Source of the DNA: Sinomonas humi
Lineage (GTDB): Bacteria; Actinomycetota; Actinomycetes; Actinomycetales; Micrococcaceae
Assembly (NCBI RefSeq): GCF_000802235.1
Contig: NZ_JTDL01000079.1
Coordinates: 62,001 to 126,000 of the forward strand
Direction of reading: 5' to 3'
Length of the DNA: 64,000 bases
In this document: piece by piece, positions 1 through 64,000 of the stretch
Layout of the letters: every line of letters starts with the position of its first letter
How positions within the stretch are numbered: position 1 is the first letter of the stretch
Notes under the pieces: generated by a model
What the model was told of the DNA's origin: nothing
Databases searched by the model: none
Seen by the model: only the letters and a program-made list of their open reading frames with translations
Position numbers and translations under genes: made by a program

Positions 1-647
1 AGGTCCAGGAGCCACGAGCGGACGACGGTGCCCTTCTGCCACGCGCGGAACGTCCCCGGGAGATCCGTGATGATGTCCTTGGCCGCCAGGAGCTGGTACC
101 CCTCGGCGTACGACTGCATGAGGCCGTACTCGATGCCGTTGTGAACCATCTTCGCGTAGTGGCCGGCGCCGATCCCGCCCACGTGGACGAAGCTGTCCGC
201 GCGCTCGCCCTCGGGGCGCAGCGCGTCGAAGATGGGCATAGCAATTTCGATGTCCTCGGCTTCGCCACCGGCCATGAGGCCGTAGCCGTTCTGGAGCCCC
301 CAGACGCCACCGGACACACCGCAGTCGACGAAGTGGATCCCCTTCTGGGCAAGTTCAGCCGCGTGCCGCTGGTCCTCGGTGAACCGTGAGTTGCCGCCGT
401 CGATCACGAGGTCGCCCTCGGAGAGCTTCTCGCAGAGTTCCTTGACCACCGCGTCCGTGATCTCACCCGCCGGGACCATGACCCAGACGACGCGCGGAGT
501 CGGCAGAGCAGCGACGAGGGCCTCGATCGATGCGACGTCGGCGACGTCCTGGTTCCGGTCGTAGCCCGTCACCTCAAGGCCGGCGCGGCGTGCCCGCTCG
601 CGCATGTTGAAGCCCATCCTGCCGAGGCCGATCAATCCAAAGTGCAT
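1..647 (-). CDS. gnd: 6-phosphogluconate dehydrogenase, partial (3' end outside window)
   Basis: NAD(P)-dependent oxidative decarboxylation of 6-phosphogluconate to ribulose 5-phosphate in the pentose phosphate pathway, cytoplasmic. The ATG is at 645-647 and the frame runs off the left edge, leaving about 215 codons. The translation begins MHFGLIGLGRMGFNM, a Rossmann GxGxMG motif, and continues with VDCGVSGGVWG and KMVHNGIEYGLMQ, the substrate-binding signatures of this family. It lies 49 bases after dnaN on the same strand, the usual place of gnd beside dnaN in Micrococcaceae. The YqeC/GndA-type decarboxylating short form is possible because the C-terminus is not visible. Confidence 0.93.
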   Translation of the reverse strand, partial: MHFGLIGLGRMGFNMRERARRAGLEVTGYDRNQDVADVASIEALVAALPTPRVVWVMVPAGEITDAVVKELCEKLSEGDLVIDGGNSRFTEDQRHAAELAQKGIHFVDCGVSGGVWGLQNGYGLMAGGEAEDIEIAMPIFDALRPEGERADSFVHVGGIGAGHYAKMVHNGIEYGLMQSYAEGYQLLAAKDIITDLPGTFRAWQKGTVVRSWLLD

Positions 648-696
648 GGTGTTCCTTTCGACGAGGCGTGTGGTTCCGAGCTAGCGGGATCGCCGC

Positions 697-1821
697 CTAG
701 TTGGGGAGACGGACTGGCATGACGAGGTAGCGGTAGCCGATCTCGTCGTCGCCCTCGAGCTCCCGCTGGGCCGTGAGCATCGCGGGCTTGGGCGCACTCG
801 TGAAGGAGAAGCGCACGTACGGAGCTTCGATGACGCTCAGTCCCTCGATCAGGTAGTGGGGGTTGAAGGCCACGGTGATGTCCTCGCCAGTGAGGTGGGC
901 CTCGAGTTCTTCGGAGGCCTGCGCGTCCTCGCCCGTGCCGGCGTCGAGCGCCACGAGGCCGTCCGAGAACGCCAGCCGGACGGGGGTATTGCGTTCGGCG
1001 ACCAGAGAGACGCGGCGCACCGCCTCGACGAGCTCCTGGGTGGAAACGATCGCGTGGATCGGCGTGGTCTCGGGAAAAAGCGAGCGGATCTTCGGGTAAT
1101 CGCCATCGACGAGGAGCGACGTCGTGGTGCGGCCGCCGCTTTCGAAGCCGATGAGGCGCGAGTCGTCGTCTGCGAGGGCGATGTTGAGCTCGCCTGCCCC
1201 GCCTAGGGTCTTCGCCACTTCGTTGAGGGTCTTTGCTTTGACGAGTGCGCTCGTCGACACAGACGGCGACGCCGGCTTCCACGGGATTTCACGGAGCGCC
1301 AGCCGGTACCGGTCGGTTGCGAGGAGGGTGATGAGTTCGTCTTCGAACTCCATGCGAACACCGGTGAGGATCGGCAAGGTGTCATCTCGGCTCGCGGCGA
1401 TGATCACCTGGGAGACGCCTCGGGCGAACGCGTCCCCGGAGACGGCTCCTGTCAGGGGTGGCAGCGCCGGAAGCGGCGGGTATTCCGCTTCGGGCATGGT
1501 TGCGAGGTGGAACGAGCTTCGGCGGCACGTGAGCGTGACCTTCGAGCCGTCAGTCTCGACGTCTACGGGTGCGGCAGGGAGACTGCGGCAGATATCGGCC
1601 AGGAGGCGCCCGGAAACGAGGATCGTACCTTCGGTGCTGATCTCAGCGGGGATCTCAAGCCGTGCGGATGTTTCGTAGTCGAAGCTGCTCAGGCTGACAA
1701 CGCCGTCGTGCGCTTTGAGCAGGAGGCCGGAGAGGACGGGGACCGGAGGCCTAGGGGAGAGGGAACGTGCCGCCCAGCTCACTGCCTCGGTGAGGACATC
1801 CCGCTCGACTCGGAACTTCAC
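697..1821 (-). CDS. dnaN: DNA polymerase III beta subunit (sliding clamp)
   Basis: Ring-shaped processivity clamp that tethers the replicative polymerase to DNA. The protein is 374 aa with the three repeated clamp domains; recognisable stretches are VKFRVERDVLTEAV at the N-terminus, ATDRYRLALREIPW in the middle and the C-terminal YRYLVMPVRLPN. The frame is open further upstream to 1878. The GTG at 1819-1821 is preferred because it matches the conserved family N-terminus and has a GAAAGG ribosome-binding sequence upstream. It lies downstream of dnaA with about 500 bases between them that hold DnaA boxes. Confidence 0.97.
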   Translation of the reverse strand: MKFRVERDVLTEAVSWAARSLSPRPPVPVLSGLLLKAHDGVVSLSSFDYETSARLEIPAEISTEGTILVSGRLLADICRSLPAAPVDVETDGSKVTLTCRRSSFHLATMPEAEYPPLPALPPLTGAVSGDAFARGVSQVIIAASRDDTLPILTGVRMEFEDELITLLATDRYRLALREIPWKPASPSVSTSALVKAKTLNEVAKTLGGAGELNIALADDDSRLIGFESGGRTTTSLLVDGDYPKIRSLFPETTPIHAIVSTQELVEAVRRVSLVAERNTPVRLAFSDGLVALDAGTGEDAQASEELEAHLTGEDITVAFNPHYLIEGLSVIEAPYVRFSFTSAPKPAMLTAQRELEGDDEIGYRYLVMPVRLPN

Positions 1822-2324
1822 GGAAGGGTTCCCGCCTTTCAACGATTTCGGTGCGTGGCGCTGCGCAGATTGGTGCATGGCCCTGTGCGCACTGGGGACA
1901 GCTTAGCCGCAAGATCGGCGGCTCGTTCAACGGCCGGTGGTCTTCAGTGGCTTGGATGGGCCAAGCGCGTGGAGGCGGGGTTCCTGTTGTCTAACGGATC
2001 TCAGATTTTTTGGGATTCGTGGTGTTAATAACTGCTGTGGAAACTGTGGAAAACCCTCTTCTGACCAGCGACGACGCGGGGTCAGCTTGTTCACGAAGTG
2101 TTGAGTGCGTGCGGATGGACAGGCGACCGGCTGTGGAAGCCCAGATTCTTGTCATTCGCTCTCTCCACAACCCCTGGGGGACTTTTAAGGCCATTGAAGG
2201 GGGATGTGCACTTAACCGCCCACAGGGTTGTCCACAGCCTGCTGTTAATAAGGAATGACAAGAAAGCTGTTCGGCTTCCGACAGTCCCTGCACAGGGCGG
2301 GACGAGGCCGTAATGCGGCTGGCG
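1822..2324. other. dnaN-dnaA intergenic region, probable part of oriC
   Basis: About 500 bases without a gene. A perfect actinobacterial DnaA box TTGTCCACA is at 2228-2236. Degenerate boxes are visible at 2036-2044 (TGTGGAAAC), 2045-2053 (TGTGGAAAA), 2132-2140 (TGTGGAAGC) and 2161-2169 (CTCTCCACA). The stretch around 1987-2058 is unusually A/T-rich for this genome (including TTAATAACTG) and is a candidate unwinding element. In actinobacteria oriC normally lies between dnaA and dnaN. The assignment rests on position and these motifs only. Confidence 0.7.
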
Positions 2325-3737
2325 TCAGACCCCCCGCTGGGCCTGCTTGATCTTGTTCGTGAGCTCGGTGACCTGGTTGAAGATTGCCCGTCGCTCCGCC
2401 ATGAGCTCTCGGATCTTCCGGTCGGCATGGATCACGGTCGTGTGGTCGCGGCCGCCGAGGACCTGGCCGATCTTCGGAAGCGACATGTCCGTGAGCTCAC
2501 GGCACAGGTACATCGCGATCTGGCGCGCGGTCACGAGAGTCCTCGTCCGGGACTTGCTGTTGAGCTCTTCGATGGTGAGCTTGAAGTAGGCCGCCGTCTC
2601 CTGGAGGATCTGGTCCGCTGTGATCTCGAGGGCGGAATCGTCGGTGATGAGATCCTTGAGGACCATTTCGGCAAGGGCAACGTCGACCGGCTGCTTGTTG
2701 AGGCTCGCGAATGCCGTGACCCGGATGAGTGCGCCCTCGAGTTCGCGAATGTTCGAGGCGATCCGGGAAGCGATGTACTCGAGCACATCGTCCGGTGCGT
2801 ACAGGCCCTCACTGTTCGCCTTCTTCCGGAGGATCGCGATACGGGTCTCGAGGTCCGGCGGCTGGATGTCGGTCAGGAGGCCCCACTCGAACCGGGACTT
2901 CATGCGGTCCTCGAAGCCATGCAGGGCCTTCGGCGGTTGGTCCGAGGTGATGACGACCTGTTTGTTGCTGTTGTGGAGGGCGTTGAACGTGTGGAAGAAC
3001 TCCTCCATGGTTCCCGTGCGGCCCGCGAGGAACTGGATGTCGTCGATGAGCAGGAGATCGACGTTGCGGTACGTCGTCTTGAAGCTGGTTCCCTCGTCGT
3101 CGCGGATCGAGTTGATGAAGTCGTTGGTGAACTCCTCCGAGTTCACGTAGCGCACCCGGATACCCGTGTAGAGGCGCCTCGCATAATGGCCGATCGCGTG
3201 CAGGAGGTGCGTCTTCCCGAGTCCCGAGTCGCCATAGATGAAGAGCGGGTTGTAGGCCTTGGCAGGAGCCTCGGCCACCGCAACGGCCGCCGCGTGCGCG
3301 AAGCGGTTGGATGCCCCGATCACGAACGTGTCGAACGTGTACTTGGGGTTGAGCCGGCCGAACTCCTGAGACGTGCTCGGCGGGGTGGGGGCAGGGCGGA
3401 GGTCCGGGATGGCTTCCTGGCGCTTGACCGGCTCGAAGATCTCTTCCCGCGCCGGCAGCATCTCGGTGTCGACGTCGATGGCGCAGCGGACGTCGTCTGA
3501 GAAGACGAGGCGGAGGGCCGTATCGAGCGGCTCTTTGAGCTGAGTCTGGAGGACCTCACGGGTCAGCTCGTTGGGGACGGCGACGAGCAGCGTCGATCCG
3601 ATGAGTCCTTGGGCCTGGGCGAGGGCAACGAATCCGCGCTGCCGAGGCGAGACGCGGTCGTCTTCCTCGAGCAAGCGCACGACGCGCCGCCACGAGCTGC
3701 CAACCGTGTTGGCCTCGTTGGCCTCCTCAATGCCCAT
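2325..3737 (-). CDS. dnaA: Chromosomal replication initiator DnaA
   Basis: AAA+ ATPase that binds DnaA boxes, melts oriC and loads the helicase. With the ATG at 3735-3737 the protein is 470 aa. It has the N-terminal helicase-interaction domain, a proline-rich linker around residues 105-125, Walker A GDSGLGKTH near 169-177, Walker B LLIDDIQFL, and the C-terminal DNA-binding signature GGRDHTTVIHADRKI. The start is chosen over upstream in-frame starts because GAGAAGGG sits just before it. The gene is divergent from rpmH. DnaA boxes on both sides allow autoregulation, which is known in the family. Confidence 0.98.
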   Translation of the reverse strand: MGIEEANEANTVGSSWRRVVRLLEEDDRVSPRQRGFVALAQAQGLIGSTLLVAVPNELTREVLQTQLKEPLDTALRLVFSDDVRCAIDVDTEMLPAREEIFEPVKRQEAIPDLRPAPTPPSTSQEFGRLNPKYTFDTFVIGASNRFAHAAAVAVAEAPAKAYNPLFIYGDSGLGKTHLLHAIGHYARRLYTGIRVRYVNSEEFTNDFINSIRDDEGTSFKTTYRNVDLLLIDDIQFLAGRTGTMEEFFHTFNALHNSNKQVVITSDQPPKALHGFEDRMKSRFEWGLLTDIQPPDLETRIAILRKKANSEGLYAPDDVLEYIASRIASNIRELEGALIRVTAFASLNKQPVDVALAEMVLKDLITDDSALEITADQILQETAAYFKLTIEELNSKSRTRTLVTARQIAMYLCRELTDMSLPKIGQVLGGRDHTTVIHADRKIRELMAERRAIFNQVTELTNKIKQAQRGV

Positions 3738-4253
3738 ATGCCCTTCTCGCCGCCTTCTGCCAGTGGTTTCGCCGCTCCCTTTGTCCACATGGCTGTCCAC
3801 ATGCAGGAGGGGGGCGCACTGAGCAAGCCTAGAGTACGGAGAATCCAGATGAGAACTGGGGAGAGAGGGTCAGTGAATTACACTGATGGAGTTCACCGCG
3901 CCTGCCGCACCAGCTCGCTGTCCACAGGCTGCACGTGCAATTCACCACAGCTGGGGAAAAAGAACCGAGAGCTGGCTTCGCAGTGTGAGACAGCCTTCGA
4001 GGCGTAGGCCGCGGAGAGCTGGCGTTTTCGCGCGCCAGTTTGACGGCCGGACGGCTCCTGCCCTAACGTCATTAAGTCCTTTGTGTCTGTCTACTGTCCT
4101 GTCGCATGCCCTCGGACGCCGTTGGAATCAGCTGATGCTGCCCATGGCGACCGGCATGAGGCGCGGCGGGGCGGCAGGCACCGCCTATACAGCGTCCGCC
4201 AGAGCCACCCGCGCCCCCTGGGCAGACGCCCCGGAACCACTGGAGTGACAACC
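3738..4253. promoter_or_regulatory. dnaA-rpmH intergenic region with DnaA boxes
   Basis: About 515 bases between divergent dnaA and rpmH with no convincing gene. A perfect TTGTCCACA box is at 3781-3789. CTGTCCACA boxes are at 3793-3801 and 3918-3926, and a weak TTCACCACA at 3941-3949. This is the strand-switch point of the local gene order, so it probably holds the dnaA and rpmH promoters and may form a second half of a bipartite origin. I could not place -35/-10 elements with confidence. Confidence 0.6.
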
Positions 4254-4391
4254 GTGAGCAAGCGGACTTTTCAGCCAAACAACCGCCGTCGTGCCAAGAA
4301 GCACGGCTTCCGCCTTCGTATGCGTACCCGTGCCGGCCGTGCCATCCTGGCCGCCCGCCGCTCGAAGGGCCGCTCGGAACTCTCGGCCTGA
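4254..4391 (+). CDS. rpmH: 50S ribosomal protein L34
   Basis: Small basic protein of the large ribosomal subunit. The 45-residue product starts at a GTG ([19 protein letters not shown]) and matches the L34 family over its whole length, ending KGRSELSA. Longer in-frame extensions upstream do not resemble the family. It is the first gene of the conserved rpmH-rnpA-yidD-yidC run and lies divergent from dnaA. Confidence 0.98.
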
Positions 4392-4439
4392 CGCCGCACC
4401 CGGCTTGGCCTCAGCAGTGACGCGGCTCTAGCGGTCAGG

Positions 4440-4829
4440 ATGCTTCCTGCCCGGCATCGGCTGCGCACGAGCGCAGACTTCTCGCATACCGTACGTTCCG
4501 GCGTCCGACAAGGGCGCCGGAACGTCGTGCTGTATGCGGCCCTTTCGGACGACGGCGCTCCCTCGCGGTTCGGCTTCATCGTCTCCAAGGCGGTGGGGAA
4601 CGCTGTCACCCGGAACCTCGTTAAGAGGAGGCTGAGGGAAGTTGGCGCAGAGACCCTGAGGGAAAGGCCCACGGGTGTCGACGTCGTCGTGCGCGCTCTG
4701 CCCGCCGCGTCGTCCGCGGACTGGACCGCCCTCCGCAGCGACTACGCATCCGCACTCCGCGGGGCGCTGCGAAGGCTTGAGCCGTCGCAGGAAAGCGGGG
4801 CTTCGCCCGACGGAACGGAGGTTGGCTGA
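4440..4829 (+). CDS. rnpA: Ribonuclease P protein component
   Basis: Protein subunit of RNase P, which assists the catalytic RNA in cutting the 5' leader from tRNA precursors. The 129-aa product has the family start [14 protein letters not shown] and the RNA-binding signature [15 protein letters not shown] around residues 52-66. The stop codon overlaps the yidD start by one base (TGATG), indicating translational coupling. Confidence 0.97.
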
Positions 4830-5239
4830 TGGCTGCGGTGAGCGACGCCGCTGGTGCGCGCATGCCCTCCAAGGCCGCGACCGTCGTCGGACGCGCTGTA
4901 TGGGACCTCCCTCGCAACCTGCTGATCCTGCTGCTCACGGCGTACCGAGCCGTCATCTCGCCTCTCTACGGGCAGGTGTGCCGGTTCTATCCGTCCTGCT
5001 CGGCCTACGCGCTCGAAGCCGTCACAGTCCACGGGGCTGTGCGAGGATCTTATTTGGCAGTTCGTCGGCTCGCGCGCTGCCACCCCTGGAATTCCGGAGG
5101 GCTTGATCCGGTGCCCGATGGGCACCGGCACTGGCCCGAAGGCTGCACGCCGCGGATCGTGGTGCTGAACCACCCCGACCGCTACTGGAAGGACGAGTCG
5201 GACTCCGGCCCTGCCAGCGATGACGACACGAGGAAATAG
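4829..5239 (+). CDS. yidD: Membrane protein insertion efficiency factor YidD
   Basis: Small membrane-associated protein that helps YidC/Sec-dependent insertion. The core (residues about 30-105) carries [14 protein letters not shown], the [14 protein letters not shown] signature with paired cysteines, and [13 protein letters not shown]. It has a 25-residue N-terminal extension and an acidic C-terminus relative to the roughly 70-aa core. It lies between rnpA and yidC as in most bacteria, overlapping rnpA by one base. Confidence 0.95.
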
Positions 5240-5248
5240 GGAAAATTC

Positions 5249-6211
5249 ATGGACCCGTTAAGCGCCATACTGCTGCCCTTTGAGTGGCTGGTCTCCTTTG
5301 TGATGGTGGCCTTCCACGAGGCGCTTTCATTCCTGGGCATGCCATCGGGGAACGGTTGGACATGGACCCTCTCGATCATCGGCCTCGTGCTCGTGATCCG
5401 CGGAGCCCTCATCCCTGTCTTTGTCCGCCAGATCAAGGCGCAGCGGGGCATGCAGCTGCTCCAGCCGGACCTTCAGAAGCTTCAAGCCAAGTACAAGGGC
5501 AAGACCGACCAGCTCTCGCGCCAAGCCATGGCACAGGAGCAGATGGCCCTGTACAAGAAGCACGGCACGAACCCCTTCTCGGCCTGCCTCCCCATGGTCA
5601 TCCAGATGCCGTTCTTCTTCGGGCTCTTCCGAGTTCTCTCGAACGTCAGCAGCGCGCAGAGCAACAACCCCGGCATCGGGGCGATGACCACCAGCCAGGT
5701 CAACCAGTTCCACGGTTCTGAGATCTTCAGCGCCCCGCTCTCGGCCTCGCTGCTGCACGGCGGTGGCGGGAATGCCGTCGTCGTCGCCATCCTCTCGATC
5801 TTCATGATCGTCGCGATGACCGCCTCGCAGTTCATCACCCAGAAGCAGATCATGGCGAAGAACATGTCCGACGCTGCGATGCAGAGTCCGTTCATGCGCC
5901 AGCAGAAGATCCTGCTCTACATCCTTCCGCTTGTCTTCGGCATCGGCGGCATCAACTTCCCGATCGGTGTTCTGATCTACTGGACGATCAGCAACCTCTG
6001 GACCATGGGCCAGCAGTTCTACGTCATCCGCCGTATGCCGGCCCCCGGCTCGCCGGCAGCGCGGGCGCTCAACGAGCGCCGCGCGGCGAGGGGCCTCGCT
6101 CCCATCGACGTGACGACCGGCAAGACCATGAAGGCCGAAGATATTCCGGAACCCGTGCAGCCCAAGGGGCAGCGCCAACAGCCTCAGCGCAAGAACAGGA
6201 GGAAGAAGTGA
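5249..6211 (+). CDS. yidC: Membrane protein insertase YidC (Oxa1 family)
   Basis: Integral membrane insertase acting with or without SecYEG. The 320-aa product lacks the large periplasmic domain of Gram-negative YidC, as expected for an actinobacterium. Visible are membrane segments near the start (LPFEWLVSFVMVAFHEAL), around IIGLVLVIRGALIPVF, and three in the second half. The conserved FGLFRVLSNV stretch and a basic C-terminal tail (KGQRQQPQRKNRRKK) are also present. The last bases overlap the GTG of khpB. Confidence 0.96.
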   Translation: MDPLSAILLPFEWLVSFVMVAFHEALSFLGMPSGNGWTWTLSIIGLVLVIRGALIPVFVRQIKAQRGMQLLQPDLQKLQAKYKGKTDQLSRQAMAQEQMALYKKHGTNPFSACLPMVIQMPFFFGLFRVLSNVSSAQSNNPGIGAMTTSQVNQFHGSEIFSAPLSASLLHGGGGNAVVVAILSIFMIVAMTASQFITQKQIMAKNMSDAAMQSPFMRQQKILLYILPLVFGIGGINFPIGVLIYWTISNLWTMGQQFYVIRRMPAPGSPAARALNERRAARGLAPIDVTTGKTMKAEDIPEPVQPKGQRQQPQRKNRRKK

Positions 6212-6813
6212 GCCCTGCTGAAACTGCCGCCGAGCGTGGCACCGAAGACATGGACTTCGAAACCAACGAGGGCGAAGCCGAGACGCCTGCAGTCGATCCC
6301 GAGGGTGCCGAGGACGCAGGCGACGACGCCACCGCGACCCCGCTGAACCGTCTCGAGGAGGAGGGCGACGTCGCCGCCGACTACCTCGAGGAACTCCTCG
6401 ACATCGCCGACATCGATGGCGACATCGATATCGAGGTGCGAGGTGGGCGTACCTATCTTTCGGTCATCGCCGATGAGAGCAGCAACAGCGGTCTGACCGC
6501 GCTCGTGGGCCAGGGCGGCGAAGTGCTCGACGCTCTTCAGGAACTCACTCGCCTGGCCGTGCTCTCGCAGACCGGCAACCGTTCGCGCCTCGTGCTCGAC
6601 ATCAACGGCTACCGTGGGCAGCGCGCGAAATATCTGCACTCGCTGGCTGAGGAGGCGGTCGCCAAGGTGAAGTCCGACGGCGAGGCCGTGCACTTGGTGC
6701 CGATGAGCTCTTACGAGCGGAAGATCGTGCATGATGCCGTGGCAGATCTTGGACTTGTGAGCGAGTCCGAAGGCGAGGGCGCCAAGCGCCACATCGTCGT
6801 CTCCGCTGACTGA
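6208..6813 (+). CDS. khpB: RNA-binding protein KhpB/Jag (KH and R3H domains)
   Basis: Cytoplasmic RNA-binding protein of the Jag/SpoIIIJ-associated family. The 201-aa product has an acidic disordered N-terminus (residues 1-50), a KH-like domain around 70-130 (ALVGQGGEVLDALQELTRLAV) and a C-terminal R3H domain (SSYERKIVHDAVADLG). The N-terminal Jag_N domain of Firmicutes proteins is absent, as usual in actinobacteria. The GTG start overlaps the yidC stop by four bases. Confidence 0.94.
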   Translation: MSPAETAAERGTEDMDFETNEGEAETPAVDPEGAEDAGDDATATPLNRLEEEGDVAADYLEELLDIADIDGDIDIEVRGGRTYLSVIADESSNSGLTALVGQGGEVLDALQELTRLAVLSQTGNRSRLVLDINGYRGQRAKYLHSLAEEAVAKVKSDGEAVHLVPMSSYERKIVHDAVADLGLVSESEGEGAKRHIVVSAD

Positions 6814-6814
6814 C

Positions 6815-7498
6815 GTGGCAGAGGACTTGGCTGCCACTCCGTCAGCGGGCGACGGCGGCCTGCCGCGCCTTGAGGGGCGGGAACTCGTCGCTGCCGAGAA
6901 GATCTTCGGCGAACGGCTCGACCTTGCCGCCCGGTATGTTGAACATCTTGCGACCTCGGGCCTCGAACGAGGGCTCATCGGACCGCGTGAGGTTCCTCGG
7001 CTGTGGAGCCGGCACGTTCTGAACTGTGCGGTGATCGAGTCCGAGTTCGCGGCCGAAGCGACGGTGGCGGATGTTGGCAGCGGAGCCGGACTGCCTGGGT
7101 TGTGCCTCGCCTTGGCGCGGCCAGATCTCACGCTCGTCCTCATCGAACCGCTTGAGCGGCGGGTGGTCTGGCTCGAGGAAGTCGTCGCGGACCTCGGTCT
7201 TGAGAACGTGCGTGTACTGCGCTCTCGTGCCGAGCAAGCGGTGGATCATGTGACGGCGGACTACGTCACTGCCCGAGCCGTCTCGGCTCTTTCGAAACTG
7301 GTCCCGATCACCCTTCCATTGTTGCGTGGATCGGGGTCGCTTGTGGCGATCAAGGGCCGCAGCGCCAGCGAAGAAGTCGAGAGCGCAGCCAAGGCAATCA
7401 AGAAGTATCGAGGGCACAGCCCGGAAATCAAGGTCCTCGGCGAGGGTCTCCTTGAGGAGCCGACGACGGTAGTACGGATCGCCGTCGGCACCGCCTGA
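6815..7498 (+). CDS. rsmG: 16S rRNA (guanine527-N7)-methyltransferase RsmG
   Basis: SAM-dependent methyltransferase that modifies G527 of 16S rRNA. The 227-aa product shows the SAM-binding motif VADVGSGAGLPGLCLA around residues 88-103, then the acidic strand end LVLIEPLERR and VTARAVSALSKL. It starts one base after khpB at a GTG, so the two are probably co-translated. A 72-base gap with a possible new promoter separates it from parA. Confidence 0.96.
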   Translation: MAEDLAATPSAGDGGLPRLEGRELVAAEKIFGERLDLAARYVEHLATSGLERGLIGPREVPRLWSRHVLNCAVIESEFAAEATVADVGSGAGLPGLCLALARPDLTLVLIEPLERRVVWLEEVVADLGLENVRVLRSRAEQAVDHVTADYVTARAVSALSKLVPITLPLLRGSGSLVAIKGRSASEEVESAAKAIKKYRGHSPEIKVLGEGLLEEPTTVVRIAVGTA

Positions 7499-7570
7499 TC
7501 CGGGGCGAGGGTGGGGCTACCCGCTAGGCTAGAGTGAAGGACATCGACGCGACCCGGGAGTGAGTGAACA

Positions 7571-8617
7571 GTGGCTAGTGACGAGTCATCGGCTCAGCGG
7601 ATTCCGCCCTTCGTGGCCCTAGGACCCGCTCGATCGACGACTGTAGCACCGTCACCTTCTTCTAAACTCGCAAAGGTTCCATCCGTTTCACGTGAAACCT
7701 CCTCTCCCAAAGGAGCGTCGGGCAACGGGTCCGCTATCACCATCGATGAATCGAGTCCGATTGGTAGCCAACTGGCGAACGAGACTAAGCGCCGAGAGCG
7801 CTTGAGCCAGCGCAAGCTCCGGCGTCCGGGCGCGACCCGCATCTTTACGGTGTCGAATCAAAAGGGAGGCGTCGGCAAGACCACGACGACGGTGAATATC
7901 GCCGCTGCCCTCGCTGCGTCTGGGCTCAACGTCCTGGTCATCGACATCGATCCGCAGGGAAATGCGTCGACTGCGTTGGGGATCGAGCATCATGCTGAGG
8001 TCGAGAGCATCTATGACGTTCTCATCAACGATGTCTCTTTGGGTGAAGTAGTCCGATCGTGCCCGGATGTCGAACGACTTGAGTGCGCGCCCGCAACAAT
8101 CCACCTTGCAGGCGCCGAAATCGAGCTCGTCTCGCTGGTAGCCCGTGAGCAGAGGCTCCGTCGTGCGATCGAAATCTACGCGAAGGAGCGGGAGGCGCAA
8201 GGCTTGGAGCGCCTCGACTACATCTTCGTTGACTGCCCACCCAGTCTAGGATTGCTCACCGTCAATGCGTTCTGCGCTGCCAACGAGGTGCTCATCCCGA
8301 TCCAGTGCGAGTACTACGCTCTTGAGGGCCTAAGCCAGCTGCTGAGCAACATTGAAATGATCCAGAAGCACCTGAACGCAGATCTTCGCGTCTCGACGAT
8401 TCTGCTGACGATGTATGACGGCCGCACCAACCTTGCCGCACAGGTTGCGGCAGAGGTACGGGAACACTTCCCCCAGCAGGTTCTTGAGGCTGTCGTTCCG
8501 CGTTCTGTCCGTATTTCAGAAGCCCCGAGCTACCAGCAGACGGTTATGACCTACGATCCGTCTTCCACTGGTGCTCTCTCCTACATGGAGGCGGCGGCGG
8601 AAATCGCTGAGCGCTGA
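7571..8617 (+). CDS. parA: Chromosome-partitioning ATPase ParA
   Basis: Walker-type ATPase that, with ParB-parS, moves newly replicated origins. The 348-aa product has about 90 residues of poorly conserved N-terminal extension. The deviant Walker A (SNQKGGVGKTTTTVNIA, residues 95-111), VIDIDPQGNAST and VDCPPSLGLLTVNA follow. A perfect parS palindrome lies inside the coding sequence at codons 39-43 (VSRET), within the extension. parB follows 54 bases downstream, so the two are probably one operon. Confidence 0.97.
   Translation: MASDESSAQRIPPFVALGPARSTTVAPSPSSKLAKVPSVSRETSSPKGASGNGSAITIDESSPIGSQLANETKRRERLSQRKLRRPGATRIFTVSNQKGGVGKTTTTVNIAAALAASGLNVLVIDIDPQGNASTALGIEHHAEVESIYDVLINDVSLGEVVRSCPDVERLECAPATIHLAGAEIELVSLVAREQRLRRAIEIYAKEREAQGLERLDYIFVDCPPSLGLLTVNAFCAANEVLIPIQCEYYALEGLSQLLSNIEMIQKHLNADLRVSTILLTMYDGRTNLAAQVAAEVREHFPQQVLEAVVPRSVRISEAPSYQQTVMTYDPSSTGALSYMEAAAEIAER
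7685..7698. promoter_or_regulatory. parS site inside parA
   Basis: Perfect palindrome GTTTCACGTGAAAC, the ParB binding site, in frame as codons for VSRET of the variable ParA N-terminus. parS sites inside parA or parB are known in other bacteria. Confidence 0.93.
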
Positions 8618-8671
8618 TTTGCATACTGGTCATACCCTCAGTTCTGAGGGTCCGAAGGAGGAAGTTCGCGC

Positions 8672-9985
8672 ATGAGCGAGAAGCGCCGTGGACTGGGCCG
8701 TGGCCTGGGGGCTTTGATTCCAAGCTCAGGAGCTGCTGCTGGCGGTTCTGGTTCAGCGTCACGCCCTGTCGACCTCTTCTTCCCGGAATCGCGGAATCCC
8801 ACCCAAGCCGAGGAAGAATCCAAGACTCCCGCGCGGCCTGATACTGGCACGCCCGCGGCGGATGCCGGCACCACTCGTGGGGCCGCCGATCAGGCAGCAA
8901 TTGAGGCGGAATCGCGCGCTGAGAGTGGATCCCTCGATTCAGCTTCAACTGGCGCCGTTGTGACTTCGTCCATTCAGCGCTCGGGCGCCGCTTCGAGGTC
9001 GCTCGAGGAAGAGGGAGTGTCAGAAGGTTCGGAGGCTGGCACTGGCAAGTCTGCCGACGTCGACGCTTCCAAATCGGGTAGCGCGGCCGGAGGCAGAAGC
9101 AAGACCCACTCCTCCCAGGGCGCGTCGAGTGCCGACGGTGAAGGAGCCGACGAACTTGATTTGGTTGAAGTCCCGGGAGCTCAATTTGCAGAACTTCCGG
9201 TCACATCGATTCACCCCAACCGCAAGCAGCCCCGCAGCGTCTTCGATGAGGACGAAATGGCGGAGCTTGTGCACTCCGTCCGCGAGATCGGCGTGCTTCA
9301 ACCGATAGTTGTTCGGAAGTCAACCGATCTTGGTAGCGAGAGCTATGAGATCGTCATGGGTGAACGCCGGTGGCGCGCGGTACAGCAAGCTGGCCTTGAG
9401 ACCATTCCAGCCATCATCCGTGATACGAGCGATGATGACCTTCTCCGCGATGCTCTCCTCGAGAACCTGCATCGAAGCCAGCTGAACCCGCTTGAAGAGG
9501 CAGCTGCGTACCAGCAGCTGCTCGAAGACTTTGGGACGACTCACGAAGAACTTGCTGATCGCATCGGTCGCTCGCGTCCTCAAGTTTCCAACACCATTCG
9601 TCTCCTTCGGCTGCCTCCGCTTGTCCAACGCCGCGTCGCCGCAGGTGTTCTCACTGCCGGCCATGCTCGTGCTCTGCTGTCGCTCCCAGATGCGGGAGCA
9701 ATGGAAAGGGTCGCCCAGCGCATTGTGGCGGAGGGGCTCTCGGTTCGAGCAACGGAAGAGGCCGTAGCTCTGTATCAGGATCCGGGGGAGCCGCGGCGCT
9801 CGAACATCCCGAAGCCAAATGCTCGGCATGAGCGGCTCGATTTCCTAGCGTCGACGCTCGCGGATCGCCTCGACACCAACGTCAAGATCACACTCGGAGC
9901 TCGCAAGGGTCGTGTCAGCATCGAGTTCGCCAGCGTCGAGGACCTCAATCGAATCATGGGCGTGCTGAACCCCGGTTCGGAGTAG
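8672..9985 (+). CDS. parB: Chromosome-partitioning protein ParB
   Basis: CTP-dependent DNA clamp that loads at parS and spreads. The 437-aa product has an S/G/A-rich disordered N-terminus to about residue 165 around a start [19 protein letters not shown], the ParA-stimulating motif. The ParB nuclease-like/CTP domain follows ([16 protein letters not shown], then [12 protein letters not shown]), then [14 protein letters not shown] and an HTH region ([19 protein letters not shown]). A dimerisation tail ends the protein. GGAGGAAG precedes the ATG. The neighbouring seven parS sites are its expected targets. Confidence 0.97.
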
Positions 9986-10004
9986 ACTTCCAGCATTCAG
10001 GCAA

Positions 10005-10029
10005 GGGCCGCTCGCGTAACGGGCGGCCC
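10005..10029 (+). terminator. Probable terminator after parB
   Basis: GGGCCGC (10005-10011) pairs with GCGGCCC (10023-10029) across an 11-base loop, 20 bases after the parB stop. It is followed only by a weak T-containing stretch (CTACTATTTG). Confidence 0.6.
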
Positions 10030-10046
10030 CTACTATTTGCCCTGGC

Positions 10047-10060
10047 GTTTCACGTGAAAC
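10047..10060. promoter_or_regulatory. parS site 1 of the gene-free region
   Basis: Perfect GTTTCACGTGAAAC palindrome, 61 bases after the parB stop and just after its probable terminator. Confidence 0.95.
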
Positions 10061-11142
10061 AGGACCAGGGAAGGTCGTCGGGTCCCGCGGGGGCGAGAAA
10101 GGGCTAGGAGCAGACCCTTACGACGAAGAGATCGCGGCGTTCTCGCTTTTGGCTCCCTTCCTAGGTGCTTCGCAGCGCTTCGGCTGGGAAGAGACCGCAA
10201 AACAAAGTCCCTGAGGTTGTTGCTCGCGCTTCGATACCTCCGAACGAGCCGACACGGTGGCAGAGTTGGGAGAGAACGGAGGGTTTGAATAGGGTCTTTT
10301 CCTTGGTCCTGTCGAGGTGTGCATCCTGTAGGAGCGCCGCAGAGGCCTTAGAACTCATCTCGGCTCCGTTTCAAGGGATTCCATGCAGTGGCACTTTATG
10401 AGCAACGAGCATGAGGGGCGATTCGAGCTCGTCTCGCGGATAGGTTCGTATTTGAGAAGAGGGCACCTTTCCCTCCATTTGGGCTAGTCGCGTTCCTCCC
10501 TGGGTGGGCGTAGCCACAATACGCGTTTACCTCGCGCGCGGTAGGGGTGGCTGCCGATAACCGGGGTGTAAGTGAGCCGATAGGGATGCAAAGACGCCCT
10601 CATTCATTGTCGGTTCAAGAGGCGAAAAGCCCGGGCGATCGCGGTGATCGCGGTGGGGCGCACATGCTTGGCTGGCTTCAAAAGCTCGACGATTTCGATC
10701 GGCGACGTCCGGACGAGCTGGACCTGAATCCATTCCCGCTCTCTGGGCGCGGAGGGCTCTATTCGGACCTCGTGCGGCACCTCTGGGCGGTTCTGCAAGG
10801 TTGGACGGCTGCGACGAGCAACTGCATATCCCGGTTTCCACTTGCGTCCCAGAATTCGTGATGAGCCCCTGATGTGCGGCATTGGTCAGGGGGGAGCTGG
10901 GCCTCAAGAGAGATCTTGGCCCATTACTGATTCGGACCGAATGCCAGGTCGGCTGTAGGGGCCCTCAGATGCCCACGGGAGAGTGAAATAGGCGGTCCGT
11001 GGGTTTGCCCGACAGGGGGTCCCTGAGTTTGTTGGTTCACGGCGTCGCCACCTCTGCCTGACGTAGCAGCGGTGTCAGCTCATTTCCCTGCGGTGAAGCG
11101 GGCCCGACGGCCACCCACGGTGTGTTTCACCTGCCACTGCGC

Positions 11143-11156
11143 GTTTCACGTGAAAC
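11143..11156. promoter_or_regulatory. parS site 2 of the gene-free region
   Basis: Perfect GTTTCACGTGAAAC palindrome. A degenerate copy, GTTTCACCTG, lies 20 bases upstream near 11123. Confidence 0.95.
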
Positions 11157-12184
11157 ATCTCCGGCGGCCAGTGGGGTCGTTCTGACTCTCCGACTCACTG
11201 CGAACCCAACATCAGACGAAAGCTGTCCTGCGGTGTGAGAAGCGCAGAGGAACGAGACGAATGAGCCGGATCTGCCTGAGAGCACCGCCGGCATGCTCGC
11301 GATTGAAGGATAGGACATGATCGGTTAGCGCGTCGGACGACTAAAGCCCTCTGGCTACCACCCTCGTCTGGGGAGGATTGTCAGATTCCCGTGAAGGACG
11401 AAGGCTCACATCGCCGGCCTGTGGCAGATGAAGCGGTCAGACGTCGCGGATAGTTGTCAAAGGAATTGCTGTGGCGGCAGCTTTGCCTAGTAGCTGAGAG
11501 AGCCAACCTGGGGGCGGAGGGCCGTTATTATCGAGGCTTTCGCGACCAGACCTGCCGGTTTCCCTGGAACAGGGATGGACGTGCCCCCCAAGAACGGTGA
11601 AGTTCCCCCACCCCTGAGGTGGATAGGAATTGGAGTCGCGGACGCCGGACAGTGTCCATCGCACAGACCAGAGCTGCATTGGATGCTATGACAGTCTCAC
11701 GCCCTTTTGACGCGGTTTAATCAATGCCCCTCCAAGAGGAGCCTCTCCAAACGACATGCGCCTGAACCTACAGATGCCCTGGGTCCGTCACTTGCCATCG
11801 TGTGCGGGCCCAAACGAGGGCATCCGGTGCCGTCCACGCACGGCGGGCGGTCCGGCTGAATGCTGGCCGGGAACGAGCCGGGATTCCATGGGGCAGTAGT
11901 CCTGGGTGAGGTGAGTGATGCGCCAGAGAGGCGATCCCTGCGCGGCTGCGTGGACGCTTGGGAGAGGGAATCAGAGGTGAGTCGGTGGGGCGTCCGTGCG
12001 ATGCGCGGTTTCGGTCGCGAGGGGGCGCCGCGTCGGAGCGGGTGCCGGCGCGGATGCAGCGGTCACGGGTCTTCCTTTCCCTGCTGAACCTTCAGTCGCC
12101 GCGGGGCTTCGAGCTATGGGATCGGCACTGTTCGGAAGGTAGGACAAGGACCCAGAGGAGGAGACACAAGTAGCAGGTATGCAT

Positions 12185-12198
12185 GTTTCACGTGAAAC
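12185..12198. promoter_or_regulatory. parS site 3 of the gene-free region
   Basis: Perfect GTTTCACGTGAAAC palindrome, about 160 bases before the first DnaA box of the cluster. Confidence 0.95.
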
Positions 12199-12342
12199 GC
12201 CACCTTCCCCGCTGTCAGGAGGGGGTGGTCGGCGAAAGCGGGTAGCCAGTGTCCTCGCTTTGCTGGACAGAGGTGTGCCGCTGCGCCAAGGCATAACGAC
12301 ATGTGAGAGGGGCGAGCAGCCGTCGGAATCATTGGTATCCGT

Positions 12343-12761
12343 TGTGGAATCTGCTGTGGATAACCGGCGCAGAAAACTCCACAGGCGGCCCGCCGCGGTG
12401 TGGATAACTTGCTGGTCGAATGCGTAGAACGGAAGCGCCCGCCGAACGGGTTCGAGCTCGCCGGTCTGCAAGGATCGGCCCCTGCGCCGCGATCGTCCAC
12501 ATGAGGAGTGAACCAGCGTGAGGAATACAGGAGGGAGGGCAGATTTTGCGCTCTGGGGTGCGAAATCTGTGCGAAATGAAACCTTTGCGGGGCAACTGAG
12601 ATCGGGGTCTGGCGACCGCGTTGGACTCTCGTCGGCCTGGAGCTCTGTGAGCTCTCCTTCGGGTCTGATCGCCATCTTGCGTGAGGCAATTGCGTCTTTG
12701 GGTTTCCCACAGCCCGATGGGCCCGCTTGTGGATAACTTCTGTGGACCATCATGTGGATAA
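12343..12761 (+). other. Cluster of perfect DnaA boxes
   Basis: TGTGGATAA (reverse complement of TTATCCACA) occurs exactly at 12355-12363, 12399-12407, 12728-12736 and 12753-12761, all in the same orientation. Related sequences TGTGGAATC (12343-12351) and TGTGGACCA (12741-12749) flank them. This is more perfect boxes than I find in the dnaA-proximal gaps. Function as an origin element, DnaA-titration site or relic is inference. Confidence 0.75.
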
Positions 12762-13554
12762 CGTGGTGCGGCTTCGTTGCTCGGCTCTCCGAAAGATCCA
12801 CTGCGAGCTATGAGGGGCCGCGTCCCGTTCAGATCGCTGTCGCCCTACGTGAGGGCCGGACGGTCTACAAGGGACGTCTAAGAGTCGGACCCCCACGCGT
12901 GCGCTCGAGCGGCAAGGCAGATGGCCCGGCCACACGTATACATGATGGAGGCGCGCGACCGAGGGAAAATTACGCTACTGCAGCGACGGTCGGCGCCGGG
13001 GTCGGGAGTTCGGAAGTCTGGAACCTTGCTAGTACTCAGCGGGAGAGCACCAAAGCACCTTGAGGAGGAAAGCTCGCGGGGGAGCTTGAGACCCGACCGG
13101 GAGAGACTTGGGTAGCGGGGATTGGGTGTCCCTTTGGGGCAGGACAACCGTTAGCCGGGAGGGCAGGACAAGCGTTGGCACCGGGCAATCGGAGTAGGCC
13201 GCTGCTATCGCCCATTCGTCACTCGAAGCGGGCGGGCATCGTCCCACTAGACGGTGTGCTGGAGATCGGTTGGCAGCTGACACGGGCATCTGCCTGCTCG
13301 GTGGACCTCTAGGCGGGCTGATGGGACAAAGAGTAGAGGACGTGGGGCGTGGGGTAGTGGTCTGGTCTCTTTGAGTGGAGTCGTGGTCTGCTGAGGGGCT
13401 CGACTACGACGACTGGTGGCGCAGGACATCTCGGCGATTTGGTGCCCCGAGGAGCACTGCCAGCTGATGCGGTAAGCCCGTCCGCTTACGCCATATGGGC
13501 CTGCGAGGCCAGCCAGGTTGGCCTACGCGGCCAGATTGGCGAGACGTACGCGCT

Positions 13555-13568
13555 GTTTCACGTGAAAC
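13555..13568. promoter_or_regulatory. parS site 4 of the gene-free region
   Basis: Perfect palindrome with the full 16-base form TGTTTCACGTGAAACA at 13554-13569. Confidence 0.95.
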
Positions 13569-14839
13569 AGCCGGCCGAGCTTTTGTCGGATCTGAGCTTC
13601 GTTCAATACCACGATGGAGGACGATGGCGGTTTGGCCCAGGATCGGGTTCGTGGTCATCCTTCTGTGAACCCGGATTGAGCTCCCGTTGCGGCGGGGGTG
13701 ACAGCGATCCGGTCTTGCCGGAAAGATGGAGGGCTCGACTGGCCAAAATGGGCGTTGACGCGGCGAGCGGCCTAGAACGACCACCCAGACGTACCGAATA
13801 CTGGCGCAACATCACGTACGGATCGTCCAGGCTCTCCCGGTCTAGGCTCTCGCGGGCCCATGGCACTGATAGGCCTAGACAGAGCGGTCAGCGCAGCGCG
13901 TGGAGCGATGGATTCCCGTCAAGGTGCAATGTTCTCCGCAGGATCCTGCGATTGCCGCTCGCGTCGGACATCGCCGTACACCGCGCTGGCGCCCGATGAT
14001 GCGCGGCCCCATGGACGAGCATGATCGGCGAATGGGCCCACCTCGCGACGATGGCAAAGGCTGGGATCTACCCGACTGATCGAGCTGAGAATTGAGCGGG
14101 AGAGAGAACCCTTCCGGCCTTGATGGGCAATGGGCCCCATTTGGTCAGTTTGCGCAGAACGGCGCACGAAAGTGCCCGTTAGTACAGGATCTGGCGTGTG
14201 CAGGTGAAGGATCGTACCGATGCTTGCAGATCAGCCCCGGGGACTTTCCATCTCAGGAGGCGTCCGTCTTGAGCGGGAAGGGCGCATGAGCGCTTCACTC
14301 GAGTCCGGTAAAGCCCAAGAGTATCGTTCTGACTCCTGGTTTTGACCGCGTCGAGACGGGGCCCGGATCGAACAGATGAGCGGCGGCAGCAGTGCTCGAG
14401 TGTCCGCGAGAAGGAGGCGGCCGACGCCTCAGTGCCGGTTGAGAGGCGGAACGGGCGGAACATCGGGCCGCTGCGCTTTGAGGTTTACGAAGTTGCGAGC
14501 AGCCTGACCCGCTCCGATTCCCTGATCCTCCTGGGTTTCGAGAGCCGCTTCTGCCGGGCCAGTCGCCAGAAAGCAAACTCGTTTAGTCGATTCGAGCCCC
14601 ACAGTCGGCCGGCGCGCCCGAACGGGCGCAGTAGCGGGATGCCTACCGGTCACAGACGGCATGCAGAACGCTGGGCAGCTCGCCTATATCGTTCGCCTAT
14701 TTCCCCTGTAGAGCTTGCTGATGATGTTTCAGCTGTCGCGGCTCTTTCCCACTCAAGAATCGAAGGTGCGAATGGGCATGCCACAAGTAGGCTTTTCGTA
14801 GCCCACGTTCGCCTGCACTATTTTGGACTGCCGCTTGCT

Positions 14840-14853
14840 GTTTCACGTGAAAC
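14840..14853. promoter_or_regulatory. parS site 5 of the gene-free region
   Basis: Perfect palindrome with the full 16-base form TGTTTCACGTGAAACA at 14839-14854. A half-site ACGTGAAAC follows about 20 bases later. Confidence 0.95.
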
Positions 14854-15176
14854 ACCGCGATGAGGACAGAACCAACGTGAAACAGGGCAGCGAGAACAAA
14901 AGGCCCCCATCGTGGAAGCGCTACTGCCCGCTGCTGCCTCGTAGATGGCTGAGCAACGTGGTCACCCCTCTTTGTGGGTAGCTCGGGCTAGGACCTTGAG
15001 CAAATGCGCTTGAAGTTTTGCCCAGAACCTGAGAATTGCACAGTCCCGATTTGTTGGGCGTGAAACCCTCACCCGTCGCCGGGCTCGGGTCTGACGAGGC
15101 GCGCTAGCCGATCTAGGCTGCCGTGAACTTCAGTCGGTCGGTCCTTTCCCAGCCGCCAACCGCCGGTCGCGCTCTC

Positions 15177-15190
15177 GTTTCACGTGAAAC
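15177..15190. promoter_or_regulatory. parS site 6 of the gene-free region
   Basis: Perfect GTTTCACGTGAAAC palindrome just beyond the trxA terminator. Confidence 0.95.
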
Positions 15191-15226
15191 AGGACGGCTC
15201 ATATGAGGATCCAGGAGACCAAAACA

Positions 15227-15265
15227 AAAAGCGAGGGACGCGGGCACGCCGCATCCCTCGCTTTT
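15227..15265 (-). terminator. Rho-independent terminator of trxA
   Basis: On the minus strand an AAAAGCGAGGGA arm pairs with TCCCTCGCTTTT and is followed by TTGTTTT. Arms are at 15254-15265 and 15227-15238. It lies 10 bases after the trxA stop. Confidence 0.9.
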
Positions 15266-15275
15266 GCGCCGGAGG

Positions 15276-15605
15276 CTACTTGCTCAGAACCTCAGACCAC
15301 TCCTTTTCGAAGTACTGCTTCGGCCGAGCACCGATCACAGTGCCGGTCACCTTACCCTTTTCGAAAAGGTAAACGGCGGGGATAGAAGTAATCCCGTATT
15401 CGGCGGCGATATTCGGGTTGTCGTCGACGTTCACCTTCACGACCTCGACCTTGTCCGAGTACTCGACGGAGATGTCGTCGAGGATGGGTCCGACCTTGCG
15501 GCAGGGACCGCACCATTCGGCCCAGAAATCCACAATGACAGGCTTCTCGGCGAGGAGAACCTCATCCGTGAACTGGGCGTCGGTGACGTCTTTGGCGTTG
15601 CTCAT
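15276..15605 (-). CDS. trxA: Thioredoxin
   Basis: Small cytoplasmic dithiol reductant, reduced by TrxB. The 109-aa product has the active site WCGPCR (residues about 31-36), the preceding DFWAE strand and the cis-proline stretch SIPAVYLFEKG. It lies 27 bases downstream of trxB on the same strand and ends at a strong terminator, so trxB-trxA form one unit. Confidence 0.97.
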   Translation of the reverse strand: MSNAKDVTDAQFTDEVLLAEKPVIVDFWAEWCGPCRKVGPILDDISVEYSDKVEVVKVNVDDNPNIAAEYGITSIPAVYLFEKGKVTGTVIGARPKQYFEKEWSEVLSK

Positions 15606-15632
15606 GTCTGCCTTCCGATCAGAGGGGATAAA

Positions 15633-16613
15633 TTAGGCGTGCTGGGTTGCGAGGGTCGGCACTTCGAGATTTGCAAGGTAGTGCTCAACGTCCAGAGCCG
15701 CAACGCAACCGGATCCGGCTGCGGTAATGGCTTGTCGGTAGGTGGGATCAACGACGTCTCCAGCCGCGAAGACCCCGGGGATACTCGTACGCGACGTCCG
15801 ACCCTCTACTGCGATCGTGCCTTCGGGGGTGAGGGCCAAAGTGCCCTTCACGAGCTCTGTCCGGGGATCATTGCCAATTGCGACGAAGATCCCAGTGACG
15901 TCGAGCTCAGACTCGGAACCATCGACGGTGCTCCGGAGAACGAGGCCGGTTACCTTGTCCTCGCCACGAACGTCGGCAACCTCGCTGTTCCAGGCGAACT
16001 TGATCTTTTCGTGTGCAAGAGCGCGATCGGCCATGATCTTTGACGCACGCAGCGAATCGCGGCGGTGCACAACGGTGACTGAGCGCGCGAACTTGGTGAG
16101 GAAGAGAGCCTCCTCCATTGCCGAATCTCCACCGCCGATGACCGCAATGTCCTGATCCTTGAAGAAGAAGCCGTCACAGGTAGCACACCAGCTAACGCCG
16201 TGACCTGAGAGCCGCTTCTCATTCGGCAGGCCGAGCTCCCGGTAAGCCGACCCCGTCGCGATCACCACCGCACGAGCCAGATGCTCCTCACCGTTGCCGA
16301 GCACCACCCGCTTGACCTCGCCTTCGAGATCAACCGACGCGACATCCTCGAACTCGATCTGCGCGCCGAACTTCGCTGCCTGCTGCTCGAGCTTGTCCAT
16401 GAGCTCGGGCCCCTGAACCCCGTCCGGGAAGCCCGGGAAGTTCTCGACTTCGGTGGTGTTCATCAGCTCACCGCCAGCCGTGACCGAACCAGCGAAAATC
16501 AACGGCTTCAGGTTGGCTCGCGCTGTGTAGATGGCCGTTGTGTAGCCGGCAGGGCCTGATCCAACGACGATGACGTCCCGCACCTCGGCGGCGTTGCTAT
16601 CGGCAGTGCTCAC
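15633..16613 (-). CDS. trxB: Thioredoxin-disulfide reductase
   Basis: FAD- and NADPH-dependent reductase of thioredoxin. The 326-aa product has the FAD motif [13 protein letters not shown] near residues 17-29, the redox-active CATC (within [11 protein letters not shown]), the NADPH motif [11 protein letters not shown] and the C-terminal FAD motif [15 protein letters not shown]. The start is the GTG at 16611-16613. Upstream is a 220-base gap holding the terminator of the next gene. Confidence 0.97.
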
Positions 16614-16773
16614 GGGCGTATAACCTCTTCTTCTGACGCGCTGGACTCAGTACGTTCACAGCTCACAACATGTCGACGAGCGCCGGTATTCCGGGAACCG
16701 TCGCCCTTCAAGCGTACCGAAACGCCGGCGCGCGCATTGAACTGGCATGAAACGTAAAGGAAGGACACGGAAA

Positions 16774-16804
16774 GGGCGCCCCAGCTCGTAAGCTCGAGGC
16801 GCCC
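16774..16804 (-). terminator. Hairpin terminator after the pseudokinase-like gene
   Basis: GGGCGCC (16774-16780) pairs with GGCGCCC (16798-16804), with an inner AGCTCG/CGAGCT-type arm that may extend the stem. TTTCC follows in the minus direction. It lies 34 bases after the stop of the minus-strand gene. Confidence 0.7.
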
Positions 16805-16837
16805 TGGCCGCGGCGGCCATGGCCGCCGTCGTTCGTC

Positions 16838-18499
16838 TTACTGGACCTTGATCTCCGCGAGTCGGAGGCCGTAGGGGTACACCTTGTAATTCGCGAGCCG
16901 CGGCAAAGCGTTGATCTGGATGAGGACGTACTGCGCCTTCACGGCCGACGGCAGCTGGAACACGAGCTGTGGCCCATTGAACGAGCTCGTGCCAGCCAAT
17001 GCCGCCCCACCGAGATCTGGGGTCGCGTTCGTGTAGACGCTCACGCTGCCCCCGGTTGCACCGAGCTGGTCGAGCTCGACCTGCTTGATATCCGAGACGC
17101 TCTGCAGCTTCACCGCGAGCGTGACGCTCTTGGCGAATCCGCCCCAATCCTCGCGTGCGAACTCCATGTCAGACCAGTAGCTCGCAGGATTGCCGTCGTA
17201 GGTCGCGACCAGCTTCGCGTCGAATTGATCCGCGAACGTCAGATCGCTCGGGTTGAGGCGCGAGACAGAATCGATGACTGGCGCGACAACAGGAGCTGGC
17301 GCGCGCGTCTGCCCAGGCGAAGGGGTGGCCTGGGTTGGCTGGGCCACCGATGGTGCGTTCGACGCCGGCTTCGAACCGCTGGCCTGCGGCTGGAAGACGC
17401 TGCCAAGCGTCGTGAATGCGAAAATGAGAGCCGCGATCAGCACGATGGCGAGAATGCCGCCGACAAGCCACGGCACCGACTTCGGACGCGTTGACTCATC
17501 GTCCTCTTCCAGCTCGTCGTCGCGGTCGAAGATGCGGTCCGAGCCACTTCCCCAACCGGCTCCTCGGGCCTCGGCCGGGAAGGCCGTTCCGCGGGTGGGA
17601 CCGGACGGGCCTGCCGGTGCGGTAGGTGCCTTCTGTACCGGCTGTGTCGCATCGCCGTACTGCGTCGATTGCTCGTACTGTGCTGGTCGCTCGTACTGGG
17701 CCGGCTCTCGGTGTGACTCGTTGTATCCGGCCGGCTGTCCGCTGGCTGGAGTCGCAGGAGCGCGGTTGTCCGGACGTGTCTGAGGGCCAGCATCTGTGCG
17801 GTCCGACGTGCCGGAGGAGGCCGGCCAAGGTGTCACCTTCGGCGGGTTCGGGATTTGCGACCCGGCTGCGGCAGCTGCTGCCGCAGCCGCAGCAGCGCCT
17901 CCGCCCGGCGCGCCACCCGACCGACCGCGCGACTCTTCGGAGGGACCCTCGGCGGATCGCGGCGGCGCGGCGGGGGGCGGCGGGACTGGGCGGGGCTGCG
18001 CGGCCGGTGCTGGCCGTTGCTCACGGGGAGCCTCCGGCCGGGCGTCGTCGGGGTGCGCGTTCGGGTAACGGATGTAATCGTGGTCGCCATGCTCGTACAG
18101 GCCGTCGTACGTCTCCGGCTCGCGTGAACGCGACTCGCCGAAGATCTCGCTCCCCAAGGTGTCCGTGAAGAATGGTTCGACGTACGGCGCGTCCTGGGCC
18201 ACGATCAGGTCGAGCAGGTCTGCGGCTGCGGCGTGGTTCGTAATGAGGTAGGTCGCCTCATGGCTTGTTCCGAGATCCAGCACCTGGATGCCGACGTGAC
18301 GTTCGCCGGTGGCGACTTCCCGCGCGCTCTGGGCGAGCTGTTGGGAGTTGTGCGGCGCGGAAACGAGGATGCTGACGGGACGGTTGAGGATCTGATCCAC
18401 TCCGTCGAGGACCAGGTCTCCGTCATGCGACTCAATGATCGAGGACGTGACCTTGTACCGACCGCCGAGCACACTGCCGACGTCGATGGACTGGGACAC
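16838..18499 (-). CDS. Membrane protein with degenerate kinase-like N-terminus and discoidin-like C-terminus
   Basis: A 553-aa protein directly downstream of murJ. The N-terminus (VLGGRYKVTSSI...DGVDQILNRPVSILV) resembles the start of a Ser/Thr kinase fold but no catalytic HRD or DFG motif is visible. A long Pro/Ala-rich segment with an 11-alanine run follows, then one membrane helix (WLVGGILAIVLIAALIFAF). A C-terminal extracytoplasmic domain of about 150 residues is discoidin/F5-8-like (ASYWSDMEF...LRLAEIKVQ). In mycobacteria the same domains are fused to MviN/MurJ (Rv3910) and link it to PknB control. A matching role here is inferred from order and architecture. The GTG start follows AGGAGGTACCC. 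Confidence 0.8.
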   Translation of the reverse strand: MSQSIDVGSVLGGRYKVTSSIIESHDGDLVLDGVDQILNRPVSILVSAPHNSQQLAQSAREVATGERHVGIQVLDLGTSHEATYLITNHAAAADLLDLIVAQDAPYVEPFFTDTLGSEIFGESRSREPETYDGLYEHGDHDYIRYPNAHPDDARPEAPREQRPAPAAQPRPVPPPPAAPPRSAEGPSEESRGRSGGAPGGGAAAAAAAAAAAGSQIPNPPKVTPWPASSGTSDRTDAGPQTRPDNRAPATPASGQPAGYNESHREPAQYERPAQYEQSTQYGDATQPVQKAPTAPAGPSGPTRGTAFPAEARGAGWGSGSDRIFDRDDELEEDDESTRPKSVPWLVGGILAIVLIAALIFAFTTLGSVFQPQASGSKPASNAPSVAQPTQATPSPGQTRAPAPVVAPVIDSVSRLNPSDLTFADQFDAKLVATYDGNPASYWSDMEFAREDWGGFAKSVTLAVKLQSVSDIKQVELDQLGATGGSVSVYTNATPDLGGAALAGTSSFNGPQLVFQLPSAVKAQYVLIQINALPRLANYKVYPYGLRLAEIKVQ

Positions 18500-18626
18500 G
18501 GGTACCTCCTGGACAGTCTGCCCCGCCAGCCCGGACACGCCGGGCGCTTGCTATCACTCGATCCTAGCGGACGGCACCCCCACTGCTTGTTTCACCTGGC
18601 TCCGTTGATGCATCCAAGGGCATCGG

Positions 18627-20780
18627 TCAGAGGTCACGGAAGTGGGGATTGCGCCCCGGAGGACCCTGATAGGTCCTGCGCCCCGGCAGGGGTTCCTGCC
18701 GCGAGGACCCGGGCCGGGCGCGGTACATGCTCGGATCGAACTGACCCGAAATCCGCGGAATGATTCCCGTGTCATCCGAGAGAGTCGGGGCGCTTTCGCG
18801 AAGAGCATAGACCGGTTCCCTCGAGCGGGCGGTCTCTTCGGCGTACCCGTAGTCAGGGACGTCGTAGCCCGAGTCGTCATAGCCAGTGGAGCCATATCCG
18901 TGGGCCGCGCCCTCGTAAGGGGTGCTCTCGTACGCCGCGCCCTCGTACGCACCGGCTTCATAGCCGTGGGGAGCGCCGTCGTAGCCCCCGCCCTCGTAGC
19001 CGTGCGCGGCGTCGTCGTACGCAGCCGCCTCGTAGCCCGCGGCCCCCTCGTAGCCGGCGGGAGCCCCGGCGTCGTGCGCTGGCTGGGCGGGCGACGGCGC
19101 GGCCCCCCTTCGGCCGGTGAGGCGCCCCATGATCGGGCGCAGGAGGTCGCGGAGCTCGGTCACGCCGAAGATCCGGAGCAGGGCGAGGTAGACGAGCAGC
19201 ATCGCAACGCCGATCACGATGATCGAAAGCAACGCCGCGAAGCTCGAGCTCCAGATGAACCCCCTCGAGGAGAGGCCGCCCAGCAGCCACACCGCGAGCC
19301 CTCCGGCGACGGCCGCGCCAAGGGCGGCGTAGCCCATGCGGATGTAGGAGCGGGCCACGGTCACACCGTCCAGGTTGCCGAGCTTGCGCCGCAGGTAGGC
19401 ACCGCTCAGCACGACGGAGAGGATGTTCCCGACCGTGTACAGCGTGGCGATGGCGAAGATGATGTAGCGAGCCGGCAGGAACTGGATGACCGTTGCGCCG
19501 ACTACGTTGAGGATGCCGAGCCAGACCTGGACCTTGAAGGGGGTCTTCGCGTCCTCGTAGGAGTAGAAGACGCGGGACATCATGAAATTCGCGCTGAGGA
19601 ACGGCGTGCTCAGCGCGAGGATGCTGAGGGTCTGGGCGAGCATGACGCCGTCGGTGGCTGATCCGCCGGAGAAGAACCGGCCGAGCGGAGCCGCGAGGGC
19701 GAACAATGCCAGGGCGCTGAAGACGGTCGCGACGGCCATGGTCCGCAAGCCTTGGGAAAGCGCAATCCGAACGCCGCGGCGATCACCCGCTTGGGATGCC
19801 GCCGTCATCCGATTGAACAGGACGGTGGCGAGCGAAAGCGCGATGATCGAGTGCGGCAGGAGGTACAGCTGGCTCGCCATCTCGAGGACGGTGTTACCGG
19901 GGATGAACTGCCACGAGGGGTTCCCCGCCTGTCGGAGCTGCTCGCGCACGGCGCCCGGTTGGGACGCGATCTTCATGAGGTAGAGGAAGGTCAGCTGGCC
20001 CACGGCCGTGGTGGCGAGCGTCCAGATCCCGATCCTCGCCGCCGCACCGAGCCCGACGCCGCGCCATCCGAACTTGGGCCGCAGGCCAAGGCCCAGCCGG
20101 CCTACGGGGATGAACAGCATGGCGGTCTGGATGACGACGCCGACCGTGGACGCACCCGCGACAAGCAGGGTCTGCGGGGTTCCCCAGGATTCGATCGTGT
20201 GCGGGTTCGCGGCGTTCGTTCCGAAGATCCAGATGAACATGCCGAGGCCAGCGATGGCGACGATGTTGTTCACTAGCGGCGCCCACATCGCGGGCCCGAA
20301 GGCGCCGTGCGCGTTGAGGACCTGGGTCAGGAGCGCGTACAGGCCGTAGAAGAAGATCTGCGGAAGGCACCAATACGCGAAGACGGTGGCGAGCGCTAGC
20401 TGCTGTGCACTGTAGTCGGACGTCGTGAGCCGCATGACGATGGGTGCACCGATCGTCACGAGCCCCGTGAGAACGAAGGTGACGACCACCCCCAGCGTGA
20501 GCAGGCGACTGATGTAGTCCGCACCGCGGTCAGGGGCTCTGCTTGCCTTGAGGATCTGCGGGACGAGAACCGTGTTGAAGACGCCGCCCGCGACGAGCAG
20601 GAAGATGAGGTTCGGCAGGTTGTTCGCGTTGACGAACGTGTCCGTGACCGTAGAGCCGAGGCCCAACGCGTACACAAGGAGCAACTGCCGCAGGAAGCCG
20701 AGTACTCGGGAGAGGAGCGTGCCGACCGCCATGACCGCGCTGGATCTGGCCTCGGATCGCCCGGCTTGGGCTGCCGTCAT
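18627..20780 (-). CDS. murJ: Lipid II flippase MurJ (MviN family)
   Basis: Multi-pass membrane protein that flips lipid II for peptidoglycan synthesis. The 717-aa product has about 14 hydrophobic segments over residues 15-540, starting SAVMAVGTLLSRVLGFLRQ, typical of MurJ. After residue 545 comes a cytoplasmic tail rich in YEG/GYE repeats (EGAAGYEAAAYDDAAHGYE and onward). I do not know that tail from MurJ of model species. It starts 7 bases after the NUDIX gene, suggesting an operon, and the pseudokinase-like gene follows. Confidence 0.92.
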   Translation of the reverse strand: MTAAQAGRSEARSSAVMAVGTLLSRVLGFLRQLLLVYALGLGSTVTDTFVNANNLPNLIFLLVAGGVFNTVLVPQILKASRAPDRGADYISRLLTLGVVVTFVLTGLVTIGAPIVMRLTTSDYSAQQLALATVFAYWCLPQIFFYGLYALLTQVLNAHGAFGPAMWAPLVNNIVAIAGLGMFIWIFGTNAANPHTIESWGTPQTLLVAGASTVGVVIQTAMLFIPVGRLGLGLRPKFGWRGVGLGAAARIGIWTLATTAVGQLTFLYLMKIASQPGAVREQLRQAGNPSWQFIPGNTVLEMASQLYLLPHSIIALSLATVLFNRMTAASQAGDRRGVRIALSQGLRTMAVATVFSALALFALAAPLGRFFSGGSATDGVMLAQTLSILALSTPFLSANFMMSRVFYSYEDAKTPFKVQVWLGILNVVGATVIQFLPARYIIFAIATLYTVGNILSVVLSGAYLRRKLGNLDGVTVARSYIRMGYAALGAAVAGGLAVWLLGGLSSRGFIWSSSFAALLSIIVIGVAMLLVYLALLRIFGVTELRDLLRPIMGRLTGRRGAAPSPAQPAHDAGAPAGYEGAAGYEAAAYDDAAHGYEGGGYDGAPHGYEAGAYEGAAYESTPYEGAAHGYGSTGYDDSGYDVPDYGYAEETARSREPVYALRESAPTLSDDTGIIPRISGQFDPSMYRARPGSSRQEPLPGRRTYQGPPGRNPHFRDL

Positions 20781-20787
20781 CGAACCG

Positions 20788-21342
20788 TCACTTCAGTAGA
20801 TGCTCCGGGAGCACTTCCCGGGCGAGGTCCGCGATGCGCCGCTCGTTCGGAAACGAGAGGCGGCGCGAGAGTTCGGAAATGGGCACCCACGCGACGTCGA
20901 CGGCCTCCTGGTCGGGATCGTTCTCGATGGTCAGTTCGCCGCCGACGGCTTGGAGCAGATAGTGGTGGACCGTCTTGTGGACGCGGTGCCCCGTGACGGT
21001 GAACCAGTAGTCAATGCTGCCGAGGGGCGCAAGGATCCGGCCATCGATGCCGGTTTCCTCGCTGATTTCGCGGACAGCCGCGCTCTCGTTCGACTCACGG
21101 CCCTCGGGATGCCCTTTGGGAAGGCACCACTCGAGGCGCCCGCCCCGATTGAGCCGCGCGATGATCGCTACGGGAAGATTCGGATTGTCCGTATCGACGA
21201 TGACCCCGCCCGCCGAGATCTCCTCGACGGTCGGGAGCGAGTGAATATAGGTATGACCCGCCGGGGCGACGTGCGGCCCGATCGCGGACGGCAGCGGCGC
21301 ACCCCTCCTCTTCTGAGGATCGCTCGGCAGCGGAATCACCAT
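20788..21342 (-). CDS. NUDIX hydrolase
   Basis: Hydrolase of nucleoside diphosphates linked to another group; the exact substrate is unknown. The product (184 aa from the ATG at 21340-21342) has the NUDIX box as GHPEGRESNESAAVREISEE followed by TGI. DYWF and VHKTVHHYLL are shared with the mycobacterial MutT-like protein Rv3908 in the same position. In-frame upstream starts exist at 21381 (ATG) and 21396 (GTG), and none has a clear ribosome-binding site, so the N-terminus is uncertain. It is divergent from pcnA, as in mycobacteria. The Rv3909-type gene usually found between it and murJ is absent. Confidence 0.85.
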   Translation of the reverse strand: MVIPLPSDPQKRRGAPLPSAIGPHVAPAGHTYIHSLPTVEEISAGGVIVDTDNPNLPVAIIARLNRGGRLEWCLPKGHPEGRESNESAAVREISEETGIDGRILAPLGSIDYWFTVTGHRVHKTVHHYLLQAVGGELTIENDPDQEAVDVAWVPISELSRRLSFPNERRIADLAREVLPEHLLK

Positions 21343-21440
21343 GCAGTCCACTCTAACCAGAAGCCTCTCGCGATGACTCATGGTCCGCCGCGTCACTCGG
21401 ATCTGTAAGTGCCTCTCCGATCTGCGAAGCTTTAAGGGCT

Positions 21441-22952
21441 ATGGCAGGAGAAGACTCGAACTGGGCGCGCACGACGGCGCCTGAATCACCGTCCGTCGGC
21501 TTCGCCGTCGAGCCCGTGGCGCTCGAAATCGGGCGCCGCTTCGTCGACGCCGGTTTTGAACTTTCGCTTGTGGGCGGACCAGTGCGGGACCTGTTCCTGG
21601 GCCGGAAGTCCCCAGACTTAGACTTCACGACCAACGCCACGCCTGATGAGACCCTGTCTGTGATCAAGGGTTGGGCTGACGCGTTCTGGGAGATCGGCAG
21701 GGATTTCGGCACGATCGGACTGCGGAAGCAAGGCTTCCAGATCGAAGTGACGACGTACCGCGCGGAAGCCTACGACCCGGAGTCACGCAAGCCCGCCGTC
21801 GCGTTCGGCACCTCGCTCGAGGACGACCTCGGCCGCCGCGACTTCAGCATGAACGCCATGGCGCTCCGCCTCCCGTCACTCGAACTCGTGGACCCGTTCG
21901 GCGGTGTGCGCGACCTTCATGCGGGCATCCTCCGCACCCCCGGGGCCCCCCAAGATTCGTTTTCGGACGATCCGCTGCGCATGATGCGCGCGGCGCGTTT
22001 CGCCTCACAGCTCAAGGTGGACGTAGCGCCTGAGGTTCGTGACGCGATGACGGCAATGGCCGGCCGCATCTCGATCGTCTCGGCTGAACGCGTCCGCGAC
22101 GAGCTGGTCAAGCTCATCAACGGAGCCGCGCCCCGCACCGGCGTCGACCTCCTCGTCGACACCGGGATCGCCGACGTCGTGCTTCCCGAGGTGGGCGCAC
22201 TGCGGCTCGAGGTGGACGAGCACCATCGCCACAAGGACGTGTACCAGCACTCGCTCACCGTCCTCGAGCAGGCTGCTGCTCTCGAGACTGGTCCCGACGG
22301 GCCAGTGCCCGGCCCGGACTTCGTGCTGCGCTTCGCGGCACTCCTGCACGACATCGGGAAGCCGGCAACACGCCGCTTCGAGCCCGGTGGCGCCGTCTCC
22401 TTCCGGCACCACGACGTCGTCGGATCGAAGCTCGTCAAGAAGCGCATGCGCGAGCTGCGTTTCGACAACGAGACCATCAAGGCGGTCGCACGCCTGGTCG
22501 AGTTGCACATGCGCTTCTACGGATATGGGGACGCCGGCTGGACCGATTCGGCTGTTCGCCGCTACGTCACCGACGCGGGGCCACTGCTTGAACGGCTCCA
22601 CCGGCTCACGCGCTCCGACGTCACGACCCGCAACCAGCGCAAAGCGGACCGGCTCTCGTTCGCCTACGACGACCTCGAGCACCGCATCGCCGAACTCGCC
22701 GAGCAGGAGGAACTCGCCGCGATCCGCCCCGACCTTGACGGGCAGCAGATCATGCAGATCCTGGGGGTCCCTCCCGGACCGCTCGTGGGGCGGGCCTACC
22801 GGTACCTGCTCGAAGAGCGCATGGAGAACGGGCCAGCCAACGAGGAAGAGGCGCGGGCCAAGTTGCTTGAATGGTGGGCGGCGCAGCCGGAGAACGCTGA
22901 GGGCGCTGTAAAGGCTGAAGGCGCTGTTAAAGAGGAGAAGGAGAGCGAGTGA
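21441..22952 (+). CDS. pcnA: CCA tRNA nucleotidyltransferase / poly(A) polymerase family
   Basis: Adds or repairs the CCA end of tRNA. The 503-aa product has the class II nucleotidyltransferase head (SLVGGPVRDLFLGR and SPDLDFTTNATPDE with the DxD metal site), the template-binding RRDFSMNAMAL motif, RMMRAARFASQL, and an HD phosphohydrolase domain (LLHDIGKPATRR) in the second half. The C-terminus contains a near repeat (EGAVKAEGAVKEE). The stop overlaps the next gene by four bases (GTGA). Confidence 0.93.
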   Translation: MAGEDSNWARTTAPESPSVGFAVEPVALEIGRRFVDAGFELSLVGGPVRDLFLGRKSPDLDFTTNATPDETLSVIKGWADAFWEIGRDFGTIGLRKQGFQIEVTTYRAEAYDPESRKPAVAFGTSLEDDLGRRDFSMNAMALRLPSLELVDPFGGVRDLHAGILRTPGAPQDSFSDDPLRMMRAARFASQLKVDVAPEVRDAMTAMAGRISIVSAERVRDELVKLINGAAPRTGVDLLVDTGIADVVLPEVGALRLEVDEHHRHKDVYQHSLTVLEQAAALETGPDGPVPGPDFVLRFAALLHDIGKPATRRFEPGGAVSFRHHDVVGSKLVKKRMRELRFDNETIKAVARLVELHMRFYGYGDAGWTDSAVRRYVTDAGPLLERLHRLTRSDVTTRNQRKADRLSFAYDDLEHRIAELAEQEELAAIRPDLDGQQIMQILGVPPGPLVGRAYRYLLEERMENGPANEEEARAKLLEWWAAQPENAEGAVKAEGAVKEEKESE

Positions 22953-23530
22953 GCACCGAGGACTTCGGACTGCCGAGGCTGTGGCTTCTGCGGCATGGTG
23001 AAACTGAGTGGTCCAAGAGCGGCCAGTACACCGGGCTCACAGACCTTCCACTCACCCCCGAGGGTGAGGACCAGGCGCGAGCGGCGAAGGCAGCGCTCGA
23101 CGGTGTGCACTTCGGGCTGGTGTTCACCTCGCCGTTGCAGCGGGCGCGAAGGACGGCGGAGCTCGCCGGCTTCCCGGAGGCAGAGCTCGAGCCGAACGCG
23201 GTCGAGTGGGACTACGGCGACTACGAGGGCGTGCGCTCGGCCGATGTGCGGCGCACGAATCCGAGCTATCTCATTTGGAAGGACGGCGTTCCCAACGGCG
23301 AGACTCTCTCCGAGGTGGCGGCCCGGGCGGACCTGATCGTCGATCGCGTTCTCCACTCCGGAGCGGAGAATGTGCTGCTGGTGGCCCATGGTCACTTCTG
23401 CCGAATCCTCACCGCACGGTGGCTCGGCATGGTTCCGGTGGAAGGCCGTCATTTCATTCTCGGTACGGCTAAAGTCTGCCGTCTGGGGTGGGACAAGAAA
23501 ACGCCCGCCGTCGAGGCATGGGGACTTTAG
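22949..23530 (+). CDS. Histidine phosphatase family protein
   Basis: Phosphoglycerate-mutase-fold phosphatase of unknown substrate, 193 aa. Catalytic LRHGETEWS at the N-terminus (residues 14-22) supplies the phosphorylated histidine. TSPLQRARRTAEL, WDYGDYEG and VAHGHFCRIL complete the active site. The GTG start overlaps the pcnA stop, so the two are translationally coupled. Confidence 0.92.
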   Translation: MSTEDFGLPRLWLLRHGETEWSKSGQYTGLTDLPLTPEGEDQARAAKAALDGVHFGLVFTSPLQRARRTAELAGFPEAELEPNAVEWDYGDYEGVRSADVRRTNPSYLIWKDGVPNGETLSEVAARADLIVDRVLHSGAENVLLVAHGHFCRILTARWLGMVPVEGRHFILGTAKVCRLGWDKKTPAVEAWGL

Positions 23531-23684
23531 CCGCCGCGATTCCCAGATTTTCTGATTTTTCTCTTGCCTTTTCTTCGAAGGGTGAGTTAGCTTTGCTTTG
23601 TGCTTCTGAGGCTCACTGGCCTCAATCACCCGGTACCGGCGTATTAGAGCGCTGGGCCATTCGGTAGCAGAGGGGGTAGGGACA

Positions 23685-23774
23685 ATGATCACCACTGAGG
23701 CGTTCTTCCGCGGGATCTTCGCCGTGCGCCGCAACCGTGGCCTGCTCCCGGCATTCGGCGCGGCACGGGACTGA
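23685..23774 (+). CDS. Possible 29-aa small protein
   Basis: The frame MITTEAFFRGIFAVRRNRG... ends ...AFGAARD and is preceded by AGGGGGTAGGGACA, a plausible ribosome-binding site. It resembles no family I know. It lies 155 bases after the histidine phosphatase and 28 bases before a perfect hairpin that could end its transcript. Small size makes chance likely. Confidence 0.35.
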   Translation: MITTEAFFRGIFAVRRNRGLLPAFGAARD

Positions 23775-23802
23775 CTCCCGCCCACTCAGAAGAGCTCCAC
23801 TC

Positions 23803-23834
23803 CCTCCGAAAGGCGCTTTTCCGCCTTTCGGAGG
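23803..23834. terminator. Perfect 13-bp hairpin
   Basis: CCTCCGAAAGGCG (23803-23815) pairs exactly with CGCCTTTCGGAGG (23822-23834) over a 6-base loop CTTTTC. ATTGATTT follows on the plus strand, so termination there is possible. The 3' arm contains GGAGG six bases before a TTG that opens a 22-codon frame (TRLYPTRALIL...), so a role in masking that site is an alternative. Confidence 0.6.
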
Positions 23835-24058
23835 ATTGATTTGACGCGCTTGTACCCTACCCGGGCTCTGATCCTGGCCGCGCTGAGCTCCGCCGTCGCC
23901 ACTCGCTGACGCCGAAATCCTGCATTTCGAATTCTCCTTTTCGTTGCCGCTAATGCCGATCTCCTGTGATTTCGTGCACCCATTTTGCCTGGCAATGATA
24001 GGGCTCCTTTCCGTGCCCCAGCACGCTATTCTTGCGTGCCCTTTTCCAAGGAATCACC

Positions 24059-24295
24059 ATGCCTTCGCCTCGCCATGCCCTGCGCTTGGACCCTCGAGTC
24101 AGTTCGGAGCAACAGCCTGCCCGAATGCCCGAGGGGCGCCGCCCGTCGTCGTACGTCTTTTCACTCCCCAAGGAGGTGACCGCCATGCTGGATCGCGTTT
24201 TTCGCGCTCTCTCCACCAAGATCGATGCCGGACGCATTGAGGCGCACCGCGCCGAAGTGCATCGCGAAATGTCACTCATGTTGACTCTGCGGTAA
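24059..24295 (+). CDS. Possible small protein (78 aa, or 36 aa from an internal start)
   Basis: The frame opens at an ATG preceded by AAGGAATCACC. An internal ATG at 24185 follows a near-perfect AAGGAGGTGACCGCC and would give MLDRVFRALSTKIDAGRIEA and 16 more residues, ending MSLMLTLR. The internal start has the best ribosome-binding site in the region, so the short product is the more credible one. No family is recognised. The helix-forming, charged composition suits a small soluble or regulatory protein, which is inference. Confidence 0.45.
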   Translation: MPSPRHALRLDPRVSSEQQPARMPEGRRPSSYVFSLPKEVTAMLDRVFRALSTKIDAGRIEAHRAEVHREMSLMLTLR

Positions 24296-24367
24296 CCTCA
24301 GGCGAGAAGCCGCGGCTTCGGGCATAATCCGTGTCACGGTACATGCGTGCTCAAGGAAGAGGGGACA

Positions 24368-25216
24368 ATGCGCAGGAAACTCATTGCCGCGTTGGCGGCG
24401 CTCACAGCAGCCTTCGGGTTGGCCTTCGCCGCCGCGCCAGCGCAGGCGAGCACGGGCGGGACCGCAGACGGAGACACCCATGGGAGTGTGGCGCTGATCG
24501 TCTTCTACACGGCCGAAGGGCGCTTCCGCTGCTCGGGGGCGCTCGTTTCGCCCACCGTGGTCCTCACAGCCGCGCACTGCACGGACGGGACGATCGGCAA
24601 GACCCTCGTGACCTTCAACTCCGTGATTGCCGAGCAGTCGCCGGCTGGCTTCCCCGATGCGAACCCCAGCGTTGGCTACACGTCCGCTGACCTTGCAGGG
24701 CGCATCTCGGGTACGGCCCAGACCGACCCCGGGTTCTCGAATTTCACGGACAAGAACAACTGGAACGATGTCGGCATCATCAAGCTCGACACCCCCGTTT
24801 CGCAGCCGTTCTATTCCCTTGCGGCGCCGGGCGCGCTTGACGCGATCGCTCCCGGGGACGTTCCGAAGACTGTCGTGACCGCCGTCGGCTACGGCGCGGA
24901 GCTCGCCAAGCCGGATTCCGGACCGCAGCGGCGGGTGCCCGTCTCCTACCCGATGATCCGCCGCTCGGTTGATATGAACCTCCAGAGCGTCGGCCCGCAG
25001 ATCTTCACGACCCACGCCAACGTGAATCCGGCACAGGGAACCGGCGGGATCTGCTCGGGCGATTCCGGTGGTCCGATCTTCCTCGGCGATCAGATCGTGG
25101 GCCTGACGAGCTTCGGCAACAAGAACTGCCTCGCGCTCGACGGTCTGCAACGCGTTGACGTCGCTTCGATCCAGTCGTGGATCACCAGCATGGAGGGCAC
25201 CACCGCTGCCTCCTAG
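24368..25216 (+). CDS. Secreted trypsin-like serine protease
   Basis: S1-family endopeptidase exported by Sec. The 282-aa precursor starts MRRKLIAALAALTAAFG and has a signal peptide ending near APAQA (residues 23-27). Catalytic residues are visible as TAAHC (His), NDVGIIKLD (Asp) and GDSGGPIF (Ser). Cysteines around them suggest disulfides. The ATG follows GAGGGGACA; an upstream in-frame GTG at 24347 would spoil the signal peptide. A strong terminator follows. The substrate is unknown. Confidence 0.92.
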   Translation: MRRKLIAALAALTAAFGLAFAAAPAQASTGGTADGDTHGSVALIVFYTAEGRFRCSGALVSPTVVLTAAHCTDGTIGKTLVTFNSVIAEQSPAGFPDANPSVGYTSADLAGRISGTAQTDPGFSNFTDKNNWNDVGIIKLDTPVSQPFYSLAAPGALDAIAPGDVPKTVVTAVGYGAELAKPDSGPQRRVPVSYPMIRRSVDMNLQSVGPQIFTTHANVNPAQGTGGICSGDSGGPIFLGDQIVGLTSFGNKNCLALDGLQRVDVASIQSWITSMEGTTAAS

Positions 25217-25530
25217 GGCAGGTTTCGCCGTCCAGCAGCCCCCGGGTCACCCCGGGGGCTGCGTTCTGTTGAGGCTTCGGGGATCTCGCGCCGGTGCCCC
25301 GCGTCGACCACGACGACGAGAAGTACCTCATCCTGAACCCGGTAGAGGATGCGGTAGTCGCCGGTGCGTACGCGCCATTCGGGGCGACCAGTGAGCTTCC
25401 TTGCGGCAGGTGGACGCGGTTCCTCGGCGAGCAGGTCGATTGCCGCTTGGATACGGCGCTTTGCCTCAGGCGAAAGCTTGCGAATCGCCCGGATTAGAGA
25501 AGAACCTGACGGTTCTGTATAAAAGCCTCG
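25213..25530 (-). pseudogene. RelE/ParE-type toxin remnant lacking a start
   Basis: The minus-strand frame reads ...IRKLSPEAKRRIQAAIDLL..., then ARKLTGRPEWRVRTGDYRI and LYRVQDEVLLVVVVDAGHR, the core and C-terminus of a RelE/ParE mRNA-interferase-like toxin. The usual N-terminal strand (YxVxFTPxA) is missing. No ATG, GTG or TTG precedes the domain before a stop near 25585. The frame ends at 25213, overlapping the protease stop and reading through its terminator. No antitoxin is recognisable. A frameshift or N-terminal deletion seems likely, so it is probably inactive. Exact boundaries are uncertain. Confidence 0.6.
25235..25262 (+). terminator. Terminator after the serine protease gene
   Basis: GCAGCCCCCGGG (25235-25246) pairs exactly with CCCGGGGGCTGC (25251-25262) around a TCAC loop, followed by GTTCTGTT. 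Confidence 0.85.
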
Positions 25531-25608
25531 AAACCTTCCACAGCCCTGGATCTCAGGGACTTCCGGCCTCCCCCGGGGTTGTCAGACCTCCCCGGTATGC
25601 TCGGAGCC

Positions 25609-27066
25609 ATGGAACCGACCGCGGACGACGGCGGCCGCGCGCCTCGCGGCGTCATCTCGCCGAGCCGAAACGATCCCCTCGTCCACACGCTCTCCGAGGC
25701 AGTCGGCGGCCCAATCGGGAATCACGCCGCCCCGGGGCTCATCCGCAGCGGGTGGTGGACCGTCGAACTGGTGCTCATCATCCTCACGGTGATCGCGGCG
25801 ATCGGCGGCGTCCTCATCAAGGGCTATTGTCAGGCGGTCGGCTGGAACCCGCCGACCGAGTTCTACGCGACGTGCTACTCGGACTTCCCGACCCTCTTCA
25901 AGGAGCGAGGCCTAGCGGACGGCGTCCTTCCCCTCTTCTCGCACAGCGCACTCTTCGAGTACCCCGTCATCACGTCCCTCATCGCGGGCTTCACCGCGCT
26001 CCTCGTTCCCGGGGTGGGTGCCACGGACGCGCGGGCGACAACCTATTTCGACATCAACGCGATCCTCGTCGCCGTCATGTGGCTGATCACCGTGATCGCG
26101 ACGGCCCGCTCGAATCCCCGCAGGCCCTGGGACGCCGCCTTTGTTGCGCTCGCCCCCGGGATCATCCTCTCGGGGTTCATCAACTGGGACATGTGGGCTG
26201 TGGCTCTGCTCGCTTTGGGCTTGCTCGCGTTCTCGCGCAACCATCCAGCGCTCGCGGGGGCCGCGATCGGCCTTGGCACGGCCACCAAGTTCTATCCCGT
26301 CCTGGTCCTCGGCGTGTTCGTGCTGCTTGCCCTCCGGACCGGCCGCTGGCGCCAGACCCTCGTCACGATTGGGTCGGCGGTGATCGCTTGGTTTGTCGTC
26401 GATTTCCCGGCAGCGATCGCGAACCCCCGCGACTGGTCCTTCTTCTTCGCGTACTCGACGGACCGTGACCCGAGCTTCTCATCCGCCTACTACTCGTGGA
26501 ACCTGCTCGCCGACCGCATGCATCTGGCAAAGCTCTCGGCAGCTACGACCAACACGATCTTCGTGGTGGCGTTCGGCCTGTGCTGCCTGGCCATCGCCTT
26601 CATCGCGCTCCACGCTCCGCGCCGGCCCCGCGTCGCCCAGCTCGCCTTCCTCGTCGTCGCCGCGTTCATCCTCACTGGAAAGGTGTACTCGCCCCAGTAC
26701 GTCGTGTGGCTTATTCCGCTGTTCGCCCTTGCGCGCCCACGTTGGCGTGACTTCCTCGTGTGGATGGCAGGTGAGGCCCTGCACTGGGTCGCGGTCTGGA
26801 TGTACATCGGGTGGACCACGAGTAACGGGCCCGTCCAGAACAATATCGACACCCCGTATTACGTATTGGCGGTCGTCGTCCACATGATCACGCTGCTCTA
26901 CGTGTGCCTCCATGTGGTGGCGGACATCTACGATCCGGCCACCGACCCGATTCGCCGGAGCCGGGAGGATGACCCGCAAGGCGGCGCGTTCGACGGCGCA
27001 CCGGACCGGTGGACACTCGCGAGCCTGTGGAAGCCGCGGCAGCCCGCGGAGAGCAGCGCCCCCTGA
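25609..27066 (+). CDS. GT87-like membrane glycosyltransferase (DUF2029 family)
   Basis: Polytopic membrane protein resembling actinobacterial polyprenol-phosphate-mannose-dependent mannosyltransferases; Rv0051 is a comparable protein. The 485-aa product has about ten hydrophobic segments starting at VELVLIILTVIAAIGGVLI. A conserved loop FPTLFKERGL... follows the first helix, and TATKFYPVLVLGVF and GKVYSPQYVVWLIPLF are typical of the family. A likely -10 TATGCT at 25596-25601 lies seven bases before the ATG, suggesting a leaderless mRNA. Upstream in-frame starts at 25579 and 25597 are possible. The acceptor is unknown. Confidence 0.78.
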   Translation: MEPTADDGGRAPRGVISPSRNDPLVHTLSEAVGGPIGNHAAPGLIRSGWWTVELVLIILTVIAAIGGVLIKGYCQAVGWNPPTEFYATCYSDFPTLFKERGLADGVLPLFSHSALFEYPVITSLIAGFTALLVPGVGATDARATTYFDINAILVAVMWLITVIATARSNPRRPWDAAFVALAPGIILSGFINWDMWAVALLALGLLAFSRNHPALAGAAIGLGTATKFYPVLVLGVFVLLALRTGRWRQTLVTIGSAVIAWFVVDFPAAIANPRDWSFFFAYSTDRDPSFSSAYYSWNLLADRMHLAKLSAATTNTIFVVAFGLCCLAIAFIALHAPRRPRVAQLAFLVVAAFILTGKVYSPQYVVWLIPLFALARPRWRDFLVWMAGEALHWVAVWMYIGWTTSNGPVQNNIDTPYYVLAVVVHMITLLYVCLHVVADIYDPATDPIRRSREDDPQGGAFDGAPDRWTLASLWKPRQPAESSAP

Positions 27067-29702
27067 CGTTGGCGCGCCAGTTCGATCTCGAGTCCATAGG
27101 AACCGGCCTCGTCGTCGCCCAGGTCGAGGGCCAGCTCACGCGCGCCCTCGCGCCTGAGGGGGCCGCCGCCGTCGTGCAAGCTCCCCCAGGGACCGGGAAG
27201 ACTACGCTCGTTCCGCCGCTCATTGCCAATCTCGTCCTCAGTCGCGCGGACGGCGCCCTGCCGCCTCGCGTCGTCGTCACCCAGCCAAGGCGAGTCGCGG
27301 TGCGCTCGGCCGCCCGGCACCTCGCGGCGCTCGATGGCACTTCCCTTGGCGAACGGGTCGGTTACACGGTTCGTGGCGAACGGAAGATCAGCTCGAGAAC
27401 GCTCGTCGAGTTCGTGACACCGGGCATCCTCCTTCGGCGGCTCCTCGCTGACCCTGGTCTCGAGGGCACCGCGGCCGTGATCCTCGACGAGGTGCACGAG
27501 CGCGGCCTCGAGACGGATCTGGCCCTCGGCATGCTCGCGGACGTGCGCGCACTGCGGGGCGATCTCAACCTTGTCGCGATGTCGGCGACCGTCGAGGCGC
27601 CGCGCTTTGCTGCGCTGCTTGCGGACGACGGCGGCGAGCCGGCTCCCGTGATCGACTCACCTGCAGCGTTGCATCCACTTGAGGTGAGGTGGGCGCCGTC
27701 GTCCGCTCCCCGCCTCGACGATCGTGGGGTGAGCCGGGCATTCCTCGACCATGTCGCGGAAACCGCCGCACGCGAACACGCGAGCTTGCTTGCCGCCGGG
27801 GAAGACGTTGACGCCCTCGTCTTCCTGCCGGGCGTGCGCGAGGTGCGCGCCGTCGCGGAGTGGCTGCGGGCGCACCCTTCCGGCGTGACACGGGAAGTCC
27901 TTGAGCTGCACGGGCAGGCGCCCCCCGCCGAGCAGGACCGCGCCGTCGGCGGCCGGCAGCCGGGCGAGCCACCGCGGATCGTCGTGAGCACCGCCCTCGC
28001 CGAATCGTCGCTCACGGTTCCCGGCGTCCGGCTCGTCGTCGATTCGGGGCTGGCCCGAGAGCCGCGGCGGGATGCGGGGCGCGGGATGACGGGGCTCGTG
28101 ACCGTCTCCTGCTCGCGCGCGTCGGCGGAACAGCGCGCAGGGCGCGCCGCACGTCAGGGACCGGGCCGCGTGGTCCGGTGCTACGACGAGCGTTCCTACG
28201 CTGCGGCACCGCCGCAGTCGCTCCCGGAGATTGCGACGTCTGACCTCACCGAGGCGGCGCTCGTCCTCGCATGCTGGGGCGCACCGGGCGGCCACGGCCT
28301 CGCGCTCCCGGACCCGCCGCCGTCGTCCGCTCTCGAGGACGCGCTCCGGACGCTCGATGGCCTCGGTGCGCTGACCCCAGAAGGCCTCGCGACTGATCTC
28401 GGGCGGACGCTTGCGCGTATACCCGCCGATCCCCGTCTCGGCCGAGCCCTGCTTGAGGGCGCACCGCTTGTCGGCGCCCGTGTCGCCGCCGAGACGGTTG
28501 CCCTCGTCGCGCGAGACCTTCGGCCTCCCGGAGCGGACCTCGGCCGCCTCCTCGCGTCGCTTCGGTCGGGACGCGAGGCGTCTGCTCGAGCGTGGGCCGA
28601 CGACGTTCGGCGCTTCGAGCGCATCGCCCGAGAGAACTCAGGCTCAGGCGAGAACTCCGATCCGCTCGTTGCACAGCTGGAAACCGACGCGGAGAAGGCG
28701 GCCCTCGTCGTCGCCCTCGCGTTCCCGCGCCTCGTGGCGAAGCGAGTTCCCGGGGCCGAGGAACGCTACTTGCTCGCGTCCGGAACGCGGGCCGGTCTCC
28801 CCTCGGGGAGTTCGCTCGCGGGGCACGAATGGCTTGCGATTGCGGACGTGACACGGGCTGACGGACGCGACGCGGCGGGGACGGGGGCAGTCGTGCGCGC
28901 TGCCGCGCCGCTCAATCGCGCGTCTGCAGAATTCGCGGCGGCCCACCTTCTGAGCGATGACGTCGAGGCACGCTTCGCTGACGGGCGCGTGGTGGCCCGG
29001 CGGGAGGTGCGCCTCGGGGCGATCTCGCTCACCTCGACTCCTGTGCGGCCCTCACCTACTGAGGGGCGGGAAGCCGTCGCCCGCGCTCTCGGCACTGGCG
29101 GCCTGGGGACTATCGGGTGGTCGCCCGCGGCCGACGCTTTGCGCCGCCGGCTCGCGTTGGTGCATCGGGAACTCGGCGAACCGTGGCCGGACGTCTCGGA
29201 GGCCGCGCTACTTGCGCGGCTCGATGAGTGGCTCGGCCCAGAGCTCGAGGCGCTGGCCAGCGGCGCGCCGATGCGGGCCGTTGATCTGGCCGACCCCCTC
29301 CGAAGGCTCCTGCCATGGCCCGCGGCTGCCCGGTTCGACGAGCTGGCCCCCGAGCGCCTCGAGGTTCCGAGCGGATCACGCGTGCGGATCGAGTATCCGG
29401 AGGTGGGCGAAAGCGGAGTGGACGACGGCGCTCGGCCGGTTGTCGCCGTCAAGCTTCAGGAGTGCTTCGGGTGGGCAGAGACACCGCGCCTCGTGGACGG
29501 ACGCGTGCCGGTGCTCTTCCATCTGCTCTCACCGGCGGGCCGCCCCGTGGCGGTGACCGGCGACCTCGCCTCGTTCTGGTCGGGCCCGTACGCGCAGGTG
29601 CGCGCCGAGATGCGGGGGCGGTACCCCAAGCACCCGTGGCCGGAGGACCCTTGGACGGCCGTCGCGACCGGGAAGACCAAGCGGCGGTTGGAGGGGCGGT
29701 GA
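27009..29702 (+). CDS. hrpB: ATP-dependent helicase HrpB
   Basis: DEAH/DExH-type RNA helicase of the HrpB family; cellular role poorly known. The 897-aa product has motif I APPGTGKTTLVPP, motif Ia TQPRRVAVRSAA, motif II LDEVHERGLETD, motif III MSATVEAPRF and motif VI SAEQRAGRAARQGPG. The C-terminal HrpB domain ends WPEDPWTAVATGKTKRR. The GTG at 27009 overlaps the preceding gene by 58 bases. A TTG at 27069 would remove that overlap and still keep the family start FDLESIGTGL, so the true start is uncertain. Confidence 0.92.
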   Translation: MDTREPVEAAAARGEQRPLTLARQFDLESIGTGLVVAQVEGQLTRALAPEGAAAVVQAPPGTGKTTLVPPLIANLVLSRADGALPPRVVVTQPRRVAVRSAARHLAALDGTSLGERVGYTVRGERKISSRTLVEFVTPGILLRRLLADPGLEGTAAVILDEVHERGLETDLALGMLADVRALRGDLNLVAMSATVEAPRFAALLADDGGEPAPVIDSPAALHPLEVRWAPSSAPRLDDRGVSRAFLDHVAETAAREHASLLAAGEDVDALVFLPGVREVRAVAEWLRAHPSGVTREVLELHGQAPPAEQDRAVGGRQPGEPPRIVVSTALAESSLTVPGVRLVVDSGLAREPRRDAGRGMTGLVTVSCSRASAEQRAGRAARQGPGRVVRCYDERSYAAAPPQSLPEIATSDLTEAALVLACWGAPGGHGLALPDPPPSSALEDALRTLDGLGALTPEGLATDLGRTLARIPADPRLGRALLEGAPLVGARVAAETVALVARDLRPPGADLGRLLASLRSGREASARAWADDVRRFERIARENSGSGENSDPLVAQLETDAEKAALVVALAFPRLVAKRVPGAEERYLLASGTRAGLPSGSSLAGHEWLAIADVTRADGRDAAGTGAVVRAAAPLNRASAEFAAAHLLSDDVEARFADGRVVARREVRLGAISLTSTPVRPSPTEGREAVARALGTGGLGTIGWSPAADALRRRLALVHRELGEPWPDVSEAALLARLDEWLGPELEALASGAPMRAVDLADPLRRLLPWPAAARFDELAPERLEVPSGSRVRIEYPEVGESGVDDGARPVVAVKLQECFGWAETPRLVDGRVPVLFHLLSPAGRPVAVTGDLASFWSGPYAQVRAEMRGRYPKHPWPEDPWTAVATGKTKRRLEGR

Positions 29703-29718
29703 GGGGTCGCCGGTCTTC

Positions 29719-30567
29719 TCAGGAGGCCTTCGGAACCGGAGGCGTCTGGGAAAGCGCGGAATCGGCCTCGTCTGCGCTCTCCTCCCGGGCCCCGGGTTCG
29801 AGCTCTTCGTCGGCCGGGACGCGCCAACCCAAGGTCCTCGAGAGCTCTTGGGCGCCTCGTCTGGCGAAGGCGGTCCACTCTTCGGCGGCCCGCCGCGCCC
29901 AGCGGGATTCGGGCACAGACACCGAAAGCGCAGCAACGACAGTTCCACTGTGGTCCCTGATCGGGACCCCGACGCAGTTGACCTCCGGCGACGATTCCCC
30001 GGCCTCGTAGGCAGCACCAGCCGAGCGTGCCTCGTTGAGCTGGGCGAGCAGCACCTCGCGGTCGGTGATGCTCTGCGGGGTCAGTTGCGGGAGGACGGCC
30101 GGGATCCGGGTGTTGAGCTCGTCGGCGTCCAGGGCGGACAGCAACGCCTTGCCGATCGCCGTGCAGGAGGCGGGCAACCGTCCGCCGGCACGGGAGACCA
30201 ATCGGACTGGCAGCGGGCTGTCGATCTTCACGAGGTAGACCACATCGGACCCCTCCAAGACACCGATGTTGACGGTCTCCTGGCAGCGTTCCGCGACCTG
30301 CTGACCGATCTGGCGGCCAGCTTGTCGCAGATCGAGCCGGTCTCGGTACGCCTGGCCGAGCACGAAGGAGGAGACGCCCAACGCGTAAGAACCGTCAGAA
30401 TGCCGGTCCAGATACCGACGTTCGGCCAGCGTGGCCAGAAGCTCGTGTACGGATGCCCGCGGCAGGCCGGTGAGACGGCCCACTTCCGCTCCTGTCAGGC
30501 GCTGGTGGTCGAGGAAGAGCTCGAGGATGTCCAGGCTGCGGAGCACAGCTGGGGTAAGTCTGGGCAT
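29719..30567 (-). CDS. IclR-family transcriptional regulator
   Basis: DNA-binding regulator of the adjoining sugar-acid operon by position. The 282-aa product has an N-terminal winged HTH (LTGAEVGRLTGLPRASVHEL, residues about 24-43) and the effector domain (VNIGVLEGSDVVYLVKIDS, then GRLPASCTAIGKALLSAL). An acidic tail of about 35 residues is extra. It is the last gene of a run starting with the MFS transporter. The palindromes at 37651-37684 are its most plausible binding sites, which is inference. Confidence 0.9.
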   Translation of the reverse strand: MPRLTPAVLRSLDILELFLDHQRLTGAEVGRLTGLPRASVHELLATLAERRYLDRHSDGSYALGVSSFVLGQAYRDRLDLRQAGRQIGQQVAERCQETVNIGVLEGSDVVYLVKIDSPLPVRLVSRAGGRLPASCTAIGKALLSALDADELNTRIPAVLPQLTPQSITDREVLLAQLNEARSAGAAYEAGESSPEVNCVGVPIRDHSGTVVAALSVSVPESRWARRAAEEWTAFARRGAQELSRTLGWRVPADEELEPGAREESADEADSALSQTPPVPKAS

Positions 30568-30630
30568 CTAGGCCTCCGCCTTTGCGGCTTCTCGGTCACG
30601 GCTGCTCGGATCGTCTTTCCGTCTCAAAGA

Positions 30631-31485
30631 CTAGCCCTCCCCGTGGGCCATGACTTCCTGGCGCTGGCGGCCGATCCCCTCGATCTCGATCTCGACCGTG
30701 TCTCCGGGCTGGAGATACGGGAAGCGGCCCGAGAGGGCCACGCCCTGTGGAGTTCCCGTGCAGATGAGATCGCCCGGCTCGAGCACCATGAACTGGCTCA
30801 GGTCCCAAATGAGGGTCTCAACGTCGAAGATCATGTCCGCGGTGGAGGATTCCTGACGTGGCTCTCCGTTGACCCAGCTCCTGAGCATCAGGCCGCGGGC
30901 GTCGACCTCGTCCGGGGTGACGAGGTACGGCCCCGTGGGGCAGAACCCCGGAGAGCTCTTGCCTTTCGACCATTGGCCGCCCGAGACGCCCAGCTGGAAT
31001 TCGCGTTCGGACAGGTCATTGACCGTGACGAATCCGGCGATGTGGTCCGTGGCATCTTCCTTTGAGGCCAAATAGGACGCGCGCTTGCCGATGACGACGC
31101 CGAGCTCGACTTCCCAGTCCGTCTTCCCAGAGCCCTTGGGCAGGACAAGCGGATCGTTCGGCCCGACAACCGTGTTCGGGTGCTTGAAGAAGACGATGGG
31201 ATGCTCCGGCGCGGAGGAGCCTGATTCTGCCGCATGCGCCGCATAGTTCTGGCCGATGCAGATGACGGCGGCAGGCCTTGCGATGGGCGCCCCGAAGCGC
31301 ACAGCCTCGCGATCGATTCGTGGAAGTCGCCCTGCGGCCAGGGCTTCGGCTGCCTTCGCTGCCCCATTACCGGAGAGGAACACGCCGTCGATGTCGTCGG
31401 TGATCTTCTCAAGGCTGAACAGGGAGCCGTCCTGGCTCACGGCGGGGATTTCGGCTCCAGGGGAGCCGATCCGTGCGAACTTCAC
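30631..31485 (-). CDS. Fumarylacetoacetate-hydrolase family protein (ketoacid hydrolase-like)
   Basis: Metal-dependent C-C hydrolase or isomerase acting on a 2,4-diketo or related acid; 284 aa. Metal ligands are visible in WEVELGVVIGK (Glu pair), VNDLSEREFQ (Asp), and the C-terminal ICTGTPQGVALS is typical of this family, as in 2,4-diketo-3-deoxy-L-fuconate hydrolase and ureidoglycolate lyase annotations. It sits in the sugar-acid operon between a second FAH member and the IclR regulator, so a role late in sugar-acid breakdown is likely. Confidence 0.83.
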   Translation of the reverse strand: MKFARIGSPGAEIPAVSQDGSLFSLEKITDDIDGVFLSGNGAAKAAEALAAGRLPRIDREAVRFGAPIARPAAVICIGQNYAAHAAESGSSAPEHPIVFFKHPNTVVGPNDPLVLPKGSGKTDWEVELGVVIGKRASYLASKEDATDHIAGFVTVNDLSEREFQLGVSGGQWSKGKSSPGFCPTGPYLVTPDEVDARGLMLRSWVNGEPRQESSTADMIFDVETLIWDLSQFMVLEPGDLICTGTPQGVALSGRFPYLQPGDTVEIEIEGIGRQRQEVMAHGEG

Positions 31486-31540
31486 GCGGGATTCCTTTCG
31501 ATGGGGGGCGGTGGGAGTGGCGCTGTCGAGGGGCTGGCCG

Positions 31541-32503
31541 TCAGCTTCGGGCAGCTATGCCAGCGTGGGAGGGACGGTTTCCGTGCGACAGCGCCCGGAA
31601 GGGCTCCTTCCCGACGCGCACGGTGTTCCGGAGACGGCCAACCTGGTCGATCTCGATCTCGATGAGGTCTCCGTCGGCGAGGGCGAAGTCGAGTTCCGGA
31701 ACGATGCCGGTTCCGGTTGCGAGCATCACACCGTCCGGGAAGTCCAAGGGATGGAACAGGTACCGCACAAGCTCGGCGAGGGGTCGTGCGAGCTGCGCGG
31801 TCGACGTCTCGTCAGCGAAGACCTCTTGCCCTTCGCGGACAACGCGCATGCGAATCCTGAGGTTCGACGGATCAGCGACATCGGCCGCCGGCACGAAACC
31901 CGAGCTCACCGAGCAACCCCCAGCGAACACCTTCGCCTGCGGAATGTAGACCGGATTCTCGCCCTCGATCGACCGCGAGCTCATGTCGTTGCAGACGGCG
32001 TAGCCGACGATCTCGCCGAACGCGTTGCAGACGAGGGCGAGTTCCGGTTCAGGGACGTCATGGCCGGAGTCCGAGCGGATCCCGACAGGCTCGCCGTCGG
32101 CGATGAGGCGCCAGGCCGGAGACTTGGCGAAGAGCTCGGGGCGCTCGGCAGCGTAGACCTTGTCATAGACCGTTGCCTCCGCGCTTTCCTCCATGCGGCC
32201 GTCCTTGCTCCGCTGATACGTGACGCCGGAGCACCAGAGCTCACCTCGCCCGTCGAGCGGCGGAAGGAGGACGGGATCCCCGTCCACGCTCCCCGATTCT
32301 GCCGCTGCTTCAATGAGGCGGGCAATTTCATCGCCGGTGCGGGAGAGCAGGTCTGCAATCGACCGGATGCCCTTCATCGGGTGGAGCTGGCCGGCTTCGA
32401 GGACTCCGACGAGGGGCTCTGGGTCGGAGTCGCCTTGATATCGGACGACGGCGCGGCGGGGCGCCTTGAGGTCGGCGGGGGCGGCGCTGCTGGGGAGGGT
32501 CAT
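31541..32503 (-). CDS. FAH-family dehydratase, probably on a 2-keto-3-deoxy sugar acid
   Basis: The 320-aa product (ATG at 32501-32503 after AAGGAGAATG) is an FAH-fold protein of the type annotated as 2-keto-3-deoxy-arabinonate dehydratase. Visible motifs are LWCSGVTYQRSKDGRMEES, PEPELALVCNAFGEIVGYA (metal-binding Glu), VCNDMSSRSIEGENP and GVMLATGTGIVP. It starts 17 bases after the UxaA stop, inside the operon. Together with UxaA this fits a non-phosphorylating route giving a semialdehyde. The specific sugar acid cannot be read from sequence. Confidence 0.78.
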   Translation of the reverse strand: MTLPSSAAPADLKAPRRAVVRYQGDSDPEPLVGVLEAGQLHPMKGIRSIADLLSRTGDEIARLIEAAAESGSVDGDPVLLPPLDGRGELWCSGVTYQRSKDGRMEESAEATVYDKVYAAERPELFAKSPAWRLIADGEPVGIRSDSGHDVPEPELALVCNAFGEIVGYAVCNDMSSRSIEGENPVYIPQAKVFAGGCSVSSGFVPAADVADPSNLRIRMRVVREGQEVFADETSTAQLARPLAELVRYLFHPLDFPDGVMLATGTGIVPELDFALADGDLIEIEIDQVGRLRNTVRVGKEPFRALSHGNRPSHAGIAARS

Positions 32504-32519
32504 CGAGAGTTCATTCTCC

Positions 32520-35291
32520 TTACATCGAGGTCCCGAGGAGGCCTCGGGTGATCTGGAAGGCCACGTTGCCGGCCGCGAGGGACTGCGGCGCATGGTGCCC
32601 GGACAGCGTAGAGGCGAGGACGGCGAGGATCGTCGCGCTCTGCTCGGCGGGCGAGCCGACGAGTTCGGCGTCGAGATCGTCCTGCACGTGGGCGATCGTG
32701 GGCGGGTCCGAGCTGACCTGGAGCACCGGTGCGAGCCGGTGGCCGCTGAGCGGAGGGCCGGAGACGTGCACCAGGACGGCGTGCGCCCCGCAGGCCACTA
32801 GGCCGGTGGCGGTCTCGGCCCAGTCCTTGGTCGGCGCGCGCATGATGTGCCACCCGGGTGCGGTGGGCTGCTGGCCATGGGCGAGTGTGGGCGTCCACTC
32901 TTCGGGGTCCTGCCCCGTCTGCTCCGCGACCAGCCCCCGGAAGCGCGGGTGCGCGAGCAGGGCACTGCCCGCGGGCAGGATGACTGTGCCGCCGTCGTCG
33001 ACCACTCGCTGCCCGGCGCTCGCCAGCGCCGCGGCCGTCTCCTCGGTGAGCTCGCCCCGCGCGTCGAGCCCGACCGCAATACCGGCGAATGCCGAATCGG
33101 TGTCCGGATCGATTTCGGGCCGGGCAGCGGGAGGGACGTTTGGGGAGGTTGAGCGGAACCATTCGCGAACGGCCTCCGTTGCGGCTTCCACACCGCCCCC
33201 GAGCTGGATGCTCGCCCAGCCGTACCGGTCGGGGTCCGCCCCGATCTTGCCGAGCTCGTCCCGGAAGAAGTCGTTGTGCGTCTTCTCGCAACCGTGCTCG
33301 AGCAGGAGAGCCATGGCCACGTTCGGGTGGGTCAGAGAACCGGTCATGACTCGCGAGAACGTTGAGATGTTCGCCCCGCTGGAGACGCCGCAGCCCTCGG
33401 TGTGGGGCAGGGCGACAATCCTGTCCACGGCACCGCCAGCCCAGTCCTCGGCTGCAGCCCGCTCGGCGATCAACCGGCTGACCTGCCCGGAGCACAGCGA
33501 GGTGGGGAGCACGAGGGCCACGCGCTCTGTTGCCGGCGCTGTAGTGTGCGAAGACGCGGAGGCCAGCTTGGGTTTCCCCTGCGCGCCTAGGGGAAGGCCG
33601 GGGAGTGGGGCGTCCCGCTCCTCATCCGGGGCATCGGGTGCATCGTAGCCGTCCCGACCGTCGATCCTGATCGAGATGCCGGGGCGTGGGGCGGTCTGCT
33701 TCCAGTCGCGCCAGATCGAGACCTGGCTGTGGCCGGCGAGTTCGCCCGCCGTCCGCTGCCCGGAAGCGACGTTGAGGGTGAGGTCGAAGACTTCGCCGAC
33801 GAGCTGCTCCATCGGGATTCCGTCGAGGTAGGCCCCGGCGTTGACGTCCATCTCGTTGGGCATGAGGTCGTGCCGGGCCGTGGTCGTGACGAACTTCAGC
33901 GTGGGGACGAAGGGGAAGTTGGTGATCGAGCCGTTGCCGGTGGTGAAGAAGATGAGGTTGCACCCGGAGGCGATCTGGCCCGCGACGGACTCGAGGTCGT
34001 TGCCGGGACTGTCCATGAAGATGTAGCCGCTCCGGTCGCAGGGATCCGCGTAGCCGATGACCTCATCGAGGCGGACCTCCCGAGGCAGCTTGCGGGCCGC
34101 GCCGAGGGATTTGAGCACGATGTTGCTCAGGCCCCGGTAGAGGTTCCCGCCCGAGGGATTGCCCTCGGCCGTGTGGCCGTGTAGGGCCACCCGCTGCTTG
34201 AATTCCTCCACCTTCTGAAGGAAGCGCCGCGCGACATCCATTGACCGCACGTTCTGCAGGACGTAGGGCTCCGCGCCGATCAGCTCATCGGTCTCTGCGA
34301 GGACGGCGGTTCCCCCGTGGCGGATGACCTCGGCGCCGACCAGCCCGGCGAGCGGGTTGGCCGTGATGCCCGAGAAGGCGTCCGATCCGCCGCACTGCAG
34401 CGCGATCGAGAGGGCGGTGAGCGGCTCGTCGCTCCGCTCTGTCTCGCTCACGACGGCGATCCAGTCCTCGATCAGCTCGGCCGCCCGCTCGAGATCCCGA
34501 GTGAAGCCCCGGGTGCGCTGGAACGTCGCGTACAGCGCGGTGAGCGGCTCGCGGCCGGACTCGCGGTGGTGGGCGAATACGTCGTCGGCCGTGATTGCGG
34601 CGCCGGGTTCGTCGACCACGAGCACGGCACCGACGTTAGGGTGACTCAGGCACCCCGCGAGCACCCCGAGCAGGAACTCCCGGTTGTTGGGCGCGGTGTC
34701 CTCGCCGCCCTCGGTGTGAGCGACGGCCACGACGCCGTCGAAGGTCTCGCTCGTGCGGCCCTTGAAGCGGGCGGCGAGCGCTTCGGCGAAGCTCGCGCTT
34801 CGCGAGGTAACTCCGACGACGATGATGTGGTTGCGGGTGCCGACCTTGCCGTCGTCCCGGCGGTACCCCTTGAAGGTGCGCGGCGGCACCCCTGCCGGGA
34901 GCACGACTTGCTGGCCGACGTGCACCGCGGACTCGTCGAGCTCGTAGGGATCGAGCATCACGTTGGCGGCAGAGGCGGTCTCGGGCAGGCCTTGGACTCC
35001 CCGGCGGCCGAGGGCTTCGAGCACGGGATCAGTGCAGACGTAGTCGCCGGGAGCGAGGGGGCGCAGGGCGCTGGCGAAGGGGGTGCCCCAGGACAGGATC
35101 GGTTCTCCTGCGGCTGCCGGGCGCACCATGAAGCGGTGGCCCTCCATGATGCGATGCGGCAGGACAGTCTCGCGGTCGTCGCCGAGGTCCAGGACGGTCC
35201 CGGCCTCGAGCACGCGGCTTGCGACGGCGGCATTGTCTCCGGGCTCCGGGAGCACCGCCACTGTTTGCAGGGGAAGGGCTTGGGCGCTCAT
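32520..35291 (-). CDS. UxaA-type (altronate/galactarate) dehydratase with internal duplication
   Basis: A 923-aa protein, about twice a normal UxaA. Residues 20-105 form an SAF-like domain (VLEAGTVLDLGDDRETVLPH). From about 145 to 560 runs the dehydratase core (GYRRDDGKVGTRNHIIVVGV ... FMDSPGNDLESVAGQIASGC ... TTARHDLMPNEMDVNAGA). From about 600 a second partial copy appears (VALVLPTSLCSGQVSRL, ALPHTEGCGVSSG, HPNVAMALLLEHGCEKTHND). The second copy keeps Cys motifs lost in the first (HTEGGE, VVDEPG). The ATG at 35289-35291 overlaps the preceding stop (ATGA). The likely substrate is a hexonate or similar sugar acid. Confidence 0.82.
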   Translation of the reverse strand: MSAQALPLQTVAVLPEPGDNAAVASRVLEAGTVLDLGDDRETVLPHRIMEGHRFMVRPAAAGEPILSWGTPFASALRPLAPGDYVCTDPVLEALGRRGVQGLPETASAANVMLDPYELDESAVHVGQQVVLPAGVPPRTFKGYRRDDGKVGTRNHIIVVGVTSRSASFAEALAARFKGRTSETFDGVVAVAHTEGGEDTAPNNREFLLGVLAGCLSHPNVGAVLVVDEPGAAITADDVFAHHRESGREPLTALYATFQRTRGFTRDLERAAELIEDWIAVVSETERSDEPLTALSIALQCGGSDAFSGITANPLAGLVGAEVIRHGGTAVLAETDELIGAEPYVLQNVRSMDVARRFLQKVEEFKQRVALHGHTAEGNPSGGNLYRGLSNIVLKSLGAARKLPREVRLDEVIGYADPCDRSGYIFMDSPGNDLESVAGQIASGCNLIFFTTGNGSITNFPFVPTLKFVTTTARHDLMPNEMDVNAGAYLDGIPMEQLVGEVFDLTLNVASGQRTAGELAGHSQVSIWRDWKQTAPRPGISIRIDGRDGYDAPDAPDEERDAPLPGLPLGAQGKPKLASASSHTTAPATERVALVLPTSLCSGQVSRLIAERAAAEDWAGGAVDRIVALPHTEGCGVSSGANISTFSRVMTGSLTHPNVAMALLLEHGCEKTHNDFFRDELGKIGADPDRYGWASIQLGGGVEAATEAVREWFRSTSPNVPPAARPEIDPDTDSAFAGIAVGLDARGELTEETAAALASAGQRVVDDGGTVILPAGSALLAHPRFRGLVAEQTGQDPEEWTPTLAHGQQPTAPGWHIMRAPTKDWAETATGLVACGAHAVLVHVSGPPLSGHRLAPVLQVSSDPPTIAHVQDDLDAELVGSPAEQSATILAVLASTLSGHHAPQSLAAGNVAFQITRGLLGTSM

Positions 35292-36235
35292 GCGCGTGCT
35301 GCCTCCGTGGCGCTGCTGATGGCGAAGACGCTCCGGCTGCGGGCGAGCCGCACGAGAGTTTCCCGGACCGCGGGGTGCATCCGTGGCCACGGGGCTCGCA
35401 TCGCGTCGCTGCCGATCACGCCGCCCTCCTTCAGGAGCACCTTGCACGCCGCTGGCCCGCACTGACGGTTCTCGAAGTGGATGAGCGGAAGGAGAGCTTC
35501 CCAAGCCTCGGAGGCTTCGTCCTCGTGCCCCGAGAGGTAGTCGTGGACGATCCGTCCGAGCTCGTGCGGGACCGATGCCGAGCACATGGTGCCCACGGCG
35601 CCTGCGGCGAGGTCCGGGATGAGCGTGACTCCCTCCTCGCCGTCGAACAGGCCGGGGAGGGCGTCGCCGGCCGCAGCCTTGAGGGCCCGGAGCTTCTCCG
35701 CTGCACCCGCGACCTCGATCTTGACGTACTTCACTTCCTCGATCTCCCGGGCGAGCTTGGCCAGGAACGGGACCGAGAGCGGCGTGGGGCTCATAGGGGC
35801 ATCCTGGATCATGATCGGCACCCCGACGGCGGCCACCGCTTCGAAGTAGTGCAGCATCTCCTGCTCACCTGCGCGGATCGTCGCGCCGACGAACGGAGGC
35901 ATGAGCATGACCGCACTCGCCCCCGCGTCGCGTGCGGCCCGGGTTCGTTCGACTGCCACCCGAGTGCTGTAGTGGCTCGTCGTGACGAAGAGCGGAACGC
36001 GCCCCGCGGCCTGCCCACTCACGAGCTCAAGGACCCGCTGGCGTTCGCTGTCCGTCAGGGAGAACTGTTCGGAGTAGTTCGCGTGCACACAGATTCCGTC
36101 GACCTCTGCGTCGATGAGATGCTCGACCACCCGTGCCTGGCCCGCGAGATCGAGCCCGCCGTCGTCGTCGAAGATGGTGGGCATGACGGGAACAGCCCCG
36201 GTGACCAGGGTGGTCCCGGCGGAGTGGGAGATCAT
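35288..36235 (-). CDS. Dihydrodipicolinate-synthase-family aldolase/dehydratase
   Basis: Class I TIM-barrel lyase that forms a Schiff base with a 2-keto acid. The 315-aa product has the family start GAVPVMPTIFDDDGGLD, the tyrosine-containing VTTSHYSTRVAVERT region, VMLMPPFVGA, and the Schiff-base lysine in VKYVKIEVAGAA. Context in a sugar-acid operon suggests a keto-deoxy acid aldolase or 5-keto-4-deoxyglucarate dehydratase rather than lysine synthesis. The ATG at 36233-36235 overlaps the transporter stop (ATGA). Confidence 0.85.
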   Translation of the reverse strand: MISHSAGTTLVTGAVPVMPTIFDDDGGLDLAGQARVVEHLIDAEVDGICVHANYSEQFSLTDSERQRVLELVSGQAAGRVPLFVTTSHYSTRVAVERTRAARDAGASAVMLMPPFVGATIRAGEQEMLHYFEAVAAVGVPIMIQDAPMSPTPLSVPFLAKLAREIEEVKYVKIEVAGAAEKLRALKAAAGDALPGLFDGEEGVTLIPDLAAGAVGTMCSASVPHELGRIVHDYLSGHEDEASEAWEALLPLIHFENRQCGPAACKVLLKEGGVIGSDAMRAPWPRMHPAVRETLVRLARSRSVFAISSATEAARA

Positions 36236-37620
36236 CGGAGGTCGCTTCCTTCCTTCAGTGAGGTGACGTCGTGCGGGGATGCGATCTCGATCGCGTCCGC
36301 GGGCACGGGCAGGGGCTCGAACCGTTGGCAGATGACCAAGTAGCAGAGCGCACCCACCACCACGATTCCACCGGTGACGACAAGTGGCATGACGAAAGCG
36401 GCACTTCCGGCCCCACTGAAGAGCCCGAAGAAGATCGGACAGATGATGCCGGCGATATTCGAGGCGAAGTTCTGCAGGCCTCCGATCGAACCTACGGTGG
36501 CTTCGGTGGGTGCCACATCTGAGGGTAGGGACCAGATGGAGGCCGCCGCAATGGCGAGGCAGCCCATCGAAACGCTCAGGAGGGCGATGGCGAGTGCCGC
36601 GCTCGGTACGACGGCGGCGAGGGCGATCACCGAGGCGAAGATCATCGAGCACACGATGGGGATCTTGCGGCCCCTCGTCGGGCCGTACTTCGCGGTCAGC
36701 ACGTCCGAGAGCCATCCGCCGAACTGCTCGGCCAAGAACGCGACGAGCGGGGGGATCATGCCGATCCAAGCGATGCTCAGCAGGTTCATCCCTCGCGCCT
36801 GCACTAGGTAGGAGGGGAACCAAGTGACGAAGAAGTAGAACGCGAAGTTCAGGGCGAAGAACCCCAGCATCATGCCCCAGACCGTCCGATAGCGCAGGAG
36901 CTGGACCCAGCGCACCTTCCGTCCGCTGGTCTGGCCGTCGCCCGAAAGCCGCGCACCGCCGTCGAGGATGAGCCGCTTCTCCGCCTCGGACGCTCGGTGG
37001 TGTTTCTCCGGATCTCGGTAGTAGGTAAACCAGCCGATGACCCAGAGCAGGCCGAGGCAACCCGAGAAGACAAACGAGGCCTGCCAGCCCCAGTAGTAGA
37101 TCAGCAGCGAGACTATCGGGAAGGATAGGGCCGTTCCGAGCCGGGAACCCGAATCGTAGAGTGCAGCTGCGCGAGCGCGCTCACGCAGCGGGAACCACCT
37201 TCCCACTACCTTCCCGAATGCATTGGGCCCGACTGCCTCTCCGATGCCCAGGCCTAGCCTGAAGGCGAAGAGGGACCCGAAGCCTGTAGCAAGGGCGTTT
37301 ATGGCTGTGAAGAACGACCACCAGATGGTGGCGAAACCTGCGGCAATGCGGGGTCCGACGAGATCCACGAGGCGCCCGCCGATCAGCTGTCCGGGGGCGT
37401 AGGTGAAGAAGAACGACGAGAGCAGCAGGCCGGTGGCTGCCTTGCTGATGCCGAGATCGTGCTCCATGAACGGCAGCGCTACGGAGATGTTCGCTCGGTC
37501 AACGTAGCTGATCGCCGTCCCCAGACACAGCAGCGTCGCGATCACCCACCGCGCGCGCGTGATCGGCCTGCGGTCGACGGTGACTCGCGTTTCCGAGTTA
37601 GGCGAGGGAAGAGAGGGCAT
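36232..37620 (-). CDS. MFS transporter, anion:cation symporter (ACS) family
   Basis: Inner-membrane proton-coupled uptake of an organic acid, by family most like hexuronate/glucarate transporters. The 462-aa product has 12 hydrophobic segments. The ACS pattern ISYVDRANISVALPFMEHD lies after the first helix, then GGRLVDLVGPR and GEAVGPNAFGKVVGRWFP follow. The ATG at 37618-37620 follows GAAAGGG. It is the first gene of the operon, directly downstream of two operator-like palindromes, so it probably brings in the substrate of the operon. Confidence 0.9.
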   Translation of the reverse strand: MPSLPSPNSETRVTVDRRPITRARWVIATLLCLGTAISYVDRANISVALPFMEHDLGISKAATGLLLSSFFFTYAPGQLIGGRLVDLVGPRIAAGFATIWWSFFTAINALATGFGSLFAFRLGLGIGEAVGPNAFGKVVGRWFPLRERARAAALYDSGSRLGTALSFPIVSLLIYYWGWQASFVFSGCLGLLWVIGWFTYYRDPEKHHRASEAEKRLILDGGARLSGDGQTSGRKVRWVQLLRYRTVWGMMLGFFALNFAFYFFVTWFPSYLVQARGMNLLSIAWIGMIPPLVAFLAEQFGGWLSDVLTAKYGPTRGRKIPIVCSMIFASVIALAAVVPSAALAIALLSVSMGCLAIAAASIWSLPSDVAPTEATVGSIGGLQNFASNIAGIICPIFFGLFSGAGSAAFVMPLVVTGGIVVVGALCYLVICQRFEPLPVPADAIEIASPHDVTSLKEGSDLR

Positions 37621-37650
37621 GGTCAACCCTTTCGGCTGGATGGCTTTGGA

Positions 37651-37684
37651 TTCGATATATCGAACATCAATCGAGATATCGAAT
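37651..37684. promoter_or_regulatory. Two operator-like palindromes before the sugar-acid operon
   Basis: TTCGATATATCGAA (37651-37664) is a perfect 14-base palindrome. TCGAGATATCGA (37671-37682) is a near copy whose centre lies about 19 bases away. They sit 30-65 bases upstream of the transporter ATG, where the promoter must be. Spacing of about two helical turns suits paired dimers of the IclR-family regulator encoded at the operon end. Confidence 0.7.
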
Positions 37685-37815
37685 CTGAGCGTAACCTACG
37701 CCACATCAAGGGTCAACGAGGCCCAGGGGCCGTCGTCGCGCCGAGGATTGGCCGAAGCGATGGTCGTCGAGGCCGAACTGCCCCGAGCCCCCTCCTGGGG
37801 AGGGGTTGCGGTCAT

Positions 37816-38328
37816 TTAAGCCAGCGCCACCTGATCGTCCTGGCCCTCGGTCATGGCCAGTCGCTGCCTCAGGATGTCCTCCTGCACGAAGTTCTCATCG
37901 AGGAGGGCACGGACGAATCGGTGGTCCTTCTCGCGATTGGCGATCAGCTTCGCAGCGCAGAGGTCGTGGGGCTCGAGGCAGAGCCCGGTCCGGCCGTTGG
38001 TGTTGTCATTCTCGACGGGCACAAGCCGGTCGGGCCATCCGGAGGGGAGAACAGCGGTGTGAGGGCCCACTCCCTGAATGTAGAAGCCGTGTGTCTCGTG
38101 GAACATAGACATCTCTCCGATGACCGAGTCCAGCTCTGTCGCCAAGGATTCAGCGTCATCGTCCTCAAGTGGGCAGATGTCAACCTCGTCGGAAAGGGTG
38201 GCTTCCTCCGGGAGGTCGTCCTCGTCGTAGCTGCCGAGGATGGCCTGGCTGCCGATGACGATGACCGCGTCCTGCCGAATGATCTCCGTCGCGGCGCGGA
38301 TCGCGTGCTCGAGCTGGTCACGTCGCAC
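37816..38328 (-). CDS. Nucleotidyltransferase-like protein (DUF6036/AbiEii type)
   Basis: A 170-aa protein with an N-terminal helix and VIVIGSQAILGSYDEDDLPE, then TLSDEVDICPLEDD, which resembles the GS...DxD active-site pattern of minimal nucleotidyltransferases. CLEPHDLCAAKLIANREKD is the second typical motif of this family, used by AbiE-type and related toxin partners. The GTG at 38326-38328 overlaps the end of the upstream HTH gene, so the two are co-expressed. The function as a toxin or housekeeping enzyme is not established. Confidence 0.65.
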   Translation of the reverse strand: MRRDQLEHAIRAATEIIRQDAVIVIGSQAILGSYDEDDLPEEATLSDEVDICPLEDDDAESLATELDSVIGEMSMFHETHGFYIQGVGPHTAVLPSGWPDRLVPVENDNTNGRTGLCLEPHDLCAAKLIANREKDHRFVRALLDENFVQEDILRQRLAMTEGQDDQVALA

Positions 38329-38863
38329 GGGCGACCGCCTTGTGGATCGCGACAAGGCGGGCGGCCTGGCTGAGAGCTCCTGCGAACGGCGTCATCTGCC
38401 GGAGGTCGATGGCGCGCTCGTCGGTGCCCAGCATCCTATCGATGAGGGCGCTTACATCGCCTTCGACGAGGCGCTCCCATTCTTCGACCCATCCGCGCGC
38501 GTACTCGTCGCGGCGCCGGTCCTTCATTCGATCGATGTTCCTGCGCGCGACCTCAAGGATCGGGGCCGGGTCTTGCCGCAGTCGGTCGGCAATCGCCCGA
38601 TGGAGCTCCCACGAGACGCGCTGCTCCCGGCGCTCCATGGGCGGTCGGCGGCGCTTGGCTTTTTCGATGGAGTCCTGGACGACCTTCGGGCTGCATCCTA
38701 GCCTCTTCGCTATGTCCCGGATAGAGAGGCCCTCGGCCTGAAGTCCGAACATCGCCTCCTGGCGCCTTTCCGCGGCCCGGAGCATCTCCCAGCGGGCACG
38801 GTGCGACTCCTGGGCGCAGCGGTCCTCCTCGGCGAGGAGCGACTCGATCAGCTCATTGGACAC
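38318..38863 (-). CDS. HTH protein paired with the nucleotidyltransferase
   Basis: A 181-aa protein starting at GTG (SNELIESLLAEEDRCAQ). A helix-turn-helix is visible around residues 45-68 (GLSIRDIAKRLGCSPKVVQD), after a charged helical N-terminus. The rest is helical and basic (RREQRVSWELHRAIADRL). A -10-like TACCAT ends six bases before the GTG, consistent with a leaderless transcript. Overlap with the next gene suggests an antitoxin/regulator role, which is inference. No family assignment. Confidence 0.6.
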   Translation of the reverse strand: MSNELIESLLAEEDRCAQESHRARWEMLRAAERRQEAMFGLQAEGLSIRDIAKRLGCSPKVVQDSIEKAKRRRPPMERREQRVSWELHRAIADRLRQDPAPILEVARRNIDRMKDRRRDEYARGWVEEWERLVEGDVSALIDRMLGTDERAIDLRQMTPFAGALSQAARLVAIHKAVARAT

Positions 38864-38946
38864 GGCTGTATGGTAGCCCCTACAACTCGAGAAGCTAGGC
38901 GTGCTGCCAGAAGGATCCTTGCCCATGGAACCGCCGGGCAAGACGG

Positions 38947-39834
38947 TCAGCGAGACGGTGCGGTCGAAACTCGCGTGAGCCACGAGACGACTTCGGCGGT
39001 CACCTCGTCGCGATTTGTCTCGTTGAAGAGTTCGTGGCGCGCCTCCGGGTAAAGGCGGGTTTCGACGTCGTGCAGGCCGGCTTCCCTGTAGCGGTCGGCG
39101 ACTTTGTGGACCCACCTGCCATCGCCCCCGCCGACGGGATCGGCCTCGCCCGAGATCAGCAGGATCGGGAGATCCTCCTTGACGCCCGCGAGCTTTTCCG
39201 GGTCGGCCGCGGCCGATCCAGACGACCAGAACCCATTCGAGGCCTTCTCTGAGAGGTCGAAACCGCAGAGGGGATCGTCGATGTACTTCTGCACCTCGTC
39301 CGCGTCACGGCTGAGCCACTCGAAGCCCGTCCGGTGCTCGAACGGCTCGTTGAACGACTGCAATCCCTCCGAGTCGCTCTCCGCAGCGGCGGCAGCGAGC
39401 TCATCTAGCGCAGAGGTACCAGAGAAGACGACGCCGTCGTAAAGGTCCGCGTGGGTCAAAATGACCTGCTGGCCGGCCATGGAGCCCATCGAGTGGGCAA
39501 GGAGGAGTACCGGGGCACCTTCACGCTCTCGGACCCAGCCCCCAAGCTGAGCGAGGTCGTTCAGCAATCCGTCCCAGCCAGCTTCGCCGAAGTCTCCCAA
39601 CGGCACCGACTCTGACACCGACTCTCCGTGTCCACGGTGGTCCGATGCGTAGACCGTGAAGCCGTTTCGTGCGAGTTCTTCTGCGAGACGGGCATAGCGG
39701 TGCTTGTGCTCGGCCATGCCATGCGAGATCTGGACCGAGCCCTTCTTCTCCCCGACGGCCTCCCAACGGAGGACTGAGATGCCCAGCCCGTCAGCTTCCG
39801 AACGGACAGTAAGGCGTTCTGGCTGCATCAGCAT
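38947..39834 (-). CDS. Alpha/beta hydrolase, monoacylglycerol-lipase-like
   Basis: Serine hydrolase of the lysophospholipase/monoglyceride lipase group, 295 aa. HGMAEHKHRYARLAEELARNG and YASDHRGHGES are typical. The nucleophile elbow is AHSMGSMAG. A catalytic Asp (SGEADPVGGG) and His (YPEARHELFNE) are visible near the C-terminus. A -10-like TACCAT lies six bases before the ATG at 39834 (ATGCTGATG), suggesting leaderless translation; the second ATG at 39828 is an alternative. It is divergent from the P450 gene. Confidence 0.86.
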   Translation of the reverse strand: MLMQPERLTVRSEADGLGISVLRWEAVGEKKGSVQISHGMAEHKHRYARLAEELARNGFTVYASDHRGHGESVSESVPLGDFGEAGWDGLLNDLAQLGGWVREREGAPVLLLAHSMGSMAGQQVILTHADLYDGVVFSGTSALDELAAAAAESDSEGLQSFNEPFEHRTGFEWLSRDADEVQKYIDDPLCGFDLSEKASNGFWSSGSAAADPEKLAGVKEDLPILLISGEADPVGGGDGRWVHKVADRYREAGLHDVETRLYPEARHELFNETNRDEVTAEVVSWLTRVSTAPSR

Positions 39835-39939
39835 ACTGAGATGGTAAGGCGGGGAATACAAAGTCCTCGGCAGCAAGGCGCGGACGTAAACTGGCGGCGG
39901 CGGGAAACCGCCCTATTCCTTGGTTGCCGGGAGGACACC

Positions 39940-41112
39940 GTGGACGCTCTGCCAGCACTGACCCAGCAACTCGATCCGTTTGCTCTCTACCGAAGTCTGC
40001 GGGACGAATCGCCAGTCCTGTTCGACGCTCAACGGCAGGCGTGGAATGTCTTCCGATACGACGACGTCCAACGCGTCCTCTCGGACCACCACGTCTTTTC
40101 ATCGCAACTGGCGGGGAGCCGGGGCCCGGGCCAAGGCGGCCTTTTCGCCTCGAGCCTGATCAGCACCGACCCTCCCCGCCACCGTCAGCTGAGGTCGCTC
40201 GTGACCCAGGCGTTCACCCCGCGCGCCGTCGACGCGCTCGCTCCGCGGATCACTGAAATCTCCGACGAGCTGCTTGGGCGGGCGGCAGCCGCCGGGGAGA
40301 TGGACCTGATCGACGACTTCGCCTACCCGCTGCCCGTGATCGTCATCGCGGAGCTCATGGGGATCCCGCCCGAGGATCGCGATCGGTTCCGACGATGGTC
40401 GGACGTGGTAGTGAGCCAGACGCGGGCGGGTGCCCCGGCGCCAGCCGCCGGCCACAGCGAGGCCCAGGAGGAGATGGGTCATTACTTCCTGGACATGATC
40501 GAGCACCGGCGCAGCGACCCGGGTGAAGACCTGATCAGCCGGCTGCTCGCCGCCCAGATCGAGGGCGAGCATCTGTCAGTGCCGGAGTTGCTCGGATTCT
40601 GCGCGCTGCTCCTCGTCGCCGGCAACGAAACCACGACAAATCTGCTGGGCAACGCGGTCCTTACCTTCTTGGAACGCCCGCACCTCGTGGAGCGGCTCCG
40701 GGCCGACGGCGACGCACTTCCGGCTGCCGTCGAGGAGGTGTTGCGCTTCCGCTCTCCCGTTCAGTCCATGTACCGCATCGCGGCCCAGGACGTAACGCTC
40801 TCGGGCCAGCAGATCCCCGCGGGCGCCCGTCTGGTGGCCTGGATCGGCTCAGCGAACCACGACGAACGGCAGTTCCCCGCCCCGGAGGAGTTCGACATCG
40901 ACCGGACGCCCAACCGCCACCTCGCCTTCGGCCAGGGCATCCACTTCTGCTTGGGAGCGCCCTTGGCCCGGCTCGAAGCCCGCATCGCACTCACCGCACT
41001 CCTGAGGGGGCTCCCCGGCCTCGCCCTCCGGTCGGCGGAAGACCTGACGCGAATGGACAGCTCGATCGTCTATGGGCTCAAGCATCTTCCGGTCGCTTGG
41101 GCGACCACCTGA
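39940..41112 (+). CDS. Cytochrome P450
   Basis: Soluble heme monooxygenase needing an external electron donor, 390 aa. The I-helix reads LLLVAGNETTTNLLGN, the ExxR motif is within VEEVLRFRSPVQ, and the heme-cysteine loop is FGQGIHFCLGAPLARLE. Similar to CYP107-type bacterial enzymes; substrate unknown. The GTG at 39940 follows GGGAGGACACC and gives the usual N-terminus (DALPALTQQLDPFALY). A longer frame from 39841 lacks support. No ferredoxin gene is adjacent. Confidence 0.92.
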   Translation: MDALPALTQQLDPFALYRSLRDESPVLFDAQRQAWNVFRYDDVQRVLSDHHVFSSQLAGSRGPGQGGLFASSLISTDPPRHRQLRSLVTQAFTPRAVDALAPRITEISDELLGRAAAAGEMDLIDDFAYPLPVIVIAELMGIPPEDRDRFRRWSDVVVSQTRAGAPAPAAGHSEAQEEMGHYFLDMIEHRRSDPGEDLISRLLAAQIEGEHLSVPELLGFCALLLVAGNETTTNLLGNAVLTFLERPHLVERLRADGDALPAAVEEVLRFRSPVQSMYRIAAQDVTLSGQQIPAGARLVAWIGSANHDERQFPAPEEFDIDRTPNRHLAFGQGIHFCLGAPLARLEARIALTALLRGLPGLALRSAEDLTRMDSSIVYGLKHLPVAWATT

Positions 41113-41118
41113 TCCCCG

Positions 41119-41583
41119 TCAGTACTCGCCCTTAATCACAAAGAAGGAGCCGCGGATCGTCCCCGCCAACTTCGACTTCTGCCGGGCAAATTTGAAGGTC
41201 CCGGCAAGTTCTTCGGGAACTTCCATGCCATCGGAGAGCTTGAACCCTACAGCCCTTTTCGCTCCCTCTTCAATCCCATACATCACGTTTATCGAGAGCC
41301 CGGATTCGTAGAAGACGTAGGCCATGCGAAGACCGTCGACCTCAAAGGAGGTCACCTCGAGCGGGCGGGAAGCGATGACGAGGTTTCGCTCTTCGGAAAG
41401 GATGCGGTTCACCCAGTCGAGGATTTCCGGGGCCTCGTTCGCGGGCGTCACGGTGAAAACGTGATCGTACTTGTTCTTGTAATACCTCGCCTCGTTGGCA
41501 CGCAGTCCTGCCAACGCCTCGGCGACTGGGGATGATTCCAATCCGACGGTGGAGACGTCCTTGAAATCTACGGCGTACGGCAT
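41119..41583 (-). CDS. Hypothetical protein, 154 aa
   Basis: I do not recognise a family. The product starts MPYAVDFKDVSTVGLE and is a mixed alpha/beta soluble protein without signal peptide or membrane segment. Hydrophobic strands such as SFEVDGLRMAYVFYE and a basic stretch near the end (TFKFARQKSKLAGTIRG) are visible. It lies tail-to-tail with the P450 gene six bases away and 80 bases before the MaoC gene on the same strand. GGAGGCC lies just before the ATG. Confidence 0.75.
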   Translation of the reverse strand: MPYAVDFKDVSTVGLESSPVAEALAGLRANEARYYKNKYDHVFTVTPANEAPEILDWVNRILSEERNLVIASRPLEVTSFEVDGLRMAYVFYESGLSINVMYGIEEGAKRAVGFKLSDGMEVPEELAGTFKFARQKSKLAGTIRGSFFVIKGEY

Positions 41584-41663
41584 TGTGGCCTCCTGACGAT
41601 CATCGGTGTTGTCTTCACACTAGGTCCCGCCCGGCTCCGGGCGCTTCTCGATTCCTGACCGAT

Positions 41664-42113
41664 TCAGCCAACCGGCCCAGTCGTCACCATGACATCCATG
41701 CGTCCGGTCTGCACGGTCTCCCCGTGCTGGTTGCGCAGGGTCAGCTGGCGCTCGACGATGCCATATTTGCCCGAGCTCGTGGCCCGCGTGGACAGGATTT
41801 CGACGGTGCACGTGAGCGTGTCGCCTATGAAGACCGGCGCGGTGAATTGCCACTGGTCGATTCCCAGCAAGGCGACCGCGCTCCCCTCGAAGACGCCGGT
41901 GCGGGCGATGAGGCCGAGACAGAGGGATGCCCCGAGCATGCCGTGCACAATGCGCTGCCCATACCGCGTGTTCTTGGCGAATTCCACGTCGGTGTGCACT
42001 TGGTTGTTGTCGTTCGTCCAGGCGGCGAATGACATCACGTCCGCTTCGGTGATCGTGCGGCCCGGCGTCACGAAGATCTGTCCGGCCTGCAGGTCGTCGA
42101 GGTACAAGGGCAT
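41664..42113 (-). CDS. MaoC-family hotdog dehydratase
   Basis: 149-aa hotdog-fold protein of the MaoC/R-specific enoyl-CoA hydratase type. The catalytic Asp/His pattern is present as FAAWTNDNNQVHTDVEFAK, and the GQRIVHGMLGASLCLGLIAR helix follows. DTLTCTVEILSTRATSSGKYG is typical of the second half. The ATG at 42111-42113 follows AAGGAACATTCGCC. Probably acts on a CoA thioester; the actual substrate is unknown. Confidence 0.88.
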   Translation of the reverse strand: MPLYLDDLQAGQIFVTPGRTITEADVMSFAAWTNDNNQVHTDVEFAKNTRYGQRIVHGMLGASLCLGLIARTGVFEGSAVALLGIDQWQFTAPVFIGDTLTCTVEILSTRATSSGKYGIVERQLTLRNQHGETVQTGRMDVMVTTGPVG

Positions 42114-42243
42114 GGGCGAATGTTCCTTTCCGTTTGGCCTTTCATTTTCTCCCACCGCTAGAGGACGGGCTCCTCAAGGCACGCTGGCATCTTCTTCCGC
42201 GCGAGCCATGGGGCAGCGCGGCATGCGATGCCTAGAATGCGCT

Positions 42244-43746
42244 ATGGCCAGGACCCCTTCGGCCGCCCACGGCACCTTCGATGCGTCTGTGGCCGGCCGC
42301 TTTCCCGAGTTCGATTCGCTGAGCGACGTCGCCGAGGTCCGCAGCGGCGAGGATCTAGTCTTCGAGGAGCAATTCTTCGACACCGAGGATTTCCGGCTCG
42401 GCTCCCATGGCATCGTCCTCTACCGCCGGACAGGCGGCCCACGGGAGGGCTGGCACCTTGAGCTCCCCGACGGCCGGAGTGCCGTCGAGCCTCTGGGCTC
42501 GCACCAGTCCCTGCCCGCCTCGCTGACGGACGGCCTTCAGTTCTATCTGCGCGGGCGCCAGCTTGTGAGGAGCGCGGACGTGACCGTTGTCCGGCGGATC
42601 GCCCTGCTCATTGCGGACGACGGCGGCGAACTCGCGGAGGCAGCCGACGAGCACCACCGCGCGGAGCCCCTCATTGCCGACGGCGGACCAAGGGCGTGGC
42701 GGTTGTGGGACTACGAGGTGCGCGAGCCGAGCAACAAGCGGCTGGCGAAGGAACTCCGCACGGCTTTCGCCGAATCGGGAGCGGAGCCCGGCGGCCGCAG
42801 CAGTTCGCTTCTGACGCTCGCCGCTTCAGTTCCCCGGGTCACCCGTGATGAGGGCCCTGCACAGCGCAAGCCGGGGAAGGTGCAGCGCGCGTTCGTGGAG
42901 TATGTCGCGGAGCTGCTGGAGAGATGGGAACAGCTCGATCCCGAGGTACGCCTCGCCACACCCGACTCCGTCCACAAGCTCCGCATCACGATGCGGCGCT
43001 TGCGCTCGTGCCTCTCGGCCTTCCGGAAGGACCTCGACCCGGAGGCCGGACGGGAGCTGCGTGATGAGCTCCAATGGTTCGGCCGGGTCCTCGGGAGGGT
43101 GCGGGACGCCGAGGTCATGCGCGAGCGCCTGCGTGGCCGGGTGGAGAGCGAGCAGGCCGAGCTGGTGCTCGGCCCGGTGAGGCGGTCCTTCGACGAGTCG
43201 CTCGGCGCTGAGCACGCCGAGGCGTCGCGCGAGCTCAAGGACGCCCTTGGCTCGGAGCGGTACTTCCGGCTCCTCGACGGCATCACAGAGCTGGTCGACT
43301 CAGCTGGGGAGGTCGACGGAAAGTGGGCGACCAAGGCGACCGTCTCCGGCGTCGTGCGCCGCGATGCGAAGCGCCTCCGCGCTGCCGTGAAGACGGCGGA
43401 GGGAACCGAGGGCACCGATAAGCACGACGTCGCACTCCACGACGTGCGCAAGGCGGCCAAGCGTCTTCGGTACTCGGCGGAGGCGGCCGCCCCGTTCGGG
43501 GCGAAGAAGGCTGCGCGACTCGGCCGCCGCGCGCAGAAGATCCAGAAGACGTTGGGCGAGCATCAAGATTCGATCGTCACCGCGGAACTTGTTCAGCGGC
43601 TTGGGGTCGAGGCATACGGACGCGGCGAGAACGCCTTCACCTACGGTCGGCTCCATGCGAGGGAGCTCCAGCTCGCGGCCGAGGCGGAGGCGCGCTACGA
43701 CCGCCTCCGGCGAAAGCTCTCCGCGAAGCTCGGCGGCGAGGGGTGA
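42244..43746 (+). CDS. CYTH and CHAD domain protein
   Basis: 500-aa protein combining a CYTH triphosphate-tunnel-like domain (residues about 20-200) with a CHAD domain (about 225-495), a histidine-rich helical fold that associates with polyphosphate. CYTH signs are FFDTEDFRLGSHGIVLYRR and GWHLELPDG. The usual N-terminal ExExK strand (EIERKF) is missing, so catalysis is doubtful. CHAD signs are DSVHKLRITMRRLRSCLSAF and ALHDVRKAAKRLRYSAEA. The ATG at 42244 is the family-like start. The reductase gene follows 7 bases later. Confidence 0.88.
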   Translation: MARTPSAAHGTFDASVAGRFPEFDSLSDVAEVRSGEDLVFEEQFFDTEDFRLGSHGIVLYRRTGGPREGWHLELPDGRSAVEPLGSHQSLPASLTDGLQFYLRGRQLVRSADVTVVRRIALLIADDGGELAEAADEHHRAEPLIADGGPRAWRLWDYEVREPSNKRLAKELRTAFAESGAEPGGRSSSLLTLAASVPRVTRDEGPAQRKPGKVQRAFVEYVAELLERWEQLDPEVRLATPDSVHKLRITMRRLRSCLSAFRKDLDPEAGRELRDELQWFGRVLGRVRDAEVMRERLRGRVESEQAELVLGPVRRSFDESLGAEHAEASRELKDALGSERYFRLLDGITELVDSAGEVDGKWATKATVSGVVRRDAKRLRAAVKTAEGTEGTDKHDVALHDVRKAAKRLRYSAEAAAPFGAKKAARLGRRAQKIQKTLGEHQDSIVTAELVQRLGVEAYGRGENAFTYGRLHARELQLAAEAEARYDRLRRKLSAKLGGEG

Positions 43747-43753
43747 ATTGGCC

Positions 43754-44782
43754 GTGGCCACAGTGCTCGTGACGGGCGGCTCTGGATTCGTGGCGGCCCA
43801 CGCCATAGTGCAGCTCCTCACCGCCGGCCACAGCGTCCGTACAACCGTTCGCTCGCCGGACCGTCGGATCGCCGTCGAGCGGATGCTCGCGATCGCGGGA
43901 GCGCCGCATCAGGAGCGCGTCACGTATCTGACGGCCGATCTGAGGGCTGGCAGCGGCTGGGCCGAAGCTGCCCACGGGGCCGATTACGTGCTCCACGTGG
44001 CCTCTCCGTTTCCGAGCGTCCAGCCGAAGGACGAGAAGGAGCTGATTGGCCCTGCGCGGGATGGTGCGGGGCGGGTCCTGCGGGCAGCGCGCGACGCCGG
44101 AGTGCGGCGGGTGGTGCTGACGTCGTCGTTCGCTGCGGTCGGCTACGGGCACCCCGACAAGCAGCACGTCTTCGACGAGAACGACTGGACGGATCTGAGC
44201 GCTCGCGGAATCAGCCCGTACGTGAAGTCGAAGACCATCGCGGAGCGCGCCGCCTGGGACTTCGTCGAACGCGAGGGCGGGATCGAACTCGCCGTCGTGA
44301 ACCCCGTCGGGATCCTCGGGCCGGTGCTCGGCCCGCACCTTTCGAGCTCCATCCGGATCGTCTCGACTCTCTTGAGCGGCCAGCTGCCTGCCGCTCCGCC
44401 CATGTGGATGAACATCGTCGACGTTCGGGACGTCGCCGACCTCCACCTCCGGGCGATGATCGACCCCCAAGCCGCTGGGCAGCGCTTCCTCGCCGTCGCC
44501 GGGCAGCCGATCTCCTTCCACGAGATCGCGCTCGCGTTGCGGGACGCCCTGGGGTCGGCAGCGTCGAAGGTGACTACGCGCACGGCGCCAGCTTGGGTGT
44601 TCAAGGCGCTCGCCGTCGTCGTCCCTCCCGTGCGTGAAATCTCATCGCAGCTCAACATCATTCGGGCCGCCAGCAACGAGAAGGCGCGGCGGATGCTCGG
44701 GTGGGAACCGCGCTCGAACGAGGAGGCCGCCGTCTCCTGCGCGGAGAGCCTTCTGCGCCTGGGAATCGTCCGGGCCCGATGA
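43754..44782 (+). CDS. NAD(P)-dependent extended SDR reductase (dihydroflavonol-reductase-like)
   Basis: 342-aa Rossmann-fold oxidoreductase. The cofactor motif is VTGGSGFVAAHAI at the N-terminus. VLTSSFAAVGYG and YVKSKTIAERAAWDF supply the Ser-Tyr-Lys active site, and NPVGILGPVLGP is typical. The start is GTG at 43754, with a TTG at 43748 as an alternative. It follows the CYTH-CHAD gene closely and its stop overlaps the sulfatase ATG (ATGA), so the three may be one transcript. Substrate unknown. Confidence 0.87.
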   Translation: MATVLVTGGSGFVAAHAIVQLLTAGHSVRTTVRSPDRRIAVERMLAIAGAPHQERVTYLTADLRAGSGWAEAAHGADYVLHVASPFPSVQPKDEKELIGPARDGAGRVLRAARDAGVRRVVLTSSFAAVGYGHPDKQHVFDENDWTDLSARGISPYVKSKTIAERAAWDFVEREGGIELAVVNPVGILGPVLGPHLSSSIRIVSTLLSGQLPAAPPMWMNIVDVRDVADLHLRAMIDPQAAGQRFLAVAGQPISFHEIALALRDALGSAASKVTTRTAPAWVFKALAVVVPPVREISSQLNIIRAASNEKARRMLGWEPRSNEEAAVSCAESLLRLGIVRAR

Positions 44783-46242
44783 GCCAGCCGATGAACCGCC
44801 CGAATCTGCTCTTCATCCTCTCCGACGATCACGCCCCACATGCGATTTCGGCATACGGGAGCAGGGTCAACACGACGCCGGCCATCGACCGGATCGGCAG
44901 GGAAGGAGCGCGCCTCGGCTCGGTGTACTGCACGAACGCGATCTGCAGTCCCTCGCGCGCCACGATCCTCACGGGGACCTACAGCCACATCAACGGCGTT
45001 CCCGGGATCTTCGCCGAGTTCGACTACCGCGTGCCCACGTTCGTGGACGTGCTCCATGGTTCGGGCTACGCGACAGCGCTCTACGGGAAGTGGCACCTCG
45101 GGGAGTCCCCAAGGGCCAGGCCCCGCGGCTTCGACGACTGGCTCGTCTTCCCAGGCCAGGGCGACTACCTCGACCCCGTCATGATCGGCCCGGAGGGCGA
45201 ACGGCGACTCCACGGGTATGCGACTGACCTCGTGACGGATCTCGCGCTCGACTGGCTCATCAACCGCGATCCGGGCCGCCCCTTCGCGCTCATGGTGCAC
45301 CACAAGGCGCCCCACCGGCCGTGGATCCCGGACGAGAAGCACCGCGACCTGTACCCAGTCGGCTCCATCCCTGAGCCGGAGACGTTCGACGACGACCACG
45401 CGAACTTGGCGGAGTGCGTCCGCTCCGTGCGCATGAGCATCGCCGACGACCTCACCGAGGAGGACGTCAAGGAGCCGACGCCGCCGGAGCTCGAGGGCCC
45501 CGAGCGTGCGGGGGAGCGGGCACGCTGGAAGTACCAGCGGTACATGCGGGACTACCTCCAGTGCGTCCAAGCGCTCGACGACGGAGTGGGCCGCCTGCTC
45601 GAATACCTCGACGCCCAGGGGCTCGCCGAGGACACGATCGTCGTCTACTCCTCCGACCAGGGCTTCTTCCTCGGCGACCACGGCTGGTTCGACAAGCGGC
45701 TCATGTTCGAGCAGTCGCTCCAGATGCCGCTGCTCGTGCGGTGGCCCGCCGAGATTCCAGCCGGGAGCCGCTGCGACGCGATCGTCTCCAACGCGGACTT
45801 CGCGGCGACCTTCCTCGACTTCTGCGGACTGGACCCTGCCTCGGCGCTGCCGACTTCGCAGGGCCGCTCGTTCCGGCCGCTCCTCCGGGGGGAGCAGGTT
45901 CCCGGCTGGCCCGAGTCGATGTACTACCGCTACTGGGAACATCGCGACCCGAGCCACAACGTGCCCGCCCATTACGGCGTCCGAACGCGGACGCACAAGC
46001 TGATCCACTACTACTGCGACGGTTTGGGAGTGCCCGGCGCCTCGCCCGAACGGGAGCCGAGCGAGTGGGAGCTGTTCGATCTCGAGGCCGACCCGCACGA
46101 GCTCGTGGACGTCATCGCGGACCCGGCGTACGCGTCAGTACTCGCGGAGCTGCGGGACGAGCTCGACCGCCTGCAGGAGTTCTACGGGGACCGGCCCTAC
46201 GAGGGGCCCGAGACGCCGCACCCCAAGTGGGGCGGATCCTAA
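44779..46242 (+). CDS. Sulfatase (formylglycine-dependent type I family)
   Basis: 487-aa alkaline-phosphatase-superfamily hydrolase that cleaves sulfate esters. The N-terminal metal site is NLLFILSDDHAPHAIS. The modification motif CSPSRATILTG carries the cysteine converted to formylglycine. GKWHLGESPRARPRGFDDW, HHKAPHRPW and SDQGFFLGDHGWFDKR complete the active site. No signal peptide is visible, so it is probably cytoplasmic. No maturase gene is nearby. Confidence 0.92.
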   Translation: MSQPMNRPNLLFILSDDHAPHAISAYGSRVNTTPAIDRIGREGARLGSVYCTNAICSPSRATILTGTYSHINGVPGIFAEFDYRVPTFVDVLHGSGYATALYGKWHLGESPRARPRGFDDWLVFPGQGDYLDPVMIGPEGERRLHGYATDLVTDLALDWLINRDPGRPFALMVHHKAPHRPWIPDEKHRDLYPVGSIPEPETFDDDHANLAECVRSVRMSIADDLTEEDVKEPTPPELEGPERAGERARWKYQRYMRDYLQCVQALDDGVGRLLEYLDAQGLAEDTIVVYSSDQGFFLGDHGWFDKRLMFEQSLQMPLLVRWPAEIPAGSRCDAIVSNADFAATFLDFCGLDPASALPTSQGRSFRPLLRGEQVPGWPESMYYRYWEHRDPSHNVPAHYGVRTRTHKLIHYYCDGLGVPGASPEREPSEWELFDLEADPHELVDVIADPAYASVLAELRDELDRLQEFYGDRPYEGPETPHPKWGGS

Positions 46243-46516
46243 CCCCAACCCCGCCTCTGGTCGTTTCGGGTACGCCAACTCGCGCCCCTGGTCGTTTCGG
46301 GTACGCCAACTCACCTGCGCTTGAAGGCGAGGACGACGACGAAAGCACCGCGCGCCGTCGTCCGCCTTTGGTCTTCGCTAGCCGTACCCGAAAGCTCCGT
46401 GGGGAGGAATAGCTGCTCCCGGAACGCGATAAAAGGGGGAGTTGCCGTACCCGAAACGGGAAGGGGCAGAACGAGTGTGAACCGCTGGGCGGCGAGAGTC
46501 GCGGCGGAAGTTTACC
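46243..46516. other. Convergent intergenic region
   Basis: Some 270 bases between the sulfatase and the ABC permease with only the GTACCCGAAA-type repeats listed separately. The direct and inverted copies could pair in RNA across about 150 bases and act as a weak two-way terminator. I see no gene. Confidence 0.6.
46257..46312. repeat. 25-base exact direct repeat, two copies
   Basis: Identical copies at 46257-46281 and 46288-46312 contain the core CGTTTCGGGTACGCCAACTC. The reverse complement of the core (CGTACCCGAAA) recurs at 46383-46393 and 46446-46456. The copies lie in the gap between convergent sulfatase and ABC-permease genes. Purpose unknown. Confidence 0.85.
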
Positions 46517-47317
46517 TCATGATCTCACCGACTTGCGCTCGTACAGCGCTCGTGACCAGAAGTAGCCCAGGGCGATGAACGCCGCACACCAGATGAGCGA
46601 CGCCGAGCCGTAGCGCGGGTCGGGTGCTTGCCCGGCGAGCAGGCTGCGGGTGGTCTCGATGAACGGCGTGAACGGCTGCGCGTCGGCGAACCACTGTAGC
46701 CAACCCGGCATCGAGGCGGTTGGCACGAAGCCGCTGCCGAGGAACGGAAGGAGCGTGAAGATCATAGGAGTATTGCTGGCACCTTCGACGGTCTTGCTGC
46801 TCATCCCCATCGCGACGGCCATCCAGGACACCGAGTAGCAGACCAGGGCGAGGAAGACGACGAGCACGAGCCAAGCGAACACCCCGGCCGCTGGCCGCAG
46901 GCCCATGAGAAGCGCGACCCCCATGACGATGGCGAGACACAGCAGTCCTTGCACCGTGTTGCCAAGGACGTGTCCGTTGAGGACGGCGGCGCGCGAGATC
47001 GCCATCGAGCGGAAGCGGGCGACGATGCCTTCCGTCATGTCCTGCGCGATGCCGATCGAAGCTCCGTTAGCGATCCCGGCGACGCCGATCAGCAGGATCC
47101 CCGGGACGACGTAGGCGAGGTATTCCTGGTCTGCTCCCCGCCCGCCCCCGGGGAGGCCCGCGCCGAGGGTGCCGCCGAACACGTAGACGAAAAGCAGCAG
47201 AAGCAGCACGGGAATGCCGATGACGAACACGGTCAGGCCCGGGTAGCGCAGCATGTGGAGAAGGTTGCGGCGGAACATCGTCCCCGAGTCGGCGACGGTG
47301 GAAGCTGTGGCGGTCAT
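46517..47317 (-). CDS. ABC-2 type transporter permease (DrrB-like)
   Basis: Membrane subunit of an exporter, 266 aa with six hydrophobic segments, the first being TVFVIGIPVLLLLLFVYVFG. The ABC-2 signature AQDMTEGIVARFRSMAISR lies in the middle. The start overlaps the stop of the ATPase gene (ATGA). With the ATPase it resembles daunorubicin-resistance-type exporters of drugs or lipids. Confidence 0.9.
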   Translation of the reverse strand: MTATASTVADSGTMFRRNLLHMLRYPGLTVFVIGIPVLLLLLFVYVFGGTLGAGLPGGGRGADQEYLAYVVPGILLIGVAGIANGASIGIAQDMTEGIVARFRSMAISRAAVLNGHVLGNTVQGLLCLAIVMGVALLMGLRPAAGVFAWLVLVVFLALVCYSVSWMAVAMGMSSKTVEGASNTPMIFTLLPFLGSGFVPTASMPGWLQWFADAQPFTPFIETTRSLLAGQAPDPRYGSASLIWCAAFIALGYFWSRALYERKSVRS

Positions 47318-48240
47318 GATTCCTCCCGGGTGATGAAGGCGGGCGCCGATGCGGAGGCGGGCGCGGCGTCGTCGTACGACGACGAACTCCCCGTGAGCGC
47401 GAAGAAGACGTCGTCGAGGCTCGGCGCGCGTAGACTCACGCTCGCCGATTCGTCCCCGTCGATAGCCGCGAGCACGTCGCGAAGTCCCCCGACCGTCCCG
47501 TCGATCGGGATCTCAGGACGGACGGTGCCATCGCGATCGGTGACGATGAGCACTTCCGTGCCGACCCGAGCCTTGAGCTCGCTGGGCGTGCCTTCGCCGA
47601 CGACGCGGCCGTGGTCGAGCACGACGACGCGGTCCGCGACCCGGTCGGCCTCCTCGAGGTACTGGGTGGTGAGGAAGATGGTTACCCCGTCGTCGAGCAG
47701 TTCGCGGACGATCTCCCACATGGTCTGCCGGCTGCGGGGGTCGAGGCCGGTGGTCGGCTCATCGAGGAAGACGATCTGCGGCGTCCCGACGAGCGTCATG
47801 GCCAGATCGAGGCGGCGCTTCATTCCGCCGGAGTAGGTCACGAGCGGCTTGCGGGCGGCCTCGGTGAGGTCGAATCGTTCGAGCAGCTCAGCGACGCGGC
47901 GGCGGCCGACGCGTGGGCCTAGATGCCGCAGGTCCGCCATGAGCCTGAGGTTCTCCTCGCCCGTGAGCAGGCCGTCGACTGCTGCGAACTGGCCCGTGAG
48001 GCCGATCGCGCCACGCACGCCTTGCGAGTCTCGGCGCAGATCGCGGCCCGCGATTGTCGCGCTCCCTGCGTCCGGCCGCACGAGGGTGGAGAGAATGTGC
48101 ACGGTGGTCGTCTTGCCCGCACCGTTGGGGCCGAGCAGGGCAAGGACGGTGCCGGCCGTGACATCGAGGTCGACGCTGTCGAGGACCGTCTGCTCGCGGT
48201 AGCGCTTCGTCAGTCCGCGGGCGGTGATGGCCATGGTCAT
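47314..48240 (-). CDS. ABC transporter ATP-binding protein (DrrA-like)
   Basis: 308-aa ATPase that powers the adjoining permease. Walker A is LLGPNGAGKTTTVHIL, the signature is TYSGGMKRRLDLAM, and Walker B is IVFLDEPTTGLDPRSR. The DrrA-type C-terminal extension ends SLDDVFFALTG. The ATG at 48238-48240 overlaps the DUF4097 stop. Longer upstream frames are not supported. Confidence 0.93.
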   Translation of the reverse strand: MTMAITARGLTKRYREQTVLDSVDLDVTAGTVLALLGPNGAGKTTTVHILSTLVRPDAGSATIAGRDLRRDSQGVRGAIGLTGQFAAVDGLLTGEENLRLMADLRHLGPRVGRRRVAELLERFDLTEAARKPLVTYSGGMKRRLDLAMTLVGTPQIVFLDEPTTGLDPRSRQTMWEIVRELLDDGVTIFLTTQYLEEADRVADRVVVLDHGRVVGEGTPSELKARVGTEVLIVTDRDGTVRPEIPIDGTVGGLRDVLAAIDGDESASVSLRAPSLDDVFFALTGSSSSYDDAAPASASAPAFITREES

Positions 48241-49103
48241 GATGCTGCTTCCCTTCTGGTGCCGAGGCCCGCGCGGCGGACGCTGACGTCTGCCCAATTG
48301 GAGCGGAGGCGCAGTTCGACGGTGCGGCCGCTCGTCGCCGCCTCGGGATCTGGGGTCAGCTCGTTTCGAACGGCGCCGTGCAGGGACGAGGCGTCGAGCC
48401 ACGCGGCCAACCCCGCCGGCACGCCGACCTCGACCTCGGCATAACCGTTCTCGATCCGGATCGAGCCGCCGGTCACCTCCCGCACGCGGATGGCCCCGTG
48501 CGCGCTCTTGGCGGTGACATCGTCGAGCGCCCGGTCGATGGTGAGGGGACCCGACGTCGTGACTTCGACTGGCCCTCCGGTGGTTCCGAGATCAATCGTT
48601 CCGTGCGAGCCACGCACCCGGGCTTCGCCGTCAACCCGGCCGATCCGCACCTGACCGTGTCCGAGAGTTGCGTCAAGCCGGCCGGCGACGCGTTCAATGT
48701 CGACGCTCCCGTATGGCGAGACGAGGACCAGGCCCCCAATCGTGTCACCGGTGATGGTGCCGTATTTCGCAGTGATGCTGCTTTCGCCGAGCTCGCCACG
48801 AGTCCGCACGGAGCCGTAGGCGTTGTCGACGTCGACCCGTGACCCGGTGGGCAGCTCGACTCGGACATCCACGGAGTCTCCCGGGCCGAACAGGTTTCGC
48901 CGGCGCGGGACCCGGATGCGGAGCCGGCCGGCGTCGAAGGTTATGGTCGCCTCGCTTGCGAGAGAGGCGTCCCCATTGCGGCCGGGGTTCGTCGGGACGA
49001 CCTCCGCGACCACTTCGCCGCGGGGGGAGGCGAGCACTTCGACGTGGCCGACGCCGAGGTCGATGACGGCGTCGATCGGGCCGTCGGTCTTGTATCTGGG
49101 CAT
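48237..49103 (-). CDS. DUF4097-type beta-strand repeat protein
   Basis: 288-aa protein built of repeated short beta strands, the pattern of DUF4097 adhesin-like proteins (VDVDNAYGSVRTRGELGES, then ITAKYGTITGDTIGGLVLVS, VSPYGSVDIERVAGRLDA). No signal peptide is visible. This type is commonly found between a small regulator and a two-gene ABC exporter, as here. The function is unknown; sensing or scaffolding for the exporter is inference. Confidence 0.85.
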   Translation of the reverse strand: MPRYKTDGPIDAVIDLGVGHVEVLASPRGEVVAEVVPTNPGRNGDASLASEATITFDAGRLRIRVPRRRNLFGPGDSVDVRVELPTGSRVDVDNAYGSVRTRGELGESSITAKYGTITGDTIGGLVLVSPYGSVDIERVAGRLDATLGHGQVRIGRVDGEARVRGSHGTIDLGTTGGPVEVTTSGPLTIDRALDDVTAKSAHGAIRVREVTGGSIRIENGYAEVEVGVPAGLAAWLDASSLHGAVRNELTPDPEAATSGRTVELRLRSNWADVSVRRAGLGTRREAAS

Positions 49104-49196
49104 GGTGACCTCCTGATGCCCGGCCTTCTGTGCCGGGGTCTGCGGGCATGACGGATCGGTCCCGCAGCCGCGGGACGTAGATGAGATGGGCTTGGG

Positions 49197-49730
49197 CTAG
49201 CGGACCCAGCCCATGAAGCTGTCTCCCGAGCGCGGCTCGCGCTGCGCGGTCCGACGGCTCTTTGGTTCGAGGGCGGCCGCGATCGCACGGACCAGCCAGG
49301 CGTTGAGAGAGATGCCATCCTGCGCGGCGGCCCGTTCTACGCGGGCCTTGAGCTGATCGGGCAAGCGCAGGGTGGTGCGTGAGGTGACGGTGTCGTCCAG
49401 GGCGTCGGCGCTCGGCGAGCTGCCCTCGTTCCCCGTCTCCACCGGTGTGGGCGCCGGTGTTGTGCGCGCGTCGGTGAACTCGACGGTGGGAGGGGGCGAC
49501 ACCACGAATTCCGGGTCGCGACCCCGGAGACGTACATCGACCGAACCCGGGGCGAGCTCGCGGGTGATCTCGCTCGCCGCGTCGCTGAGTGCCTCCAGCA
49601 GCGCGAGTCGGGCGGCCGAGTCGAGTGAGAGACTCAGCTGCTCGACCAGTCCCCGGACTTCCTCCCCAGCGGTCTCGGCGGAGACGGCGAGCTGGGAGCG
49701 GAGGTCGGCGACGTAGCGATCCAGTTCCAT
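49197..49730 (-). CDS. HicB-like ribbon-helix-helix regulator of the exporter operon
   Basis: 177-aa protein. The C-terminal 60 residues hold a ribbon-helix-helix DNA-binding domain (SRTTLRLPDQLKARVERAAA, then SLNAWLVRAIAAAL) of the HicB antitoxin type. The N-terminus is helical (ELDRYVADLRSQLAVSAE). The ATG at 49728-49730 is six bases after a -10 (CATTAT), so the mRNA is probably leaderless. The palindrome in its promoter suggests autoregulation. No HicA toxin is present. Confidence 0.82.
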   Translation of the reverse strand: MELDRYVADLRSQLAVSAETAGEEVRGLVEQLSLSLDSAARLALLEALSDAASEITRELAPGSVDVRLRGRDPEFVVSPPPTVEFTDARTTPAPTPVETGNEGSSPSADALDDTVTSRTTLRLPDQLKARVERAAAQDGISLNAWLVRAIAAALEPKSRRTAQREPRSGDSFMGWVR

Positions 49731-49736
49731 GACGCC

Positions 49737-49780
49737 ATAATGACACCAAAGTGGTGTCAGCTGCAAGAGGGGTGGTGTCA
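49737..49780 (-). promoter_or_regulatory. Promoter and operator of the exporter operon
   Basis: On the minus strand -35 TTGCAG (49761-49766) and -10 CATTAT (49737-49742) are 18 bases apart. TGACACC (49741-49747) and GGTGTCA (49753-49759) form an inverted repeat filling the spacer. A third GGTGTCA (49774-49780) lies 21 bases further, in direct repeat. A repressor bound here would block the polymerase. Confidence 0.72.
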
Positions 49781-50163
49781 GCTGCTCGGGCGTGCGCGGG
49801 CCGGCTGGGCGGGACCTCACGCTCCAGCCCACTTCTCTGCCTGCGACACGTGATGTGGCCGCGACGCGCCGCGCTCCCGACCGATTGGGAAAACACAACC
49901 GGGTGGGAGCGCGGGTGCCTGCGGAATCAGGCTGAGAGGCTCCAGACGGTGGGCTTTCCCCCAGCTGATGGCATGAGGCTCCCTTTCGAGAGGAAGACCG
50001 AAAACTGTTGGGCTTCCCCAATTCCGGCGGTCGACCACCAGCCGGTCAGAGGGCAGTGCTCGCCGGTGCGCGCAGGCGCCGCTCTCCGCCAGGCAGAAGA
50101 GGTGCCCAGACGAGGCGGAATTGTTGTTCTCATGTCATGTCTCCGATCTGATTCGCTTGCATT
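49781..50163. other. Intergenic region
   Basis: Nearly 400 bases between the exporter promoter and the small gene at 50164. I see no supported gene, repeat or RNA structure in it. Confidence 0.55.
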
Positions 50164-50421
50164 TCAGGCGACTCGCCGCTGGGAGCGCCCGATCCCTTCG
50201 GGCACCCAGACCTCGATGTCGTCGTAGTTGAGATGGACGAAAAGCCGGGAATCGGCTCCGTCTGCCCCCAGCCAGAAGCCGGCCCGGTCGGGCATAACGT
50301 CCTCGATGACGCCGTCGCGGAGCACCTGCCCCCACTGCCGGAGTTGGATGTGGGCGCCCTTTGTCGGCGCCCATTTCTCTCGTCCCGGCCTAAGGGGCCG
50401 GAGACCTGCCGCGAACTTCAT
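50164..50421 (-). CDS. Hypothetical protein, 85 aa, co-transcribed with a RidA gene
   Basis: Unrecognised small soluble protein, basic at the N-terminus (MKFAAGLRPLRPGREKW) with beta-like hydrophobic strands (SRLFVHLNYDDIEVWVPEG). Its ATG overlaps the RidA stop (ATGA), so it belongs to the catabolic locus and is probably made whenever the RidA protein is. No membrane segment. Confidence 0.65.
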   Translation of the reverse strand: MKFAAGLRPLRPGREKWAPTKGAHIQLRQWGQVLRDGVIEDVMPDRAGFWLGADGADSRLFVHLNYDDIEVWVPEGIGRSQRRVA

Positions 50422-50972
50422 TGCTTCTTCCTCACTTCGGAGTCCGTCACTTCGGGCCCCCTTGTGGCGGGGCGAGCCGAGACGGTCAGGCTCACCTCGA
50501 CCACCGCCCCGCCGGGGAGACTTGCGACGCCGACGGCGGCCCGTGACGGGCGTCCTCGCTCTCCGAAGACGGTGATCAGCTCCTCTGAGGCCGCGTCCAG
50601 GACTCGCGGGTGGTCCTCGAAGTCCGGGCTGGCCGCGACGTACCCGGTCATTTGAACGACCTGTTCAATCCTGTCCAGGCCTCCCAGATGGCGGTTCAGA
50701 GTTGCCAGGCAGTTCCGGACGGCGGCGCGGGCGCACTCTCGCGCGTCATCCAGGCTAGGCCCGCCGTCGGTCCCCACACATCCCTTGAAATCAAGAGCGC
50801 CCTCGATCGCGTGAGTGTGGCCGGCGGTGAAGACGAGCGGGCCCGCTTCGGTGACAGGGGTGTAGCTCCCGGCGGGTCTAGGGGCCGGCGGGAGGGCCGC
50901 CGCGTAGGCATCCAACAGGGCGGGCCGTTGAGGGGCAAGCCCCTGAGGGGCGACATCCGGGTCATGGGTCAC
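50418..50972 (-). CDS. RidA/YjgF family protein
   Basis: 184-aa Rid-family protein. Members deaminate reactive enamines/imines or act on related intermediates. The core has PLVFTAGHTHAIEGAL, ARAAVRNCLATLNRHLGGLD, QMTGYVAASPDFEDHPRVLD and SRAAVGVASLPGGAVVEVSL. The catalytic arginine of RidA enamine deaminases (RAAxG...) seems kept at SRAAVG. It is divergent from the racemase-like gene at 51031, with a GntR operator between. Confidence 0.85.
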   Translation of the reverse strand: MTHDPDVAPQGLAPQRPALLDAYAAALPPAPRPAGSYTPVTEAGPLVFTAGHTHAIEGALDFKGCVGTDGGPSLDDARECARAAVRNCLATLNRHLGGLDRIEQVVQMTGYVAASPDFEDHPRVLDAASEELITVFGERGRPSRAAVGVASLPGGAVVEVSLTVSARPATRGPEVTDSEVRKKQ

Positions 50973-50995
50973 AGCATTCTCCTTCCCCTCTGATT

Positions 50996-51007
50996 ATTGT
51001 TGACGAT
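50996..51007. promoter_or_regulatory. GntR operator A
   Basis: ATTGTTGACGAT, one base from the shared palindrome ATTGTTGACAAT. It lies between the divergent RidA and racemase-like genes and could control both. Confidence 0.75.
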
Positions 51008-51030
51008 CAGACATTATGGGAAGATGAAGT

Positions 51031-51786
51031 GTGACTAGCGCAACAGATTTTGATCCAGAAGGCCCGGGAGTCCAGCGAGTCCTCGGGGTCGTGAGCCCTT
51101 ATGACATGGCGCTCGACCGTGAGCTGTGGCGATGGATGCCCGAAGAGGTGACGCTCGCGTTCGCGCGCACACCGTTTCATCCCCTCGTCGTCGACGCGAC
51201 CATGGCGGCCACGATCGGAGACGACGAGGAGATCCGCCCGACGGCCCGCTGCCTCAAGGCCATCTCGCCCGAGGCGGCCGTCTATGCATGCACGTCGGGA
51301 AGCTTTGTGAACGGGGTGGCAGGAGCAGCGAGGATCTCCCAGGCCATCTCCGAGGAGCTCGATGCGCCAGCAGTGAGCACCTCCGAGGCTCTTATCGAGG
51401 CACTGGACCTTCTCGGGATAACGCGCCTCGCGGTCGCGACTCCCTACCTGCCGGAGCTCACTGTCCGCCTTGAGGATTTCTTGGCTGAAGGAGGCCGAGC
51501 CGTAACCGGCTGCGAGGGTCTGGGCCTCGACAAGCTCATCTGGCACGTTCCCTACCGCGTGACGGCCGATCTCGTCCGCCGAGCGGACTCCCCAGCCGCG
51601 GAAGCGGTGTTCGTTGCCTGCACCAACCTGCCCACGTTCGAAATCATCGAGCCCCTTGAGCAGGAGCTCGGAAAGCCGATCGTGACGGCGAACCAGGTGA
51701 CGGCTTGGGCCGGCCTGCGCCGCCTCGGCCTGTCGCTCCCCGGCGGCGCCAGGCTTGCGGAGGCAAGCGGCAGCCTCGCGGCCTGA
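51031..51786 (+). CDS. Asp/Glu racemase-fold protein, maleate-isomerase-like (two-cysteine form)
   Basis: 251-aa protein of the superfamily with maleate cis-trans isomerase, arylmalonate decarboxylase and EutA of ectoine use. Both catalytic cysteine positions are kept: VYACTSGSFVNG near residue 90 and FVACTNLPTFEII near 197. The C-terminus KPIVTANQVTAWAGLRRLG is typical of this group. It is the first plus-strand gene of the locus, directly after operator A, and ends at a strong terminator. Isomerase and racemase roles are both possible. Confidence 0.82.
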   Translation: MTSATDFDPEGPGVQRVLGVVSPYDMALDRELWRWMPEEVTLAFARTPFHPLVVDATMAATIGDDEEIRPTARCLKAISPEAAVYACTSGSFVNGVAGAARISQAISEELDAPAVSTSEALIEALDLLGITRLAVATPYLPELTVRLEDFLAEGGRAVTGCEGLGLDKLIWHVPYRVTADLVRRADSPAAEAVFVACTNLPTFEIIEPLEQELGKPIVTANQVTAWAGLRRLGLSLPGGARLAEASGSLAA

Positions 51787-51790
51787 CGCA

Positions 51791-51838
51791 GCGGACGACG
51801 ACGGCCCGCCCTTTCGGGGGCCAGCCGTCGTCGTCCGC
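51791..51838 (+). terminator. Terminator after the racemase-like gene
   Basis: GCGGACGACGACGGC (51791-51805) pairs exactly with GCCGTCGTCGTCCGC (51824-51838), followed by TTTTGG. An inner CCCGCC/GGGGGCC part may also fold. It separates two convergent genes. Confidence 0.88.
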
Positions 51839-51872
51839 TTTTGGCCCGCTTCACCCCGCCTCGGTGAGGATC

Positions 51873-52586
51873 TCAGCGGGCTTCGAACAGCCTTCCCAGG
51901 CCCTCGGCGGTGGCGGGATGCCCGGCGAGCTTGAGCCCCTGCCAGGCCGTCACTTGGTTCGCCGTGAGCACGGGGATGCCGAGCGCCGCCTCGAGTTCGC
52001 TGATGATCGCAAGGGTGTGGAGTGCGGTGTCAGGGATCAGGAGGGCTTCTGCGCCAGAGATGTCGGCGGCCCTTGCCACGTCCAGAACCCAGTCGGTACC
52101 AAGGAGGCCGGCGTCCTCGCCGCTCGGGACGTCGTAGGTGGACAGCGTCGTGACAGTGATCCCGCCCTTGCCGAGGAACTCCACGAAGTGGGAGGCCACG
52201 TCCTCGGGGTAGGTTGCGGCAACGCTGACCCGCGACAGTCCCAGATGGCGGAGCGCTGCAGCGAACGCGAGAGAGGTCGACGACGACGGCGCACCGCTCG
52301 CGGCAGCGACCCACCCGGCCTGCTCGGCGCAGCCATCCCACCCATAGACGAAGCTGCCGGAGGTGCAGGCCCACATGACTGCGTCTGCACCCGCCTCGCC
52401 GGCTTCTTTCGACGGGGGCTCGAGGAGATCGCGGGATCCCAGCTTGAGGAGCGCGTCGACGTCGTGGTCGGTACTGCCCTCCCACGTGTGAATCACGGGG
52501 AAGCGGGCCCCGGCGACGATGCCTTCGAGCTCGACGAACTCGTCTTCGGCGCTGTGGCCCGGGTAGAGGATGGCGACGGTGCTCAT
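51873..52586 (-). CDS. Asp/Glu racemase-fold protein, single-cysteine variant
   Basis: 237-aa paralogue of the gene at 51031. WACTSGSFVYGWDG keeps the first catalytic cysteine, but the second position reads LIPDTALHTL with Asp in place of Cys. IPVLTANQVTAWQGLKLAGH matches the paralogue's C-terminus. The ATG at 52584-52586 follows AGGAGG. Upstream is operator B, shared with the DUF3830 gene. A different reaction, or a regulatory or partner role, is possible. Confidence 0.8.
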   Translation of the reverse strand: MSTVAILYPGHSAEDEFVELEGIVAGARFPVIHTWEGSTDHDVDALLKLGSRDLLEPPSKEAGEAGADAVMWACTSGSFVYGWDGCAEQAGWVAAASGAPSSSTSLAFAAALRHLGLSRVSVAATYPEDVASHFVEFLGKGGITVTTLSTYDVPSGEDAGLLGTDWVLDVARAADISGAEALLIPDTALHTLAIISELEAALGIPVLTANQVTAWQGLKLAGHPATAEGLGRLFEAR

Positions 52587-52635
52587 GAATCCCTCCTGAT
52601 GGGTTTGCGAGTGGTCCACTAAAGTCTACAGTTGG

Positions 52636-52647
52636 ATTGTAGACAAT
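52636..52647. promoter_or_regulatory. GntR operator B
   Basis: ATTGTAGACAAT, one base from ATTGTTGACAAT, between divergent genes at 52586 (minus) and 52687 (plus). TCTACA upstream (52625-52630) pairs with TGTAGA as a wider inverted repeat. Confidence 0.75.
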
Positions 52648-52686
52648 CACAGGCGTCCTGACGACGCCGGAGAGGCTAGGAGAACG

Positions 52687-53190
52687 ATGGCCCGCTTCAT
52701 CACGATCACTCTGGAAAAGCGCGGCGTGACAGCCCGTGCGCGGCTGCTCGACGAGGAGGCACCCCGGACGGCCGAGGCCGTTTGGCAGGCGCTGCCGCTC
52801 AAGGGGGACGTGTTCCACGGAAAGTTCGCCCGCAATGAGATCTACACCCTCGTCTCGCCGTTCGCCCAGGAGGAGCCGGGGCCGGAGAACCAGACGATCA
52901 CGCCCATCCCTGGGGACCTCTGCTACTTCACCTTCGAAGGGGTGCTGAACAACCCTGCTTACGGCTACGAGACCGAAGCGGGTACGAACGAGAGCCGCCT
53001 CCTGATCGATCTCGCCTACTTCTATGGGCGCAACAACCTCCTCCTCAACGGTGATGTCGGCTGGGTCCCGGGCAACGTGTACGGGACCATCGTCGAGGGG
53101 CTCGAAGAACTCGCCGCCGCGAGCCAGGACATCTGGATGGGCGGCGCCCGGGGCGAGCGCATGGTGATCGAGCGGGCCGAGGAAGAATAG
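52687..53190 (+). CDS. DUF3830 family protein (cyclophilin-like fold)
   Basis: 167-aa protein of DUF3830. FITITLEKRGVTARARLLDE at the N-terminus, TAEAVWQALPLKGDVFHGKFA, and GDLCYFTFEGVLNNPAYGYE are the parts I recognise. The fold resembles cyclophilin-like small proteins, but no proline-isomerase activity is established. It is followed nine bases later by a RidA gene and lies just after operator B. Confidence 0.8.
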   Translation: MARFITITLEKRGVTARARLLDEEAPRTAEAVWQALPLKGDVFHGKFARNEIYTLVSPFAQEEPGPENQTITPIPGDLCYFTFEGVLNNPAYGYETEAGTNESRLLIDLAYFYGRNNLLLNGDVGWVPGNVYGTIVEGLEELAAASQDIWMGGARGERMVIERAEEE

Positions 53191-53199
53191 GGCCGCGGG

Positions 53200-53676
53200 A
53201 TGTCGATCAACGCAACTCCCACAGGAGAGCGCGAGGCCCTTCGCGAGATTGAGCGCCGGCTACCTGACGTTCAGCAGCCCGTGGCGAGCTATGTTCTGGT
53301 GAAAAGGGTGGGAAACCTCGTCTTCACCTCGGGCAACACCCCCTATCGGGAGGGGCGAATGCTCGTGGAGGGCAAACTGGGCGAACAGGTGGACATCGAG
53401 CGTGGCAGGGAAGCCGCCGAGATCGCACTGTTCAACTGCCTGGCCTCCCTCAAGGCAGACCTCGGCAGCTTGGACCGGATCGTGTCAATCGTGAACATGA
53501 CCGTCTACATCGCCTCGGCCGAGGGCTTCCATGAGCAGTCCGCCGTGGCCAATCGGGCCTCCGAGTTGCTGGAGGAGTGCTTCGGCGAAGCCGGTCGGCA
53601 CACGCGGGCCGCGCTGGGCGTCTACGAACTCCCGCTCGGGGCACCCGTAGAGATCAGCATGGTCGTCGAGATCTGA
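53200..53676 (+). CDS. RidA/YjgF family protein (second copy)
   Basis: 158-aa Rid-family protein. NLVFTSGNTPYREGRML, AEIALFNCLASLKADLGSLD, VNMTVYIASAEGFHEQSAV and RAALGVYELPLGAPVEISM follow the family. It resembles the YjgF subgroup with an extended N-terminus rather than classical RidA. It is co-transcribed with DUF3830 and ends at a terminator. Confidence 0.85.
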   Translation: MSINATPTGEREALREIERRLPDVQQPVASYVLVKRVGNLVFTSGNTPYREGRMLVEGKLGEQVDIERGREAAEIALFNCLASLKADLGSLDRIVSIVNMTVYIASAEGFHEQSAVANRASELLEECFGEAGRHTRAALGVYELPLGAPVEISMVVEI

Positions 53677-53694
53677 TCCATTTCGTCAAGACGA

Positions 53695-53725
53695 CGGGTG
53701 GGGCCGAGTTCTCCGGCCCCACCCG
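53695..53725. terminator. Terminator between RidA and dehydrogenase genes
   Basis: CGGGTGGGGCC (53695-53705) pairs exactly with GGCCCCACCCG (53715-53725) and TTTGCTTTT follows on the plus strand. The gap is convergent, so it may act in both directions. Confidence 0.88.
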
Positions 53726-53746
53726 TTTGCTTTTCTCGCGAGATCG

Positions 53747-54748
53747 TCAGCGTCCCCGCGCGTAGCCCAGCTGCTTGTCCACTCCGTTCGCGAGTTCCTC
53801 GCCCCGGCGCCACCTCACGAGGTTGTCGGCGAACTGATCGGCAAGGGTATCCCGCCAACCGACGACGTCGCCGCTCATGTGGGCGGAGATGTGGACATTG
53901 GGCATTCCCCAGAAGGGATGCGTCGGGGGAAGGGGCTCTTCGGTGAAGACGTCGAGCGATGCTGCTGCGATCGAACCCGAGCGAAGGGCGTCGACGAGGG
54001 CTGGCTCGTCGACGAGCGGTCCCCGGCCAACGTTCACGAGGTGCGCTGTGGGCTTCATCGCAGCGAGGACCTCTCCGTTGACGATCCCGCGGGTCTGCTC
54101 GGTCAGGGGCGCGATCAGGACCAGGTGATCTGCCCAGGCAACGTGGCGGGCCAGCTCTTCGGTCGGGACCACGGTCCCGAAGTCGGGATCGTCGTCGCGC
54201 GCCAATCGGCCCGCGCCCATGACCTCCATTCCGACGGCGCGCAGGAGGCGCGCGATGGCACGCCCGATGCCGCCGGTGCCGACAACGAGGGCATGGCTGC
54301 CGGCTGTGAGCGCGCCCTCCCGGTGCCGCCAGACGCTTTGCCGCTGGAGGTCCTTGCTCTCATGCAGGAGCTTGTCGTGGGCGAGGATCGAGGCCAGGAC
54401 AAACTCCGCGATGGGCCCGTCGAAAGCTCCCCGGGCGTTCGTGATGACGACGTCGGAGTCGCGCAGGCCGTCGAAGAGGAGGGTATCCACGCCTGCGGCG
54501 GCGACATGGACCCAGCGGAGGGAATCTGCGTGGTCCCAAGCGTCCCGGAGGGCGGTCGAGAAGAAGTCCCAGACGAAGAGGATCTCCGCGCCGGGCAAGG
54601 CGTCCGGCAATGAGTCCGCCGTGGCCCAGACGAGCTCGGCCTGTTCCTCGAGTTTCTCAAGGTTGTAGGGGGGAGTGGTGGTCGGCGAGGTCAATACGAC
54701 TACCTTGGGTCGCTCCCGGCGGACGGGGGAATCCTTGAGCTCATTCAC
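53747..54748 (-). CDS. D-2-hydroxyacid dehydrogenase
   Basis: NAD(P)-dependent interconversion of a 2-keto acid and a D-2-hydroxy acid, 333 aa. The cofactor motif is VVGTGGIGRAIARLL. Catalytic residues appear as NVGRGPLVDE (Arg), DVFTEEPLPPTHPFW (Glu) and NVHISAHMSGD (His). The GTG at 54746-54748 has AAGGTTGAGGAT before it. The longer ATG start at 54769 touches operator C and lacks a ribosome-binding site. Substrate unknown. Confidence 0.86.
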   Translation of the reverse strand: MNELKDSPVRRERPKVVVLTSPTTTPPYNLEKLEEQAELVWATADSLPDALPGAEILFVWDFFSTALRDAWDHADSLRWVHVAAAGVDTLLFDGLRDSDVVITNARGAFDGPIAEFVLASILAHDKLLHESKDLQRQSVWRHREGALTAGSHALVVGTGGIGRAIARLLRAVGMEVMGAGRLARDDDPDFGTVVPTEELARHVAWADHLVLIAPLTEQTRGIVNGEVLAAMKPTAHLVNVGRGPLVDEPALVDALRSGSIAAASLDVFTEEPLPPTHPFWGMPNVHISAHMSGDVVGWRDTLADQFADNLVRWRRGEELANGVDKQLGYARGR

Positions 54749-54773
54749 ATCCTCAACCTTACGCAACATGATT

Positions 54774-54785
54774 ATTGTTGACAAT
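54774..54785. promoter_or_regulatory. GntR operator C
   Basis: Exact ATTGTTGACAAT, between the divergent dehydrogenase and aminotransferase genes. It is within 25 bases of the aminotransferase ATG. Confidence 0.78.
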
Positions 54786-54805
54786 CATTCAATTGGCCCA
54801 TCAGA

Positions 54806-56092
54806 ATGGTCGACATGACGACTCTCAGCCCCATCCTCAAGCAAGCCACCCCGGTCGTGGTGGACCACGCCCTCGGAAGCTGGATCCACGGCACGGACGG
54901 CAAGGACTACCTCGACTTCACCACTGGCATCGGTGTGACAAGCACGGGCCACTGCCACCCGCGCGTCGTCGAGGCGGCGCGCGAGCAGGTCGGCAAGATC
55001 ATCCACGCCCAGTACACGACCGTCATGCACAAGCCGCTCCTCGAGCTGACCGAGATGCTCGGCGACGTCCTCCCGGCCGGCCTCGACTCCGTCTTCTACG
55101 CGAATTCCGGTTCGGAAGCGGTCGAGGCTGCTATCCGCCTTGCCCGCATGGCGACGGGGCGCCCCAACATCGTGGTGTTCCAGGGCGGATTCCATGGCCG
55201 CACCGTCGCGGCCGCGTCATTGACGACGGCGGGCACCCGCTTCTCGGCGGGCTTCTCGCCACTGATGCCCGGCGTCCACATGGCACCGTTCCCTTACGCC
55301 TTCCGCTACGGCTGGGACGAGAAGACCGCCGTCGAGTTCGCGCTCAAGGAACTTGACTACCTCTTCCAGACTCGCACGGCTCCCAATGACACTGCCGCCT
55401 TCCTCATCGAGCCCGTGCTGGGCGACGGCGGCTACCTGCCGACCCCGCCTGCCTTCATGGAAGGGCTGCGCGAGCGCGCCGACCGCCACGGAATCCAGCT
55501 CATCTTCGACGAGGTGCAGGCCGGTATCGGCCGCACTGGAAAGTTCTGGGGTCACCAGCACTCGTCCGCCACTCCGGACATCCTCATCACTGCAAAGGGC
55601 ATCGCCTCGGGCTTCCCGATCTCCGCGATTGCTGCGCCTACCGCGACCATGGCCAAGGCATGGCCCGGGTCCCAAGGCGGGACTTACGGCGGCAACGCCG
55701 TCTCCGCCGCGGCGGCTGTTGCGACCCTGAACGTCGTCAAGGAGGAAGGCCTCGTCGAGAACGCCCGCGTCCGCGGCGATGAGCTCCAGAGCGGCCTGAA
55801 GGAAATCCAGAGCCGCTTCCCCGCGATCGGGAACGTGCGCGGCCTCGGCCTCATGCAGGGTATCGAGTTCACCCTTGAGGACGGGACCGCGGACGCTGCG
55901 ACGGCTGCCGCGGTCCAGCAGGCCACGACCGGGCAGGGTCTCCTCACTCTTACGTGCGGCCCGTCCGGCAACGTCGTCCGGCTCATCCCCGCGCTCGTTG
56001 TCACGCAGGACGAGATCACCCTCGGCCTGCAGCGCTTCGAGGCCGCCGTTGCGACGGTCACCGGGGCGGTCCCCGCAGCCGCTCAGTCCTGA
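54806..56092 (+). CDS. Class III aminotransferase, GABA-aminotransferase-like
   Basis: PLP enzyme that moves an omega-amino group onto a keto acid, 428 aa. The family motif ANSGSEAVEAAIRLAR, FQGGFHGRTVAAASLTTAG, LIFDEVQAGIGRTG (PLP ring Asp) and the Schiff-base lysine within ILITAKGIASGFPISA are visible. The product would be a semialdehyde for the aldehyde dehydrogenase further down. ATG codons at 54806 and 54815 are both possible; no strong ribosome-binding site is seen. Confidence 0.9.
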   Translation: MVDMTTLSPILKQATPVVVDHALGSWIHGTDGKDYLDFTTGIGVTSTGHCHPRVVEAAREQVGKIIHAQYTTVMHKPLLELTEMLGDVLPAGLDSVFYANSGSEAVEAAIRLARMATGRPNIVVFQGGFHGRTVAAASLTTAGTRFSAGFSPLMPGVHMAPFPYAFRYGWDEKTAVEFALKELDYLFQTRTAPNDTAAFLIEPVLGDGGYLPTPPAFMEGLRERADRHGIQLIFDEVQAGIGRTGKFWGHQHSSATPDILITAKGIASGFPISAIAAPTATMAKAWPGSQGGTYGGNAVSAAAAVATLNVVKEEGLVENARVRGDELQSGLKEIQSRFPAIGNVRGLGLMQGIEFTLEDGTADAATAAAVQQATTGQGLLTLTCGPSGNVVRLIPALVVTQDEITLGLQRFEAAVATVTGAVPAAAQS

Positions 56093-56099
56093 GGCTCGG

Positions 56100-59081
56100 A
56101 TGCTGGAAACGCGCACCCGAACCTCACTCCTCGGCGAACTTGCGGCGGCCGGGGTGCCCGTGGATGCGTCGCCGCGGCGGCGTGCGGAGTATTCCTATGA
56201 CGCCTCGAACTACCGGGTCGAGCCCGTCGCCGTCGCCTTTCCGCGCACGGTGGAGGATGTCGTGGCCGCAGTGGGGGCGTGCCGTGCGAGCGGCACGCCG
56301 GTCATCGCCCGGGGTGGCGGGACTTCGATGGCGGGCAACGCCGTCGGCCCCGGGCTCGTCCTGGACTTCTCGCGGCACATGCACCGGGTTCTCGCCATCG
56401 ACGAGGAGGCCGGGACAGTGGACGTGGAACCCGGGGTGATCCTGGCCGTGCTCTCCCGCGAGGTGGAGCGTGCCACAGGCGGCCGGCGCACCTTCGCGCC
56501 GGACCCGTCGTCCAAGAACCGCGCCACGGTCGGGGGAGCGATCGCCAACGACGCCTGTGGCAACCACTCCGTGCGCTACGGCCGCACCTCGGACCATGTG
56601 GCCGAGATCGACCTCGTGACCTCCGACGGGGCGCGGGTGACGGCGACCGAGACGGGACTGCGGGCCACCGATCCCGCCGATAGCTTCTCCGCCGGCCGCG
56701 CTCAGGCCCTCACCCGCTCTCTGGAACAGCTCGCGCAGGAGAACCTGGGCAGCTTCCGGCTCGAGCTCGGCAGGATCCCCCGGCAGGTCTCGGGCTACCA
56801 CCTTGAGAACCTCCTGCCGGAGAAGAAGTTCAACATCGCCCGGGCCGTCGTCGGCTCCGAGGGGACGTGGGCCGTCGTCGTCGGCGCCCGCATGAAGCTC
56901 GTGCCCAAGCCAGCGGCGGCGCTGCTCGTGTGCCTCGGCTACGAGGACGTCGTCGACGCCGCCCGCGACATCCCGGCGATCCTCGAGTTCTCCCCGGCCG
57001 CCGTGGAGGGCACCGACGAGGCGATCGTCGCTACGATGCGGCATCGCCGGGGGCCGGACTCCGTCCTGGGCCTGCCGGAGGGCCATGCCTGGCTCTTCGT
57101 CGACCTCGACGGCGACGATCCCGGCTCGGTGCGCGCCCTCGCGGACCGTCTCCTCGCCCGGCTCGCGGAGAACGGGCGGCTCGTGCAGGGCCGTGCCGCG
57201 GCGGACCCTGCCGAACGGGCATCGCTCTGGCGTGTCCGGGAGGACGGCGCCGGCCTGTCCTCGCGCCTCGCATCAGGGGGCGAGTCGTGGCCCGGCTGGG
57301 AGGACTCCGCAGTCGCACCGGAGCGTCTGGCCGACTACCTCGCGGACCTGCGCGGACTCTTGGCCGAGCACGGGCTGACGGGGGTCATGTACGGGCACTT
57401 CGGCGCGGGCTGCATGCACATCCGCATCACCTACGACCTGCGCAGCGAGGAGGGCAGGGAGGTCTTCCGCAAGTTCACTCGCCGCGCCGCGGAGCTCGTG
57501 GTCCGGCACGGGGGTTCGCTCTCCGGGGAGCACGGAGACGGCCGCGCCCGCTCCGAGCTGCTGCCGCTGATGTATTCGCCCGCCGTGATGGCAGCGTTCG
57601 CCGAGGCCCGCCGGCTGTGGGACCCCTCGGGGATCCTGAACCCGGGGTCCATGACGGACCCGGACCCCATGGATGCCCACCTCGCCCTGGCAGGCGTGCC
57701 GGAGCGCGAATGGCGCACGAGCTTCGACCTGCACCCGGCCTCCTCGGCATCGCACGGGACGGACCCGTGGGTCCACGCGGTCCAGGGCTGCATCGGCGTC
57801 GGGCGCTGCCGCGCGGACAGCGGCGGGGTGATGTGCCCCAGCTACCGGGCCACCCGCGACGAGAAGGACTCGACGCGGGGCCGGGCCCGGGTGCTGCAGG
57901 ACATGGTCCGCGGCGCCCGCACGGTCGAGGAGGGCTGGAAGTCCGAGGAGGTCCGCGAGGTGCTCGACCTGTGCCTCGCGTGCAAGGCCTGCTCGACCGA
58001 CTGCCCGGCGGGGGTGGACATGGCCACGTACAAGTCGGAGTTCTTCGACCACTACTACAGCGGCCGGATCCGTCCGCTCTCGCACTTCTCCCTCGGCTGG
58101 CTCCCGCGCTGGCTCAAGCTCACCGGCCGTCTTTCGGCACTCGTCAACGCCGTCCTCGCGACGCCGCTCGGCAAGGTCGCGGCCGCGGCGGGCGGACTCA
58201 CCACCAAGCGAGCCCTCCCGCGGTTCGCGGGGGCGGGCGAGTGGCGCCGCGAAGTGGCCGAGGCCGGCGTGCTAACGGCGGGTGGGGCCGACGGCGCAGA
58301 TTCGGTGGTGCTGTTCGTGGACACGTTCACGCGCGGCTTCCGGCCCGAGGTCGCCGGAGCGGCTGCCCGAGTGCTCGCGGGCGCAGGCCAGCCGGTCGAG
58401 TGCTCCGCCGACGCCTGCTGCGGGCTCACCTGGATCTCCACGGGCCAGCTCGGGACGGCGAAGCGGCTGCTCTCCAAGGCTGCCGAAGCGCTCGACGACG
58501 GCACCGACCGGCCGATCGTCGTCGTCGAACCCAGCTGCGCCGCTGCCTTGCGCAAGGACCTGCCCGAATTGGTTCACACCGAGCAGGCCAAGCGGGTCGC
58601 GGCACGCGTGCGCAGCTTCGCTGCGCACGTCGCCGACCGGGTCTCCACCGGCTGGGAGCCCTCCCCTGGGAAGCCCGTGCCGGAGCAGGCTGTGCTCCAG
58701 ACGCACTGCCACGAGTACTCGGTCTTCGGGGCCGCGGCCCAGCGGACAGCGCTCAAGGCAGCCGGCGTGCGGAACATCGTCGACGCCGAGGGCTGCTGCG
58801 GCGTCGCGGGGAACTTCGGCTTCGAGGCCCAGCACTACGAGGTCAGCATGCAGGTCGCGGAGAACGCCCTCGCACCCGCTCTGCGGGGCGCCGAGGGAGA
58901 CGTTGCCGTGCTGACCGACGGATTCTCGTGCGCGAGACAGGTGGACCAGCTCGATTCCTCGAGGCCGGGCCTGCACCTCGCGCAGATCCTGGACCCCGGA
59001 ACCGCGAGGCTGTCGCAGCCTCCCACTACCCAAATCGCCATGTCACAACGCCCCCTTGGGCAAGTCACAACGCCACAGTAA
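56100..59081 (+). CDS. Large FAD-linked oxidoreductase with Fe-S domain (D-2-hydroxyacid dehydrogenase type)
   Basis: 993-aa fusion. The N-terminal half has the PCMH FAD-binding domain (PVIARGGGTSMAGNAVGPG) and the FAD-oxidase C-terminal domain (HFGAGCMHIRITYDL, SGEHGDGRARSELL). A ferredoxin part follows (DLCLACKACSTDCPAGVDM, a CxxCxxC cluster). Two CCG motifs lie near the end (SADACCGLTWIS, DAEGCCGVAGNFG). The family includes D-lactate and D-2-hydroxyglutarate dehydrogenases. It starts 7 bases after the aminotransferase and probably oxidises a D-2-hydroxy acid to a keto acid. Confidence 0.88.
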   Translation: MLETRTRTSLLGELAAAGVPVDASPRRRAEYSYDASNYRVEPVAVAFPRTVEDVVAAVGACRASGTPVIARGGGTSMAGNAVGPGLVLDFSRHMHRVLAIDEEAGTVDVEPGVILAVLSREVERATGGRRTFAPDPSSKNRATVGGAIANDACGNHSVRYGRTSDHVAEIDLVTSDGARVTATETGLRATDPADSFSAGRAQALTRSLEQLAQENLGSFRLELGRIPRQVSGYHLENLLPEKKFNIARAVVGSEGTWAVVVGARMKLVPKPAAALLVCLGYEDVVDAARDIPAILEFSPAAVEGTDEAIVATMRHRRGPDSVLGLPEGHAWLFVDLDGDDPGSVRALADRLLARLAENGRLVQGRAAADPAERASLWRVREDGAGLSSRLASGGESWPGWEDSAVAPERLADYLADLRGLLAEHGLTGVMYGHFGAGCMHIRITYDLRSEEGREVFRKFTRRAAELVVRHGGSLSGEHGDGRARSELLPLMYSPAVMAAFAEARRLWDPSGILNPGSMTDPDPMDAHLALAGVPEREWRTSFDLHPASSASHGTDPWVHAVQGCIGVGRCRADSGGVMCPSYRATRDEKDSTRGRARVLQDMVRGARTVEEGWKSEEVREVLDLCLACKACSTDCPAGVDMATYKSEFFDHYYSGRIRPLSHFSLGWLPRWLKLTGRLSALVNAVLATPLGKVAAAAGGLTTKRALPRFAGAGEWRREVAEAGVLTAGGADGADSVVLFVDTFTRGFRPEVAGAAARVLAGAGQPVECSADACCGLTWISTGQLGTAKRLLSKAAEALDDGTDRPIVVVEPSCAAALRKDLPELVHTEQAKRVAARVRSFAAHVADRVSTGWEPSPGKPVPEQAVLQTHCHEYSVFGAAAQRTALKAAGVRNIVDAEGCCGVAGNFGFEAQHYEVSMQVAENALAPALRGAEGDVAVLTDGFSCARQVDQLDSSRPGLHLAQILDPGTARLSQPPTTQIAMSQRPLGQVTTPQ

Positions 59082-59099
59082 GGAAGCAGAGGAACTCCT

Positions 59100-60590
59100 A
59101 TGACCACTAACCTCAGCGACCTCCGCGCCTCAGAGAAGGCACGCGAGGCGATCGCCAAGATCAGCACCGGAATCTTCATCGACGGGCAGTGGAGCGAAGC
59201 CGCCTCCGGCGCCCGCTTCGACGTCGTCAATCCGGCGACCGAGGAAGTCATCGCAACCGTTGCCGACGGCGGCCCGGAGGATGCTCAGCGGGCCATCGAG
59301 ACCGCAGGCCGCGTCCAGAAGGAATGGGCCAAGACGGCCCCCCGTGAGCGCAGCGAGATCCTGCGCCGCGCCTACGACCTCATCATGGCCCGGCAGGACG
59401 AGCTCGCCCTGATCATGACGGCGGAGATGGGCAAGCCGCTCGCCGAGGCCAAGGGAGAGGTCGCCTACGCGGCCGAGTTCTTCCGCTGGTTCTCGGAAGA
59501 AGCCGTCCGGATCGGCGGCGACCTCACGACGACGGGCGACGGCAAGAACCGGATCCTCGTCTCGCGCGAACCCGTCGGCCCCTGCGTGCTCGTCACCCCG
59601 TGGAACTTCCCGCTCGCGATGGGCACGCGGAAGATCGGTCCCGCGATCGCCGCCGGCTGCACGATGGTCTTCAAGCCGGCGAACCTCACCCCGCTCTCCT
59701 CCCTTGCCCTGGTCGACATCCTTGTCGAGGCCGGTCTGCCCGACGGTGTCCTTAACGTCGTTTGCACCACCAAGGCCTCCGAAGTCGTCTCGCCCTGGAT
59801 GTCCAGCGGGATCGCCCGCAAGGTCAGCTTCACGGGCTCGACCGCGGTCGGCGTGCGCCTGCTCGAGCAGGCTTCGCAGCACGTCATGCGTTCGTCCATG
59901 GAGCTCGGCGGCAACGCCCCGTTCATCGTGTTCGAGGACGCAGACCTCGATCGCGCGGTCGAGGGTGCGGTGGCGGCCAAGATGCGCAACATGGGCGAGG
60001 CCTGCACGGCCGCCAACCGGCTCTTCGTCCAGCGCTCGGTGGCCGACGAGTTCGCCCGCAAGCTCGCGGACCGGCTGGGCGCGCTCTCCCTCGGGGACGG
60101 TGCTGAGCCGGGGACCGACGTCGGCCCCCTCGTGGAGGAGAAGGCCCTGCGGAAGGTCCAGGAGCTCGTCGACGACGCGGTGGGCAAGGGCGCCGTCGTC
60201 GTCTGTGGCGGTAGCCGGCCCGATCGCCGTGGCTACTTCTACTCGCCCACGGTCCTCTCCGACGTCTCGCCGGAGGCGGACCTCATGACCGAGGAGATCT
60301 TCGGCCCGGTGGCACCGGTCGTGCCGTTCGACACCGAGGATGAGGTCCTCCGCCTCGCCAACGACACCCCGTGGGGCCTCGTGGGCTACCTCTTCACCCA
60401 GGACGTCGACCGCGGATTCCGCGTAGGGGAGGCTCTCGAGGTCGGCATGGTCGGGCTCAACACCGGGATTGTCTCGAACCCCGCCGCGCCCTTCGGCGGC
60501 GTCAAGGCCTCTGGCCTCGGGCGCGAAGGCGGTCGTGTGGGGATCGAGGAGTTCCTCGAGTACAAGTACATGGCGGTTCCGAAGGCGTAA
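59100..60590 (+). CDS. NAD(P)-dependent aldehyde dehydrogenase (succinate-semialdehyde type)
   Basis: 496-aa enzyme oxidising an aldehyde to an acid. The NAD motif is SFTGSTAVGVRLL, the general base Glu is in MELGGNAPFIVFED, and the catalytic Cys is in NMGEACTAANRLFV. VLVTPWNFPLAMGTRKIGPA is typical of SSADH relatives. It directly follows the FAD enzyme and completes the aminotransferase-aldehyde-acid route. AGGAAGCAGAGGAAC precedes the ATG. A strong terminator follows. Confidence 0.92.
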   Translation: MTTNLSDLRASEKAREAIAKISTGIFIDGQWSEAASGARFDVVNPATEEVIATVADGGPEDAQRAIETAGRVQKEWAKTAPRERSEILRRAYDLIMARQDELALIMTAEMGKPLAEAKGEVAYAAEFFRWFSEEAVRIGGDLTTTGDGKNRILVSREPVGPCVLVTPWNFPLAMGTRKIGPAIAAGCTMVFKPANLTPLSSLALVDILVEAGLPDGVLNVVCTTKASEVVSPWMSSGIARKVSFTGSTAVGVRLLEQASQHVMRSSMELGGNAPFIVFEDADLDRAVEGAVAAKMRNMGEACTAANRLFVQRSVADEFARKLADRLGALSLGDGAEPGTDVGPLVEEKALRKVQELVDDAVGKGAVVVCGGSRPDRRGYFYSPTVLSDVSPEADLMTEEIFGPVAPVVPFDTEDEVLRLANDTPWGLVGYLFTQDVDRGFRVGEALEVGMVGLNTGIVSNPAAPFGGVKASGLGREGGRVGIEEFLEYKYMAVPKA

Positions 60591-60623
60591 GTCCGCAGCG
60601 GAGCCCACAGCGACGCTCTTACG

Positions 60624-60662
60624 GCGAAGGCTCCCGACGGTAGATCCGTCGGGAGCCTTCGC
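60624..60662 (+). terminator. Strong terminator of the aminotransferase operon
   Basis: GCGAAGGCTCCCGACGG (60624-60640) pairs exactly with CCGTCGGGAGCCTTCGC (60646-60662) around TAGAT, followed by TTTTG. Confidence 0.92.
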
Positions 60663-60738
60663 TTTTGCCGTTTGTCGTGTGTCTCTGGGTTCTGTCTTCG
60701 TCTATGGCCTGACGGCGCGGGAAGGAAGCGTCTCAGGC

Positions 60739-61422
60739 TCAGGCGGGTTCTGCAGTCGATGCCTCTTCGGGGGCCTCCATGAGCCGAGCCACGGCGTCGT
60801 CCATGTGGGCGACGAGGAGCCGGTCTGCCTCCTCCGCGTTCCCGTCCCTGATCGCGGCAGCGATCTCGTGGTGCTCATCCGCACGAACGAAGTGCGAGGC
60901 GTAGCGGGTCTCGAGCGCGGTGATGCACATGCGTGTCTCGACCATGAGCGTGTTGTGCATCCGCGAGAGGCGCGGGCTCTTCGCGAGGGCTACGAGAAGT
61001 GCGTGGAACTCCACGTCCGTCTCGGTGAGAGCGTCGGCGTCGTCGTCGTTCGCCGCCTTGCGCATTCTCTTGGTCACTTCGAGGAGCTGCTTTCCGCCGT
61101 CCTTCGCATCGAGCTGGATCACGCGGGCCGCTGCTGCGCGCTCAACGGCTGCCCGCGCAAGGTACATGTCGCGCACGTCGTCGTCCGTCACTTCGATGAC
61201 AAAGACGCCGCGGTTGCGGATACTGACGAGGAGGCCCTCCTGGGTGAGGCGTTGCATCGCCTCCCGCAAGGGCCCTCGGCTGACCCCGAGGTGACGGCTC
61301 AATTCTGCTTCGTTGAGCTGCTCGCCGGGGGCGAGCTCTCCTTGACCGATCGCCCTGCGCAATTGGCGGGCAATGAGTGCGGGAGTTGTCTCCTGCACTA
61401 CCGGCGTGAGCAACTGGGCCAT
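60739..61422 (-). CDS. GntR-family regulator with FCD ligand domain
   Basis: 227-aa repressor-type protein. The winged HTH reads AELSRHLGVSRGPLREAMQR near residues 43-62. The FCD all-helical effector domain follows (ARAAVERAAAARVIQLDAKD, then DVEFHALLVALAKSPRL, with His/Asp-type metal ligands in FHALL). It is the only regulator in the right-hand catabolic locus. ATTGTCAACAAT lies 40 bases upstream of its start, in line with autoregulation. The ligand is presumably a pathway acid, which is inference. Confidence 0.92.
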   Translation of the reverse strand: MAQLLTPVVQETTPALIARQLRRAIGQGELAPGEQLNEAELSRHLGVSRGPLREAMQRLTQEGLLVSIRNRGVFVIEVTDDDVRDMYLARAAVERAAAARVIQLDAKDGGKQLLEVTKRMRKAANDDDADALTETDVEFHALLVALAKSPRLSRMHNTLMVETRMCITALETRYASHFVRADEHHEIAAAIRDGNAEEADRLLVAHMDDAVARLMEAPEEASTAEPA

Positions 61423-61461
61423 GCCCTCTCCTCAATCTAGTGAGACCCCCAAGATGGGCCG

Positions 61462-61473
61462 ATTGTCAACAAT
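61462..61473. promoter_or_regulatory. GntR operator D (autoregulatory)
   Basis: ATTGTCAACAAT, reverse complement ATTGTTGACAAT: an exact copy in the opposite orientation, 40 bases upstream of the regulator start. Confidence 0.8.
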
Positions 61474-61552
61474 CATAACACGTGACCCTGCGCACCTGGA
61501 GGGGAAGTTTGACCGGCAAAAAGAGTGGCGCGGATCACATTCCAAAGGTATT

Positions 61553-61564
61553 GTTGTTGACAAT
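61553..61564. promoter_or_regulatory. GntR operator E
   Basis: GTTGTTGACAAT, one base from ATTGTTGACAAT, about 87 bases upstream of the enolase-superfamily start. Confidence 0.72.
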
Positions 61565-61650
61565 CCTACAGCCTAGGTTGGGGCTACAGGATCCCGCATC
61601 CGCGACTCAAACCCTCATTTCAAGCCATCCAAGAGTTAGGAAAGATTGCC

Positions 61651-62829
61651 GTGCGCATTACCGGTCTTCGCGCCACCCCCGTTGCCGTTCCGTTCGTCGA
61701 GGACGAGATCTGGGCGTTCGGAGGACGCCGCGGAATGGTCAGCATTCTCTTGGAGATGGAGACGGACGAAGGAGTGGTTGGACTCGGCGAAGCGGCAGCA
61801 TACCCGTCCGCGGACATTGTGCTGGCGGTCTTCAAGTCCATCGAGTCGCTCGTCATAGGGGAGAGCCCCTTCAATGTCGAGCGAATCATGAAGCGCGTCA
61901 ACATCATCGGCACGTGGCACCACGTGAAGTCGACCAGCACGGCGATCGCGGCTGTCGAAATGGCTTGCTGGGACATCGTGGGCAAGGTCAGCGGCCAGCC
62001 TCTCGTCAACCTCTTCGGCGGTCGAGTCCGCGACGAGGTCGAGTTCTTCTACTACCTGAGCCACAAGCCCGCCTCAGAGATGGCCGACGACGCCGCGAAG
62101 GGCTACGCCGAGGGCTTCCGCACCTTCTACATCAAGGTCGGTTCGATGGAGCCGAGCCAGGACATCGAGCGTGTTGAGGCGATCCGGGCCTCCACTGGCC
62201 CCGACGCCAAGATCCGCGTGGACGCGAACGAGGCGTGGTCAGCGGCCGCGGCAATCCGGATCGTCGGTGAGATGGAGCGCTTCGGGCTCGAGCTCGTGGA
62301 GCAGCCCATCTCAGGCCGCAACCTCGCCGAGATGGCCTACCTGAGGGGACGGATCAACACCCCGCTCCTCGCCAACGAGGCCTCCTGGACCCGTTACGAC
62401 CAGCTCGAACTCATCAAGGCCGGCGCGGCCGACGTCGTCTCGGTCGACAACCAGATGGACGGCGGTCTCCTTAACCTCAAGCGAGGTGCAGGCCTGTGCG
62501 AGGTTGCCGGGCTTCCGGTGCTCAAGCACAGCCTGGGCGAGCTCGGGGTTGCGGCCTACGCCGCTGTCCACGTCATGGCCTCGACGCCCAACTTCATCTA
62601 CGCCAACCAGGGCTACGGTTCGTTCCTCGCGGACGACATCATCGCGGGCGCAAGCCCTCTGCCGTACGAGAACGGCTGCCTCGCGGTTCCCGAGAAGCCC
62701 GGCATCGGGATCGAGCTCGACGCCGAGCGCGTCGCGAAGTACGCGGAGCTGTACGAGAGCGAGGCTGAGAACTTCTCGTTCCATGAGTCTGAGAAGATCG
62801 CGAGCACTCCGCTCATGCCGAAGCGCTGA
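61651..62829 (+). CDS. Enolase-superfamily enzyme (mandelate racemase/muconate lactonizing type)
   Basis: 392-aa TIM-barrel protein abstracting a proton next to a carboxylate. The lid N-terminus holds RITGLRATPVAVPFVEDEIW. Active-site residues appear as FYIKVGS (Lys), IRVDANEAW (Asp), LELVEQPI (Glu), LLANEASW (Glu), VSVDNQMDGG (Asp) and LKHSLGELG (His). That set gives three metal-binding acids plus a Lys/His pair. The reaction may be racemisation, dehydration or cycloisomerisation. GTG start after TTAGGAAAG. The M24 gene follows 32 bases later. Confidence 0.87.
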   Translation: MRITGLRATPVAVPFVEDEIWAFGGRRGMVSILLEMETDEGVVGLGEAAAYPSADIVLAVFKSIESLVIGESPFNVERIMKRVNIIGTWHHVKSTSTAIAAVEMACWDIVGKVSGQPLVNLFGGRVRDEVEFFYYLSHKPASEMADDAAKGYAEGFRTFYIKVGSMEPSQDIERVEAIRASTGPDAKIRVDANEAWSAAAAIRIVGEMERFGLELVEQPISGRNLAEMAYLRGRINTPLLANEASWTRYDQLELIKAGAADVVSVDNQMDGGLLNLKRGAGLCEVAGLPVLKHSLGELGVAAYAAVHVMASTPNFIYANQGYGSFLADDIIAGASPLPYENGCLAVPEKPGIGIELDAERVAKYAELYESEAENFSFHESEKIASTPLMPKR

Positions 62830-62861
62830 CCAGCTGGCAGACCTGAAAGAGAGCGAGCACC

Positions 62862-64000
62862 ATGACTCCGCAGTCTTCGGCGCCGGCGCCCACGGCAGGC
62901 ATGCCTCCCGCCGTCGCTCCGACCCCCTTTGTCGACCCTGAGGCTTCTTTCTTCTCACGGGAGGAATTCGACCTGCGCGTGGAGCGCGTCCGGGAGGGGA
63001 TGCAGCGCCGAGGCCTGGAAGCACTCTTGCTCGTGAGCCCCGAGAACCTCTACTACCTCACGGGACTGAACCACCAGGGCTATTTCGCTTTCACCCTGCT
63101 GGTTCTCCCGCTCGAGGGCGAGCCGCTCGTCGTCGCCCGCGCGATGGAGGGCGCTACGATCTCGGCGCAGATCCCGCAGTGCCGCCACATCGCGTTCGCA
63201 GACTACGAGGACCCGGCTGAGGTGGCGGCCAACGCTGTCGCCTCGGCCGTCCGTCAGGGGGCCAAGGTTGGCGTCGAGGAATCCTCGATGTGCTTCCCGC
63301 TCAACGTGTGGGAGCCGTTGCGTGGACGACTCGAGGGCCTTGAGCTCGTGGATGGCTCGGGAATCGTCGAGGCGTTCCGCCAGGTCAAGAGTCCGGCCGA
63401 GATCGAGCACGTGCGGCGTTCCGCCCGCGCGTCGTCGCTCGCTATCGAGGCGGGCCTTGGCACGGTCGCGGCGGGGGTGTCCGAGCGTGAGGTCGCGGCC
63501 GCCGTCTACCGCGAGATGATGCTCGCCGGCAGCGAGTACCCCGGGTTCGCCCCCTTGATTCGCTCGCGAGACCTCCTTCTCCAGGAGCACGTCACGTGGC
63601 GGCCTCGCGTCATCCAGCCTCAGGACGCGGTCTTCATGGAGCTCTCTGCATCCGTCGCGCGGTACCACGCGCCATTGACGCGCATGGCCTATGTCGGTGA
63701 AGCGCCCCGGGGCACGGAAAGGGCCGCAGACATCGCTTCGGCCGGTCTCGAGGCCGTCCGTGAGGCGCTGCGCCCGGGCAACGTGAACGGTGAGGTCTAC
63801 GCGGCTTGGCAGAGGGTCATTGATTCCGGGCTGGGCCACTCGAATTACCGCAGGCATCACTGCGGGTACGCCATCGGCATCGGCTTCCCGCCTAGCTGGG
63901 TCGGAGGGGCGAGCGTGGCAGGCCTGAGGGCCGGCGGTACCACGGAGATCCGAGAGGGCATGGTCTTCCACGTTCTCTCCTGGATCCTCGACCAGGAACC
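62862..64000 (+). CDS. M24-family creatinase/ectoine-hydrolase-like protein, partial (3' end outside window)
   Basis: Pita-bread-fold protein, 379 codons visible with the C-terminus cut. The N-terminal creatinase domain (REEFDLRVERVREGMQRRG, LVSPENLYYLTGLNHQGYFA) and the catalytic half (VFMELSASVARYHAPLTRMA, then HHCGYAIGIGFPPSWVGGAS) are clear. The Asp ligands of metal-dependent members are replaced by ELSASV, as in creatinase and ectoine hydrolase (DoeA). Hydrolysis of a C-N bond in an amide or cyclic amidine is the best guess. ATG after GAGAGCGAGCACC. Confidence 0.85.
   Translation, partial: MTPQSSAPAPTAGMPPAVAPTPFVDPEASFFSREEFDLRVERVREGMQRRGLEALLLVSPENLYYLTGLNHQGYFAFTLLVLPLEGEPLVVARAMEGATISAQIPQCRHIAFADYEDPAEVAANAVASAVRQGAKVGVEESSMCFPLNVWEPLRGRLEGLELVDGSGIVEAFRQVKSPAEIEHVRRSARASSLAIEAGLGTVAAGVSEREVAAAVYREMMLAGSEYPGFAPLIRSRDLLLQEHVTWRPRVIQPQDAVFMELSASVARYHAPLTRMAYVGEAPRGTERAADIASAGLEAVREALRPGNVNGEVYAAWQRVIDSGLGHSNYRRHHCGYAIGIGFPPSWVGGASVAGLRAGGTTEIREGMVFHVLSWILDQE

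Follow-up and report, generated by a model that had tools for sequence, protein, structure and literature searches.

The replication origin region of Sinomonas humi harbors a compact cluster of DnaA boxes that is real, conserved clade-wide, and of a known kind but unusual in its build and place. The most likely role of this element is the restraint of DnaA near the origin, and a role as the origin itself is unlikely. It is proposed, with a rough probability of 0.58, to be an oriC-proximal, non-coding DnaA site that would lower free or ATP-bound DnaA soon after initiation. A sequence-only reading had suggested three functions for the cluster (i.e., an origin element, a titration site comparable to datA, or a regulatory meeting point of ParB and DnaA); on the basis of position, box strength, and architecture, datA-like titration appears to be the best supported of the three.

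The window, i.e., the whole 64,000-nucleotide stretch that was analysed, covers positions 62001-126000 of a 185-kb contig from a 4.4-Mb genome in 156 contigs. Its DnaA is closest to that of Sinomonas susongensis (98% over the matched part). According to the open reading frame (ORF) list and family matches, the gene order is dnaN (-), dnaA (-), yidC (+), rsmG (+), a ParA-type ATPase (+), and parB (+), followed by a gene-free stretch, to the right of which lie trxB (-), an ORF without an NCBIfam match, and murJ (-). The family matches of the ParA-type ATPase all fall below the cut-off, such that its name rests on similarity and place. The genes at ~4.25 kb and at 15276-15605, which we take to be rpmH and trxA, respectively, were named by reading the sequence and by their position. 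The 3′ ends of the convergent parB (+) and trxA (-) bound the gene-free interval, referred to below as the desert. The features discussed here are as follows, with coordinates given in the window:

1990-2260, no strand: probable oriC in the dnaN-dnaA gap, with GTGTTAATAA, then TGTGGA repeats, and later TTGTCCACAG and GTTAATAAGG
9986-15275, no strand: gene-free parB-trxA interval (desert, 5.3 kb), from the ORF list, family matches, and flat codon-position GC
10047-10060, no strand: parS
11143-11156, no strand: parS
12185-12198, no strand: parS GTTTCACGTGAAAC, the closest to the element, 170 bp to the left of the exact box at 12355
12343-12351, minus: weak DnaA-box-like 9-mer (TGTGGAATC on the plus strand), from sequence, 12 bp before the first exact box
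12355-12363, minus: left group, exact DnaA box TTATCCACA
12399-12407, minus: left group, second exact DnaA box, +44 bp
12493, plus: weak opposite-strand box, from the scan with at most two mismatches
12498-12678, no strand: inter-group A/T tracts phased at 10-11 bp by period power, predicted curved DNA
12703-12711, plus: weak inverted DnaA box TTTCCCACA, 25 bp before the right group
12728-12736, minus: right group, exact DnaA box
12741-12749, minus: right group, weak DnaA box TGTGGACCA, +13 bp
12753-12761, minus: right group, exact DnaA box, +12 bp
13555-13568, no strand: parS
14840-14853, no strand: parS
15177-15190, no strand: parS

The element has a left and a right group, some 370 bp apart, with a middle of ~320 bp. 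Four exact copies of TTATCCACA (TGTGGATAA on the plus strand), at 12355, 12399, 12728, and 12753, all lie on the minus strand. The steps within the right group are 13 bp and then 12 bp, the latter being the commonest box spacing among relatives, and spacings of 44 or 45 bp occur 12 times across 15 Sinomonas deserts. The inverted box is found at the same offset before the right group in four other loci (L086, L087, L089, and L090). These assignments come from a scan for boxes with at most two mismatches that retain the GTGG core. The four like-oriented boxes of the sequence-only reading are thus borne out at 12355-12761 as part of a larger element than had been noted, as are its weaker flanking copies (at 12343, at 12703 on the opposite strand, and at 12741) and its distance of about 8 kb from dnaA. 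The element lies ~8.5 kb from the dnaA start and ~10 kb from the dnaN-dnaA gap.

Chance does not readily produce such a cluster: 100 dinucleotide shuffles yield a mean of 0.04 exact boxes per window, and none reaches four. Genome-wide (4.4 Mb), TTATCCACA occurs exactly 20 times versus 8 for the reversed control, and the degenerate TTRTCCACA occurs 48 times versus 18. The genome-wide count, suggested alongside the original observation, returns no second cluster of four within 1 kb, the element being the sole one in its own genome. The phased-pair pattern TGTGGATAAN{2,4}TGTGGA has a single occurrence there, at 12728; among 58 genomes searched, 31 have at least one match, many of them away from parB, and the reversed control gives 0 throughout.

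Two further groups of DnaA boxes in the same genome lie outside the window, on contig C134 at 46340-46480 and 47932-48052 (L123 6340-8052). They sit in gaps ~16-18 kb to the left of dnaA, where the plateau of the GC-skew minimum has its left end in both the own genome and G009, and the genes around these gaps, read by eye, are presumably of the pirin and acetyltransferase types. G009 and G004 have similar groups, and in G014 and G006 phased-pair matches occur about as far from parB.

The element is present in 43 deserts of the clade (the window's own included), namely 15 from Sinomonas, 16 from named Arthrobacter/Pseudarthrobacter, eight from g9, and four from g19. The trxA of the window was used here as a tblastn query. 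In the parB-trx interval, all 14 Sinomonas relatives carry TTRTCCACA in two to five copies of like orientation. In the first sample, two further genera with the element were represented by L096 (g9) and L098 (g19), and further sampling finds exact boxes in 7/7 g9 and 3/3 g19 deserts. Across the 43 deserts, every exact box (105/105) has the same orientation, and the first lies 1447 to 3386 bp beyond parB. The distance between the groups is 324-438 bp in the 31 Sinomonas and Arthrobacter-group deserts and 467-468 bp in two g19 deserts. Two loci, L146 and L150, harbor one exact box each plus clusters of weaker boxes, and phased boxes on both sides are absent from some carriers. L001 and L002, which have the same boxes and DnaA as L086 and L091, are excluded from the 43.

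Non-carriers were scored in three sets, whose counts are not additive owing to overlap (L020/L178, L023/L165, L028/L170, L029/L156, L042/L120, and L062/L105). The 24 non-carriers among the first 40 loci have no TTRTCCACA in the parB-trx interval, or up to the locus end where trx is missing. The motif is likewise missing from 49 of 51 further non-carrier loci with parB, the remaining two being L054 (one copy) and L067 (three over 15 kb), and 49 of 50 additional loci have no exact box, with one in L200. The single or scattered boxes of L054, L067, and L200 are not scored as elements; no trx gene was found in L067, and its 15-kb stretch is therefore not a desert. Some non-carrier intervals end at the edge of the available sequence, and 11 of 80 loci, with no parB match in their stretch, are unscored. 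The parB-trx interval ranges from <100 bp to >7 kb within one family and can hold up to nine exact parS. Three g7 loci (L151, L152, and L155) have intervals of 5.8-6.4 kb and 0 exact parS, and two other g7 loci have four or five; the three intervals may contain genes or altered parS. L032, a contig labelled Comamonas, has a Micrococcaceae-like dnaA with 77% identity to that of the window and is probably mis-binned.

In a quick tree built from 77 DnaA rows, every carrier falls within one 33-row branch (SH-aLRT 99). This branch comprises 32 carrier rows (L001 and L002 included) and a single non-carrier, L035, a long-branched metagenome record inside the clade. The nearest other non-carrier is L097. 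The carrier label requires two changes on this tree versus a mean of 25 when shuffled. L082, L083, L093, and L141-L150, which have no usable dnaA in their stretch, stand outside the tree and are placed by genus label alone. The simplest history would be a single gain followed by retention. Since related genera with parS-rich deserts lack the element, it is not essential family-wide.

The boxes are kept while the spacers drift, and the element is visible because most of the surrounding sequence has drifted. Every 9- or 10-mer shared by the whole set of 15 Sinomonas and 16 Arthrobacter-group deserts belongs to parS or to CTGTGGATAAC. Among 17 deserts from other lineages, the 9-mers common to all derive from parS, and pairs of box-like sites on one strand within 50 bp of each other were not seen. 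A BLASTN search of the window desert against 116 others gives nine matches at 1e-3. Four are to the nearest relative, L089, and correspond to the left group, the right group, one parS, and the trxA-side edge; the others are the right group in L090 and four matches in L176, L019, and L098 at parS coordinates. Boxes with at most two mismatches in the clade deserts number 363 on the favoured strand versus 43 on the other, and, of the 182 neighbour spacings that do not exceed 60 bp, 123 measure 12 or 13 bp. In contrast, the same deserts read in reverse give 68 versus 36 by strand and a single such spacing altogether. Helical locking of the inter-group distance was not found in Sinomonas and is at most weak in the Arthrobacter group.

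The segment between the groups is richer in AT than its surroundings in the Arthrobacter group, with values of 0.45-0.49 versus ~0.38, and slightly richer in Sinomonas, with 0.44 versus ~0.37. Evenly spaced T-tracts were first spotted by eye in some Arthrobacter middles and tested afterwards. With parS and boxes masked, the 10-11 bp power in the Arthrobacter-group middle is 3.5-3.6 versus 0.8-1.6 at the other printed offsets, and in a second alignment of this group the power outside the middle reaches 1.8. Without masking, it is 4.1 at 10.25 bp, whereas 60 shuffles average 1.5 and reach 2.9 at most. The mean power of the group is 3.65, and 0/20,000 resamples are as high, a significance that is overstated because kinship is ignored. 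The test was extended to nine of the 12 g9 and g19 deserts (L098, L146, and L150 left out), aligned on the right box; as the L096 middle had been inspected earlier, eight of the nine are strictly new. Their mean power is 2.38 versus 1.35 in non-carrier windows (bootstrap p 0.00025, too small a value given that kinship is ignored).

Tract phasing is weaker in Sinomonas. Two of three window offsets give p ≤0.0013 and the third p 0.09-0.18, again with kinship ignored and p too small. The group anchors were picked by eye, some on weak boxes, and windows with <4 tracts were dropped, such that 13 or 14 of the 15 Sinomonas rows remain. The window itself reaches a power of 3.87 at two of the offsets and 1.39 at the remaining one, the non-carrier 99th percentile being 3.47. 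Phased A/T tracts are the usual sign of curved DNA, and the inter-group segment is predicted to be curved.

Strong DnaA boxes are described as binding both forms of DnaA, while weak boxes bind only ATP-DnaA via AAA+ contacts (PMC6399470). Under this rule for the spreading of ATP-DnaA, strong and weak boxes spaced at 12-13 bp would nucleate short head-to-tail filaments. DnaA would occupy the perfect boxes and then spread head-to-tail along the phased weak ones, and the two like-oriented groups would meet across the bent segment to form a single compact complex. Because it is only ~10 kb from oriC, the element would be doubled right after initiation, and the duplicated element would draw DnaA off oriC via titration or via a datA-like promotion of ATP hydrolysis. 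DnaA binding, the bridging of the groups, and the sign of the effect are what we infer from the sequence. The action as a brake, in which a sink or site of inactivation is the first to be duplicated, is suggested by datA and by the clusters of Bacillus and Streptomyces. The orientation and the clade limits would also fit a structural role.

The cluster could alternatively be a start site or a remote piece of a split oriC, in which the AT-richer middle enclosed by the two box groups unwinds. The window has four exact TTATCCACA in the desert versus 0 in its own dnaN-dnaA gap, and the desert exceeds the gap in 14/14 genomes scored, by at least two in 10 and by one in 4. The skew minimum is not exactly on dnaA either. 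In the own genome and G009, it spreads over a broad plateau that lies 8-18 kb to the left of the dnaN-dnaA gap, and it is ill-defined in G004. However, the sign of the skew is expected to flip at an origin, and the non-coding GC skew in the desert is positive on the left of the element in 30/31 carriers and on the right in 29/31 (the right flank being short in several Arthrobacter loci), which argues against an origin at this place. In the own genome, the strand-corrected change-point residual has its best value, 295, at 42.5-50 kb of the contig, compared with 306 for the dnaN-dnaA gap and 320-340 for the element region (72-76 kb of the contig). In G009, the best value is 456 (60-64 kb), with 470-478 in the vicinity of dnaA and 488 for the element, and G004 is uninformative, with 509 to 518 everywhere. 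The skew keeps its sign across the cluster in nearly all carriers, and the fits in two of the three genomes place the switch to its left. The best point is also left of dnaA, for which we have no explanation beyond poor resolution; the skew argues against the cluster as the origin without pinning the position of the latter. As regards an unwinding element, the mean AT rises between the groups but does not exceed 0.50 (Arthrobacter group) and 0.44 (Sinomonas). The dnaN-dnaA gap is conserved and oriC-like, also in genera without the cluster. In the window, it contains several weaker boxes and conserved oriC-like landmarks, and GTGTTAATAA is found in 17/17 genomes, three of them without the desert element. 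The single TTGTCCACA previously noted in this gap (2228) was recovered, together with one at 3781, which is just inside the called dnaA ORF. With a skew that keeps its sign and a conserved oriC-like gap, an origin at the cluster was rejected, the origin option of the sequence-only reading is not supported, and the split-origin version is quite unlikely. As a separate observation, 14/14 carriers but 0/3 non-carriers have GTTAATAAGG near the dnaA end of the gap, and oriC itself may therefore differ between the two groups. DnaA acts as a transcription factor elsewhere, and the boxes might control a promoter for a non-coding RNA or small gene of the desert, two unannotated ORFs overlapping the element. 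Frames of the desert give only five short tblastn matches to other deserts (19-49 residues; the best 34 residues, E 3e-06). GC by codon position is flat in both crossing ORFs (0.62/0.63/0.60 and 0.61/0.59/0.60), Pfam has no match above cut-off in 6 ORFs, and Rfam has none at gathering score within the window, such that a coding gene or RNA in the element is unsupported. Moreover, the nearest relative aligns at little except the boxes, one parS, and the desert edge, and the flanking genes converge, which makes promoter control very unlikely.

The location of the element within a parS-rich desert raises the tentative possibility that box-bound DnaA and ParB clamps at neighbouring parS interact, thereby coordinating segregation with initiation. 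In 16/16 Arthrobacter-group loci, a parS lies to the right of the left exact box at a distance of 104-130 bp, a nearness matched by 2/1000 rotations, and 5/8 g9 loci share this arrangement; the DnaA-bound parS of Caulobacter offers a precedent (PMC6399470). In contrast, as many as 843 (Sinomonas), 379 (g9), and 541 (g19) of 1000 rotations place parS as near to the boxes, no parS occurs between the groups in the 15 Sinomonas deserts (best match 4-6 mismatches), and the 17 other-lineage deserts retain parS without box arrays. Taken as groups, Sinomonas, g9, and g19 do not bear out a general rule of fixed coupling between parS and the boxes. The proposed meeting point of ParB and DnaA is thus partly supported, the fixed nearness of parS holding in the Arthrobacter group but not in Sinomonas, and coupling may belong to one sub-branch. 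Three g19 loci (L098, L148, and L149) have a fixed layout of their own, unlike that of Arthrobacter, in which a parS is followed by an inverted box at +27 bp and a direct box at +42 bp. It is doubtful that the whole is a compound initiator-centromere element, in which two head-to-tail DnaA filaments are joined over intrinsically bent DNA in a parS field and ParB loading and DnaA inactivation interact. If true, such an element would be the actinobacterial equivalent of datA, independent of IHF, and would tie the segregation of the new origins to a brake on re-initiation. The element could also act in the opposite sense, as a DARS-like site that reactivates DnaA by nucleotide exchange rather than inactivating it, an activity that in DARS goes with a core of three boxes. 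DARS sites are described as non-coding box clusters as well, with DARS2 being IHF-dependent (PMC4585315), and the sign of the effect is not readable from sequence. Nevertheless, an early-doubled position beside oriC would fit a brake better than a reactivator, making this option improbable.

DnaA control sites outside oriC are, to our knowledge, known mainly from E. coli, Bacillus, and Streptomyces, the box cluster of Streptomyces coelicolor being named D78. Among the matches listed (titles and abstract starts) in the literature on DnaA boxes or parS in Arthrobacter, Sinomonas, and Actinobacteria and on the Streptomyces and Bacillus clusters, the element is undescribed. It is compact, deletable, and clade-wide in soil bacteria, and the related genera without it can serve as natural controls.

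The datA locus of E. coli is described as requiring boxes on both sides of an IHF bend and a weak neighbour box (PMC5835720, PMC4585315). The present element is similarly non-coding, its strong and adjacent weak boxes flank a predicted bend, and its sites are kept while spacers drift (PMC5835720, PMC4585315). Boxes on both sides of a bend and weak boxes next to strong ones are found here as 12-13-bp partners and phased tracts, the bending being predicted. However, the bend of datA is an IHF site, whereas the candidate bend of the element is the intrinsic phasing of tracts. Hydrolysis of DnaA-bound ATP and a lower initiation mass upon deletion are further hallmarks of datA. With a bend that may be intrinsic to the DNA, the element offers a way to test whether titration or ATP hydrolysis underlies the action of DnaA sites close to oriC.

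By description, the element resembles the clusters of Streptomyces coelicolor (D78) and Bacillus subtilis in that dense DnaA boxes lie outside but near oriC. The oriC-near clusters of Bacillus and Streptomyces are reported to repress untimely initiation (PMC4585315, PMC10950094). The paired groups and phased A/T tracts within a parS desert, clade-wide, set the element apart from these clusters and come from the present analysis. In E. coli, an excess of DnaA boxes around oriC has been argued to titrate DnaA (PMC12371093). Both this excess and the element are near oriC, yet the former is broad and regional, while the latter is single and compact.

In Caulobacter crescentus, DnaA boxes are reported at the centromere, and the parS region is bound by DnaA (PMC6399470). 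The element likewise places initiator boxes at a centromere, and whether initiator sites within the centromere couple initiation to segregation thereby becomes testable. Unlike those of Caulobacter, the boxes of Sinomonas are not tied to the position of parS.
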